This document shows positions 1 through 50,422 of a DNA stretch of 50,422 bases, one piece after another. Position 1 is the first letter of the stretch; each line of letters begins with the position of its first letter. Origin of the DNA: Lysobacterales bacterium (GTDB lineage Bacteria; Pseudomonadota; Gammaproteobacteria; Xanthomonadales; Marinicellaceae); assembly GCA_026982315.1 (NCBI GenBank), contig JALSHI010000054.1, forward strand, positions 1-50,422, in the 5' to 3' direction. A model generated the notes under the pieces. The model had not been told where the DNA came from, searched no databases, and was given only the letters and a program-made list of their open reading frames with translations. Made by a program: the position numbers and the translations under genes.

Positions 1-1209
1 CGCCAGTTGCAAATGCGACCAGACAAAATCGCGCACCACTTCCAACTGCCCACCAAACAAGGCCGGCACCTGGAATTCCACTGTCACGCCGTCGGTGTCA
101 GCCAACAGAATGGCCGCCATGCGTTGCTTACGCAAGCGGTTAAACGCCATATGCCGGGCTGTGGCATTCTGGTCTATCTGCGTGTCAATACCCGTCAGCT
201 GGCCTTTTATCGCCTGGGTGTCCTGACGAACTTCTGTCATAATCTGTTGGGTGTCTGCCAGCCGCTGGGCCTGGTCTTCAGCTTCGGCCTGCAACAACAA
301 CCCCCGGACACTGAGATCCTGCAAGCGCACCAATGCGTCCAGCAATAGTTGTTCATTGTCCTGCAAATGGCCAATCAGCGTGTCCAGCTTGTTCTGTATC
401 TGAGGCAAATTGGCGGGCAGATAGTCGTCCAGCGTATCCTGTACGTTCTGGGTGTCGTCCTTGACCGTATCCACCTGCTCCTCGCTGCTGCGGGAGCTGA
501 CGGTGGTATTCAGTTTTTCATTGCCCAGCTCAACCATTTCATGCAGATTTTCCAGGGTCGCATCGGCGCGGCCGCTGCCTTGGGCGCCCAGGCAGATGGC
601 GCTGGTGCGCTGGGCATTTTTCAAAACGGCCGCGGTCTCCTCCATGGGCAGGCATACCAGGGCTGCGTTAAAGCCGCCCTCTTCCTGGCGGCAAAACCAT
701 TTGGCGCCAGCCAATAGCGTTTCCACCGTATTCACCGATTGCAGCAACCCGAAAACCTCGGCCCAGCTGCTGCTTTTACAGACTGCTGGATCGACTTCTA
801 TGTCGTCCTCATCAATCAACCGGGTCGCCTGTGCTGCCTGTCTGCGTTGCCAATACCCGGCTTCTGTTCGCAGAGTTTTGGCCCATGCATGAACCTGTTC
901 TGGCGTGATTCCGGCAGACAACATGGCGCGCAAACTTTCCTGCGACCACCGGGGGGGCGTGCGGTTGTAAGCAAAAGCGGATTGCCCTTGTGGGAAGGTC
1001 TGCATGACAACGTTTTTCAGCTGTTCAGCGCTGTCATGCAATAACACAAGCTCTGATCGCAGCGCAAAAATTTCACTGCGCTGCGGAGGCTTCTGATTGC
1101 TGGCGGCTGTCGCTGCCTGCCCGGAAGCCAGGCAAATCGCCATCAACCAAAACAGGGAAAAGAATGTGGCCCGAGAATGAACAACAAGAGATGCGTACGG
1201 TGCTGGCAT
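1..1209 (-). CDS. Exported coiled-coil protein of unknown function (3' end cut by window edge)
   Basis: An open frame runs without a stop from the ATG at 1209 to base 1: 403 codons, C-terminus outside the window. The start is supported by a G-rich Shine-Dalgarno stretch (GGGGGGGA) just upstream and a promoter-like pair further up. Residues 1-34 look like a signal peptide: polar N-region, hydrophobic core FFSLFWLMAICLA, small residues near 30-36. The mature part has four cysteines (about C144, C173, C186, C206) that could form two disulfides. A long Gln/Asp/Leu-rich heptad-like region (about 215-360) suggests an extended coiled coil. The tail near 365-403 (AAILLADTDGVTVEFQVPALF) looks globular. 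I recognise no family. Periplasmic or surface location is inferred from the signal peptide only. It follows maiA in the same direction but appears to have its own promoter, so it is probably not part of the tyrosine operon. Confidence 0.72.
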   Translation of the reverse strand, partial: MPAPYASLVVHSRATFFSLFWLMAICLASGQAATAASNQKPPQRSEIFALRSELVLLHDSAEQLKNVVMQTFPQGQSAFAYNRTPPRWSQESLRAMLSAGITPEQVHAWAKTLRTEAGYWQRRQAAQATRLIDEDDIEVDPAVCKSSSWAEVFGLLQSVNTVETLLAGAKWFCRQEEGGFNAALVCLPMEETAAVLKNAQRTSAICLGAQGSGRADATLENLHEMVELGNEKLNTTVSSRSSEEQVDTVKDDTQNVQDTLDDYLPANLPQIQNKLDTLIGHLQDNEQLLLDALVRLQDLSVRGLLLQAEAEDQAQRLADTQQIMTEVRQDTQAIKGQLTGIDTQIDQNATARHMAFNRLRKQRMAAILLADTDGVTVEFQVPALFGGQLEVVRDFVWSHLQLA

Positions 1210-1240
1210 GTCCCCCCCTAGGTAGTCCGGTGATAGGCAA

Positions 1241-1268
1241 AATATAGCACCTCAACACTATTTTACAA
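1241..1268 (-). promoter_or_regulatory. Predicted sigma-70 promoter for the exported coiled-coil gene
   Basis: On the minus strand TTGTAA (1268-1263) is followed after 16 bases by TATATT (1246-1241). This would place the transcription start about 25 bases before the ATG at 1209. Prediction from consensus only. Confidence 0.4.
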
Positions 1269-1348
1269 AGCGCCCGCACCAAAATACGGCATACACGGCT
1301 TATTTGGCCTGTTAAGCCAATGTGCACGGGGAAATTTGGGGCTATTTA

Positions 1349-1365
1349 TTGACACCTTTTGTCAA
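1349..1365. repeat. Small perfect dyad TTGACA-N5-TGTCAA in the 222-base gap after maiA
   Basis: The gap 1210-1431 has no gene. It holds a 6-bp perfect inverted repeat with a 5-base spacer. It could be a regulator half-site pair or a weak hairpin. No -10 sequence sits at the correct distance from either TTGACA, so I do not call it a promoter. No strong Rho-independent terminator is visible behind maiA. Confidence 0.3.
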
Positions 1366-1431
1366 ATGGCTGACAGAATCCGTCAACAATACCGGGAAAT
1401 TCGAGGTGAATCCGGGGATAAAAGCAGACGT

Positions 1432-2073
1432 CTAAAGCACCGCGTCAGGTTGTTTTTCCGGCCGGGCCTTGTCAAAAGCCGGCAGTTGCAAACACTTGTG
1501 GTTCAATGCTTCAATGGCCGGGTAAGCCGTCATGTCCACACCAAAACGATGGGCGTTGTAGACTTGCGCCACCAGGCAGATATCCGCCAGGCCGGGTGTG
1601 TCGGCAAAGGCAAAGGTTGTCGTCCGTTCGTCCAATCGGCGCTCTAAAGCGGCAAAGCCTTCATGAATCCAGTGATGATACCACTGCTGAATATCGGCCT
1701 TGTCCCAACCGCTGTCTTTAAGATAATTCAGCACCCGCAAATTGTTCAGCGGATGAATGTCCGCCACAATGGCTAAAGCAACAGCCCGTTCGCAGGCGCG
1801 CACAAGCGCATCTTTCGCCACAATGCTCGGCTGCGGCTGAATGTCCTCCAGGTATTCAAGAATCGCGAGGGACTGGGTCAGCACTGTGCTGTCATCCAGC
1901 TCCAGCGCCGGCACCAGTCCGTGCGGGTTGACTGCCCGGTAAGCCGCCCCATGCTGCTGACCACCATCTTTCACCAGGTGCACCGGCACCTGCTCGTAAT
2001 CGATGCCTTTCAGATTCAGGCCAATGCGCACCCGGTAGGCGGCCGTGGAACGCCAGTAGTCATACAGCTTCAC
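1432..2073 (-). CDS. maiA: Maleylacetoacetate isomerase
   Basis: 213 aa, the usual length for this zeta-class glutathione S-transferase. It isomerises 4-maleylacetoacetate to 4-fumarylacetoacetate with glutathione as cofactor in cytosolic tyrosine/homogentisate breakdown. The N-terminal thioredoxin-like domain carries the catalytic-loop region STAAYRVRIGL (residues 9-19), the cis-proline segment NPHGLVPALE (about 49-58) and the glutathione-binding QSLAILEYLE (about 67-76). The C-terminal half is the all-helical GST domain. The family's usual double Ser/Cys after position 8 is replaced by STAAY here, as in some other bacterial members. It is the last gene of the hppD-hmgA-fah-maiA operon and its start overlaps the fah stop by 4 nt, implying translational coupling. 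Confidence 0.93.
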   Translation of the reverse strand: MKLYDYWRSTAAYRVRIGLNLKGIDYEQVPVHLVKDGGQQHGAAYRAVNPHGLVPALELDDSTVLTQSLAILEYLEDIQPQPSIVAKDALVRACERAVALAIVADIHPLNNLRVLNYLKDSGWDKADIQQWYHHWIHEGFAALERRLDERTTTFAFADTPGLADICLVAQVYNAHRFGVDMTAYPAIEALNHKCLQLPAFDKARPEKQPDAVL

Positions 2074-3050
2074 GCAGGCACCACCTTTTGCTCAATGGTG
2101 CCGAAAATATTCTGGCCATTTGCATCCCGCATCTCTATTTTGATGCGGTCGCCATAGGCCATAAACGGAGTTTCCGGCTGACCCTTTTCAATAATTTCCA
2201 GTACACGCTTTTCCGCCAGACAGGACGACCCCTTGCGCATATCCTGGTTGGCGATGGTGCCAGAGCCGACGATGGTGCCCGCAGCCAATGGCCGAGTCCG
2301 GGCCGCATGCGCAATCAATTGGCCAAAGTCAAACTGCATGTCAACGCCCGCATCAGGCTCGCCAAACCATTCACCATTCAACTCACTGCGCAAGGGCAGA
2401 TGCACCTTGCCGTCACGCCAGGCAGAGCCCAGTTCATCGGGCGTCACAAAAAATGGCGCTAAAGCGCTGCGTGGCTTGGATTGCAAAAAACCAAACCCCT
2501 TGGCCAGTTCGGAAGGAATCAGGTTGCGCAGAGACACATCATTCAGGATAGTAATGAGCTGAATATGCACCAAGGCATCCTGTGGCGATACACCCATGGG
2601 CACATCGTCAGTAATGACGGCCACTTCCGCCTCAAAGTCGATGCCAAAGTCTTCCCTGGGAACAGCAATGTCCGCCGTGGGCGCGAGAAAGCCGTCGCTG
2701 ACGGCCTGATACATCAGCGGATCATGCAGAAAACTGGGCGGCATCTCCGCGCCGCGGGCCTTGCGTACCCGCTCCACATGCGCCAGATAGGCGCTGCCAT
2801 CCACAAACTGATAGGCGCGCGGCAACGGCGCGGCCAGTTTTGTCATATCCAGATCAAATGCCCCTTCGGCCTGATTGTTTTCCAGTTGCGCCGCCAGGGA
2901 TTTCAGTTGTGGTGCAGTGTGTTGCCAGTTGTCCAGGGCTTGCTGCATGGTCTGGGCGATGTTTGTGGCCCGCACCGCACGGGTGCCGGCCTTGTTCACC
3001 ACCAGCAAAACGCCATCCCGGCTGCCGTCATTTAATGTCGCCAGTTTCAT
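2070..3050 (-). CDS. Fumarylacetoacetate hydrolase family protein
   Basis: 326 aa. It should hydrolyse fumarylacetoacetate to fumarate and acetoacetate, the last step of tyrosine catabolism. The FAH-fold core shows the metal-binding acidic motif DFEAEVAV (about 138-145), with E140 and E142 as likely ligands, followed by a conserved Asp region (ITILNDVSLRNLI). Later come KPRSALAPFFVTPDELG and the glycine-rich GTIVGSGTIAN, both typical of the family. It is shorter than the roughly 420-aa eukaryotic enzyme but matches the bacterial form found beside hmgA and maiA. It overlaps hmgA upstream and maiA downstream by 4 nt each. Context makes the substrate assignment strong, although FAH-fold proteins in general have diverse substrates. 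Confidence 0.9.
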   Translation of the reverse strand: MKLATLNDGSRDGVLLVVNKAGTRAVRATNIAQTMQQALDNWQHTAPQLKSLAAQLENNQAEGAFDLDMTKLAAPLPRAYQFVDGSAYLAHVERVRKARGAEMPPSFLHDPLMYQAVSDGFLAPTADIAVPREDFGIDFEAEVAVITDDVPMGVSPQDALVHIQLITILNDVSLRNLIPSELAKGFGFLQSKPRSALAPFFVTPDELGSAWRDGKVHLPLRSELNGEWFGEPDAGVDMQFDFGQLIAHAARTRPLAAGTIVGSGTIANQDMRKGSSCLAEKRVLEIIEKGQPETPFMAYGDRIKIEMRDANGQNIFGTIEQKVVPA

Positions 3051-4174
3051 TCATCTGTTCTCCAAGAGTTCACATAGTCTGTCCATTCCACTGCTTGCGC
3101 GTCATCGCTGACTTGCAGCGGGTCTCGTGTATCAATCATGACCGCCACTTCGTCAGTCATGGTTTTTTGTTGTTCAAAGGCATTTTGTAATGCCTTGGGA
3201 TGCGGGCCATGGGTAAAACCGGCCGGATGAAAGGTCACCATACCCGGATGGATATTGTCACGGGAAAAAAAGTCGCCCTGGTGATAAAACAGAACTTCAT
3301 CGTAATCATCATTGTTATGGAAGAACGGCACCTTGAGGGCATCCGGGTCTGTTTCAAAAGGCCGTGGCACAAAAGTACACACCACAAAGCGTTCACCGAC
3401 AAAAGTGGTGTGCGCCGATGGCGGCAGATGGTAGCGGTGGCTCATCACCGGCCGGATATCCCGCCAGTTCAGGGCTACCGGCATCACCGTGCCCTGCCAG
3501 CCAACAGCATCCAGCGGATTGAAGGGAAACGTAATGCGGCTGATGCGGTCATTTTTTTTGACCTGCACATGCCAGGTGTTTTCATTCTGCTGGGCCAGAA
3601 ACGCATCGTCGATCACCGGCCGGCGAAAAACCGCCGGATCCACAATGGCGTGATTCCCCAGAAGGCCTTTGTCCGGCATCTTGTAGCGGCTATTGCGCGC
3701 TTCTATCATCAGCACCTTGAGCGGCTTTTTCACCACCAGGCGCCACATGGTGCCTCTGGGAATGAGCAAATAGTCACCTGAACCCACGACCAGGCGACCA
3801 AAATCACTGTAAAAGTCCGCCTCACCGGCGTGAAAAAACAGCAAATCATCACCATCGGCGTTGCGCGCCAGTTCAGTCATATCCTCAGTGCACTGCCAGT
3901 ACCGTACGCGGGTGGCCGTATTATGTAACAAGCTGGTGGCATGCCAGGGGCTGTTTCCTGTATTCTTGATGTGATTGGTGTCGAAGGCGCGGGGTCGCAA
4001 GTCCCCTTCAAAAGCCAGCCATCCGGTGGGCGGGTGTTTGTGAAAGAAATGGGTGGCCGGGCCAAAAAAGCCTTCCACGCCCATTTCTCGTTCATAAGTG
4101 CCTTCGGGAAGGCCACAATGTGCCTGGCGCGCGGTTTTGCCTTCCCGCACGGGGATCTGAAGCCATTTTTTCAT
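3047..4174 (-). CDS. hmgA: Homogentisate 1,2-dioxygenase
   Basis: 375 aa, the shorter bacterial form. This cupin Fe(II) enzyme opens the ring of homogentisate to give maleylacetoacetate. The N-terminal half contains the segment GWLAFEGDLRPRAFDTNHIKN and a first cupin (HAGEADFYSDFGRLVVGSGDYLLIPRGTMWR split around residues 115-145). The C-terminal cupin holds the probable iron ligands: H286 in FFHNNDDYDE, E293, and a His in FTHGPHP (H322 or H325). These are assigned by analogy with the His-Glu-His set of characterised homogentisate dioxygenases. Its start overlaps the hppD stop and its stop overlaps the fah start, 4 nt each. Loss of this gene in other bacteria causes pyomelanin pigmentation. 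Confidence 0.92.
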   Translation of the reverse strand: MKKWLQIPVREGKTARQAHCGLPEGTYEREMGVEGFFGPATHFFHKHPPTGWLAFEGDLRPRAFDTNHIKNTGNSPWHATSLLHNTATRVRYWQCTEDMTELARNADGDDLLFFHAGEADFYSDFGRLVVGSGDYLLIPRGTMWRLVVKKPLKVLMIEARNSRYKMPDKGLLGNHAIVDPAVFRRPVIDDAFLAQQNENTWHVQVKKNDRISRITFPFNPLDAVGWQGTVMPVALNWRDIRPVMSHRYHLPPSAHTTFVGERFVVCTFVPRPFETDPDALKVPFFHNNDDYDEVLFYHQGDFFSRDNIHPGMVTFHPAGFTHGPHPKALQNAFEQQKTMTDEVAVMIDTRDPLQVSDDAQAVEWTDYVNSWRTDE

Positions 4175-5202
4175 GTCAGATACCCCCGGCGTTTCTGATC
4201 CAGTTCAATGGACTCAAACAATGCCTTGAAATTGCCTTCACCAAAACCCTGATTGCCTTTGCGCTGGATGATTTCAAAGAAAATGGGGCCAATGGCGTTT
4301 TTGGTAAAAATCTGTAACAGAATTTTTTTGCCCGTTTCAGGGTCCGCGTCTATCAGAATGCGATTTTTGCGCATGCGTTCGACGTTTTCCTCATGGCCGG
4401 GAATGCGCTGATCAATGACGCTGTAATAGGTGTCTGGCGTGTCCAGAAATTCCATGCCGCATGCGCGCATGGATTCCACGGTTTCATAAATGTTATCGGT
4501 AAACAGGGCAATATGCTGAATGCCCGGGCCGTTGTATTCCTGCAAATACTCATTGATCTGGCTTTTTGGGTCCGATGATTCATTAATGGGAATCTTGACC
4601 TTGTCTCCCGGGCTGCGCATGGCTTTGGAGAGCAAACCGGTTTGCTCGCCCCGAATATCAAAATACCGGATCGGCTCAAAACCAAACAAACGGGTGTAAT
4701 AATCGGCCCATTGTTCCATTTCGCCTGAATAGACATTATGAGTCAGGTGATCGACAAAGGTCAGCCCAAAGCCGGTGGGGTTTTGCGGCACACCAGGAAT
4801 GTCTTCAAAATCGTCATGCAGAAGCCCTTGCCAACCCGACTTGTCAGACAGGTACAAGGCCGCTCCGCCAATTCCCTCTATGACCGGCAGGTCTAAACCC
4901 TTCTCGGGCGCAAGTGGTGTGGCGCCATTGTTATCAGCCTGTTTTTTGGCAGCTTCGGCATCATCGAAAAGTATCGCAAAGCCGCATGCCGAAGGCCCGT
5001 GTTTGGCCGCAAAACTACTGGCAAAGGAGTCCGGTGTTTCATTCACCAGAAAATCAATATCTCCCTGCCGATACAAGGTAATGGGCTGACGTTTGTGCTT
5101 TTTGATGGCCACAAAACCCATGCGGCGGAAAAGATCATGCAACGCATGTGGTTCAGGCGAGGCGAATTCCACGAAACCGTGGCCGGTGATGGATACTGTC
5201 AT
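4171..5202 (-). CDS. hppD: 4-hydroxyphenylpyruvate dioxygenase
   Basis: 343 aa, normal for the bacterial enzyme. It converts 4-hydroxyphenylpyruvate to homogentisate with O2, decarboxylating the side chain and moving it on the ring. Two vicinal-oxygen-chelate domains are visible. The degenerate N-terminal one starts at GHGFVEFASP, and the catalytic C-terminal one carries the Fe(II) triad H152 (DHLTHNV), H230 (GIQHIAL) and E310 (IFFEIIQRKG). The C-terminal gate helix GEGNFKALFESIE is intact. The start is preceded by AGAGGA at good spacing. It is the first gene of the four-gene operon and lies divergent from a MarR regulator, with a palindromic operator in the promoter region, so induction by a pathway intermediate is likely. 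No transaminase or phenylalanine hydroxylase gene is in the window. Confidence 0.95.
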   Translation of the reverse strand: MTVSITGHGFVEFASPEPHALHDLFRRMGFVAIKKHKRQPITLYRQGDIDFLVNETPDSFASSFAAKHGPSACGFAILFDDAEAAKKQADNNGATPLAPEKGLDLPVIEGIGGAALYLSDKSGWQGLLHDDFEDIPGVPQNPTGFGLTFVDHLTHNVYSGEMEQWADYYTRLFGFEPIRYFDIRGEQTGLLSKAMRSPGDKVKIPINESSDPKSQINEYLQEYNGPGIQHIALFTDNIYETVESMRACGMEFLDTPDTYYSVIDQRIPGHEENVERMRKNRILIDADPETGKKILLQIFTKNAIGPIFFEIIQRKGNQGFGEGNFKALFESIELDQKRRGYLT

Positions 5203-5217
5203 GGCAAGTCCTCTGAT

Positions 5218-5246
5218 TTGCTTTCAGCACCTATTTTACGCATAAT
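5218..5246 (+). promoter_or_regulatory. Predicted promoter of the MarR regulator gene
   Basis: TTGCTT (5218-5223), 17-base spacer, CATAAT (5241-5246). The -10 box touches the left edge of the palindrome and the inferred start lies within it, which would give autorepression. Confidence 0.42.
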
Positions 5247-5261
5247 TGGTTTCAAATGAAA
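5233..5261 (-). promoter_or_regulatory. Predicted hppD operon promoter
   Basis: On the minus strand TTTCAT (5261-5256) is followed after 17 bases by TAAAAT (5238-5233). The -35 box lies inside the 24-bp palindrome, so a bound regulator would block RNA polymerase. Confidence 0.5.
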
Positions 5262-5267
5262 CTAATT
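5244..5267. promoter_or_regulatory. MarR-type operator palindrome between hppD and its regulator
   Basis: A 24-bp inverted repeat has 11-nt arms (AATTGGTTTCA and TGAAACTAATT) around a central AA. The arms match at 10 of 11 positions. Size, symmetry and position, overlapping both divergent promoters, are typical of a winged-helix dimer site. Assignment to the adjacent MarR protein is inference. Confidence 0.7.
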
Positions 5268-5286
5268 GCGAACAACATTGCCAGCC

Positions 5287-5727
5287 ATGTCTTTTAACCT
5301 TAACACCTTCCTGCCCTACCGCTTGTCTGTGGTGGCCAATCGCATCAGTCAACAACTGGCCCAGGTTTACCAGAAGAATCACAACCTGGATATTCCCCAG
5401 TGGCGCGTGCTGGCCATTCTTGCCAATGGCCTGGATCGCATGACCGCTACGCAAGTGGCCCAGGCCGCCTCCATGGACAAGGTGAGAATCTCCCGCACCA
5501 TGGCGCGCTTGCGGCACAAAGGGCTGGTGGAAGAAAAAGCATGCCTGGATGATGGGCGAGCGCGGCGTTACCAGCTCACAGTTGCCGGTCGAGCCCTGTA
5601 TGATGCAGTGTTGCCGGCTGTCAGGACCTGTGAAAGCCGGCTGTTTTCCTGTTTTGATGCCGAAGAAACCCGGGAACTCCACCGTTTGCTGGACAAACTG
5701 TCTGCACATCTGGACTCGTGGCAATAA
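5287..5727 (+). CDS. MarR-family transcriptional regulator, probable regulator of tyrosine catabolism
   Basis: 146 aa from the ATG at 5287. A TTG seven codons upstream (5266) is an alternative, but it falls inside the palindrome and adds a poorly supported extension. Neither start has a strong Shine-Dalgarno. The winged helix-turn-helix is clear: IPQWRVLAILANG (helix 2), MTATQVAQAASMDKVRISRTMARL (helix-turn-helix) and GLVEEKACLDDGRARRYQLT (beta wing with the DxR motif). N- and C-terminal helices form the dimer region. It is divergent from hppD with a near-perfect palindrome over both promoters. It is most likely a repressor released by 4-hydroxyphenylpyruvate, homogentisate or a related aromatic. 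MarR-type control of this pathway is known in other proteobacteria; the ligand here is unknown. Confidence 0.85.
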   Translation: MSFNLNTFLPYRLSVVANRISQQLAQVYQKNHNLDIPQWRVLAILANGLDRMTATQVAQAASMDKVRISRTMARLRHKGLVEEKACLDDGRARRYQLTVAGRALYDAVLPAVRTCESRLFSCFDAEETRELHRLLDKLSAHLDSWQ

Positions 5728-5830
5728 TTTAATTTTGTCTCAAGATCCGGTTAACGCCCGCCGCGTACTTTCTCAACTTATGCCACATCAAACTTTCTTT
5801 GGTTTTTTTCTTGATTCTGCGTAACATTTT

Positions 5831-5859
5831 TTTACATTCTGGCAGTATCTGGTTACACT
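5831..5859 (+). promoter_or_regulatory. Predicted promoter for the di-iron metallo-beta-lactamase-fold gene
   Basis: TTTACA (5831-5836), 17-base spacer, TACACT (5854-5859). This predicts a transcript starting near 5866 with a short leader. The gap 5728-5879 otherwise holds only AT-rich DNA with a T-run after the MarR gene and no convincing hairpin. Confidence 0.55.
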
Positions 5860-5888
5860 AAAGCGCCTGTTTAACATAAGTGAAAAAC

Positions 5889-6713
5889 ATGGACCCCAAG
5901 GAAAACTCCGCGCAAATCGTATTTTCTCGCCCGGGCCACAAGGTCATCGCCTTTACTGACCTGGTCGCCGGAGAGGGCGTACAGAGCAACCAGTTTCTGA
6001 TTGTTTCCGGTCAGGACAGCATTTTGCTGGACCCCGGTGGCGATCTCACCTATATCCCCTTGACCATGGCCATGTCCCGGTATCTGCCAGGCAAGTCCCT
6101 GGGAATGATATTTGCCAGCCATCAAGACCCTGATATCATCAGCGCCCTGGGTCGTTGGATGATGAATACGCCCGCCACCGTGGTCACCAGCCGCCTGTGG
6201 AGCCGTTTTTTGCCGCATCTGGTCAGCCAGTATGTTGGCAAACAGGTGGGCAAAATCAGCCAGCGCATGATCAGTGTCCCGGACCATGGCGGCCGACTGC
6301 CTTTTGGCGAAGGCGAACTGCTGGTGCTGCCCGCTCATTTCATGCACTCGGTGGGTAATTTGCAGATATATGACCCCCAAAGCAAAACCCTGTTTTCCGG
6401 GGATCTGGGCGCCAGCATGGTGGAGGCACCACCCGGACAAACTATGGATTTTGCCGATATGAAATCGCATATGCAGGGCTTTCACCGGCGTTACATCGGC
6501 AGCCGCCGTATTCTCGAACTCTGGGTCAATATGGTGCAGGTGCTGGATATTGAAACCATTATGCCGCAACACGGCCCGGCTATCCGTGGCGCAGACAACA
6601 TCCAGGCTTTCTTTGACTGGCTACGCCAGGAGCCCTGCGGCATTGACCTTATGGGCCAGGAGCATTACCAGGTGCCTCAGGAAAAGCTCAGCGTGCCTAC
6701 CACGCAAGCATAA
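5889..6713 (+). CDS. Oxygen-binding di-iron (ODP/flavodiiron-like) metallo-beta-lactamase-fold protein
   Basis: 274 aa from the ATG at 5889; a GTG three codons upstream (5880) is also possible. The metallo-beta-lactamase fold is shown by NQFLIVSGQDSILLDPGGD near the N-terminus and by metal-ligand motifs in order: SHQDPD (H78, D80, D82), PAHFMHS (H150/H153), SGDLGAS (D172) and MPQHGP (H228). The HxDxD pattern with carboxylates resembles the di-iron oxygen-reducing or oxygen-sensing domain of flavodiiron and ODP proteins rather than the HxHxDH motif of zinc hydrolases or persulfide dioxygenases. There is no flavodoxin or rubredoxin domain, so it would need an external electron donor or act as a sensor. 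It is cytosolic (no signal peptide). It lies 145 nt before two YeeE/YedE genes on the same strand. The fold is secure; the O2-related role is inference. Confidence 0.78.
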   Translation: MDPKENSAQIVFSRPGHKVIAFTDLVAGEGVQSNQFLIVSGQDSILLDPGGDLTYIPLTMAMSRYLPGKSLGMIFASHQDPDIISALGRWMMNTPATVVTSRLWSRFLPHLVSQYVGKQVGKISQRMISVPDHGGRLPFGEGELLVLPAHFMHSVGNLQIYDPQSKTLFSGDLGASMVEAPPGQTMDFADMKSHMQGFHRRYIGSRRILELWVNMVQVLDIETIMPQHGPAIRGADNIQAFFDWLRQEPCGIDLMGQEHYQVPQEKLSVPTTQA

Positions 6714-6715
6714 AT

Positions 6716-6744
6716 TTGCATTCCGACTTCCCCGGCGTTATATT
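6716..6744 (+). promoter_or_regulatory. Predicted strong promoter for the YeeE/YedE pair
   Basis: TTGCAT (6716-6721), 17-base spacer, TATATT (6739-6744), three bases after the preceding stop codon. The inferred start near 6751 leaves a leader of about 108 nt before the ATG at 6859, long enough for a regulatory site. The pair can therefore be transcribed independently of the di-iron gene. Confidence 0.6.
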
Positions 6745-6858
6745 AGGTGACGCTAAATCTGTGTCTGATCGCTGTTTTTCTGCTCGTTACCCAAACAAAA
6801 TAACTATCCACGGGCATAATCAGACGGTCATTTCAAGCTCATTCACTGGAGAACGATC

Positions 6859-7428
6859 ATGAATCAAACTTGGGGATGGCTCAAGAGCGGCGTTATCTTG
6901 GGTCTGGTATTTTTACTCGCGGCGGCGGTTGTCAAACCCATTGGGGTGTCAACCCAATATGTGATTGCCGACTGTCTGATTTTTTGCAATCTGAAGCCGG
7001 AATTGGCGCAAAAAGTGGTCCTGGAAGACGGGACAGTCGAATATCGCAGCACCAATCCCTACCTGAACAAAAGCAATGGTAAATATGTCAAGCTGGCTAA
7101 AGAGCCTGGCAACTACGGTTTTGTGTTTGTGATTGCCATGTTTATTGGTGGTTGGCTGGCGGCGAAATTTGGCGGGCCAAAAGTCCCCGAAGATGAAACC
7201 TGGATCCCTCGTGTCTGGCGGGAAAATCTTGGTCCATCATGGGGCAAGCGCATGATTGGTGCTTTCATATCAGGATTTGTCATTCTGTATGGCGCCCGCA
7301 TGGCCGGTGGTTGCACTTCCGGGCACATGATGAGCGGCATGATGCAAACGTCCTTGAGTGGCTATTTGTTTGCCGCCGGTGTATTTGCCGTCGCCGTCCC
7401 TGTCGCCATTCTCGTTTTCCGCAAGTAA
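6859..7428 (+). CDS. YeeE/YedE-family sulfur transport protein, first half-size subunit
   Basis: 189 aa integral membrane protein with about four to five hydrophobic segments (about 10-30, 87-104, 131-150, 167-187). It carries the family signature GGCTSGHMMSG with C152. In YeeE/YedE transporters such cysteines pass thiosulfate or another sulfur species through the membrane. A hydrophilic stretch (about 45-85) separates the first two segments. Start: ATG preceded by GGAGA. The stop is 10 nt before the next gene, which supplies the partner half with the CPG motif. The pair matches the split two-gene arrangement (about 150-200 aa each) common in proteobacteria rather than the single roughly 350-aa YeeE. 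The actual substrate (thiosulfate, sulfite or polysulfide) cannot be read from the sequence. Confidence 0.85.
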   Translation: MNQTWGWLKSGVILGLVFLLAAAVVKPIGVSTQYVIADCLIFCNLKPELAQKVVLEDGTVEYRSTNPYLNKSNGKYVKLAKEPGNYGFVFVIAMFIGGWLAAKFGGPKVPEDETWIPRVWRENLGPSWGKRMIGAFISGFVILYGARMAGGCTSGHMMSGMMQTSLSGYLFAAGVFAVAVPVAILVFRK

Positions 7429-7438
7429 GGAGCCTGTC

Positions 7439-8032
7439 ATGATTAAACAAATTGTTCTCGGACTGTTGCTCGGCGGCGCCTTTGGTTATGTTTTGCATAA
7501 AGTGCAAGCCACCGATCCCAACAAAATTGTCGGCTTTTTACGCCTGACCGACATGCACCTGGCCAAGGTCATTCTGTTTGCCATCGGTTTTTCCAGCCTG
7601 TTGCTGTTTATTGGCCTGGCCATTGGCCTGATTCCGCCCACACACATTCATGTCAAACCAAGCTATATTGGTGTGATTGTGGGTGGCGCCATTTTCGGCA
7701 TCGGTTTTGGCCTGGGCGGATATTGCCCGGGCACCACCATCGCCGCCTGGGGTGCTGGACGCCGTGACTCCATTTTTATGGTGCTCGGTGGCCTTGTGGG
7801 CGCTTGGGTGTTCGTTTTATCCTACGGTTGGTTGAAGGCTCATATGCCATGGCTATTTGAACCCGTGGTGGAAATCAACGGCACTGCGGCTGTTGCTTTG
7901 GCTGAAACCGGCAACCCGAAGTACCCGGCGATCATTGATGGGGTTCCCGGTATCGTGGTAGCTGGCATTATTGCCGTCATTTTCATGGCCGCTGCCTGGT
8001 TGATGCCGGACAGAATCCGCAAAATCGACTAA
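7439..8032 (+). CDS. YeeE/YedE-family sulfur transport protein, second half-size subunit
   Basis: 197 aa, five predicted membrane segments (about 2-18, 41-63, 76-96, 114-134, 170-188). It has the signature GLGGYCPGTTIAAWGAGRRD with C96, the counterpart of the GGCTSGH cysteine in the preceding protein. The start at 7439 is chosen because AAGGAG lies a few bases upstream; a longer open frame from 7358 would overlap the previous gene by 70 nt without a better ribosome site. The gene ends in a bidirectional terminator shared with dnaE. The paired halves probably form one channel-like transporter for reduced sulfur compounds. No rhodanese, sulfide:quinone reductase or ArsR-type regulator is adjacent, unlike the well-known sulfide-detoxification operons. 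Confidence 0.86.
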   Translation: MIKQIVLGLLLGGAFGYVLHKVQATDPNKIVGFLRLTDMHLAKVILFAIGFSSLLLFIGLAIGLIPPTHIHVKPSYIGVIVGGAIFGIGFGLGGYCPGTTIAAWGAGRRDSIFMVLGGLVGAWVFVLSYGWLKAHMPWLFEPVVEINGTAAVALAETGNPKYPAIIDGVPGIVVAGIIAVIFMAAAWLMPDRIRKID

Positions 8033-8053
8033 CCACAGACACCAGCAGAAAAC

Positions 8054-8081
8054 AAAAAAGCCGGGAAATCCCGGCTTTTTT
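8054..8081. terminator. Bidirectional Rho-independent terminator between the YeeE/YedE pair and dnaE
   Basis: The GCCGGGA stem with loop AAT closes on TCCCGGC, flanked by six A on the left and six T on the right. It works on both strands and serves the convergent genes ending at 8032 (+) and 8097 (-). Confidence 0.93.
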
Positions 8082-8096
8082 AGTGCTTACGTTGCC

Positions 8097-11000
8097 CTAC
8101 TGGCCACGAATGGCCACATGGGTAATACTCGGCATGCGCAACGCTTCTGTGAGCAAGCGCAAGGATGGGCGAATTTTCCAGTCCGGCCCCAGGCGCAATT
8201 GCGTTTCCGCTTCGCCATGGTGAACCTGAATGTAGACCTGCGCCTTGCCTTTGCCATGTTTCGCAAACAGTGCTTGCAAGTCTTTTAGCGCATTCGCGTC
8301 ATGGTTGATACGAAATAAAATCCGGTGACAAAACAGCGCCACCGCGTCATTCAGGCTCATCACTTCCTGCGCCCGCACTTGCAGCCGACCGGTAAAGCGA
8401 TCCATGCCCGCACTGCCTGTGACCACCACCAGTTCATCCTTGACCAATATATCTCCGAATTCCCGCAGGGTATCCCCAAAAAAGGTTACGTCCATACGGC
8501 CCGTAGTGTCTTCCAGTACCACTGTGGCCATTTTTTCACTGCGGCGATTGATTTGGGTAATCAGTCCACCGAGGACCACATCCATCCGGGGACGATGCCC
8601 ACTTTTGCCATTTTCCATGCCGGATCCAGCCGGACCCGCTTTTTTCTGGACATCCGCCAGCGCACATGTAACCAGTGGTTGCAGCCACTGCTGGTACCTG
8701 GCCACCGGATGGCCGGATATGAAATGCCCGAGCACATCCCGCTCGGCAAAGAGTTTTTCATTATCATCAAATTCCGCGACCGGGGGCAGTTGAAAACATG
8801 CCGCCGGGGTTTCCATTGCTCCACCAGACGAACCAGCGCCAAGGCCAAACATGTCGATTTGACCGGATGCGGCATCCTGATTCCTTTGGGCCGCAGCCTT
8901 CAGCACCTGGTCAAGCCCTTTCAACAAGGCTCGGCGATTGTCATGCAGGCTGTCAAAGGCACCCGAGGCTATCAGCGCTTCCAGCGTCTTGCGGTTGACT
9001 TTGTGCAAATCCACGCGGGAACAAAAGTCCAACAATGAGGTAAACGGCCCGGCCTGCTCGCGCTGATGCAAAATGTTTTCAATCGCCGCCTGCCCCACGC
9101 CTTTAATGGCGCCCAGTCCGTAAAGGATTGAGCCATCATCGGCTGGGGCAAATTTGTAACGAGACTGGTTAATATCCGGCGGCAGCAGCTTCAGGCCCAT
9201 GGCACGCACATCTTCAATCACATGCACCAGCTTGTCGGTGCTGTCCATGTCCGCCGACATCACCGCCGCCATAAATTCCGTGGGAAAATGGGTTTTCAGC
9301 CAGGCCGTTTGGTATGCCAGCAGTGCGTAGGCCGCCGAGTGCGATTTGTTAAAGCCGTAGCCGGCAAATTTTTCCATCAAGGAAAAAATGTCATCAGCCA
9401 CTTTCGGATCCACGCCCCGTTGTACAGCGCCCTTAACGAAGATGGCCCGTTGTTTTTCCATTTCCTCGGGCTTTTTCTTGCCCATGGCCCGGCGCAATAT
9501 GTCCGCAGCGCCCAGTGTATAACCGGCGAGCACCTGGGCAATCTGCATGACCTGTTCCTGATAAACCATCACCCCGTAGGTGGGCTCCAGAATTTCTTTC
9601 AGGTCGGGGTGCGGGTATTCCACGGGTCGGCGGCCATGCTTGCAGTCTACAAAGGTGTCCACCATGCCCGAGTCCAGCGGGCCGGGACGGAACAGGGCCA
9701 CCAGGGCGATGATTTCCTCAAAATTGTTGGGCTGAAGCTTGGCAATCAGCTCCTTCATTCCCCGGGACTCCAACTGGAAAACCGCCGTGGTGCGGCAATG
9801 GCGCAACAAGTCGAAGGTGGCTTCGTCATCCAGAGGAATGCAGCTGATATCAACGGGATCGTCCTCAGGGCGACGTGCATTGATATCACGCAAGGCCCAG
9901 TCAATGATGGTGAGTGTCCGCAACCCCAGAAAGTCAAACTTGACCAGGCCAATATCTTCCACATCATTTTTGTCGAACTGGCTGACCGGACTGCCGTCGG
10001 CGGCTTCCTGATATAGCGGACAAAAATGCGTGAGCCGCTGTGGCGCGATGACCACGCCACCGGCGTGCTTGCCCACGTTTCGGGTCAGTCCTTCCAGCTT
10101 CATGGCCAGTTCAATGATTTCTTCGGCCTCCTCGTCGGTTTCCTTGCGCAGGCGGAATTCCTCGGACTGATCCAGGGCTTTGGCCAGGGTGATGCCCAGG
10201 TCATTGGGCACCAGTTTGGCAATACCATCCACCACCGGATAGGGATAACCCAGCACCCGGCCGGCATCGCGAATCACGGCCTTGGCGCTCAGGGAGCCAA
10301 AAGTCACTATCTGGCACACCTTGTCTGCCCCATAGGTGCGCGATACATATTCGATGACCTCATCCCGCCTTTCCATGCAAAAGTCAATATCGAAATCCGG
10401 CATGGAAACCCGTTCCGGGTTGAGAAAGCGTTCAAACAGCAAGTCATACTGCAAGGGGTCAAGGTCAGTAATACCCAGGACATAAGCCACCAGCGAACCG
10501 GCGCCAGAACCCCGGCCGGGGCCAACAGGAATCCGGTTTTCCCGGCTCCAGCGAATAAAGTCCGCCACAATCAGAAAATAGCCGGGGAACCCCATGCTGA
10601 TAATAACGTCCAGCTCGTTTTCCAGGCGCTGGCGGTAATCCTCTTGCGAATATCCCCGGGCCATGCCGCGGGTCTGCAGACGCTGTTGCAAATGCTCGTG
10701 ACTGGTCTGGCGCAGGTAGTCGCCAATGCTGACGCCATCGGGCACCGGAAAATCCGGCAGGTAATAAGTGCCGTATTCGAACTGGAAGTTACAGCGTTTG
10801 GCGATTTCCACGCTGTTCTGCAGCGCTGCGGGAATGTCTTCAAACCGCTTTGCCATTTCCTCGCTACTGCACAGACATTGTTGCCGGGTATAAGGGGTTG
10901 TGCGGCGGGGATCGGCCAGCACATGGCCGGAGCGAATACATACACGCGCTTCATGGGCGTTGTAATCATCTTCATGCAGAAAGCGGACGTCATTGGTGGC

Positions 11001-11642
11001 CACCAGCGGCACCTGATGGCGAGCCGCCAGCCAATGCAGGGCCTTATTGTGCCAGGCTTCCCCACTGCGGCCAATACGGGCCATGCCCAGATAGAAGCGA
11101 TCGCCAAACAATTGGCGCCATTTTTTCACCCGCTCACTGGCCTGTTCAATTTTTTTGCTGGCAATCAACTGGCCGATATCGCTGTCCAGATTGCGGCTAA
11201 TGGCGATCAGCCCTTGATGCCGGTTTGCCAGCCAGCTTTCGTGTATGTGGGGTTTGCCCGCATGGTAGCCCTCCTGATGCGCGCGCGTAATCAGCTCGGA
11301 CACATTCAAATAACCGGTAGCATCCTGCACCAGCAAGGTGAGGAAATAAGGCGACAAGGTTTTGTCCTCGGGCAACACCTGCAGGTCAGCGCCAAAGATG
11401 GGTTTGATCCCCGCCTTGATGGCGGCTTTGTGAAACTTGACCGCAGCAAACAGGTTGTTAATGTCCGTCATCGCCACCGCCACGGCGCCCTGCTCGGCCA
11501 GTTTATGCATCAAGGCCGGAATCCGTACTGTACTGTCTTCCAGGGAGAACTCGCTATGGAGGTTTAAATGCACAAAACACGGCCCCTGGCCAGTTCCGGT
11601 TCCGGCGGGTTGTTCCAGGGAAATGTTATCCGTTGCGGGCAT
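8097..11642 (-). CDS. dnaE: DNA polymerase III alpha subunit
   Basis: 1181 aa from the ATG at 11642, chosen because AAAGGA lies 6-10 bases upstream. ATGs at 11675 and 11738 are in frame but lack a ribosome site, and the latter overlaps rnhB. This is the replicative polymerase of the holoenzyme. The N-terminal PHP domain begins FVHLNLHSEFS (H25, H29). The polymerase core shows GPGRGSGAGSLVAYVLGITDLDPL, the catalytic pair D416/D418 in PDFDIDF, and the third Asp in KFDFLGLRTLTIID. Then come the tandem helix-hairpin-helix region and the OB fold (VVLEDTTGRMDVTFFGDTL). It is close to the 1160 aa of the E. coli protein. It is the last gene of the rpsB-to-dnaE block; accA, which often follows dnaE, is not here. 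Confidence 0.97.
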   Translation of the reverse strand: MPATDNISLEQPAGTGTGQGPCFVHLNLHSEFSLEDSTVRIPALMHKLAEQGAVAVAMTDINNLFAAVKFHKAAIKAGIKPIFGADLQVLPEDKTLSPYFLTLLVQDATGYLNVSELITRAHQEGYHAGKPHIHESWLANRHQGLIAISRNLDSDIGQLIASKKIEQASERVKKWRQLFGDRFYLGMARIGRSGEAWHNKALHWLAARHQVPLVATNDVRFLHEDDYNAHEARVCIRSGHVLADPRRTTPYTRQQCLCSSEEMAKRFEDIPAALQNSVEIAKRCNFQFEYGTYYLPDFPVPDGVSIGDYLRQTSHEHLQQRLQTRGMARGYSQEDYRQRLENELDVIISMGFPGYFLIVADFIRWSRENRIPVGPGRGSGAGSLVAYVLGITDLDPLQYDLLFERFLNPERVSMPDFDIDFCMERRDEVIEYVSRTYGADKVCQIVTFGSLSAKAVIRDAGRVLGYPYPVVDGIAKLVPNDLGITLAKALDQSEEFRLRKETDEEAEEIIELAMKLEGLTRNVGKHAGGVVIAPQRLTHFCPLYQEAADGSPVSQFDKNDVEDIGLVKFDFLGLRTLTIIDWALRDINARRPEDDPVDISCIPLDDEATFDLLRHCRTTAVFQLESRGMKELIAKLQPNNFEEIIALVALFRPGPLDSGMVDTFVDCKHGRRPVEYPHPDLKEILEPTYGVMVYQEQVMQIAQVLAGYTLGAADILRRAMGKKKPEEMEKQRAIFVKGAVQRGVDPKVADDIFSLMEKFAGYGFNKSHSAAYALLAYQTAWLKTHFPTEFMAAVMSADMDSTDKLVHVIEDVRAMGLKLLPPDINQSRYKFAPADDGSILYGLGAIKGVGQAAIENILHQREQAGPFTSLLDFCSRVDLHKVNRKTLEALIASGAFDSLHDNRRALLKGLDQVLKAAAQRNQDAASGQIDMFGLGAGSSGGAMETPAACFQLPPVAEFDDNEKLFAERDVLGHFISGHPVARYQQWLQPLVTCALADVQKKAGPAGSGMENGKSGHRPRMDVVLGGLITQINRRSEKMATVVLEDTTGRMDVTFFGDTLREFGDILVKDELVVVTGSAGMDRFTGRLQVRAQEVMSLNDAVALFCHRILFRINHDANALKDLQALFAKHGKGKAQVYIQVHHGEAETQLRLGPDWKIRPSLRLLTEALRMPSITHVAIRGQ

Positions 11643-11688
11643 GAAAAATCCTTTATCGTGAATGCGCTCCGTCATTAACGGCGCGGCA

Positions 11689-12279
11689 CTACCGGGCGGA
11701 AAACAAGTCGCCCTGAAGTAAACGCCTGACCGGGGCAAAGCTGCGGCGATGCTCCGGGCAGGGGCCGTGCCTGGCTAACTGGCCCAGGTGATGTTTGGTG
11801 CCATAACCCTTGTGCTGGTCAAAACCATATTGGGGATATTGTTCATGCAATTCCAGCATCCGGCGGTCGCGGGCGGTCTTGGCCAGTATTGAAGCAGCGC
11901 TGATGGCCGCTATTTTACCATCCCCTCCCACAATGGCGCGACAAGGGAAAGAAACATTCGGACACCGGTTGCCGTCAACCAAGACTTCATCCGGCGGCAA
12001 AGACAAGCCTTGTACGGCCTGACACATACCATGCAAGGTGGCTTGCAGAATATTCAGCGTGTCAATCAGGCGCACATCCACATGCACCACCGCATAACAC
12101 AAGGCCTGGGCGCGAATCACCTGCTCAAGCCTCTGCCGGCGTTTCTCGCTCAATTTTTTGGAGTCATCCAACCCTGTGGTCAGTTCACCCAGCTCATCGG
12201 TCGGTAAAATCACCGCCGCGACAGTCACCGGCCCGGCCAGAGGCCCGCGGCCGGCTTCATCCACACCCGCGATTAGCAT
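11689..12279 (-). CDS. rnhB: Ribonuclease HII
   Basis: 196 aa, normal size. It cuts the RNA strand of RNA-DNA hybrids and starts removal of misincorporated ribonucleotides. Catalytic residues are visible: D7 and E8 in GVDEAGRGPLAGPV, the DDSKKLSEKRR segment, and the distal acidic region ILAKTARDRRM. Its start overlaps the lpxB stop by 7 nt, and a 46-nt gap precedes the chosen dnaE start. The lpxB-rnhB-dnaE order is conserved across gammaproteobacteria. Confidence 0.96.
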   Translation of the reverse strand: MLIAGVDEAGRGPLAGPVTVAAVILPTDELGELTTGLDDSKKLSEKRRQRLEQVIRAQALCYAVVHVDVRLIDTLNILQATLHGMCQAVQGLSLPPDEVLVDGNRCPNVSFPCRAIVGGDGKIAAISAASILAKTARDRRMLELHEQYPQYGFDQHKGYGTKHHLGQLARHGPCPEHRRSFAPVRRLLQGDLFSAR

Positions 12280-13418
12280 GTGGCCACCTGCAACACTGCC
12301 TGGGCCGCAGCATCAGTCTGCGGCGGCAGCAAACGCCGGTGATGGTGTGTAAACCGGTTGCACAGACGTTCACGCCGGGCTGGATCCAATTGCGCCAATA
12401 CCGCCTCGGACAAGGACGCAGGCGTGATGGCATGCTGCATGATTTCCGGCACCAGAAAGTCTCCCTCAAGCACATTGGGCAAGGAATACCACGGTTGTTT
12501 AAGCAAGTGAAAGCCTTTAACAATGCCATAGGTCAACGACGACACCCGGTAAGCCACCACCATGGGTGTTTTGCACAACATGGCTTCCAGCGCCACCGTG
12601 CCTGAAGCCAGCAGTGCTGCATCCGCCGCCAACAACGCCTGGCTGGCCGTGGGCGCGGTTTCCAGCTGAACCCCTGCCTGGCTGGCGGCGTGCAGCAGCC
12701 ATTGCACCTTGTCCGCGCCCGGGCTGGCCGTCACAAACCGTATGGTTGGCATGCGCTTTTGCATTATCCGGGCCGCCTGCAAAAAATCATGGCTCAAACT
12801 GCGAATTTCATGCCAGCGACTGCCAGGCAATAGCGCCACCAGCGACGTATCCGCCGCCAGACCAAGCCGCTGTTTTTCCCCGGCCTTGTCCACAGCCAGC
12901 GGCAATGAGCGCGCCAGGGGATGGCCCACAAAACAGGCCCTGCCGCCATGCCGGGTATACCAGGACGGCTCAAAGGGAAACAAGGTTAAAACCGCATCGG
13001 TCACCGCAGCCATTTTTTTGGCGCGGCCGGCCCGCCAGGCCCAAACGGAAGGGCTGACATAGTGGATCACTTTCAGCCCCTGTTTTTTTATCTGCCGTTC
13101 AATGGGCAGGTTAAGATCCGGCGCATCAATGCCGACCACCACATCCGGCTGCAATTCGAGAAGTCGACGCAGGATTTTTCGCTTTAAGGCCAATAATCGG
13201 GGTAAATGCCGAATGACCTCGCCAAAACCCATAACGGCAAAATCTTCGGCAGGATGAATCAGGCCGACGCCCTGAGCCCGCATTTTGGGCCCGGCCACCG
13301 CATGGATATCACACGCCGGCTGCAAGCGGCGCAGCCCGGCAATGAGATCAGCCCCCAGCACGTCACCGGAATCTTCCCCGGCGACAAGGGCAATGCGAGG
13401 CGGGCGAACCGGTTTCAT
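12273..13418 (-). CDS. lpxB: Lipid-A-disaccharide synthase
   Basis: 381 aa, typical length. This GT19 glycosyltransferase joins UDP-2,3-diacylglucosamine and lipid X to form the beta-1,6 disaccharide of lipid A at the inner face of the cytoplasmic membrane. Family motifs include the N-terminal GEDSGDVLGADL, FAVMGFGEVIRHLPR, GIDAPDLNLPIERQIK, HYVSPSVWAWR, PFEPSWYTRHG and LLPGSRWHEI, with LASGTVALEAML and TPMVVAYRVS in the nucleotide-binding half. The final sequence LPPQTDAAAQAVLQVA is as expected. Start and stop overlap lpxA (4 nt) and rnhB (7 nt). Confidence 0.97.
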   Translation of the reverse strand: MKPVRPPRIALVAGEDSGDVLGADLIAGLRRLQPACDIHAVAGPKMRAQGVGLIHPAEDFAVMGFGEVIRHLPRLLALKRKILRRLLELQPDVVVGIDAPDLNLPIERQIKKQGLKVIHYVSPSVWAWRAGRAKKMAAVTDAVLTLFPFEPSWYTRHGGRACFVGHPLARSLPLAVDKAGEKQRLGLAADTSLVALLPGSRWHEIRSLSHDFLQAARIMQKRMPTIRFVTASPGADKVQWLLHAASQAGVQLETAPTASQALLAADAALLASGTVALEAMLCKTPMVVAYRVSSLTYGIVKGFHLLKQPWYSLPNVLEGDFLVPEIMQHAITPASLSEAVLAQLDPARRERLCNRFTHHHRRLLPPQTDAAAQAVLQVATC

Positions 13419-14209
13419 CCACGCACAATGCTGCGTTTTGACTGGCTGATAAAATCCACCATCAGGCGCACATCCGAAGCGGCCTCTACCGGTAATGTTG
13501 CGGCTAAATCGCGCATGGCCGCCAGCGCATCAGCCAGTGGCAAATCGGATTTGTACAGCAACCGATAGGCTTTCTTGATGGCGCTGACCCGCTCCCTGTC
13601 AAACCCGCGGCGGCGCAAACCTTCAAGGTTCAGCCCCCGGGGCCGGGCCGGGTGACCCTGGGCCATAACAAACGGCGGCACATCGCGCTGAACGCCGCTG
13701 CCCATGCTGGTAAAGGCATGGTCTCCAACGCGGGTAAACTGGTGCAACAGGGAAAAACCACCAAGAATCACATGATTGCCAATCTGCACGTGACCGGCCA
13801 GGGAAGCGTTGTTGGCGAAAATATTGTGGTCGCCCACCTGGCAGTCATGGGCAATGTGCACATAGGCCATAATCCAGTTATCATGGCCAATCCGTGTCAC
13901 ACCGGCATCATCCACCGTACCGCGGTTAATGGTGACACACTCGCGGATGGTGTTGCCATCACCAATCACCACTGCGGTGTCTTCTCCGTGATATTTCTTG
14001 TCCTGGGGCTCTTCGCCAATAGAAGCAAACTGGAAAATCCGGTTGTTTTTGCCAATCCGGGTGCGGCCACAAATGCTGACATGTGGCTTAATCTGGCAGC
14101 CACTGTCTATCTGAACAGGGCCCTCGATGACGCTGTAGGCGCCCACTGTCACATCATCGGCCAGCTCCGCTTTGGGATCAATAACAGCCGTGGGGTGAAT
14201 CCTGCTCAT
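13415..14209 (-). CDS. lpxA: UDP-N-acetylglucosamine O-acyltransferase
   Basis: 264 aa. It carries out the first step of lipid A synthesis, moving a 3-hydroxyacyl chain from acyl-ACP to the 3-OH of UDP-GlcNAc. The N-terminal two thirds is a left-handed beta helix of hexapeptide repeats starting at IHPTAVIDPKAEL. The catalytic histidine is H121 in YVHIAHDC, equivalent to H125 of the E. coli enzyme. The substrate loop GEEPQDKKYHGE is present, as are the C-terminal helices (NLEGLRRRGFDRERV). It lies 7 nt after fabZ and overlaps lpxB by 4 nt. Acyl chain length preference cannot be judged. Confidence 0.97.
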   Translation of the reverse strand: MSRIHPTAVIDPKAELADDVTVGAYSVIEGPVQIDSGCQIKPHVSICGRTRIGKNNRIFQFASIGEEPQDKKYHGEDTAVVIGDGNTIRECVTINRGTVDDAGVTRIGHDNWIMAYVHIAHDCQVGDHNIFANNASLAGHVQIGNHVILGGFSLLHQFTRVGDHAFTSMGSGVQRDVPPFVMAQGHPARPRGLNLEGLRRRGFDRERVSAIKKAYRLLYKSDLPLADALAAMRDLAATLPVEAASDVRLMVDFISQSKRSIVRG

Positions 14210-14216
14210 TTGTCAC

Positions 14217-14678
14217 CTATTGTTTTCGGGCACACAACATTTCCGCCGAGGCGACGACTTCTCCATCAACTTTGGCCTCGCATTGATAAAGCGCCATATT
14301 ACGCAGGGTGCGTTTAAGCCTGGCATTCAGCTCCAGTTGGTCGCCTGGCACGACCGTCCGGTTAAAGCGCGCCTTGTCGATTTTAACCAGGTAGAAAATG
14401 GCCTCTTCGCTTTCTGCCTGGTCACTTTCCAGTTGTGACAAAATCCCGGAGGCCTGCGCCAACGCCTCCAGAATCAGTACGCCGGGCATCACTGGATGCC
14501 GGGGAAAATGGCCGGTAAAATGCGGCTCGTTAAACGTGACATTCTTGATGGCTCGGATCCATTCTCCCAGGGAATAGTCCACAACCCGGTCCACCAGCAA
14601 AAAGGGATAACGGTGGGGAATCAAACGGGTGATGGTCTCCACATCCACCGGCTTGGACGTTTTGTCGTTTTCAGCCAT
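14217..14678 (-). CDS. fabZ: 3-hydroxyacyl-ACP dehydratase
   Basis: 153 aa. It dehydrates 3-hydroxyacyl-ACP in fatty acid elongation and competes with LpxA and LpxD for the same substrates, which may explain its place between them. The hot-dog fold catalytic pair is H57 in [19 protein letters not shown] and E71. The N-terminal part ([17 protein letters not shown]) is the family signature. The start overlaps the lpxD stop by 8 nt, suggesting coupled translation. Confidence 0.97.
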
Positions 14679-15696
14679 GACGGTCTGTCTCCTGTGCTTT
14701 GTCGAGTTTTTTCAGTGTCCGGGCCATGTCATCCAGTTGGCGCATGCGTACCGCGTTGCGGCGCCACTGCGCTGTCTCCTGCAAGGGTGCCGCCGAGGAA
14801 TAACTGCCGGGCTTGGTAATAGAGCGGGTCACCAGCGTACGCGCCTGCAAGGTGACGTTATCACACACTTGCAAGTGCCCCAACACACCCACATTGCCGC
14901 CAATGAGGCAATTTTGGCCGATCGTGGCAGAACCAGCCACCGCCGAGCAGCCCGCCATCACCGTGTGCGCACCAATACGAACGTTATGAGCGATCTGAAT
15001 CTGATTATCCAGATGCACATCCTCTTCCAGAACAGTGTCATCCAGCGTGCCGCGATCGATGGTGGTGTTGGCGCCGATTTCGCAGCCGCGGCCGATGCGC
15101 ACGCCACCGAGCTGCGGCACTTTGACCCAACCATTCGTATCACGGGCCAGCCCAAAGCCATCCGCGCCAATCACGGCGCCGGAATGTATCAGCACGTCTT
15201 CATCCAGCAGGCAGTCCTGAACCAGGGTGACATGCGGCTTTATATGACAACCGCGGCCAAGCGTACAATCCGGCCCCACAGATACATGGCTTTCAAGCAC
15301 GCACTCCGGGCCAATGACCGAGTTGTCGCCCACCGAACAAAAAGGGCCGATATGGGCCCGGGGATGAATCTGCGCGGATGCAGCGACCACCGCCGAGGGG
15401 TGAATACCTGGCGGAAAAGCCCGTGGCTTTTCAAAAAAGGCCGCCGCCTTGGCGAAGGTCAGGTAAGGGTCCTGACTGAGTATCACCGCACCTGTTCGTT
15501 TGCCCGCCATTTCCGGTGTCACAATCACCACCCCGGCGTCGGTGTCTTGTAGTTGAGCGGTATATTTCGGATTGGCCAGAAAGCTCAGTTGCAAGGGGCC
15601 GGCTTTCTCCAGTGTAGCCACGCCATGCACCGGCATGTCCGGCTTGCCCCGGTATTCACAGCCCAATGCGGCGGCCAACTCCCCCAATGGCATCAT
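14671..15696 (-). CDS. lpxD: UDP-3-O-(3-hydroxyacyl)glucosamine N-acyltransferase
   Basis: 341 aa. It adds the N-linked acyl chain at position 2 of the lipid A precursor. The N-terminal uridine-binding domain (about 1-95) includes LSFLANPKYTAQLQ. The hexapeptide-repeat beta helix runs from IHPSAVVAASAQIHP (about 99) with the catalytic histidine H237 in NQIQIAHNVRIG. A C-terminal helix ends in DMARTLKKL. It overlaps the skp-like gene upstream by 4 nt and fabZ downstream by 8 nt. Confidence 0.97.
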   Translation of the reverse strand: MMPLGELAAALGCEYRGKPDMPVHGVATLEKAGPLQLSFLANPKYTAQLQDTDAGVVIVTPEMAGKRTGAVILSQDPYLTFAKAAAFFEKPRAFPPGIHPSAVVAASAQIHPRAHIGPFCSVGDNSVIGPECVLESHVSVGPDCTLGRGCHIKPHVTLVQDCLLDEDVLIHSGAVIGADGFGLARDTNGWVKVPQLGGVRIGRGCEIGANTTIDRGTLDDTVLEEDVHLDNQIQIAHNVRIGAHTVMAGCSAVAGSATIGQNCLIGGNVGVLGHLQVCDNVTLQARTLVTRSITKPGSYSSAAPLQETAQWRRNAVRMRQLDDMARTLKKLDKAQETDRHG

Positions 15697-16253
15697 GGCG
15701 CGGGCGTCTCCGACGGCGGTGAGGCCGCCTGGTCCTGGCTCAATCGCTGCAGGATTTCCTCAGTCAGGTCCATGTCCTCACTCACATACAAAATGGCGTT
15801 AATGAGTATGGCATCATAGCCGTTTTCCCGGGCATATGCGCTGACCGTGGCTTTCAGCTTGTTCTGGATTTCGTCCAGAATCTGACTGTTGCGAATGCTG
15901 ATGGCGTCTTTCAGGTCTTCCTTGAAACGCCGTATTTGCCGTTCCAGCAAGCGGGCCCTTTCCTGCAAACGGCCAAGTTCCTCCGGCGTCATAATGGGGC
16001 CATCGCGGGTAATGTGTTCTTCCAGTTTTTCCAGATCAGACTCCTTTTCCCGCAGGGCATCATACTGACTTTGAAATTCGGCGGTGAGCTTTTCCCGGGC
16101 TGCCAGAATTTGTGGTGATTTGTTAATCAGTTCGTCCATATCCACATAACCGATCTTACCGGCCAGCAGCAGACTCGGCCACAACAGGCACAGCCACCAC
16201 CAGCGCTGAATCGCTGACGGCAAGCGGGCTGTGCACAGGACGTGGTTCATCAT
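15693..16253 (-). CDS. skp: OmpH/Skp-family periplasmic chaperone
   Basis: 186 aa. A tryptophan-rich hydrophobic signal segment (about 17-31, cleavage probably after A31) is followed by the family start GKIGYVDMDELINKSPQI. Long charged helices (about 55-130) form the tentacle-like coiled coil that cages unfolded outer-membrane proteins. The C-terminal strand IQNKLKATVSAYARENGYDAIL fits the small beta body that trimerises. A short Pro/Ser-rich tail (AASPPSETPAP) follows. It lies 11 nt after bamA, the gene for the machine it supplies. Two adjacent Met codons make the exact start uncertain by one residue. Confidence 0.9.
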   Translation of the reverse strand: MMNHVLCTARLPSAIQRWWWLCLLWPSLLLAGKIGYVDMDELINKSPQILAAREKLTAEFQSQYDALREKESDLEKLEEHITRDGPIMTPEELGRLQERARLLERQIRRFKEDLKDAISIRNSQILDEIQNKLKATVSAYARENGYDAILINAILYVSEDMDLTEEILQRLSQDQAASPPSETPAP

Positions 16254-16264
16254 CGGGGATTACA

Positions 16265-18649
16265 TCAGAAGGTGGACCCAAATGCAAACTGGATACGTTC
16301 GGTGCGGTCGTAACGATCCGTGTTAAAGGGAATGGCGTAATTGATAATAATGGGTCCAATGGGCGCTTGCCATTTGAGCGCAATGCCGGTAGACAGGCGT
16401 AATTCGCGCGCTTCAAACTCACTGATATCACGAAACACGTTACCGGCATCCACAAACCAGGCCAGGCGAGCCGCATTATTGGCCTTGGAAAATGGTGTGG
16501 GGAAGACCAATTCAGCCGAAGTCACGAACTTGAAAGCGCCACCCACCGGTTGACCCGGGCGGGAAGTTGGCGGCAAATCGGTGTCCAGTTCGTTATCAAA
16601 AATGGAAGACTTGGGGCCCAGGGTGTTTTCCGTATAGCCGCGCACCGATCGCACCCCACCGGCGTAGAAGTTTTCGAAAAACGGAAAGATTTTGGTCTTT
16701 CCGTAGCTGCCGCCATAACCAATATCCGCACTGAGGGATAAGGTCAAATTTTTGCTCAGGGGAAACAGCTTGTTTTCCTTGGCGGTGACCTTGATAAACT
16801 CGGCTGTGGAACCTGGCAGCGCGACTTCCAGCCCCAGGCGGTGATAACTGCCGCGTGAAGGGTTGAAGAAGCGATTGCGGGAATCCCGCGACCAGCGCGT
16901 CTCAGCCTTGTAAAAGGTGAAGGTCCGGCGGATTTCAGTTTCTGTTCCGGGAACCGGGTCATCGCCTTCGTAACGGTAGCCGTAGCCGCCCAGCTCTATC
17001 AGGTTATCCACAATGGACTGGGCGGTAATGCCCGGAAAGGCCCGCAAGGCCACCCGTTCATACCCCAGCTTGGCAAACACGCGGTCATATTCGGAAATGG
17101 GCAGGCTGTAATGCACCGACAAACCGCCATTACTGGAGTTAAAACGGGCGATATTGGCCTCTCCATAATCGAATGTGCTGTAGTTGACACTAAAGCCGCG
17201 GGCCACACCATCGTCGGTGTAATAGGGGTTTTCGTAAAAAACATTAAAGCGCTTGAAAAACAGGCTTTTGCTGATGGCCACGGACAAGGAATTGCCCGTG
17301 CCTTTCACATTGGACAGGCTAACCGAGGAGGACAGGCTCAGACCGCTGACCTGGGAATAGCCCAGGCCAAAGTTGAACTGGCCGGAGTTTCGTTCCTTGA
17401 CTTTGACTTCGATATCCACTTGGTCGTCTGTTCCGGGAACCGGCTTGGTGTCAACCTCGACTTCTTCAAAATAGGGTTTCTGCTGCAAGCGGATTTTCGA
17501 GCGGTCAACCAGGGATTTGGAATACCAGCCGCCCTCGAATTGCCGCATCTCCCGCCGCAAAACTTCGTCTTTGGTATTGACGTTGCCAACAAAATTGATT
17601 CGGCGAACATAAACGCGCTTGCCCGGGTCAACGAAGTAGGTCAAATCAACGCTGTGTTTTTCCTTGTCAATTTTGGGAACCGGTGTGACCTTGGCAAAGG
17701 CATAACCCATATTCCCCAGAACCTTTTCAATGCGCTCGGCGCTGACTTCCATGCGTTTCCGCGAAAAAGTGGCGCCCTCATCCGTGAGCAACAGCTTTTC
17801 CAGCATCTCCTTGGGCAAAATCAGCTCACCGGTGATCTGGCTTTTGCCAAAGGTATACACATCTCCTTCATGCACATTGATGGTCAAATAAATGTGCTTT
17901 TTATCCGGGCTGATAGTGACCTGCACCGAGTCAATGTCAAAGTCCACATAGCCGCGATCCTGATAGTAGGATCGCAGTTTTTCCAGATCGCCATTGAGCT
18001 TTTCTTTGGAGTACTGGTCATCGCTGGAATACCATGACAGCCAGTTGGTGGTATTGGATTCAAACGAGTCTGTCAGCTCCTCGTCTGTAAAAACGGTGTT
18101 GCCAACGATATTGATGTGTTTGATTTTGGCCGGTTTGCCCTCGTTGACATGAATGTTGATTTTTACCCGATTCCGATCCAGCTTTTTGGCCGTGGTGGTG
18201 ACTTTGACATTATATTTTCCGCGGGAAAAATACTGGTTGGTCAGCTCGCTTTTCACCCGTTGCAACTGGAGTTCATCATAGATTTCTCCTTCGGTGAGGC
18301 CAATGCCAGCCAGACCTTTCTTCAGGTCTTCGGTTTTAATGCTTTTGTTGCCGGAGATTTCAATGCGGGCAATGGCCGGACGCTCTTTGAGCTTGACCAC
18401 CAGAATATTGCCGTCGCGGGCGATTTTCACATCATCAAAATAGCCGGTGCGAAACAGGGATTTAATCGCGCGCTTGATATCCCGCTCTGTGACTTCGTCG
18501 CCTTTTTCAATGGGCAAGTAGGTAAAAATGGTGCCTCGGGAAATGCGTTCAGCGCCTTCCAGGCGAATATCCTGAACCTCAAACGGCTCAAATGCCTGCG
18601 CCGCAGTGGCCAACAGCAGGAATAAAACCAGCAGATTTTTTTTGATCAT
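16265..18649 (-). CDS. bamA: Outer membrane protein assembly factor BamA
   Basis: 794 aa, normal size. Central Omp85 protein that folds and inserts beta-barrel proteins into the outer membrane. The signal peptide (about 1-19, ending ATAAQA) precedes five POTRA domains, beginning FEVQDIRLEGAERISRGTIFTYLP (read in two parts around residues 23-46). The C-terminal 16-stranded barrel starts near NFGLGYSQVSG and carries the conserved loop-6 motif VRGY in RSVRGYTENTLG. The last residue is Phe (FAFGSTF), the usual C-terminal beta signal. It is flanked by rseP and skp, as in E. coli. A 33-nt gap separates it from rseP. Confidence 0.97.
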   Translation of the reverse strand: MIKKNLLVLFLLLATAAQAFEPFEVQDIRLEGAERISRGTIFTYLPIEKGDEVTERDIKRAIKSLFRTGYFDDVKIARDGNILVVKLKERPAIARIEISGNKSIKTEDLKKGLAGIGLTEGEIYDELQLQRVKSELTNQYFSRGKYNVKVTTTAKKLDRNRVKINIHVNEGKPAKIKHINIVGNTVFTDEELTDSFESNTTNWLSWYSSDDQYSKEKLNGDLEKLRSYYQDRGYVDFDIDSVQVTISPDKKHIYLTINVHEGDVYTFGKSQITGELILPKEMLEKLLLTDEGATFSRKRMEVSAERIEKVLGNMGYAFAKVTPVPKIDKEKHSVDLTYFVDPGKRVYVRRINFVGNVNTKDEVLRREMRQFEGGWYSKSLVDRSKIRLQQKPYFEEVEVDTKPVPGTDDQVDIEVKVKERNSGQFNFGLGYSQVSGLSLSSSVSLSNVKGTGNSLSVAISKSLFFKRFNVFYENPYYTDDGVARGFSVNYSTFDYGEANIARFNSSNGGLSVHYSLPISEYDRVFAKLGYERVALRAFPGITAQSIVDNLIELGGYGYRYEGDDPVPGTETEIRRTFTFYKAETRWSRDSRNRFFNPSRGSYHRLGLEVALPGSTAEFIKVTAKENKLFPLSKNLTLSLSADIGYGGSYGKTKIFPFFENFYAGGVRSVRGYTENTLGPKSSIFDNELDTDLPPTSRPGQPVGGAFKFVTSAELVFPTPFSKANNAARLAWFVDAGNVFRDISEFEARELRLSTGIALKWQAPIGPIIINYAIPFNTDRYDRTERIQFAFGSTF

Positions 18650-18682
18650 GGGGAACCGTTCTCTCTCGTTTAGCCGGGTATT

Positions 18683-20059
18683 TTATGACACCAGGCGTAA
18701 AATGTCGTTATAAAAAGCCACGCCCATCAAACCCAGCAAAAGCAAAATGCCAATGGTTTGCGCTGTCAGATGGAATTGCTCGCTCAAGGCCTGCCCCTTG
18801 AGCTTTTCCAGTCCAAGAAAAAGCAGCTGACCACCATCCAGCATGGGCACCGGCATCAAGTTAATGATCCCCAGCGATAAACTGACCAGCGCCAAAAAGC
18901 TCAGAAACCAGCTGAACCCCATACCGGCGGAGTCGTTGGCCACTTTGGCAATGGTGATGGGCCCGGAAATGTTTTTCAAAGAGGCGCTGCCGGTAAGCAT
19001 GCGGCCAAACATGCCAAGGGTGGCCGTGGTCATCCGCCAGGTTTCTGCAAAGGCCGCAGGAACCGCACTGACCGGATCAAGTTGTAAGGTATAAAACAGT
19101 GATTTGGCGTATTGCCGGTCGGTTTCCGCAGGCGGCACAGGAGAAATGCCAATAACCTGCCGGCCGGTATCCGCTTCTGTGGCCATGGACGGAATGGTGA
19201 TGGTCAGCATCCTCGAACCCCGTTGAACCCGCAATGTCAACGGCTTGTCTGGCTGCTGTTTTTTGACCCGTTCCAATATTTCCAGAATCTGCTGCCAATT
19301 TCTGGTGGGTTCGCCGTTAATACTGGTAATTCGATCGCCCCTTTGAATACCGGCCTTGCCTGCGGGCATGCCCGCCGGTGCTTTTCCCACCTCGTTACTG
19401 TAATGCGGCCGCCAGGGTTTCAGCCCGATGGCCGCAAGCATGTTGTCTTCGGTCACATCCGTTGGCAACCGGGACAAAGGCAGATGCAGCTGGACGGTTT
19501 CATCTTCGCTCCGCTGGACGGTGATGGTGACGTCTTCCCGATCCAAACCGGCGCTCATCAGCGCCAGGCTCACATCCTGCCAACTGCGAACAGGATCATC
19601 ATTGATGCGTAACAGGCGGTCTTTCGGCTGGGCGCCGGCTTCGGCCAGCAAAGCGGATGGTGTGCCTATGGCCGGCATGATTTCCGGCTTGCCCACCACG
19701 AACATCAACCAGTACAGAAAAACAGCCAGAACCAGATTAAATGCCGGACCAGCAAAGAGGATAATGGCTTTTTGCCATGCCGGCTTGCTGTTGTAACTCT
19801 GATGCTTATCAGCCTCTGGAACATCCGTTTCGCGCTCGTCCAGCATTTTGACATAACCACCCAAGGGAATGGGCGCCACAGCGATTTCTGTGCCTTTTTT
19901 ATCTCGAAAAGACCACAAGGGGCGGCCGAAACCGACACTGAAACGCAAGACTTTAACGCCAAACAGGCGCGCTGCGAGAAAATGACCCAATTCGTGGAAA
20001 GTCACCAGAATACCCAGAGTGACCAGCAGCCAGAGAATGGAGTTGAGAAAATCAGGCAT
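18683..20059 (-). CDS. rseP: Site-2 intramembrane zinc protease RseP
   Basis: 458 aa from the ATG at 20059. A start 13 codons earlier lies inside dxr and would add a charged stretch in front of the first membrane helix. It cuts anti-sigma factors such as RseA within the membrane in the envelope stress response, and also remnant signal peptides. The zinc site HELGH (H22, E23, H26) is in the first membrane segment, and the third ligand is in NLMPVPMLDGGQ near the C-terminus. Two PDZ-like periplasmic domains lie between (PAGMPAGKAGIQRGDRITSI is the second). The start overlaps the dxr stop by 8 nt. Confidence 0.95.
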   Translation of the reverse strand: MPDFLNSILWLLVTLGILVTFHELGHFLAARLFGVKVLRFSVGFGRPLWSFRDKKGTEIAVAPIPLGGYVKMLDERETDVPEADKHQSYNSKPAWQKAIILFAGPAFNLVLAVFLYWLMFVVGKPEIMPAIGTPSALLAEAGAQPKDRLLRINDDPVRSWQDVSLALMSAGLDREDVTITVQRSEDETVQLHLPLSRLPTDVTEDNMLAAIGLKPWRPHYSNEVGKAPAGMPAGKAGIQRGDRITSINGEPTRNWQQILEILERVKKQQPDKPLTLRVQRGSRMLTITIPSMATEADTGRQVIGISPVPPAETDRQYAKSLFYTLQLDPVSAVPAAFAETWRMTTATLGMFGRMLTGSASLKNISGPITIAKVANDSAGMGFSWFLSFLALVSLSLGIINLMPVPMLDGGQLLFLGLEKLKGQALSEQFHLTAQTIGILLLLGLMGVAFYNDILRLVS

Positions 20060-21272
20060 GATGGATTTCTTTTTGCGCCAATGTTCGCACTTCGACATCG
20101 ACTTGCTGTAAATGTTCGAAAGATTCCACAGCCGTGTTGTCTGTTTTTTCCAGAATACGGGCGTTGATTTGGGCTATTTGGTGAAACCCGATGCGCCCAT
20201 CCAAGAAAGCCTGAACTGCCTCCTCGTTACTGGCGTTCAAAACCGCAGGCAAAATGCCACCTGCCTCAATAGCATTTCGCGCCAAACGAATACTGGGAAA
20301 GCGCGCATCATCAGGCGGATGAAAGGTGAGTGTGCCATGGGCCAGCAGATCCAGCATTCTGGCGCCCGACGGCAGTCTGCGGGGCGCTGTCTGCTCGTCC
20401 GCAGGCACGCACTGGCCCAGCCCATAGGCGATGGGAATACGCATATCCGGCTCACCCAGTTGCGCCAGCAAGGAACCGTCTTCGTATGCCACCAATGAAT
20501 GAACCAGCGATTGTGGATGCACGTGCACATCCAGTTTTTCTGCTGGCAGGTTAAACAGCCAGTGCGCCTCGATCAGCTCCAGCCCCTTATTCATCAAAGT
20601 GGCCGAGTCGACGGAAATTTTTCGCCCCATATTCCATTTGGGGTGACGACACGCCTGTTTCGGGGTAATGCCCGGGAAATTCTCAGGCGGCTCATTCCAG
20701 AAAGGGCCACCGGAAGCCGTCAGGATCAGTTTTTCCACCGCCGGTGGCGTTTGGCCGCAATGGTAACCGTCCGGCAGGCATTGGTAAATGGCGTTATGTT
20801 CGCTGTCTAGCGGAATAATTCGGGCCTGATTATCCCGCACTGCGCGCATGACAATATCACCGGCCATTACCAGCGTTTCCTTGTTTGCCAGCAAAATGGT
20901 TTTGCCAGCTTCCGCAGCGGCCAATACCGGCTCCACACCGGCCGAACCCACCATACCAGCCACCACCACGTCCACAGCGCCGGAGGCGCACAAGGCACTG
21001 ATGGCAGGTATTCCCGCATGCAGACACACGTTTTTCGCAGCTCCGGTGTTTAAGCGGTTCTTGACGTCCAGAAAGCAGTCCGAATCACTCACAGCCACAT
21101 GGCGAGGTTGCCATTCATCCACCAGTTTGAGGAGTTTCTCGCCATTGCGATGGGCCGTCAGCAGGGTTACTTCAAAGTGACCGGCATGCCGTTTGAGGAC
21201 ATCCAGCGTGCTGTCACCAATGGACCCTGTGGCACCCAGTACGGCAATTTTGACTGGCCCGTTGTGATTCAT
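20052..21272 (-). CDS. dxr: 1-deoxy-D-xylulose 5-phosphate reductoisomerase
   Basis: 406 aa. The first committed step of the MEP isoprenoid pathway: DXP to 2-C-methylerythritol 4-phosphate with NADPH and a divalent metal. The N-terminal Rossmann motif is VLGATGSIGDSTLDVL. Metal and substrate residues lie in PLDSEHNAIYQC and in TASGGPF. The C-terminal helical domain includes NASNEEAVQAFLDGRIGF. Its position between cdsA and rseP matches Pseudomonas-like gene order; in E. coli dxr precedes uppS. It starts 7 nt after cdsA. Confidence 0.96.
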   Translation of the reverse strand: MNHNGPVKIAVLGATGSIGDSTLDVLKRHAGHFEVTLLTAHRNGEKLLKLVDEWQPRHVAVSDSDCFLDVKNRLNTGAAKNVCLHAGIPAISALCASGAVDVVVAGMVGSAGVEPVLAAAEAGKTILLANKETLVMAGDIVMRAVRDNQARIIPLDSEHNAIYQCLPDGYHCGQTPPAVEKLILTASGGPFWNEPPENFPGITPKQACRHPKWNMGRKISVDSATLMNKGLELIEAHWLFNLPAEKLDVHVHPQSLVHSLVAYEDGSLLAQLGEPDMRIPIAYGLGQCVPADEQTAPRRLPSGARMLDLLAHGTLTFHPPDDARFPSIRLARNAIEAGGILPAVLNASNEEAVQAFLDGRIGFHQIAQINARILEKTDNTAVESFEHLQQVDVEVRTLAQKEIHHA

Positions 21273-21279
21273 GACAGTA

Positions 21280-22092
21280 TCATCCCCGCCCCATGAGCCA
21301 GTTCACCAGTATCAGAAAAAAAGGCGATGCGGCCAACAGACTGTCAAAACGATCAAGAAAACCACCATGACCGGGCAGCCAGCGCCCGCTGTCTTTAACC
21401 TGTCCCTGGCGTTTGACAAGGCTGGCGGTTAAATCACCAACAACCGAAATCAGCGCCACGGCGCAAAAACCGGCCACAAGCTTCAGAACGGGTAACTTCA
21501 ACCACCAGGCAATCACGCCTGCATAAACAGCCACCAGTAGCACGGCGCCCATGACGCCTTCAACGGTCTTGCCGGGACTAATGGCCGGGGCCAGTTTGCG
21601 CCGCCCCAAAAAACGGCCGGAAAAATAGGCGCCCACATCCGCCACCCAGATCAGACCAAATAGCATCACCGTCCACAGCGGCCCCAAACTCAGATGATTG
21701 TGAAGCGTGACCAGCGCCAGGCCCGACGCCAGCACCAGAAATGTGCCCAGATAGGCCTTGAGCCTGATGGTAATGGGGTGTTCCTGATATCCCAAGTTGG
21801 GGACTGCCAGCCACAATGAAGCCAAGGCCCACAGGGTGATTGCCAGATAAGCCATCAGGGGAATCGTGATATTGGCTGTGATGCCCTGGCCAAAGATAAT
21901 AGCCGCTACCGCGGCTGGCAATAGCCACCGGGCCATTCCCTGTCGACGATAAACAATCGTCAGCCACTCATGCAGCACCAGCGCCATGATGGCGGCAACA
22001 AAGGCAGAAAAAACACCAGCGTTTCCATACCAGCTTATGGCCAGTACCAGCGGCGCAAGAATCAGGGAAGTCACAACGCGCGTTTTCAGCAT
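21280..22092 (-). CDS. cdsA: Phosphatidate cytidylyltransferase
   Basis: 270 aa multispanning inner-membrane enzyme that makes CDP-diacylglycerol from phosphatidic acid and CTP for all phospholipids. About eight hydrophobic segments are visible. The family signature near the C-terminus is intact: SLVKRQGQVKDSGRWLPGHGG followed by FLDRFDS. Upstream GLIWVADVGAYFSGRFLGRRKL and SPGKTVEG are also characteristic. It lies 24 nt after uppS and 7 nt before dxr. Confidence 0.96.
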   Translation of the reverse strand: MLKTRVVTSLILAPLVLAISWYGNAGVFSAFVAAIMALVLHEWLTIVYRRQGMARWLLPAAVAAIIFGQGITANITIPLMAYLAITLWALASLWLAVPNLGYQEHPITIRLKAYLGTFLVLASGLALVTLHNHLSLGPLWTVMLFGLIWVADVGAYFSGRFLGRRKLAPAISPGKTVEGVMGAVLLVAVYAGVIAWWLKLPVLKLVAGFCAVALISVVGDLTASLVKRQGQVKDSGRWLPGHGGFLDRFDSLLAASPFFLILVNWLMGRG

Positions 22093-22116
22093 AATAGTCC
22101 TGTAAAAGCCACTGGC

Positions 22117-22845
22117 TTAATGTGGCTGAGGGTTAATTCTACCAAAGCGGCGCTCACGCCGCTGAAAATCCGCAACCGCTGCATCCAGATGCTCCGCGCT
22201 GAAATCCGGCCACAACGTCTCAGTAAACCACAGCTCGGTATAGGCCAGTTGCCACAGTAAAAAGTTGGATATGCGCTGCTCACCCCCGGTGCGAATCAAC
22301 AATTCCGGCTCAGGGCACTCAGACAAAGAGACAAAGCGGGAAAAATCCGCTTCGCCGACATGATCGGCGTCAAGCTCACCGTCACAAACCGCCTGCGCCA
22401 GACGAGCCGCCGCCTGAACGATGTCCCACCGTCCACCATAGTTAACCGCGATATTCAGATGCAAGGCCTGATTTTTTGCTGTCATGCGGGCCACATTGCG
22501 CATTTTTTCCCGCAAGCCCGGTGCAAATCGCCCAGGGTCGCCAATAAAGCTCAAGCGCACATGGTTTTCATGCAGTTTTGGCACTTCTTTTTCCAGCGCC
22601 CGCATAAACAGCTCCATGAGCCGCTGCACTTCCTGTTCGGGACGGTGCCAGTTTTCACTGCTAAAGGCGAATAGGGTCAGGTAGGGAATGGCCGTTTTCA
22701 GGCAGTATTCGATGGTGCGGCGCACCGCCTTGACACCGGCCTGATGGCCAAAAGTTCGCGGACGACGCTTACGGGCGGCCCAGCGGCCATTGCCATCCAT
22801 AATGATGGCAATGTGCCGGGGCAGGTTTCTGTCATGGTCTGACAC
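22117..22845 (-). CDS. uppS: Undecaprenyl diphosphate synthase (cis-prenyltransferase)
   Basis: 242 aa. It adds eight isopentenyl units to farnesyl diphosphate to make the C55 carrier for peptidoglycan and O-antigen. Conserved regions: HIAIIMDGNGRWA with catalytic D17, the RRPRTFGHQAG loop, TLFAFSSENWHRP, and near the C-terminus ELLIRTGGEQRISNFLLWQ followed by Y-EL-F (AYTELWFTE). It begins 4 nt after frr and precedes cdsA. Confidence 0.97.
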   Translation of the reverse strand: MSDHDRNLPRHIAIIMDGNGRWAARKRRPRTFGHQAGVKAVRRTIEYCLKTAIPYLTLFAFSSENWHRPEQEVQRLMELFMRALEKEVPKLHENHVRLSFIGDPGRFAPGLREKMRNVARMTAKNQALHLNIAVNYGGRWDIVQAAARLAQAVCDGELDADHVGEADFSRFVSLSECPEPELLIRTGGEQRISNFLLWQLAYTELWFTETLWPDFSAEHLDAAVADFQRRERRFGRINPQPH

Positions 22846-22849
22846 GGAG

Positions 22850-23407
22850 TCAGATTTCCATCAATTCGTCGTCTTTTTCCTTGACGATGCTGTCGACTTT
22901 TTTGACATATTCGTCGGTCAGCTTTTGGATCTGGTCTTCGGCGCGCCGGAGTTCATCCTCAGTGATTTCCTTGTCGTTTAACAGGTTTTTCAATTGGCTG
23001 TTGGCATCCCGGCGAATGTTGCGAATGGCCACTTTGGCCTGTTCGCCAATGTGCCCCACCAGTTTGACCAGTTCCTTGCGGCGTTCTTCGGTCAACGGAG
23101 GCAGTGGAATACGGATATTGGTTCCCGCTGTCATGGGGTTCAGGCCCAAATCGGCAGTCATGATGGCCTTTTCAATTGGCGCCACCATGCTTTTTTCCCA
23201 GGGCGTCACGGTCAAGGTGCGCGAGTCTGAAACCGCGACATTGGCCACCTGGTTCAAGGGCGTGGCGCTGCCATAATAATCTACCATGATGCCATCCAGC
23301 AAACTGGTATTGGCGCGACCGGTGCGCACGCCGGTCAATTCATGGTTGAGGGCATCGATACTTTTCGCCATACGGCTTTTGGCGTCTTTATAGATTTCGT
23401 TAATCAT
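22850..23407 (-). CDS. frr: Ribosome recycling factor
   Basis: 185 aa from the ATG at 23407, which is preceded by GGAG. A longer open frame exists only because it overlaps pyrH. It splits the post-termination ribosome with EF-G. Domain I is the three-helix bundle ([17 protein letters not shown] at the start, then the C-terminal [24 protein letters not shown] split around residues 155-185). [19 protein letters not shown] and the domain II segment are typical. The start overlaps the pyrH stop by 8 nt. Confidence 0.97.
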
Positions 23408-24167
23408 TATGATTCTCCGTCTCACCCACATCAGTGTGTCCAGGCCAGGCGCTGACGATGGTGCCAATGGGGCTGCCCTTGACAATATCCAGCAAGGCAC
23501 CTTTGCGATTCATGTTGAAAATCTGAATGGGCATGTTCTGATCGCGGCACAAAATCACCGCAGAAGTATCCATCACCGCCAGTTTCTTTTCGATCACTGC
23601 GTCGTAAGTCAGGTGATCGTACTTGATTGCGTCCGGATTTTTCACCGGGTCTGAAGAATAAATGCCGTCGACTTTGGTGGCCTTCAGGACAATATCGGCA
23701 TCAATTTCAATGGCCCGCAAACTGGCCGCTGAATCGGTGGTAAAGAAGGGATTGCCAATGCCGGCGGCAAAAACCACGGCATTGCCTTTCTCCAGATGGC
23801 GGATGGCTTTTCGGCGAATATAGTCCTCACACACCTCGTGAATTTCAATGGCCGACATCACACGGACCTTTTTGCCCTGTTTCTCAATGGCGTTTTGTAA
23901 AGCCAGTGAGTTCATCACCGTGGCCAGCATGCCCATGTGGTCGCCGGTCACCCGGTCGATGCCGGATTTCGCCAGACCGGCTCCGCGGAAAATATTGCCA
24001 CCACCGATGACAATGCCCACTTCAACGCCCAGATCCATGACCTGGGCGACTTCAGCGGCAATGCGATTGATGACATTGGGATCAATGCCATAGTCCTCCT
24101 CGCCCATCAGCGCCTCACCACTGAGCTTGAGGAGGATACGACGGTATTTAGGCTGGTCAGTTGCCAC
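23400..24167 (-). CDS. pyrH: UMP kinase (uridylate kinase)
   Basis: 255 aa, slightly longer than the roughly 240 aa of the E. coli enzyme. It phosphorylates UMP to UDP and is a hexamer of the amino-acid-kinase fold. Motifs: [13 protein letters not shown] at the N-terminus, [25 protein letters not shown], and the ATP-site stretch [15 protein letters not shown]. The extra C-terminal residues ([13 protein letters not shown]) are hydrophilic and lie past the usual end at GTIVSA. It overlaps the tsf stop by 11 nt. Confidence 0.96.
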
Positions 24168-25044
24168 GGGCCTGCGCCATCACCTCTTCAACAAAATTGT
24201 CTTCGGCTTTTTCGATGCCTTCACCCACTTCAAGACGCTTGTAATCTACGACCCGGGCGCCTTTTTCTTTCAGCAGTTTGCCCACCGTCACGTCGGGGTT
24301 CTTGACAAATTTTTGCCCCAGCAGAGTGATTTCTTCAAGGAACTTGCGCAAGCGGCCTTCAACCATTTTGGCAATGATTTCAGCCGGCTTGCCACTGTCA
24401 GCAGCCTGGGCAGAAAGAATTTCCCGCTCCTTGTCGAGCACTTCAGCCGGCACGTCGTCGGCGGAGATATATTCGGGCTTAACCGCGGCAATGTGCATGG
24501 CGATATCGCGCGCCAGCTCCTCATCACCCCCTTCCAGAACCACAGCCACGCCAATGCGGCCACCATGGTTGTAAGTGCCAATCACGTTGTCAGCACCTGT
24601 GGCGTCAGCTTTGGCAGCCCGGCGCACCTGGATGTTTTCGCCAATTTTGGCAATAAGTTCCTTACGCAATTGATCCAGTGTGGCGTCATCGATGACCTTG
24701 GCTCCCAGCAAGGCTTCAACATCATCCAGGCCGGTTTGCAGTGCGGTATCTACCACCTGCTCACAAAATTTCAGGAAGTTTTCGTCCTTGGCCACAAAGT
24801 CTGTTTCGCAGTTAATTTCAACCAGGACAACATTTTTACCATCGTTACTGGTTTTGATTTGAATCACGCCTTCGGCTGCCACCCGGCCAGATTTCTTGTC
24901 GGCCTTGGCGGCGCCAGTCTTGCGTAATAACTCAATCGCCGCGTCGATATCACCATCGGTTTCTACCAGTGCCTTTTTACACTCCATCATACCGACGCCG
25001 GTGCGTTCTCTTAATTCCTTTACCAAAGATGCAGTAATTGCCAT
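24157..25044 (-). CDS. tsf: Translation elongation factor Ts
   Basis: 295 aa from the ATG at 25044, preceded by GAGGA. It is the guanine nucleotide exchange factor of EF-Tu. The UBA-like N-terminal domain is [22 protein letters not shown]. The exchange-core motif [10 protein letters not shown] sits near residue 80, and the C-terminal dimerisation region includes [15 protein letters not shown]. It is cotranscribed with rpsB upstream across a 108-nt gap containing small hairpins. The stop overlaps the pyrH start. Confidence 0.97.
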
Positions 25045-25152
25045 GGTTCTGTCCTCATTTAATGTTTTGGCATGCGAAACTCTTCGCACAAATTCAGATT
25101 TATCCCAGGGGCTGCTCTCAGCCCGCTGGGCTCCTGGCTGGTTTCAGCCTGG
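25045..25152 (-). promoter_or_regulatory. rpsB-tsf intergenic region with two small hairpins
   Basis: The minus-strand transcript can fold AGCCC-AGC-GGGCT early in the gap and a perfect 6-bp hairpin TGCGAA-GAGT-TTCGCA (25088-25073) about 30 nt before the tsf ATG. Neither is followed by a T-run, so full termination is unlikely. They may tune the S2:EF-Ts ratio or protect processed mRNA ends (inference). Confidence 0.4.
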
Positions 25153-26148
25153 TTATTCGCTGTCTGCAGCAGGGCTTTCGTCTTTTTCCGCCGACTTTTC
25201 AGCAGTCTTTTTGGCGACTTTCTTTTTCGCGGTTTTTTTCTTGGCCACCTTTTTCTCAGCTTCTTCTGTTGGCTTGGCCGCCTTGTCTTCAGCCTTTTCT
25301 GCCTCGTCTTCGGCAGCTTTTACTTCAGCGGCATCGTCAGTGGTGTTTTTCTCGGTTTTTTCCGCCGCTTTTTTGGCGGTTTTTTTCGCCGTTTTTTTCT
25401 TGACTGGCTTGGCTTCTTCTTTTTCGCCTTCTGACTTTTCCTGGATTTCCGCCGCCGTGGATGGCATGGAGGCACGGCCTTCCAGCACCGCATCAGCCAC
25501 TGTCGCAGCATACAGACGGATGGCCTTCATGGCGTCATCATTGGCCGGGATAACATAGTCCACACCTTCCAGCGAGTTGTTGGTATCCACTATTGCGATC
25601 ACCGGAATGCCCAGTTTGTTGGCCTCCTTGATGGCAATGGCTTCATTTCGCGTGTCCACAACAAACAACGCATCGGGTTGGCCGTTCAGGTTTTTGATAC
25701 CGCCAAGGCTTTTTTCCAGCTTTTCTTTTTCCCGGCGCAGTTTCAGTTGTTCTTTTTTGACCAGTCGCTCCATACGGCCATCACTTTCCATGGCTTCCAA
25801 GTCCTTCAGGCGAGCAATGGAGTCTTTGACGGTTTTGTAGTTGGTCAGCATGCCACCCAGCCAACGGTGAGAAACAAATGGCATGCCGCTGCGAGTGGCC
25901 TCTTCCCGAATGGACTTGCTGGCTGAACGCTTGGTGCCCACAAACAGCAGCTTGCCGCGACGGGCGGCCAGCTTGCTGATAAAGTTCAGCGCGTCGGCAA
26001 ACATTTCCTGGGTTTTCCGCAAGTCAATGATATGGATTTTGTTGCGCGCTGTGAAAATATAAGGTGCCATTTTGGGGTTCCAGTAACGGGTTTTGTGTCC
26101 AAAATGCGCCCCTGATTCGAGCAATTGTTTAATGGTGACTTTTGCCAT
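25153..26148 (-). CDS. rpsB: 30S ribosomal protein S2 with a long lysine-rich C-terminal tail
   Basis: 331 aa against about 240 in most bacteria. Residues 1-228 are a complete S2: [20 protein letters not shown] at the start, the coiled-coil insert [21 protein letters not shown], and [11 protein letters not shown] and [13 protein letters not shown] near the fold's end. From about residue 229 a low-complexity tail follows (nt 25464-25153). It has a basic block (about 246-267, [11 protein letters not shown]), an acidic block (268-298) and a second basic block (299-317, [16 protein letters not shown]). The tail resembles histone H1-like bacterial sequences and is in frame with no sign of error. 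S2 binds late to the 30S subunit and contacts S1. It heads the long tsf-to-dnaE block. Confidence 0.96.
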
Positions 26149-26442
26149 GATAGTTTCCTTTAAGTAAAGCCTGCGTGTGGAGGCATGACTCTCACATCAC
26201 AAGCGGGTTTTTAAGCACACGCCATTTCGCAAACAGTGACCAGATTCCACTGGCACCCAGCTGTCTGCGCGGCGCTGTTAGACTCAGCACCTGGAAAAGC
26301 GCAGGATTTTTGCCCTGCCGGAACAAGGCGACCAATGACATTTCACCCCTCAGTCGCCATTAGGCAATAAATGGGTGAAAATCCCTCTAATTTTACAGCA
26401 TAGCCAGTGTTAATAAAAGCCTTATCACCTCATGCGATTTAT
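26149..26442 (-). promoter_or_regulatory. rpsB promoter and structured leader (possible S2 autoregulatory site)
   Basis: This 294-base gap has no gene. On the minus strand TTTATT (26417-26412), 16-base spacer, TAAAAT (26395-26390) is a modest promoter match, giving a leader of about 235 nt. Near its 5' end the RNA can pair 8 nt perfectly (26380-26373 with 26348-26341), enclosing a second small hairpin GCC-TAAT-GGC. Long rpsB leaders that bind S2 for feedback control are known in gammaproteobacteria; equivalence here is inference. Confidence 0.45.
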
Positions 26443-27153
26443 TTATTGACTAAATAGCACAGGGAGTTGATGGCTTAGATTCACCGCTTCGGGGCTAATG
26501 GCGGCTTTCCATGCCTGAACCTGAACACCGGCATCCATGGCTTTCTGCAATTGCGTTGTGTAAACAGGGTCAATCAATGCCGCCGGGGAAAAACTATATG
26601 CCTCGCTGTGCTGCACGCAGAAAATCAGTGCCGCACAATGCCCTTGTTCCCGCATGCGCATCAATTCCCGCAAGTGACGCGTACCGCGCGCCGTCACCGC
26701 ATCAGGAAACAATGCCCGTCCCTGTTGGCAATAGGTCACGTTCTTGACCTCTAGGTAACAATTTGGGTAACCAGCGCCTTGCAGTAAAAAGTCCACCCGA
26801 CTGCTCTCATCGCCAAAGCGCACTTCAGGGCGAATCGTGTCGTAGTGAGAAAATGCGGGAATTTTCCCAGCTTCCAGCGCTTCGCGCACCAAGCGATTCG
26901 GCAACAATGTATTGACACCCACCCACTGGCCAGGAGCCGGCTGTACCAGTTCCAAAGACAAACGGTACTTTCTCCGGGAGTTGCGTGAGTCACTTAACCA
27001 GACCCGCATGCCCGGCGCGGAGCAGCCCAGCATGCCGCCAGTATTGCCGGAGTGCGCGGTCACCTGGCGGCCGTCATCCAACCGCACATCCATCAGAAAA
27101 CGGTGATGGCGCTGTATCAATGTGCCTGGAATGAGTTTTTGTTCAAATCGCAC
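26443..27153 (-). CDS. sfsA: SfsA family protein (sugar fermentation stimulation protein homologue)
   Basis: 236 aa, the family length. The N-terminal OB-like part contains LIQRHHRFLMDVRLDDGRQ and the family hallmark TAHSGNTGGMLGC (in place of HCPNTGSM). The C-terminal nuclease-like part has RVDFLL, YLEVKNVTY and FPDAVTARGTRHLREL, a D-(E/D)xK-like arrangement. A nucleic-acid-binding or nuclease role is suspected for the family but not settled, and the sugar-fermentation name comes from an E. coli overexpression phenotype. It follows rnt by 37 nt and is probably cotranscribed. Confidence 0.92.
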   Translation of the reverse strand: MRFEQKLIPGTLIQRHHRFLMDVRLDDGRQVTAHSGNTGGMLGCSAPGMRVWLSDSRNSRRKYRLSLELVQPAPGQWVGVNTLLPNRLVREALEAGKIPAFSHYDTIRPEVRFGDESSRVDFLLQGAGYPNCYLEVKNVTYCQQGRALFPDAVTARGTRHLRELMRMREQGHCAALIFCVQHSEAYSFSPAALIDPVYTTQLQKAMDAGVQVQAWKAAISPEAVNLSHQLPVLFSQ

Positions 27154-27190
27154 GGAGTACTAAATTGAGAAACAAAGCGACCAGAGCGTT

Positions 27191-27796
27191 TCAGGTTTGG
27201 TGTTTTTCATGCCACAGGTTGTGAACAACACAAAACAGCTCGGCCGTTTTTTGTGTGTCGTATAAAGCGGAGTGAGCCTGGGATGAGTCCCATTCAATGC
27301 CCGCTTCCTGAATCGCCCGGGCCAGAACCGTTTGCCCAAAAGCCAGGGCTGACAGCGTCACCGTGTCCAGGCAGCTAAAAGGGTGAAAAGGGTTGCGCTT
27401 GATGCCTGCGCGCGCCACCGCCGCATTCACAAAGCCAAGGTCAAAATGCGCATTATGACCCACCAGTATGGCCCGCGTGCAGCCTGCCTCCTTGACAGCC
27501 TGACGCACATGGGTAAAGACCTTGCCAAGGGCATCGCGCTCACATTGGGCGTTACGCAAAGGATGATTCAGATCGATACCGGTAATTTCCAGGGCCTTGG
27601 GGTCAATGTTGGCACCTTCAAAAGGCTGAACATAGGCGTTGACACTGGTACCCGGGCGCAGACGGCCTTCTGCGTCCATTTCAATGGGCACTGCTGCGAT
27701 CTCCAGCAAGGCGTCGGACTGGTTGTTAAAGCCACCGGTTTCCACATCTACCACCACAGGCAGAAACCCTCGGAAACGGTTTTTTATTTCACTCAT
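27191..27796 (-). CDS. rnt: Ribonuclease T
   Basis: 201 aa from the ATG at 27796, matching the E. coli enzyme length; an AGGA lies about 10 bases upstream. This DEDD-family 3'-5' exoribonuclease trims tRNA and other stable RNA 3' ends and works as a dimer. Catalytic residues: D17 and E19 in [10 protein letters not shown], the Asp in [11 protein letters not shown], and [14 protein letters not shown] supplying His and the last Asp. It is divergent from the OmpA-family gene and upstream of sfsA. Confidence 0.94.
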
Positions 27797-27975
27797 TGCA
27801 ATTGCATCCTGACAAAATGGCCATAGATTATAGCCCATGCCGCATCTTGGCACGGGAGAATGAGCGACTGTTACCGCCCATCTCTGCCAGACGGACCATT
27901 TACCAGTCCTTTAACGTGAACAAGTGTCACAGTGCCTGATGCGGCACGGACCGTAACAGCAGCACAAAGGGTATA

Positions 27976-27984
27976 TGATATAAT
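27976..27984 (+). promoter_or_regulatory. Extended -10 promoter of the OmpA-family gene
   Basis: TGATATAAT at 27976-27984 is a perfect extended -10 element (TGnTATAAT). No good -35 box sits 17 bases upstream, as is common for this promoter class. It gives a leader of about 60 nt ending in GGGAGA before the ATG. The rest of the 27854-28051 gap shows nothing further. Confidence 0.65.
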
Positions 27985-28051
27985 TTTGGTTATCTGTTAT
28001 TTCAGCAGAATAATCAGGCAACACTAACTTTAAAATATAGGGAGACACGCC

Positions 28052-29176
28052 ATGAAAAAGGGTGTATTGATACTGGGCCTGGCGCTGGCCAGCACAGCGG
28101 CGTTGGCCGATAACCATTTTGATGACCGATTCTATATCACACCAAGTTTTGGTCTGGTCAAACCAGACTCGGACAAAACGCTTGACAGCGATTTTTTCCT
28201 CGGGCTGGGTCTGGGGCGCTTTGTGACTGAACACATTTCTGTTGATTTCGAACTGGACCGTTACACATTAAGCCCGGCTAGCGGCAACCCGGATGTGGAC
28301 TACACCGGCTATGGCCTGATGGGGCGCTATCATTTCAATGAAAACCACGGCTGGCGGCCTTTTGTTGGCATTGGCGCTGGCGCATTGAAGCATCACAGCA
28401 TCATGGCCAAAGGTCACAACATGATGTACAACGTCGCAGGCGGCCTGACCAAAAGCCTGACAGACAATGTCAAACTCAAAACAGAATTGCGCTATCGTCT
28501 GGATACCGATGACGCCACATTTTCTCCCCGTGACAATTTCAGCGACTGGATGTTTTCCCTGGGTCTGAACATTGCCTTGGGCAAAGCCCCTGCCGCAGCG
28601 GCTGCTGGAGCTGCGGCAGCCATGCAACCGGCCCCGCAAGTGGACAGCGATCACGACGGCGTCAATGATGCCAATGACAAGTGCCCCAACACCCCACAAG
28701 GGGACAAGGTGGACGCCAATGGTTGCAGCCTCAATACCGGCATGATGGATGATGACCGTGACGGCGTGGTGAATCGCGATGACCAGTGCCCCAATTCACG
28801 CGCTGGCGCGGTGGTTGACAAAACCGGCTGTGAAGTCCAAGTTGTCATTGAATTGCAAGGGGTTCACTTTGACTATGACAAAGCCACACTCAAGCCAGAG
28901 TCCATCGGTATTCTGGATGCGGCCGTCAACACCTTGAAAGCACACCCGCAAATCAAGGTCGAAGTGGCTGGTCACACAGACTCCCGTGGTTCCGAGTCCT
29001 ATAACCAGAAGCTCTCCGAGCGCCGTGCAAAAGTTGTCTATGACTATTTGGTCGATCACGGCATTGATGCCAACCGCCTCACCTGGCGAGGCTATGGCGA
29101 GTCCCAGCCCATTGCTGACAATAGCACTGAAGCCGGTCGCGCCAAAAACCGTCGGACCGAGCTCAAGGTTCAGTAA
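28052..29176 (+). CDS. OmpA-family outer membrane protein with thrombospondin type-3 repeats
   Basis: 374 aa. The signal peptide ends at A19 (ASTAALA|DN). Residues about 22-185 form an 8-stranded OmpA-like barrel (alternating strands such as RFYITPSFGLVKP, YGLMGRYHF, WMFSLGLNIALG). An Ala-rich hinge (about 188-205) leads to two calcium-binding thrombospondin type-3 repeats with DSDHDGVNDANDKCP and DDDRDGVVNRDDQCP. The C-terminal OmpA domain (about 265-374) has VHFDYDKATLKPES, the peptidoglycan-binding GHTDSRGS, and LSERRAKVVYDYL. The Cys pairs in the repeats could form disulfides. It anchors the outer membrane to peptidoglycan, as in OprF-like proteins. It has its own promoter and a very strong terminator, so it is a one-gene unit. 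Confidence 0.94.
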   Translation: MKKGVLILGLALASTAALADNHFDDRFYITPSFGLVKPDSDKTLDSDFFLGLGLGRFVTEHISVDFELDRYTLSPASGNPDVDYTGYGLMGRYHFNENHGWRPFVGIGAGALKHHSIMAKGHNMMYNVAGGLTKSLTDNVKLKTELRYRLDTDDATFSPRDNFSDWMFSLGLNIALGKAPAAAAAGAAAAMQPAPQVDSDHDGVNDANDKCPNTPQGDKVDANGCSLNTGMMDDDRDGVVNRDDQCPNSRAGAVVDKTGCEVQVVIELQGVHFDYDKATLKPESIGILDAAVNTLKAHPQIKVEVAGHTDSRGSESYNQKLSERRAKVVYDYLVDHGIDANRLTWRGYGESQPIADNSTEAGRAKNRRTELKVQ

Positions 29177-29191
29177 CTCTCCGGCAACAAT

Positions 29192-29233
29192 GTGCATAAA
29201 AAATCCCCGCAAAAGCGGGGATTTTTTATGCAC
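29192..29233. terminator. Bidirectional terminator with 19-bp perfect arms
   Basis: The arm GTGCATAAAAAATCCCCGC (29192-29210), an AAAA loop and the exact reverse complement (29215-29233) form a 19-bp uninterrupted stem. The GC-rich CCCCGC core is flanked by six A and six T, so it works on both strands for the convergent ompA-family gene and purK. Confidence 0.95.
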
Positions 29234-29260
29234 CCGTAATAAAGGCTGCTCCGGTTTAAT

Positions 29261-30385
29261 CTATCCGGCGGCGTTCAGGCTGTCGCTCAACTGTTTTGCA
29301 AAGGCCACCACTTTTTGCTGTAAATGAGCCGGTCCTTCGGCGGTGATGGTGGTGTGACCCACTTTGCGCCCCGGGCGTGGCTGTTTACCATACAAGTGAT
29401 GGTGAATATGCGGCTGCTTGGGCATATGCGCAATATCCGGCACACTGCCAATCCAGTTCAACATGGCCGCATACCCCCATGAATCAGTCATCCCCAAAGG
29501 CCAGCCACAAACCGCACGCAGATGATTTTCAAACTGGGACGTCATGGCGCCTTCAATGGTCCAGTGCCCCGAATTGTGGACACGCGGCGCCATTTCATTG
29601 ATGAGCACGCCTTCTCCTGTCTCAAAAAACTCCACCACCAGCACACCCACATACGCCAGCTCTGTAGCTATCCTGCGCGCATACTCCTGGGCTTTTTGTG
29701 CGTTTTCGCTGTGGCGGGCCGGTGCCGTGCTGGTGGCCAGAATGCCATTATTATGTTTGTTTTCCGTGATCGCATATTGCAGTATTTGCCCGTCGCTGTC
29801 GCGAACGCTGATAACGGAAATCTCGCGCTTGAAACCAACCCGTTTTTCCAGTACCAGAGGCTGCCCGGCGGCTTGCTGCCAAATGGCTTTCAGATCAGCA
29901 CCTGGAGTAATGCGAAACTGTCCTTTGCCGTCATAACCCATGCGACGGGTTTTGAGGAAGCCTTCAAAGTCATAGCTTTTGGCGCCAAACGCCAGCTCTG
30001 AAAAACTGTTAACCGGAAAAAAAGGTCCTACTGGCAAATCAAGGCGCTGAAAAAAACGCTTTTCCAGCAAACGATCCTGGGAAATTTCCAGAACATCAGG
30101 GTCTGGATAGACGGCTCGCCGCTGTTGAACATAGCGCACGGTGGACAAGGGCACATTCTCGAAGTCAAAAGTCACCACATCCACGCGCTGCATAAACTCG
30201 TCCAGCGCCCGGGTATCGTCATAGCCAGCTGAAATCAATGGCCCCACCTGACCGGCGCAGGCGTTGGGGTCAGGGTCAAAAAATACAAAGCGCATCCCCA
30301 GGGGATAACCGGCCAACGCCAGCATTCGGGCCAGTTGGCCGCCCCCGAGAACACCAATCACCGGCTGGGTATGGGTTTTCATCAT
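29261..30385 (-). CDS. purK: N5-carboxyaminoimidazole ribonucleotide synthase
   Basis: 374 aa. This ATP-grasp enzyme makes N5-CAIR from AIR, bicarbonate and ATP in purine synthesis. The N-terminal motif is IGVLGGGQLARMLALAGYPLG. ATP-grasp residues lie in FLKTRRMGYDGKGQFRI, VLEKRVGFKREISV and the metal-binding stretch VVEFFETGEGVLINEMAPRVHNSGH (about 245-270). The start has two Met codons in tandem directly after the purE stop (TAAATGATG), so translation is probably coupled. It ends about 30 bases before the shared terminator. Confidence 0.96.
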   Translation of the reverse strand: MMKTHTQPVIGVLGGGQLARMLALAGYPLGMRFVFFDPDPNACAGQVGPLISAGYDDTRALDEFMQRVDVVTFDFENVPLSTVRYVQQRRAVYPDPDVLEISQDRLLEKRFFQRLDLPVGPFFPVNSFSELAFGAKSYDFEGFLKTRRMGYDGKGQFRITPGADLKAIWQQAAGQPLVLEKRVGFKREISVISVRDSDGQILQYAITENKHNNGILATSTAPARHSENAQKAQEYARRIATELAYVGVLVVEFFETGEGVLINEMAPRVHNSGHWTIEGAMTSQFENHLRAVCGWPLGMTDSWGYAAMLNWIGSVPDIAHMPKQPHIHHHLYGKQPRPGRKVGHTTITAEGPAHLQQKVVAFAKQLSDSLNAAG

Positions 30386-30922
30386 TTAAGACCCCGAATG
30401 AGATGGGGGACGCCAGTTGGCCGGATCAGAATGCTCAAGCACATGTTCGGTTTGCCGCTGACGGTAGTCATTCAAACTGGCGGCTATATCCCTATCGTTC
30501 AGAGCCAGAATGGCCGCCGCCATTAACGCGGCATTACGAGCACCTGCCGGGCCGATACTCATGGTGGCCACAGGAACACCCGCTGGCATTTGCACAATCG
30601 ACAACAATGAGTCCAAGCCGTTCAGATGGCTGGAGCGAACAGGCACGCCAATCACAGGCAGTGGCGTTTTGGCTGCCAGCATGCCCGGCAAATGCGCCGC
30701 CCCTCCGGCTCCGGCAATAATCACCTGCAAGCCCCGCTTGGCCGCCTGACTCGCGTAATCCAGTAACAGGTCGGGCGTGCGATGCGCCGACACCACGCGC
30801 TGTTCAAAAGCAATCCCCAAGGTTTCAAGTTGCTCTGCGGCATGGCGCATGGTGTCCCAGTCTGAACCTGATCCCATCACCACCCCCACACTGGGACGCT
30901 GTGTATTTTCCCTGTTCTTCAT
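30386..30922 (-). CDS. purE: N5-carboxyaminoimidazole ribonucleotide mutase
   Basis: 178 aa class I PurE. It moves the carboxyl group of N5-CAIR to carbon to form CAIR and works with PurK. Motifs: [14 protein letters not shown] (phosphate binding), [12 protein letters not shown] with the catalytic His, and [24 protein letters not shown] precedes the start at ideal spacing. The C-terminal 18 residues ([18 protein letters not shown]) extend slightly past the usual end. It is the first gene of the purE-purK operon. Confidence 0.96.
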
Positions 30923-30965
30923 GCTTATGCTCCTTTAGGCATATAAAACTATTGATCGCTACACC

Positions 30966-30994
30966 AGTGTACCCCAGCGGCGGTATGAAGTTAA
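30966..30994 (-). promoter_or_regulatory. Predicted purEK promoter
   Basis: On the minus strand TTAACT (30994-30989), 17-base spacer, TACACT (30971-30966), giving a leader of about 37 nt. No obvious PurR-type operator was seen. Confidence 0.5.
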
Positions 30995-30999
30995 ACGCA

Positions 31000-31034
31000 G
31001 ATAAAAGCACAAGCCCCACTCACTTGAGCGGGGC
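31000..31034 (-). terminator. Rho-independent terminator of the nuo operon
   Basis: Minus-strand stem GCCCCGCTC / GAGTGGGGC (31034-31026 with 31021-31013; one G-T wobble) with a 4-base loop, followed by TTGTGCTTTT. It begins about 16 bases after the nuoN stop. Confidence 0.75.
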
Positions 31035-31049
31035 CTGCAAAAGGAAAGG

Positions 31050-32495
31050 CTATAAAGCAGCGATTGCCGAGCTGCACACATCTAACAGCATGGGCGTGAG
31101 CAAAACCAGCGCCAGTTGGGCGATCGCCAGCACATTCAGAAAAAAACGGGCATCAACGCTGGCCACAATGGCCTCGTCAGTCTGGGCGTCATCAAAATAC
31201 ATGACCTTGATGACGCGCAGATAATAGAAAGCCCCAATCACGGCAAAAATGACCGCGATAATGGTCAAACCCAGATAACCGGCATCCAGTGCCGCCTTCA
31301 GGACCCACAGTTTGGACACAAAACCCACCAATGGGGGAAAGCCAGCCATGGAAGCGATAATCAGCAGCATCAAAAAAGCCAGCCAGCCATTCCGTTGGTT
31401 TAGTCCCTTGAGATCTTCAATATTTTCCACTTCCACGCCCTTGCCAGAAAGCACAATCAATAACCCAAAGCCACCTGCGGCCATCAGGGCATAGGTTATG
31501 ATGTAAAACATGGCCGCAGCAAAGCCATCAGCGCCACCCACAAACCCCAGCAGCATAAAGCCAATATGGGAAATGGTGGAATAAGCGAACAGGCGCTTGA
31601 TATTGGTTTGCTGAATGGCGAACAGATTGCCGATAACAATGGACAAAACAGCCAGTATGGCCACCATGGATTGCCAGTGGATTTGAAGCGGCCCCAGCCC
31701 TTCACCCAACAGACGCACTGCCAAACCAAATGCCGCCAGTTTTGGCGCCGAGGCAATCAGGGCGGTTGTGGCTGTTGGCGCACCGGTATAAACATCCGGC
31801 ACCCACATATGAAAAGGCGCTGCACCCAGCTTGAAGGCCACACCCACCAGCACGAAAACCAGCCCCAGAATCAGCAACCTGGCATCCGGCTGGGTGGCCG
31901 CAGCCTGGGCAATATTCTGTAATTGCAATGATCCGGCAGCGCCATATACCATCGACAGCCCATACAGCAACATGCCTGAGGCCAAGGCGCCAAGCACAAA
32001 ATACTTGACCGCCGCTTCAGTGGCCTTGAGATGATTCCTGTCAAAAGCCACCAGGGCGTAACTGCTCAAAGCCAGCAGTTCCAGGCCCAGATAAAGGGTC
32101 ACCAGATTATTGCCTGAAACCATCACCATCATGCCCACAAGCGCAAACAGCGCCAGGGAAAAATATTCCCCCTTAAACAGGGAGCGGTTGCGAAGGTATT
32201 GCTTGGCGAACACCACCACAGCCGCCATCACCATGTACATGAACAGCTTGAGCACATCACCGAACGTATCCCGCACAAAAGCGCCATTAAACGCTTCCCG
32301 CGCGACAAACGCCTCGGCGCCCAAGTGGTCTCGCAAGGTAACAAGAGCCGCAAACACCAGGGTCAGCATGGTCAAGGAAACCAGCAAACCGTCTTTTTCC
32401 GGCTTCAATACCAGACCCACCAACAAAACCAGGCAGGCCATGCTGAGCACAATTATTTCGGGCAAGGCCGTTACCAGATCACTCCATCCAAACAT
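31050..32495 (-). CDS. nuoN: NADH-quinone oxidoreductase subunit N
   Basis: 481 aa. One of three antiporter-like proton-pumping subunits in the membrane arm of complex I. About fourteen hydrophobic helices are visible. The core region contains GLELLALSSYALVAFDR with the essential Glu, KYFVLGALASGMLLYG, a lysine in the region FKLGAAPFHMWVPDVYTGAP, and RLFAYSTISHIGFMLLG. It is the last gene of the 14-gene operon, 3 nt after nuoM, and is followed by a terminator. Confidence 0.97.
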   Translation of the reverse strand: MFGWSDLVTALPEIIVLSMACLVLLVGLVLKPEKDGLLVSLTMLTLVFAALVTLRDHLGAEAFVAREAFNGAFVRDTFGDVLKLFMYMVMAAVVVFAKQYLRNRSLFKGEYFSLALFALVGMMVMVSGNNLVTLYLGLELLALSSYALVAFDRNHLKATEAAVKYFVLGALASGMLLYGLSMVYGAAGSLQLQNIAQAAATQPDARLLILGLVFVLVGVAFKLGAAPFHMWVPDVYTGAPTATTALIASAPKLAAFGLAVRLLGEGLGPLQIHWQSMVAILAVLSIVIGNLFAIQQTNIKRLFAYSTISHIGFMLLGFVGGADGFAAAMFYIITYALMAAGGFGLLIVLSGKGVEVENIEDLKGLNQRNGWLAFLMLLIIASMAGFPPLVGFVSKLWVLKAALDAGYLGLTIIAVIFAVIGAFYYLRVIKVMYFDDAQTDEAIVASVDARFFLNVLAIAQLALVLLTPMLLDVCSSAIAAL

Positions 32496-32498
32496 GCT

Positions 32499-34022
32499 TT
32501 ATACCCCGCCTGCTTTGGTCACTGAAATCAAATCAATTAAATGCTGAATGGACGGCCGCATGACATCCACCAGCGGCTCCGGCCATACACCCAGCAGCAA
32601 CACGGCCACAGCCAACACAGCCATGACAAAAAACTCACGAGCACTCATATCCTTGAGATTAGCCACCGCATCGCTCTTGACCTCGCCAAAAATCACCCGT
32701 TTGACCATCCAAAGGGAATACGCCGCTCCCAGAATCAAGCTCAGACCGGCAAAAAAGGCAAACCAGAAACTGCCCTGGAAACTGCTGACAATCACAAGGA
32801 ACTCCCCTACGAAACCGGAAGTCCCCGGCAGTCCTGAATTAGCCATGGCGAAAAACACAAAGAAGGCTGCAAACCATGGCATGGTGTTGGCCACCCCGCC
32901 ATAGTCCTTGATTTGGCGGCTGTGCAACCGGTCATATAACACGCCGACCCCCAAAAACAACGCCGCGGAAATAAAGCCATGGGAAATCATTTGCACCATG
33001 GCGCCATCCAACGCCATTTCCACATTGCCGCCTTTGGCCAGAAGAATAAAGCTGACAAACAGACCTAGCGTCACAAACCCCATATGGGAGATGGATGAAT
33101 AGGCAATGAGCTTTTTCATGTCCTTTTGCACCATGGCCACCAGACCAATATAGGTGATGGCAATGAGCGATAAAGCAATCACAAACAGCGCCATTTCGCG
33201 ACTGGCATCAGGGGTAATCGGCATGGAAAAGCGAATAAAACCGTAGCCCCCAACCTTCAGCATAATCGCTGCCAGCACGACCGATCCCGCTGTGGGCGCC
33301 TCAACATGGGCATCCGGCAACCAGGTGTGTACCGGCACCATGGGTATTTTGACAGCGAAAGCCAATAAAAAAGCCACAAAAAGCCACGTCTGTTCTGTCA
33401 TGCTCAATGGCAACGACCACCATTGCGCCAACTCAAAAGTGCCGCTTTTCAGGTACAGGTAAATCAGCCCCACCAGCATGAAGACCGAGCCAAGGAAGGT
33501 ATAAAGGAAAAACTTGATGGTGGCATAAACCCGATTGGGCCCGCCCCACAGGCCAATGATGATAAACATCGGAATCAGCATGGCCTCAAAGAAAATATAG
33601 AACAGCATGGCATCCAGCGCCACAAAAACGCCGATCATCATGGCTTCCAGTATCAGAAAAGCAGCCAGAAACTGATGAACGCGTTTTTTCACGTTCCATG
33701 CGGCGATGACCGTCACAACGGTAATCAACGCTGTCAATACCACCAAAGGCATGGATATGCCATCCACGCCCAGGTGGTAGTGAATATTCAGGGCGCGAAT
33801 CCATGGCACAGCGCCTTCAAACTGCATGGCGGCCGAGCTGGTATCAAAGCCCTGCCACAGGGGCACGCACAAAGCCAGCGTCACTATAGCCGTTAACAGG
33901 CTCAATCCCCGAGCCAGACCAGGACGGCCAGCGCCGGCTGTCATCACAACCAGGGCTCCGGCAATGGGCACCCAGATCAACGCATTCAACAAAGACCAAT
34001 CACTGAACATAACTGAGCTCAC
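32499..34022 (-). CDS. nuoM: NADH-quinone oxidoreductase subunit M
   Basis: 507 aa, antiporter-like proton channel of the membrane arm. Key segments: FFEAMLIPMFIIIGLWGG with the conserved Glu in the fifth helix, KFFLYTFLGSVFML, the broken-helix lysine region FLLAFAVKIPMVPVHTWLPDAH, and KKLIAYSSISHMGFVTLG. It lies 3 nt from both nuoL and nuoN. Confidence 0.97.
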   Translation of the reverse strand: MSSVMFSDWSLLNALIWVPIAGALVVMTAGAGRPGLARGLSLLTAIVTLALCVPLWQGFDTSSAAMQFEGAVPWIRALNIHYHLGVDGISMPLVVLTALITVVTVIAAWNVKKRVHQFLAAFLILEAMMIGVFVALDAMLFYIFFEAMLIPMFIIIGLWGGPNRVYATIKFFLYTFLGSVFMLVGLIYLYLKSGTFELAQWWSLPLSMTEQTWLFVAFLLAFAVKIPMVPVHTWLPDAHVEAPTAGSVVLAAIMLKVGGYGFIRFSMPITPDASREMALFVIALSLIAITYIGLVAMVQKDMKKLIAYSSISHMGFVTLGLFVSFILLAKGGNVEMALDGAMVQMISHGFISAALFLGVGVLYDRLHSRQIKDYGGVANTMPWFAAFFVFFAMANSGLPGTSGFVGEFLVIVSSFQGSFWFAFFAGLSLILGAAYSLWMVKRVIFGEVKSDAVANLKDMSAREFFVMAVLAVAVLLLGVWPEPLVDVMRPSIQHLIDLISVTKAGGV

Positions 34023-34025
34023 CCA

Positions 34026-35984
34026 TTAAAAGATGTAAAAAGCCACAAGCACGACAACAGCCAGAACCATGGTCAGCGCATAGTGATACAAATAGCCGGT
34101 TTGCCAGCCCCGAATGGCTGCTGAAAACCGCCCCACCAGCCGCGCTGTTCCATTCACCAGCACGCCATCGATTAGCTTCTGATCCAACCATTGCCACAAG
34201 GTCTCGCCCAAACGCACAGCGCCGCGAACAAATACCTTCTGATAAAACTCGTCAAAGTAGTATTTGTTTCGCAACAGCCGATACAGTGGGGCAAAGGTTT
34301 TCTTGAGACGCTCTGTCACCTGCGGGCGGCGCAAGTAAATGTAGCTGGTTAATGCCAAGCCCAGCAGCATTAACCAAAAGGGCCAGCCGGTAAACCCATG
34401 CAGCACAAACTGGGCCGGAGAATGGAACTGATATTCACCAATTTCAGCCACCACGTCGTGCTCCGGCCGCACCACGATGACGCCCTTGAAAAAGTCGCCA
34501 AACAGCATGGGCTCAATCGCCAGCCAGCCGATAACCACCGAGGGAATGGCCAGCATAATTAATGGTAGGGTCACCACCCACGGTGACTCCTTCACATGGG
34601 CACGGGCATGCGCATCCATGCGTTCAGGGCCATAAAACACCAGGTACATCAGGCGAAAGCTGTACAAGGCGGTAATCAGCACCCCTAACAGGGTAGCGGC
34701 ATAAGCCAGCCCGGCACCAAAGCGATGCGATTCGTGAGTGGCCTCGATAATGATATCCTTGGAAAAAAATCCAGAGAAACCGGGGAAGCCCACCAGCGCC
34801 AATGTGCCGATCCACATGGTCAAAAACGTCACGGGCATATACTTGCGCAGCCCGCCCATAGCTTTCATGTCCTGCTTGTGATGCAAGGCGATAATGACCG
34901 AACCGGCGCCCAGGAACAACAGAGCCTTGAAAAAAGCATGCGTCATCAAGTGGAAAATGGCAGCATTATAGGCCGACACCCCCAGCGCCACTGTCATATA
35001 ACCCAGTTGCGACAAGGTTGAGTAGGCGATAACGCGCTTGATATCGTTCTGCACCAATCCCACCAGCCCCATGAAAAAGGCTGTAAACGCCCCTGTCAAC
35101 ATCACAAAACTCAAGGCGGCCTCGGACAACTCAAACAAGGGCGACATACGGGCTACCATGAAAATACCCGCCGTGACCATGGTAGCGGCGTGAATCAGCG
35201 CTGAAATCGGTGTCGGGCCTTCCATGGAGTCTGGCAACCACACGTGCAATGGCGCCTGAGCGGATTTACCCATGGCGCCGATAAAAAGAGCGATACAGAT
35301 AAAGGTGATTAATTGCCATTGAGTCCCGGGGAAAATGCTGATGGTTTTACCCACGACACTCTCTGCATGCTGAAAAACCTCAACATAGTCCAGGGTGCCA
35401 AAGGCCATAACAATGGCGGCAATGCCCAGCAAAAAGCCAAAATCGCCAACCCGATTGACCAGAAACGCTTTCAGGTTGGCAAAAATCGCGGACTCCTTTT
35501 TGAACCAGAAGCCAATCAGCAAATAGGACACCAGACCAACGGCTTCCCAGCCAAAAAACAGTTGCAGGAAGTTGTTGGACATGACCAGCATCAGCATGGC
35601 AAAGGTAAATAGGGAAATATAGCTGAAGAACCGCTGATATCCCGGGTCGTCATGCATGTAGCCAATGGTGTAAACATGCACCATAAGAGAGACGAATGTC
35701 ACCACTGCCATCATCACCGCAGTGAGCGAATCCACCAGAAAACCCACATGCATTCTGAGATCGCCGGCCACCATCCAGGTATACAGGTTTTCGTTAAATG
35801 GTTCGGCCTGGCCCTGGACAAAGGCCCATAAAATGCGCGCGGACAGCACAAAGGAAAGCGCCACCGCCGCAATCGTCACCAGATGGGCGCCAGTACGGCC
35901 GATTTTTCGGCCAAAAAGGCCAGCCACCACAGCCGCAGCCAGCGGCGCCATGGCGATCACAAGTAGAATGTTTTTATCCAGCAT
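34026..35984 (-). CDS. nuoL: NADH-quinone oxidoreductase subunit L
   Basis: 652 aa, the distal antiporter-like subunit. The core has LQLFFGWEAVGLVSYLLIGFW, GAMGKSAQAPLHVWLPDSME, STLSQLGYMTVALG and FFSKDIIIEATHES. The C-terminal part contains the long lateral helix and transmembrane anchor that brace the membrane arm (roughly 520-652). The size is slightly above the 613 aa of E. coli NuoL and normal for proteobacteria with unfused nuoC/D. It lies 3 nt after nuoK. Confidence 0.97.
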   Translation of the reverse strand: MLDKNILLVIAMAPLAAAVVAGLFGRKIGRTGAHLVTIAAVALSFVLSARILWAFVQGQAEPFNENLYTWMVAGDLRMHVGFLVDSLTAVMMAVVTFVSLMVHVYTIGYMHDDPGYQRFFSYISLFTFAMLMLVMSNNFLQLFFGWEAVGLVSYLLIGFWFKKESAIFANLKAFLVNRVGDFGFLLGIAAIVMAFGTLDYVEVFQHAESVVGKTISIFPGTQWQLITFICIALFIGAMGKSAQAPLHVWLPDSMEGPTPISALIHAATMVTAGIFMVARMSPLFELSEAALSFVMLTGAFTAFFMGLVGLVQNDIKRVIAYSTLSQLGYMTVALGVSAYNAAIFHLMTHAFFKALLFLGAGSVIIALHHKQDMKAMGGLRKYMPVTFLTMWIGTLALVGFPGFSGFFSKDIIIEATHESHRFGAGLAYAATLLGVLITALYSFRLMYLVFYGPERMDAHARAHVKESPWVVTLPLIMLAIPSVVIGWLAIEPMLFGDFFKGVIVVRPEHDVVAEIGEYQFHSPAQFVLHGFTGWPFWLMLLGLALTSYIYLRRPQVTERLKKTFAPLYRLLRNKYYFDEFYQKVFVRGAVRLGETLWQWLDQKLIDGVLVNGTARLVGRFSAAIRGWQTGYLYHYALTMVLAVVVLVAFYIF

Positions 35985-35987
35985 GGC

Positions 35988-36290
35988 TTAACCTTTAAGA
36001 GTATCGAGCTGTTCAACATCCAGCGAACGGCGGTTACGGAACAACACCACCAGAATAGCCAGGCCTATGGCGGCTTCAGCAGCGGCCACAGTCAAAATAA
36101 AAAAAACGAAAACTTGCCCGGAAATGTCATTCAGATAGCTGGAAAAGGCGACAAAGTTGGTGTTCACCGCCAATAGCATTAACTCAATGGACATGAGCAT
36201 GATGAGAATATTTCGGCGGTTGGCAAACAAACCGGCCAGCCCGATCACGAACAGCACACCGGCAACAATCAGGTAATGGGACAAGCTCAT
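35988..36290 (-). CDS. nuoK: NADH-quinone oxidoreductase subunit K
   Basis: 100 aa, three transmembrane helices: [20 protein letters not shown] at the N-terminus, [20 protein letters not shown] with the proton-path Glu, and a third ending in [14 protein letters not shown] with the Glu in AAAEAAIG. It is the MnhC/MrpC-like part of complex I. The start overlaps the nuoJ stop by 4 nt. Confidence 0.97.
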
Positions 36291-36913
36291 TTGTCATCTC
36301 CGGAAGATTGGGGTTCGGCTGGCATTTTGATCACACGCATGCGATCACTGGCCTTGACTGCAATTTGTCGGGCAGGATCCAGGTGTTTGAAATCCGGACG
36401 CCGCCGCAAAGTCAATAAAATGGCTGCAACAATGGCCACCAGCAGCAAAACTGCGGCCAGCTCAAAAGGAAACACATAACGGGTGAACAATTCTTCGGCC
36501 AAAGCGCGCACATTGCTGTAATCGGCAGCATGACGCGTCAGGCTGGTTTCGGGTAAGCCTGCGGCCAGTTTGCCGGCAAACAGCATGACCATCTCCAGCA
36601 GCATGGCCACAGCGACAGCAATGGCCACCTTGCCATAGCCGCCAAGGGCGTGTTTTTCACGGCTTTTCACATCCAGCATCATGACCACAAAAAGGAACAG
36701 CACCATGACCGCACCCACATAAACCAGCACCAGGGTAATGGCCAGAAACTCTGCTTCCAGCAGCATCCACAAGGCCGCGGCGGAAAAAAACGCCAGCACC
36801 AGTAACAAGGCCGCATATACAGAATTGCGAACCGTAATGACCGCCAGCGCGGAGGCCAATAAAACGCCTGCAAAGGCATAAAACAGAACAACAGGAATCC
36901 AGTCACTAATCAT
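36287..36913 (-). CDS. nuoJ: NADH-quinone oxidoreductase subunit J
   Basis: 208 aa, five transmembrane helices. The third helix region carries the conserved [20 protein letters not shown] and the pi-bulge segment linked to quinone-driven conformational change. The C-terminus ([13 protein letters not shown]) is hydrophilic. It lies 9 nt after nuoI and overlaps nuoK by 4 nt. Confidence 0.96.
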
Positions 36914-36922
36914 GGGTTTGAC

Positions 36923-37411
36923 CTACCGGTATTTGGCATCAGCCACTTTCATGGCTGTAATGCGTTCGTCATATTTATCGCCAATGGCGAGTAACTGCTC
37001 TTTGGTGATAATGCGCTTGGCCGGATCTTCAAAATGATACTCGTGAATATCTGTCTCCACGATTGAGTCCACCGGGCAAGACTCCTCACAAAATCCGCAA
37101 TAAATGCACTTGAACAAGTCAATGTCATAACGCGTGGTGCGACGCGTTCCGTCGGCGCGCAGCTCGGTATCAATGGTGATGGCCAAGGCCGGACAAACCG
37201 CTTCGCACAGCTTGCAACCAATGCAACGTTCCTCACCGTTAGGGTAACGGCGCAGGGCATGCAAGCCCCGAAACCGCGGTGATTTTGGCGTTTGTTCTTC
37301 AGGGTAACGGATGGTGAACTTCCGCCGGAACAAATAGCGTCCGGTCACACCCAAGCCCTTCAGCAATTCGCCGAGTGTCAGGCTTTTCAAAAATTGAATC
37401 ATGTTTTTCAT
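36923..37411 (-). CDS. nuoI: NADH-quinone oxidoreductase subunit I (two 4Fe-4S clusters)
   Basis: 162 aa. The peripheral-arm subunit holding clusters N6a and N6b that pass electrons toward NuoB. Both ferredoxin motifs are complete: [12 protein letters not shown] and [16 protein letters not shown]. The N-terminal amphipathic helix (about 1-25) anchors it at the membrane. It lies 15 nt after nuoH. Confidence 0.97.
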
Positions 37412-37426
37412 GGCATTGTGTCCGGA

Positions 37427-38467
37427 TTAGTCAAACCACCAACCGATATGGAAAACTTTCATCACCGCCACCACCAGAATCCATACGAGGGTAATGGGAA
37501 TAAAAACTTTCCACCCCAGGCGCATAATCTGGTCGTAACGATAACGGGGAAAAGTCGCTCGCAGCCAGAGATACAAAAAGAGAAAAATGGCCGATTTCGT
37601 CAACAGCCAGAACACATGGGGCTGTGCCAGCCAGCTGTTTTGCAAAGCGTCAATGCCCTCAAACGGCGACAGCCAGCCACCAAGGAACATAATGGCGGTA
37701 AGCAAGGAAACCAGTATCATATTGGCATATTCAGCCAAAAAGAACAGGGCAAAAGCGGAGCCGGAATATTCCACATGAAAGCCAGCAACAATTTCCGACT
37801 CGCCTTCGGCCACATCAAAGGGGGCGCGATTGGTCTCGGCCACGCCGGAAATATAATAAATCACAAACAGCGGAAACAGGGGCAACCAGAACCAGTGCAG
37901 CAGACCGCCGTGCTGGGCCCAGACAATTTCCTTAAGGTTCAGGGTGCCTGCCGCCACCAGCACACCTACCAGCGCGAACCCCATGGGAAGCTCGTAGGAA
38001 ATAATCTGTGCCGCTGAACGCATGGCGCCCAACAAGGCGTATTTGGAATTGGATGCCCATCCGGCAATAATCACACCATAGACGCCCAGAGAGGTCATGG
38101 CCAGAATATAGACCAGCCCGGCATCGATATCCGCCAGCACCAGGCTGTCACTAAAAGGCACCACCGCCCAGGCTGCGAACGCCGTCCCCAGGGAAATCAC
38201 CGGCGCCAGGAGAAACAAAAACTTGCTGGAGCGGTCCGGGATAACGATTTCTTTCAGCAACAATTTGACCACATCAGCAAACGGCTGCCCGAGCCCCCAG
38301 GCCTTGAAGCCAAAAAAGCCCACCCGGTTCGGACCCATGCGGCCTTGCATAAACCCGATAATACGGCGCTCGGCATATGTGAGATAAGCCACCGTCAATA
38401 CCAGCGGCAAAACCACTGCAACAATTTTCAACAGCGTCCAGATCAGCACCCAGATTTGTTCCATCAT
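37427..38467 (-). CDS. nuoH: NADH-quinone oxidoreductase subunit H
   Basis: 346 aa, eight or so transmembrane helices. It forms most of the quinone entry site. Conserved loops include [40 protein letters not shown] (the Glu-rich E-channel start) and [15 protein letters not shown]. The start overlaps the nuoG stop by 4 nt. Confidence 0.97.
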
Positions 38468-40821
38468 GCCGCTTCTCCTTTTGTTACAGTCACATCCAGA
38501 ATGGCCGCATCCAGGGCAGCGGTTTCCGGCAGCCCTGCAGCCACGGACACCTGCCCTGGCCGTTGGGAATTGTCAATCAAGGCATACAGCCTGGCCTCGG
38601 ACTGACCTTGTCTGACTATTACCGGGTGGCCATCTGTCACACCGAGCTTGTCGGCATCCTCCGGCGCCAATATCGCCACCGGGGTGCTGGCATGAATGGT
38701 TTTTTGCAGTGGCTCTGAGCGCCTCACAAGCATATCGACATTGTAGATGCCGGTTTGCATGTCCAGACAAAAGTCCTTGACCAGCGGTTCTTTCAGACTG
38801 GCCTGGTTTGGCAACACCGGCAAAGGTGTATTCAATTGGGTCACTGCCTGGCTGACCTCGTCAATGTCCTGGTAATCGAAACCCGGCAACTCCAGCAAGT
38901 TGGCCAGAACCCGCACAACCCGCCAGCCAGGTTTGGCCTCGCCTGGCAAATTGCCCGCCGCCCGGAATGATTGTGCATCGCCCCAGTTGTTGTGGGCCGT
39001 ACCACTGACCTCACACATGAGTCCGATAGGCAGGATTACATCCACCAGCTCACGCAGGCGTTCATCGGCAAAGGCAGTTATCGCCACATTAAATTCGGCG
39101 GCTTTCAGCGCTTGCAACAGTTTTTCCGGCGCAGAGTGGTCCAGCCAGTCGGTTTGATACAGCACATAGGATTTGGCCGGTTTTTCCACCAGCATCCGGG
39201 CATTGTCATGCTCATGCTGCATACCCGCCAATGCGGCGCCAAAGGCATTGGCGCCATCGGCCATCACATACACGTCGGCGCCGGTAATTTCCGATATCCA
39301 GCGAACCACCTGTTTAATCAGATTGGCCTGTGGATGACGATTGGCCACCTGGCCGACAATGAACAGGCTCTTGTCATCGGCGACCAGTTTTTTGGCCAGA
39401 TGATTCAGGTCTTCGTCCGTCTGCTGTTCCAGAATCCAGGCGCCCAGTGAGCCGGTAGGGACAATTCCGGTCTGTTCCGACAGGCTCTTGGCCAGTGAGC
39501 CCAGCGCCTTCACCCATTTGACTGGTGTGTCAATAACAGCGTGAGTCACCCGGAAATGGAAGTCATAGTCGCGGCTGTTAAAGGCGGCGATTCCCGCGCC
39601 GTTTAACCACGCCTGGCGCACGCGGTGCCCCAAAATCGGTTGCTCATGCCGCACATGACTGCCCACCAGCACCACCCGGTCATAACCAGGAATTTCATGC
39701 AGACGCACATCAACGCGAGGGACGTGAACACCCGGGTCGCTAAAGTCCGTTTGTCCCAGCCGGTGATCCCGACGCTGACACCCCAGCGCATCGAACAAAC
39801 GGGCCAGCAAGTAGTATTCTTCGGTGGTGGACTGGTTACCGGCCAGCAATGCCAGTTCATCAGCGCCATGAGCGTCAATAACTTTCTGCCACTGGTTGGC
39901 CACGCCGTGTAGCGCCTCGGCCCAATCCACGGTGTGCCACTGGCCATTCTTTTTGACCATCGGCGCGGTGACCCGGTCTGCCGCGGAAACACCATGCAGG
40001 CTGTAGCGGTCCCGATCCGGCAGCCAGGCTTCATTCAGGTCCTCATTGTCCCGGGGAACCGCCCGCATCAAATCGCCACGGCGCGTGTGATAATACAAGT
40101 TGGAGCCAATGGCGTCATGCATGGAAACGCCCGGGTGCGCCATCATTTCCCAGGCGCGCGCCTTGTACATGAACGGCTTGTTGGTCAGCGCGCCCACAGG
40201 ACACAAATCAATGATATTTCCGCTCATTTCCGAGCCCAGATTCTTGCCCACATAGGTGCCAATCATGGTGCGTTCACCACGGCCGAGACCGCCCAGTTCG
40301 TCAGAACCGGCGATTTCATGCAAAAAACGCACGCAGCGGGTACAAAGGATGCAGCGGGTCATCTCGGTGGCGACCAGCGGGCCAATATCTTCGTCCTTGT
40401 GCACCCGTTTGGGGAACTCATACCGCGAGTGATCGCGGCCGTAACCCATGGAGTCATCCTGCAATTCACATTCACCGCCCTGGTCACAGATGGGGCAATC
40501 CAGCGGGTGATTGATGAGCAAAAACTCCATCACATTCTGCTGCGCCTGTACTGCGCGCTTGGATTGCGTATACACCTTCATACCATCCATCACCGGCGTG
40601 GCGCAGGCCGGCAGGGGCTTGGGCGCTTTTTCCACATCCACCATGCACATGCGGCAGTTTGCCGCCACAGACAGTTTTCGGTGGTAGCAAAAACGCGGAA
40701 TATGAATGCCCTTTTTGTCAGCCGCCTCAATAATCATGGAGCCGGCAGGCACTTCTATTGGCTGGCCGTCAATTTCAATGGTGACCAGTTTCTCGGCGGT
40801 TTTTTCAGTCTTGACGCTCAT
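38464..40821 (-). CDS. nuoG: NADH-quinone oxidoreductase subunit G
   Basis: 785 aa. The N-terminal ferredoxin-like part carries a 2Fe-2S motif ([15 protein letters not shown] and a later Cys in PLPACATP), then [14 protein letters not shown] with a His-ligated 4Fe-4S (N5), and [13 protein letters not shown] with a later Cys in DLCPVGAL (N4). The molybdopterin-oxidoreductase-like domain follows without catalytic cofactor residues. The extra N7 cluster motif of the roughly 910-aa E. coli NuoG is not seen. The length matches the shorter beta-proteobacterial/Xanthomonas type. It lies 33 nt after nuoF. Confidence 0.97.
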
Positions 40822-40854
40822 GCGCTTATCCGTTGGTTAAACGTGCTGCGGACA

Positions 40855-42120
40855 TCAGGCCGCCAGCATGGACCGTTTGTGTTTAACGTAGTATTCGAAC
40901 TCGGGCCAGAATTGTTTCAGAAAACCCTGCACCGGCCAGGCCGCGGCTTCGCCAAAGGCGCAAATGGTATGGCCTTCGATTTGGCCGGCCACCGTCCGCA
41001 ACAGCTCCAAGTCGTCGGCGCAGCCCTTGCCTTCCAGAATTTTGGTGAGTATCCGGTACATCCAGCCGGTGCCTTCCCGGCAGGGTGTGCACTGGCCACA
41101 GGATTCCATGTAGTAAAAGCGGGAAATGCGCTGGCAGGCCTCCACCATGCAGGTGGTTTCATCCATCACAATGACCGCCGCCGAACCCAGACCGGAGCCT
41201 GCCTGGGCCAGGCTGTCATAATCCATGGTCAGGCCCATCATGACATCCGCCGGCAACACTTTCATGGAAGAACCGCCGGGAATCACCGCTTTGAGCTTGT
41301 TGCCGTCCCGCACGCCACCGGCCAGCTCCAGCAAGTCGCGAAATGGCGTGCCCAGAGACACCTCGTAATTGCCGGGTTTGTTCACATGGCCGGAAACCGA
41401 AAAGATTTTCGGCCCGCCATTATTGGGCTTGCCCAGCTCCAGAAACCACTGGGCGCCGTTGCGGACAATGGCCGGCACCGAGGCCAGCGTTTCCGTGTTG
41501 TTAATGGTGGTGGGTTTGCCATACAGGCCGAAGTTGGCCGGAAATGGCGGTTTGAATCGCGGTTGGCCCTTTTTGCCTTCCAGCGATTCCATCAGAGCCG
41601 TTTCCTCACCGCAGATATAGGCCCCAGCCCCATACACCGCATAGCAGTCAAAATCCACACCGCTGTCAAGGATATTACGCCCCAGCAGGCCGGCGGCATA
41701 AGCCTCATCCAGTGCTTGCTGGAAATGCTCGAAAGGTTCGTGATGGAACTCGCCACGCAGATAGTTGTAGCCCACCGTGGCGCCCATGGCGTAACCGCCA
41801 ATGGCCATGCCTTCAATGACCGCATGGGGATTGAAGCGCAAAATATCGCGATCCTTGCATGTGCCCGGCTCGGACTCATCCGAGTTGCAGAGGATGTATT
41901 TTTGGCCAGGTGCCTGACGGGGCATGAAGCTCCACTTTAGCCCGGTGGGGAAACCCGCTCCGCCACGGCCACGCAAGGCGGATGCCTTGACTTCTTCAAT
42001 AATGTCCTCTTGCGGCGTTTTTTCCGCCAGAATCTTTTTCCAGGCCTGATAGCCGCCGCGTTTCAGGTAGTTTTCCAGCGACCAGTCCTTGTCCGGGTTC
42101 AAACACAGATTGATTTGCAT
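40855..42120 (-). CDS. nuoF: NADH-quinone oxidoreductase subunit F (NADH-binding flavoprotein)
   Basis: 421 aa. It oxidises NADH through FMN and cluster N3. Motifs: [15 protein letters not shown] (NADH/FMN binding), [33 protein letters not shown] and the 4Fe-4S motif [15 protein letters not shown] with a distant C-terminal Cys (TICAFG). It lies 14 nt after nuoE; together with NuoE it forms the electron-input module. Confidence 0.97.
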
Positions 42121-42134
42121 GACTTGACTCCGGC

Positions 42135-42662
42135 CTATTTCAGTGAATCGAGAATCTGATCCACTTTTTCAATGGTCAGGTGCTCGTGGTAATGCCCGTC
42201 AACAATCATCATCGGAGCGCCCGCACAGGCTGCCAGACACTCTTCTTCGCGCACCAGGGTAATGCGTCCATCTTCGGTGGTTTCACCCAGTTCAATGCCC
42301 AGCTTTTTCTTCACATGGGCAATCACGTCCTCAGCCCCGCGCAGCTTGCAGGAAATATTGTTGCAAATGGCCACTTTGTGGCGTCCGCACGGTTTGGTGA
42401 AAAACATGCTGTAAAACGAGGCCGCCTCAAATCCCCAGGTCGACGGAATTTCCAGATACTGGCACACCGCCTCAATCAGCGGCTCAGACAGCCAGCCACC
42501 ATTCTGATCCTGGGCCGCATGCAGACCGCGCAACAGGGCCGAACGGGGTTGGTCTGGCGGAAACTTGGCCCGCCATTGGTCAATAACAGCCCGGGTTTCT
42601 TCCGTCAGAAGCTCCATGGCCAGCGATTTGTCGCTGTGTACCGGGTTATACACGTATTTCAT
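42135..42662 (-). CDS. nuoE: NADH-quinone oxidoreductase subunit E (2Fe-2S)
   Basis: 175 aa. Thioredoxin-like 2Fe-2S protein carrying cluster N1a. The four ligands follow the pattern C-x4-C ([11 protein letters not shown]) and later C-x3-C ([13 protein letters not shown]). The N-terminal helical part ([20 protein letters not shown]) is typical. The start overlaps the nuoD stop by 4 nt. Confidence 0.97.
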
Positions 42663-43912
42663 CGGTCAATCTCCCCGAAAACGATGTCCATGGTGCCAAT
42701 CACCGCCACCACGTCCGAAAGCATATGCCCCTTGACCATTTCGTTCATGGCCGACAGATGGGCAAAGCCCGGCGCGCGCACCTTCAGGCGGTGCGGTTTG
42801 TTGGTGCCGTCTGCCACCAGGTACACGCCAAACTCGCCTTTGGGCGCTTCGACGGCCGCATACGCCTCGCCCTCGGGAATGTTGTAGCCTTCGGTAAACA
42901 GCTTGAAGTGATGAATCAGTCCTTCCATGTCTTTTTTCATTTCCAGCCGTGGCGGCGGCGCGACCTTGTGATTTTCCACCATTACCGGGCCGGGATTTTT
43001 GCGCAGCCAGTCCACACACTGTTTAATAATGCGGTTGGACTGAATCATTTCCTCCATGCGCACCAGATAGCGGTCATAACAATCCCCGGTGACACCCACG
43101 GGAATATCGAACTCGACCTTGTCGTAAGCGGCGTAGGGCTGCTTTTTGCGCAAGTCCCAGGCGATGCCGCTGCCACGCAACATGGGGCCGGTAAAACCAT
43201 TTTGCAAAGCGCGTTCCGGTGAAACCACACCCACACCGACGGTGCGCTGTTTCCAGATCCGGTTATCTGTTAACAAGGTATGATATTCGGCCACCCGCTG
43301 GGGGAAGTCCTCGGTAAAGTGCTCAATAAAATCCAGTAAAGAGCCTTCTCGCCAGGCATTCTTTTCTTTGAGCCGTTTGCCCTTGGTCCATTTGCTTTCT
43401 GTGAATTTCGGCATTTCATCCGGCAAATCGCGATATACGCCGCCTGGCCGGTAATAGGTGGCGTGCATGCGCGCGCCGGATACCGCCTCGTAACAATCCA
43501 TAAGGTGTTCACGTTCCCGGAAGGCATACAGGAACAGTGTCATGGCGCCCAAGTCCAGCCCATGGGTGCCAATCCACATCAGGTGGTTAAGTATCCGCGT
43601 GATTTCATCAAACATGGTGCGGATATACTGTGCGCGGATGGGCGCTTCAATACCCAGCAGTTTTTCAATGGCGCGCACATAGCCGTGCTCATTGCACATC
43701 ATGGACACGTAGTCGAGCCGGTCCATATAGCCAATACTGTGGTTGTAAGGCTTGGTTTCGGCCAGTTTTTCGGTGGCTCGATGCAACAGGCCAATATGCG
43801 GATCGGCATGCTGCACCACTTCGCCGTCCATTTCCAGTATCAGACGCAAAACGCCATGGGCCGCCGGATGCTGGGGCCCGAAATTCATGGTATAGGTTTT
43901 GATTTCAGCCAT
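42659..43912 (-). CDS. nuoD: NADH-quinone oxidoreductase subunit D (49-kDa homologue)
   Basis: 417 aa, a stand-alone gene not fused to nuoC. It forms the quinone-binding cavity with NuoB. Family segments: [20 protein letters not shown] with the quinone-site His, [31 protein letters not shown], and the C-terminal DIVFGEIDR. It derives from a NiFe-hydrogenase large subunit but has lost the metal-ligand cysteines. It starts 2 nt after nuoC ends. Confidence 0.97.
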
Positions 43913-43914
43913 GC

Positions 43915-44622
43915 CTAGCAGGTCTCCTGGCCTTTAATGGGGTAACGGGAATCATCACGGCGGGTTTTGGGCACATTCACCCGCGGTTTGATGGACACTG
44001 GCTGATAAACCACCCGGCCTGCCTTTTCGTCGTAAATGACTTCCACGTTGCCAATCAGGGGAAAATCCTTGCGGAAAGGGTGGCCGACAAAGCCATAGTC
44101 AGTCAAGATGCGGCGTAAATCCGGGTGCCCCTTGAAGATAATGCCAAACAAATCAAAGGCCTCGCGTTCGAACCAGTTAGCACCATTCCAGATTTCCACC
44201 AGCGAGGGCACGATCAGCAAGCCTTCGTCGGGCGCAAAACACTTGAGCCGCAAGCGGCGATTGTGCTTGATGGACAACAGATGCACCACGACCACAAAGC
44301 GGTTTTTAATCTTTTCCCGCGGGCGTTCCTCCCAGGCAAACCGGCCGGGGCCAAGTTTCTCCACCGCGCGGGAAAAGCCGCTGAAAGTGGCTTCCTCGGC
44401 CTTCCACTCGCTCAGGCCGTAGCCAAGGTTATCGACGCCGCACAAATCAATAAGCTGCTCGAAATGAAATGCCGGGTTGTCACGCAACTCGCGACACACA
44501 TCCAGCCAGTGATCGCGGCCAATAATACAGGTGGTTTCACCACAGGCGGTGGAAACCGATTGAATGGCTTCGCCAAAATGCTCCTGGAGCTGACGAGCCA
44601 GGGTTGTTTGTGGTTTGTTCAT
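43915..44622 (-). CDS. nuoC: NADH-quinone oxidoreductase subunit C (30-kDa homologue)
   Basis: 235 aa from the ATG at 44622, which overlaps the nuoB TGA (ATGA). A longer open frame upstream is just nuoB read in another frame. The 30-kDa signature [24 protein letters not shown] is followed by [14 protein letters not shown]. The N-terminal part (about 1-100) is more variable. It is a structural bridge in the Q module. The separate nuoC is a lineage clue against Escherichia- or Pseudomonas-type operons. Confidence 0.95.
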
Positions 44623-45131
44623 CGGGTTCGGGCTATGGTTGTGGTTCGGCGAATACGTTTTTGTAATTGCAAGATGCCATATACCAGTGCTTCTGCAGTG
44701 GGCGGACAACCCGGCACATAAACATCCACCGGCACAATGCGGTCGCACCCACGCACCACGGAGTAGCTGTAGTGATAGTAACCGCCGCCATTGGCGCAGG
44801 AGCCCATGGATATTACCCACTTGGGACTGGACATCTGGTCGTACACTTTGCGTAAGGCCGGCGCCATTTTATTCACCAGCGTACCGGCCACAATCATGAC
44901 GTCGGACTGACGCGGCGAGGGGCGGAAAATCACGCCGAAGCGGTCCAGATCATAACGGGCAGAACCGGCCTCCATCATCTCGACCGCGCAACAAGCCAAG
45001 CCAAAGGTCACCGGCCACATGGAGCCGGTACGGGCCCAGTGAACGAGGTCATCCAGCTTCGCCACGGCAAAGCCCTTGTCCATGACCTGTCCATCATCAA
45101 ACGGCTTGACAATATCGTTGACTACTCCCAT
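44619..45131 (-). CDS. nuoB: NADH-quinone oxidoreductase subunit B (terminal 4Fe-4S cluster N2)
   Basis: 170 aa from the ATG at 45131, which has AAGGAG 7 bases upstream; an ATG seven codons earlier lacks this. Cluster N2 ligands: tandem Cys in [11 protein letters not shown], Cys in [10 protein letters not shown] and Cys in [26 protein letters not shown] is also conserved. It donates electrons to quinone. The start overlaps the nuoA stop by 10 nt. Confidence 0.97.
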
Positions 45132-45478
45132 TCCAGGGCTCCTTTTTTCCACTCATACACAAAGCCGATGACCAAAATCAGCAAAAATACAAACATGGAC
45201 GCCAGGCCAAACGCGCCCAGTTTGTCAAGCACAACAGCCCAGGGAAACAGAAAGGCAATTTCCAGGTCAAAAATGATAAACAGAATGGCCACCAGGTAAT
45301 AACGCACATCAAACTGTATGTGCGCGTCTTCAAAGGCTTCAAAGCCACATTCATAAGGAGAGTTTTTTTCTGCATCCGGCGAACGCGGACCCAGCACATA
45401 GCCAATGGTCAGCAACACCAGGGCCAAACCAACGGCCACGCCCAGAAAAAGCAGTACCGGAAAATATTCAGCTAACAT
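45122..45478 (-). CDS. nuoA: NADH-quinone oxidoreductase subunit A
   Basis: 118 aa from the ATG at 45478, preceded by AAGGGG at 8-base spacing; the longer frame upstream has no ribosome site. Three transmembrane helices. The conserved cytoplasmic loop [24 protein letters not shown] (read around residues 45-68) carries the Cys-Gly next to the quinone channel. The acidic helix [12 protein letters not shown] follows. First gene of the nuoA-N operon, downstream of tRNA-Leu. Confidence 0.97.
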
Positions 45479-45567
45479 GCCAAATGCCCCTTTAGATGGC
45501 TCCGGCTGGCGCCAGAACACGTGTTTTATTCAAACCATCCGGGATGACGGTTCAAGCAAATAAAAAA

Positions 45568-45652
45568 TGGTGCCGAAGGCCGGACTCGAACCGGCACGGC
45601 TTTCGCCACTACCCCCTCAAGATAGCGTGTCTACCAATTCCACCACTTCGGC
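45568..45652 (-). tRNA. tRNA-Leu (anticodon GAG)
   Basis: An 85-nt class II tRNA with encoded CCA. Acceptor stem GCCGAAG pairs with CTTCGGC followed by ACCA. The D-arm is TGGTGGAATTGGTAGACACG. The anticodon arm CTATC-TTGAGGG-GGTAG shows anticodon GAG with one T-G wobble pair. A short variable arm (TGGCGAAAGCC) precedes the T-arm GCCGG-TTCGAGT-CCGGC. The location between secG and nuoA is conserved in gammaproteobacteria. The 89 bases from its 3' end to nuoA (45479-45567) hold a T-run right after the CCA and a possible weak TTGAAC-based promoter for nuoA. Confidence 0.96.
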
Positions 45653-45862
45653 ACTTGTGACTTGATTATGCAGCCGCAAGCGCGGCGTCTTTCCGGGTCC
45701 AGGTCTCTTTAAGCCGGACCAGCTTAACAAGCTTTTCAGCCAATCTTTCACAGAAAGCTATATTTTAATGGATGAGCGGCTTTTGCGCGCGTTTTCTGGC
45801 AATTATTTTTATCTGTTATGCAGCCGCTCACCCATCACCAAGCGCCTTTCATCGGCGCGGTT
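45653..45862 (-). other. secG-tRNA-Leu intergenic region with repeated GCGGCTGCATAA
   Basis: No gene is visible. The 12-mer GCGGCTGCATAA (minus strand) occurs twice, at 45827-45816 and 45677-45666, each containing an extended -10-like TGCATAA. The second lies about 14 bases before the tRNA and is a candidate tRNA promoter. A 9-bp dyad TGAGCGGCT/AGCCGCTCA (45830-45822 and 45781-45773) with a 40-base loop lies after secG. Neither dyad has a T-run. Confidence 0.35.
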
Positions 45863-46405
45863 TTAGTGGTTATTGTCCCCGGCGTCTGTTTTGGCCGGCT
45901 CTTGCGAGAGCTCATCCGCCTTCGCCTTGTCAGCCACATTATCGGCCTGATTTGCCGACGTCTTCTTTTGCACCGCCGCAGCGCCCTCTTGCGCCTGCGT
46001 CTTCAAAGCCGCGGCATTCTCCTTGGCCGCCTCCATGGCCTGTGCATCCACAGCGGGCATATCCGCTGAATTTTCAGCGGGTTTTGCCGGAGTGATCGCC
46101 GGCACTTCACTGTCATCCTGCAAAGAACCGACCACACCAAGATCACTGCCTGAGCGCATCATTTGTCTGGCATCACGATTGGCCTGCACCGCCATGAGCA
46201 TGCTCAAGGCGAAAAACAAGGTGGCCAGAATGGCTGTGGTTTTGGTCAGGAAAGAGCCGGAGCCCTTGGCGCCGAATACAGTGCCTGAAGCCCCAGAACC
46301 AAAAGCGGAACCTGCCGTGGCGCCCGGGCCGCGCTGAACCAGAATAAAACCAATCAGCGCCACTGCCAGCAGCACATGGATGATGTTAAGAAAGTTGAGA
46401 GTCAT
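45863..46405 (-). CDS. secG: Preprotein translocase subunit SecG with extended C-terminal tail
   Basis: 180 aa from the ATG at 46405 (AGGAG upstream); the E. coli protein is about 110 aa. The conserved part covers residues 1-75: first helix LNIIHVLLAVALIGFILVQRGPG, the loop GATAGSAFGSGASGTVFG, and second helix TTAILATLFFALSMLMAV. The remaining hundred residues are hydrophilic, rich in Ala, Lys, Glu, Gln and Asp, with no recognised domain (KENAAALKTQAQEGAAAVQKK is representative). SecG assists protein translocation through SecYE. It follows tpiA by 5 nt. Confidence 0.93.
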   Translation of the reverse strand: MTLNFLNIIHVLLAVALIGFILVQRGPGATAGSAFGSGASGTVFGAKGSGSFLTKTTAILATLFFALSMLMAVQANRDARQMMRSGSDLGVVGSLQDDSEVPAITPAKPAENSADMPAVDAQAMEAAKENAAALKTQAQEGAAAVQKKTSANQADNVADKAKADELSQEPAKTDAGDNNH

Positions 46406-46410
46406 TGTTA

Positions 46411-47196
46411 TTACGCTCCTGTGGCCACTTTTTGCGCCTGATCGCAAATGGCCAGAAAATCTTTTCCAGTGAGAGATGCCCCACCAATCAGTCCGCCGTC
46501 GATATCCGGCATGCTGAACAGGTCATAGGCATTGCCGCCTTTAACGCTGCCACCATAGAGGATGGGCAGAAGGCGCGCTATTGTATCAGACTTGGCCGCC
46601 AAAAGAGAACGGATAAATGCGTGAACCGCCTGGGCCTGGTCGGCGCTGGCGGTTTTTCCGGTGCCAATGGCCCACACCGGCTCATAGGCGATGACGCCCT
46701 TTCCAAACGCCTCGATACCAACTTTGTCGAGCACGGCATTGATTTGCCGAGCCACCACCTCATTGGTTTGACCTGCTTCGCGCTCGGCCAGGGTTTCTCC
46801 CACACACAATACGGGTTTTAATCCGTGACGCAAGGCGGCGGCGAATTTGTCGGCCACTTGTTGGTCGCTTTCACCATACAGACTGCGCCGCTCCGAGTGT
46901 CCCACCAGCACCATGTCCGCGTTAAAATCCACTAACATGGCGCCGGATATTTCCCCGGTGTAGGCACCGGCGTCATGCTCGCTGAGCGTTTGCGCGCCAA
47001 AGCGGATTGGGCTATCGGCCACCGTCTCGGCCACCTGCGGCACATAGACAAATGGCGGAAAAACAGCGACCTGGAAGGCGGGTTTTTCCGGCAACCCGGC
47101 AAGAATGTCTTGCAATAGTTCCGCCACCATGACGCGGGAGCCATGCATTTTCCAGTTCCCGGCCACCAGCAAGGGGCGTTGCTGTGCGTCAGTCAT
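46411..47196 (-). CDS. tpiA: Triosephosphate isomerase
   Basis: 261 aa from the ATG at 47196. It interconverts dihydroxyacetone phosphate and glyceraldehyde 3-phosphate. Active-site residues: K16 in [10 protein letters not shown]100 in VGHSERR and E172 in [10 protein letters not shown]. The phosphate loop GGSVKGGNA and [16 protein letters not shown] are typical. The start overlaps the gyrA stop by 8 nt, an unusual partnership. It precedes secG as in many gammaproteobacteria. Confidence 0.97.
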
Positions 47197-49798
47197 CGCT
47201 GTTTTCTCCTGTGTTTGTTGGGTGGTTTTCCGCCATGTCGCCATGGTTATTTTCCGCATCGCCGGTGGCTGTGTCCATGTTTACAATCTTGGCCAGCCCC
47301 ACCAGTTTTTCCTTGTCATTCAGACGAATCAGGGTCACGCCCTGGGTGTTGCGCCCCACGGTGGAAATGTCGCGTGCGGCAATGCGCACCAGTGTGCCAC
47401 CATCGGAAATGAGCATGACTTCATCATCCCCTGTCACCTGGCATGCGCCCACCAGTGCTCCATTGCGTTCAGTGGTCTGAATGGCGATCACTCCCTGGCC
47501 GCCCCGGCCAATGCGGCGAAACTCCTCCAGCGGCGTCTGTTTACCATAGCCCCGCTCGGTGCAGGTGAGCACATTGCCATCGGCAGCCACAAACATGGAC
47601 ACCACCCGCTCGCCGTCCTTGAGACGAATGCCCCGGACTCCACGTGCTGTTCGGCCCATGGCGCGGACATCGTTTTCACTGAAGCGAATGGCCTTGCCCG
47701 CGCTGGAAAACAACAGCACATCGTCACTGCCGCTGGTCAGTTCCACATTCACCAGGTAGTCATCGTCCAGCAACTCCAGGGCGATGATGCCGGTGACACG
47801 CGGACGGGAAAAATGCGGCAGGCTGGTTTTCTTGACCACACCGGCGGCGGTGGAAAAAAACACGAACTTGTCTTCTTCGTAGTCTCGCACCGGCAAAATG
47901 GCGGTAATGCGCTCGTCCTTGTCCAGCGGCAACAGGTTCACCAGCGGTTTGCCGCGCGCGGTGCGGGAAGTCATGGGCAACTCGTAAACTTTTAACCAGT
48001 ACACCTTGCCTTTGTCGCTGAAACACAGCAAGGTATCGTGAGTGTTGGCCACCCACAAATGTTCGATAAAGTCTTCCTCTTTCATTGTGGTGGCGGCTTT
48101 GCCCTTGCCACCGCGCCGCTGCGCCCGGTAGGTATCCAGTGACTGGCTTTTGGCATAACCAGCATGGGATAAGGTGACCACCACATCTTCCTCGGGAATC
48201 AAGTCTTCCAGCGTCAGGTGAACTTGTTTGTCCTGAATCACTGTGCGGCGATCATCCCCGTAGTTATCACGAATTTCTTGCAGTTCTTCACGAATCACTT
48301 CCAGCAAACGTTCCGGGTTGGTCAGAATTTCCAGGTATTCGCCAATCCGCTGGATAATTTCCTTGAATTCATTGGTCAGCTTCTCTTGCTCCAAACCGGT
48401 CAGCCGGTGCAGTTGCAAGTCCAGAATCGCCTTGGCCTGAATCGGCGACAGCTGATAGCCGCCCGCCTGAAAGCCAAATTTCGGATCCAGCCCTTCCGGC
48501 CGACAAGTATCGCTGTCGGCATTGGCCAGCATGGCGCGCACGGCATCGGACTGCCACAGTTTGTCCTGCAACCGTTGACGGGCCTCTGCCGGGCTGCCAG
48601 AAGTTTTAATCAGCTCGATCACTTCATCGATATTGGCCAGCGCAATGGCCAGACCTTCCAGCACATGGGCACGCTCCCGCGCCTTGCGCAGTTCGTATAA
48701 CGTGCGCCGCACCACCACCTCGCGGCGATGCCTGAGAAAAGCATCAAGAATTTGCTTCAGGTTCAGCAAGCGCGGCTGGCCGTTAACCAAAGCGACCATA
48801 TTGATGCCAAATACTGTTTGTAGTTGAGTCAATTGAAACAGCTGGTTGAGAATCACCTCGGCCACTTCGCCCCGGCGCAGTTCAATCACCATGCGCATGC
48901 CGTCCTTGTCGGACTCATCACGCAGCTCGGTAATGCCTTCAATTTTCTTGTTTTTGACCAGTTCGGCGATTTTTTCCAACAAGCGGGCCTTGTTGACCTG
49001 ATAGGGCAGCTCATTGACCACAATGGTCTGCTTGCCACTGCCCTCGTCAGTTTCAATGGTGGTTTTGGCGCGCATGTAAATCTTGCCACGGCCGGTGTGG
49101 TACGCCTCGCGTATACCCCTGGAACCGTTGATAATGGCGGCGGTGGGAAAATCCGGCCCTGGCAATAGCTCAATCAGCTCATCAATACTGATATCAGGGT
49201 CATGCGACAACGCGATAATGGCATCGATGACCTCGCGCAGGTTGTGTGGCGGAATATTGGTGGCCATGCCCACGGCAATGCCTGAGGAGCCGTTGACTAG
49301 CAGGGCCGGCACACGGGTTGGCAATACCACCGGCTCGGATTCACTTTCGTCGTAGTTGGGCGCAAAATCCACCGTTTCCTTGTCAATATCGCGCAGCATC
49401 TGGTGCGCAATTTTCGACAGGCGGATTTCTGTATAACGCATGGCCGCAGCCGCATCGCCGTCCACGGAACCAAAGTTACCCTGGCCATCCACCAGCAAAT
49501 AACGCATGGAAAAAGGCTGCGCCATGCGGACAATGGTGTCATAGACAGCGGAATCGCCATGAGGATGGTACTTACCAATCACATCACCCACAATACGGGC
49601 GGATTTCTTGTAGGGTTTGTTGTAGTCGTTGCCCAACTCATGCATGGCGTACAACACCCGGCGGTGCACCGGCTTGAGGCCATCACGCACATCCGGCAAG
49701 GCCCGCCCCACAATGACGCTCATGGCATAGTCCAGATAGGACTTCCGCATCTCGTCTTCGAGATTGACTTTTAATACTTCGTTGGCAAATTCCGCCAT
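47189..49798 (-). CDS. gyrA: DNA gyrase subunit A
   Basis: 869 aa. It makes and rejoins the double-strand break in gyrase. The active-site tyrosine is Y122 in [13 protein letters not shown]. The quinolone-determining region [17 protein letters not shown] keeps S83 and D87 (E. coli numbering fits directly). The GyrA box QRRGGKG, needed for DNA wrapping, starts the C-terminal beta-pinwheel that contains repeats such as ARGVRGIRL and TQGVTLIRL. The acidic tail (about 845-869, rich in Asn/Glu/Asp) is at the C-terminus. It has its own extended -10 promoter and runs into tpiA. Confidence 0.98.
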
Positions 49799-49906
49799 CT
49801 ACTTGCTTCCTGATCAGTAATGTGTTGTTACGGTTGCAGCAGCAAAAACTTCCCCACTCGAAAGCAGGCCATATTTCAGCCGCACCACACCCCGCTAAAG
49901 GGATCC

Positions 49907-49915
49907 ATTGTACCA
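49907..49915 (-). promoter_or_regulatory. Extended -10 promoter of gyrA
   Basis: Minus-strand TGGTACAAT (49915-49907) fits TGnTATAAT with one change and predicts a leader of about 100 nt. No clear -35 is present. The 273-base gap 49799-50071 holds this and, toward the right, a CATAAT (50039-50044) that could serve the divergent gene. No other gene is visible in it. Confidence 0.5.
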
Positions 49916-50071
49916 CGAAAGGCAAAATGAATGGCCTCAGGAGCGCGTTCTCCGGCAAGCGCTGGGGAAGCGGCGGCAACAGAAAAAAACAGTGTCATCG
50001 CGTTGATATGACTCATGGGCACAAACTCCCTTATGTGGCATAATTTCAGGCTTTCGCCAAAGGCCTTGCAC

Positions 50072-50422
50072 ATGGACAACGAAAACAAGATCAACACAGC
50101 TGACCCAAGTCACCACAAAAATCTTTTCTGGCTGGGACTGGGCGCTGTGATTCTGGCCGGAGCATGGCTGCGACTGGATCAATTCTTTCTTCAAGTCATC
50201 ATTGATGATGAATGGCATGCCGTCCACCAAGTGCTGGAAAGCCGGCCTGAACGCATTGCCCTGTCCTTTGGCCATGCCGATTACAGCATTCCGCTGACAC
50301 TGCTGTACTGGTGGGAGGCGGCCACCTTTGGCTTGAGCGAAGCCCTGATGCGCTGGCCCATGCTGATTGCCGGCATTGTTGCACTGGCTTTCCTGCCCTG
50401 GCTGACAGCCCGACGCATCAGC
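50072..50422 (+). CDS. Polytopic membrane protein, possible GT39/ArnT-like glycosyltransferase (3' end cut by window edge)
   Basis: An ATG at 50072 opens 117 codons to the window edge. Residues about 18-33 form the first membrane helix (NLFWLGLGAVILAGAWLRL). The next part (LDQFFLQVIIDDEWHAVHQ) places adjacent acidic residues just after the first helix. ALSFGHADYSIPLTLLYWW and SEALMRWPMLIAGIVALAFLP follow. An acidic pair in the first periplasmic loop followed by P-L-x-x-x-x-W-W-x-A is the general layout of GT-C enzymes of the GT39/PMT/ArnT type using a polyprenyl-phosphate sugar. The family call rests on this short N-terminal part and is tentative. It is divergent from gyrA. Confidence 0.55.
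   Translation, partial: MDNENKINTADPSHHKNLFWLGLGAVILAGAWLRLDQFFLQVIIDDEWHAVHQVLESRPERIALSFGHADYSIPLTLLYWWEAATFGLSEALMRWPMLIAGIVALAFLPWLTARRIS

Follow-up and report, generated by a model that had tools for sequence, protein, structure and literature searches.

Does an oxygen-binding di-iron protein (ODP) encoded beside a split YeeE/YedE sulfur transporter regulate sulfur uptake, or are the two neighbours by position only? The question is raised by three genes at positions 5889-8032 of the window, by which we mean the whole 50,422-nucleotide stretch of DNA that was analysed. An ODP family gene (5889..6713, + strand; 274 aa), recognised by Pfam profile PF19583, sequence matches in the PDB, an AlphaFold2 model and its ligand columns, is followed on the same strand, after 145 bp, by a gene for the C-terminal half of a YeeE/YedE protein (6859..7428, + strand; 189 aa) and one for the N-terminal half (7439..8032, + strand; 197 aa). 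An earlier account, made from the letters of the DNA and hereafter called the sequence-only reading, had described the three genes as collinear and isolated between unrelated units, had predicted a promoter for each part, and had supposed an O2- or redox-linked control of reduced sulfur uptake while allowing that the link could be chance. Its description of the layout holds. All three genes lie on the + strand; to their left is a tyrosine-catabolism operon with a divergent MarR gene (hpd and hmgA were matched in Pfam), and to their right is a convergent dnaE, named from its open reading frame without a profile scan. The MarR-family regulator gene (5287..5727, + strand; PF12802, E 1.8e-10) is divergent from hpd, ends 161 bp ahead of the ODP gene and is a neighbour outside the unit. 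A terminator-like inverted repeat (8053..8082, no strand assigned, listed on the - strand) separates the YedE pair from dnaE.

Promoter-like sites precede both the ODP gene (5831..5859, + strand; TTTACA-17-TACACT) and the YedE pair (6715..6744, + strand; TTTGCA-18-TATATT, then AG), so that the sequence-only reading was right in giving each its own promoter. The promoter scan alone did no better than chance (4 sites against 2.4 +/- 1.8 in shuffles); the two sites are credible because they are conserved in relatives. The ODP site falls within a block, TGCGTAACATTTTTTTACATTC, that is identical in the window and in the related locus L004. Ahead of YedE, 11 loci of the family share an aligned TTGC followed by a TATATTAG-type box (TACATTAG in one), and this promoter is kept whether ODP (window, L004) or something else lies upstream. 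A scan of the window revealed nothing convincingly like a terminator in the gap from ODP to the YedE pair, and some read-through into YedE is therefore possible.

Conservation of the adjacency was assessed in two sets of ODP loci. The first held the best 80 of 88 relatives from a scan of genome contigs, mostly Marinobacter; the second held 60 regions from the same family, order or class, taken from the strongest matches at one region per genome and covering part of the listed matches only. The sets may overlap in species, a few genomes give two loci, and 110 of the 140 loci have at least 3 kb on both sides, the other 30 being shorter. A YedE half occurs near ODP in just one of the 140, L004, which belongs to the window's own genus and is the only case among the best 80 of 88 relatives; none of the remaining 139 has one. 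In the 60 further regions, no YedE half was detected by profiles made in this analysis, although at other loci these profiles do pick up distant pairs as well as full-length relatives. L004 is apparently identical with contig G002:C123, from a second species of the genus, the two having the same length (17809) and an identical matching stretch. The ODPs of the window and L004 are 70% identical, and both species keep the gene next to YedE.

The picture is the same when viewed from the transporter. Nine genomes of the same family outside the genus carry a YedE pair (G005, G007, G009, G011, G015, G019, G021, G023 and G025), and none has an ODP in the stretch examined; G015 and G019 do have a strong ODP match, but on another contig than the pair. 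In the third genome of the genus, G001, one contig reads hpd <- MarR -> YedEa-YedEb, with no ODP between. The distance from the MarR stop to YedEa is 213 bp there, compared with 1131 bp (window) and 1157 bp (L004), a difference of about the length of the ODP gene with its promoter. No ODP was found elsewhere in G001, a genome that is 87% complete. A plasmid search gave 9 records, all below 60% identity.

Within the genus, persistence of the arrangement carries little information. Eleven of the 12 window genes queried keep their order in G002 (lpxA falls outside the stretch examined), and as unrelated genes keep the same order, that of ODP and YedE represents local background and is no evidence of linkage. 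Divergence between the window and G002 is uneven: dN is 0.033 and 0.049 for the YedE halves and 0.24 for ODP, with 0.27 for MarR, 0.12 for dnaE and 0.09-0.21 for the tyrosine genes; dS is 0.9-2.4 for these genes. To judge from these rates, the ODP and YedE products do not seem to evolve under a common constraint, YedE changing slowly and ODP fast. Horizontal transfer of the YedE pair, considered on account of its 94% identity beside 70% for ODP, was rejected, as dS is high in YedE too (0.8-1.9) and only dN is low. In a set of 321 genomes from the class, a strong ODP match (best E under 1e-50) is present in 61 and a Sulf_transp match in 173; the latter is found in 41 of the 61 ODP genomes and 132 of the 260 others, slightly above independence (p 0.023 by Fisher's test, with no correction for genome size or kinship). 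Assuming single copies of both genes and 2000-3000 genes per genome, 0.03-0.04 next-gene adjacencies are expected in those 41 genomes. One lineage with the adjacency is thus unusual, yet it was singled out because of the adjacency.

These data bear directly on the proposal that ODP senses O2 or redox state and controls sulfur import by YedE, through transcription or contact. The shared strand, the short gap with no clear terminator, retention of the arrangement in L004/G002 and the weak co-occurrence speak for it; the lack of a clear terminator, the adjacency in two species and the co-occurrence also count against treating ODP as a stand-alone gene. Against control of sulfur import are the absence of YedE from the other 139 ODP loci, the absence of ODP from the stretch examined around YedE in all nine same-family genomes outside the genus, the ODP-free site in G001, the independence of the YedE promoter from the presence of ODP, and the equal persistence of unrelated gene order. 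On this balance control of sulfur import by ODP is very unlikely. A sulfur importer gated by oxygen would have been new, but comparison of genomes argues against one here, and we found no paper joining ODP with YeeE/YedE in the open-licence PMC literature. Of the sequence-only reading, the protein identification stands and the O2-linked control of sulfur uptake does not, its neighbourhood not being conserved beyond the genus; better supported is its own caveat of a chance link. The adjacency looks like a local coincidence within one genus and not like a sign of oxygen-controlled sulfur uptake. Very probably, the window encodes a stand-alone cytosolic ODP with its own promoter beside a separate PmpAB-like YedE unit, the two being neighbours because the ODP gene sits between MarR and YedE in two of the three genomes of the genus examined. 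The basis for this is the protein's family, fold and ligand positions, the neighbourhood counts, the conserved promoters and the ODP-free site.

A connection to the left was also weighed, namely that ODP is part of the tyrosine-catabolism unit and signals O2 or iron to that unit. Two enzymes of this pathway, HPPD and homogentisate dioxygenase, depend on both Fe(II) and O2; hpd and hmgA are both matched in the left-hand unit, and the ODP gene lies just downstream of the MarR gene that diverges from hpd. However, the 161 bp gap and ODP's own promoter set the gene apart, and hpd and MarR stand together without ODP in G001. Matches to the MarR profile are limited to loci of the window's genus, and ODPs elsewhere therefore lack this MarR neighbour. 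Nor is the perfect palindrome GTTTCA-AA-TGAAAC, found between hpd and the divergent MarR gene (5249-5262), repeated before ODP. Membership of ODP in the tyrosine unit is accordingly most improbable. The palindrome, which also occurs in L155, is likely the operator of the tyrosine-catabolism regulator. A co-regulating MarR site ahead of ODP or YedE was sought and none was found.

The YedE pair itself belongs to the Sulf_transp family. Both halves match PF04143 above the cut-off of 27 bits: the 189-aa product with E 6.4e-13 (49.4 bits, profile positions 175-306) and the 197-aa product with E 5.1e-13 (49.7 bits, positions 15-125). The C-terminal half, in the PmpA-like position, is thus encoded first and the N-terminal half, in the PmpB-like position, second. 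A study of the Serratia PmpA/PmpB system describes two chains, PmpB corresponding to the N-terminal and PmpA to the C-terminal half of YeeE (PMC11582611). The window pair has the same two-chain layout, and C96 of its N-terminal half aligns with C91 of S. thermophila YeeE (6leo alignment). PmpA and PmpB are chains of about 130 aa that carry one Cys each, at the positions of C91 and C293 in TsuA; the window pair agrees with them in order and at the C91 position and differs in length. The pair scores at most 38.6 bits with the TsuA thiosulfate transporter models NF052577 and NF041049 (cut-off 400), and an NCBIfam scan of ODP and both halves gave nothing over cut-off. Neighbours of the YedE pair in the family, scanned for a clue to substrate, have no connection with it (PEP carboxykinase, helicase, DNA polymerase, sugar-nucleotide genes). 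As a separate two-gene unit with a promoter of its own, the pair probably encodes an importer of PmpAB-like type, made of two chains and taking up thiosulfate or sulfane sulfur.

Two further arrangements of YeeE/YedE genes were seen in the family. A second, shorter pair in the window's genome (G000:C23, L157, 1434-3101) looks nearer to PmpAB in size and is preceded by a di-haem cytochrome-like gene, one with two CxxCH motifs. In L145-L147, L149-L151 and L153, two small genes (97-115 aa, hydrophobic; 148-154 aa) repeatedly precede the YedE pair; in L145 they have no Pfam match, and the gene pair is absent from that place in the window's genus.

The 274-aa protein is a typical representative of an established family, that of the oxygen-binding di-iron proteins. 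An alternative GTG start at 5880 would give 277 aa; alignment with L004 favours the ATG at 5889, the start adopted in the sequence-only reading. The ODP profile PF19583 matches with E 8.6e-65 (218.7 bits, cut-off 27.2) over all of its 194 positions, the generic Lactamase_B profile with E 1e-17, and no flavodoxin domain is matched in Pfam. A phmmer search against solved structures returned two ODP sequences, from Thermotoga maritima (6qrq, 3e-46) and Treponema denticola (6qnm, 7e-42). The AlphaFold2 model, built from 47 aligned sequences, has a mean pLDDT of 93 and a pTM of 0.90. In Foldseek, ten ODP chains rank first (E 6e-28 to 3e-23), followed by flavodiiron proteins from E 1e-13. A second structure alignment gave Z 31.4-34.8 to ODPs (the best, 34.8, to 6qwo), 23.3-26.6 to flavodiiron proteins and below 20 to lactamases among the matches listed. 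Profile, solved structures and fold thus agree with the ODP-type di-iron site without flavodoxin that had been proposed.

The motifs SHQDPD, SGDLG and MPQHGP on which that proposal was based are all present, as are the ligand motifs of the family, HxDxD, H (HSxGN), SGD and a Q beside the last His (PQHG). Every di-iron ligand position is intact; counted from ATG 5889, these are H78, D80, D82, H153, D172, Q227 and H228. In an alignment of 141 sequences (the 140 loci and the window), numbered from GTG 5880 and hence to be reduced by 3 for the ATG, H81, D83, D85 and H156 are invariant (141 of 141), as are D175, Q230 and H231 wherever a residue is present (140 of 140); H153 is shared by 140 of 141. 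PMC7785958 describes the Gln beside the last His as the unusual ligand of the T. maritima ODP. M191 (ATG numbering), at a position that is His in 132 of 140 homologues, was dropped as a sign of altered function, the position not being a ligand; L004 and six other homologues also lack His there.

That the protein is instead a persulfide dioxygenase or glyoxalase-type hydrolase of a classical sulfide operon, with which it has the metallo-beta-lactamase fold (Lactamase_B) in common, is scarcely credible and was rejected on profiles and fold, since the ODP profile is far stronger, neither family is among its Pfam or NCBIfam matches, the second position of motif 2 is D and a Q adjoins the last His, both as in ODP, and its closest structures are ODPs, then flavodiiron proteins. 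Persulfide dioxygenase and glyoxalase II are also absent among the VIA-align matches listed, an absence that proves nothing. In the bigR/blh sulfide operon of Xylella and Agrobacterium, YeeE/YedE-type genes do lie near a gene of metallo-beta-lactamase fold. There the set comprises Blh and an ArsR regulator; a persulfide dioxygenase-type protein with ArsR beside YeeE/YedE is absent at the window, which has ODP, a MarR divergent from hpd, and separate promoters.

The ODPs of T. maritima and T. denticola (6qrq/6qwo and 6qnm/6r9n; TDE2498) have the same fold as the window protein along almost the entire chain (Z 31-35, 35-37% identity), the same motifs HQDPD, SGDxG and PQHG, and likewise no flavodoxin domain. 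Flavodiiron proteins (ROO, FprA, FlRd) share the di-iron metallo-beta-lactamase core (Z 23-27) at 14-18% identity and, unlike the window protein, have a C-terminal flavodoxin domain. They have E in motif 2 where the window ODP has D.

In T. denticola, ODP and the small chemoreceptor TDE2496 are genetically coupled (PMC7666581). No chemoreceptor gene adjoins the window ODP. A small chemoreceptor-like gene lies directly beside ODP in 15 of the 60 gammaproteobacterial regions, together with a CheR-like gene in 4 of the 15 (CheR by Pfam in two). The naming of these chemoreceptors is softer than our other identifications: the Pfam match is weak (E 7e-8, below cut-off, in one of six such genes scanned), and the calls were extended by an iterated profile. 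All 15 linked ODPs fall in one clade (support 100/99), whose arrangement resembles the T. denticola coupling. The window ODP and its sister L004 (support 100/100) belong to the other major clade, without a chemoreceptor partner; the two groups meet on long branches, which drew a program warning, and the join between them is uncertain. The partnerless clade spans many gammaproteobacteria (Marinobacter, Lysobacteraceae, Acinetobacter and the window's family), and every iron ligand is kept. Gammaproteobacterial ODPs thus divide cleanly into two clades, one linked to chemoreceptors and a larger one that is partnerless and includes the window protein; this division is the part of the analysis likely to be of use.

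No demonstrated function for the partnerless clade was found in the open-licence PMC literature. In the window's genome MCP-signal is matched once, by an open frame of 674 aa, and GGDEF nine times, in every case on a contig other than the window's. Tentatively, and with the doubt the suggestion deserves, members of the partnerless clade may be non-chemotactic di-iron sensors of O2/Fe(II), or O2-consuming enzymes, with partners in trans such as the single chemoreceptor or the nine GGDEF proteins. The window ODP, transcribed from its own promoter, would bind two metal ions, presumably iron rather than zinc, through the seven ligands named above; the ferrous di-iron site would react with O2 to give a peroxy species, and the protein would signal Fe(II)/O2 status to a partner whose gene lies elsewhere in the genome.

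Other ODP neighbourhoods recur within the family. In 7 of 13 same-family genomes outside the genus, ODP follows a gene of 602-616 aa within 30-129 bp (L163, L164, L168, L170, L172, L173 and L174). The product is a Na+/H+ exchanger by Pfam in L164, and the six others are 71-93% identical to it. Some gammaproteobacteria carry tandem ODP duplicates (L212, also G270:C9 and G370:C178).
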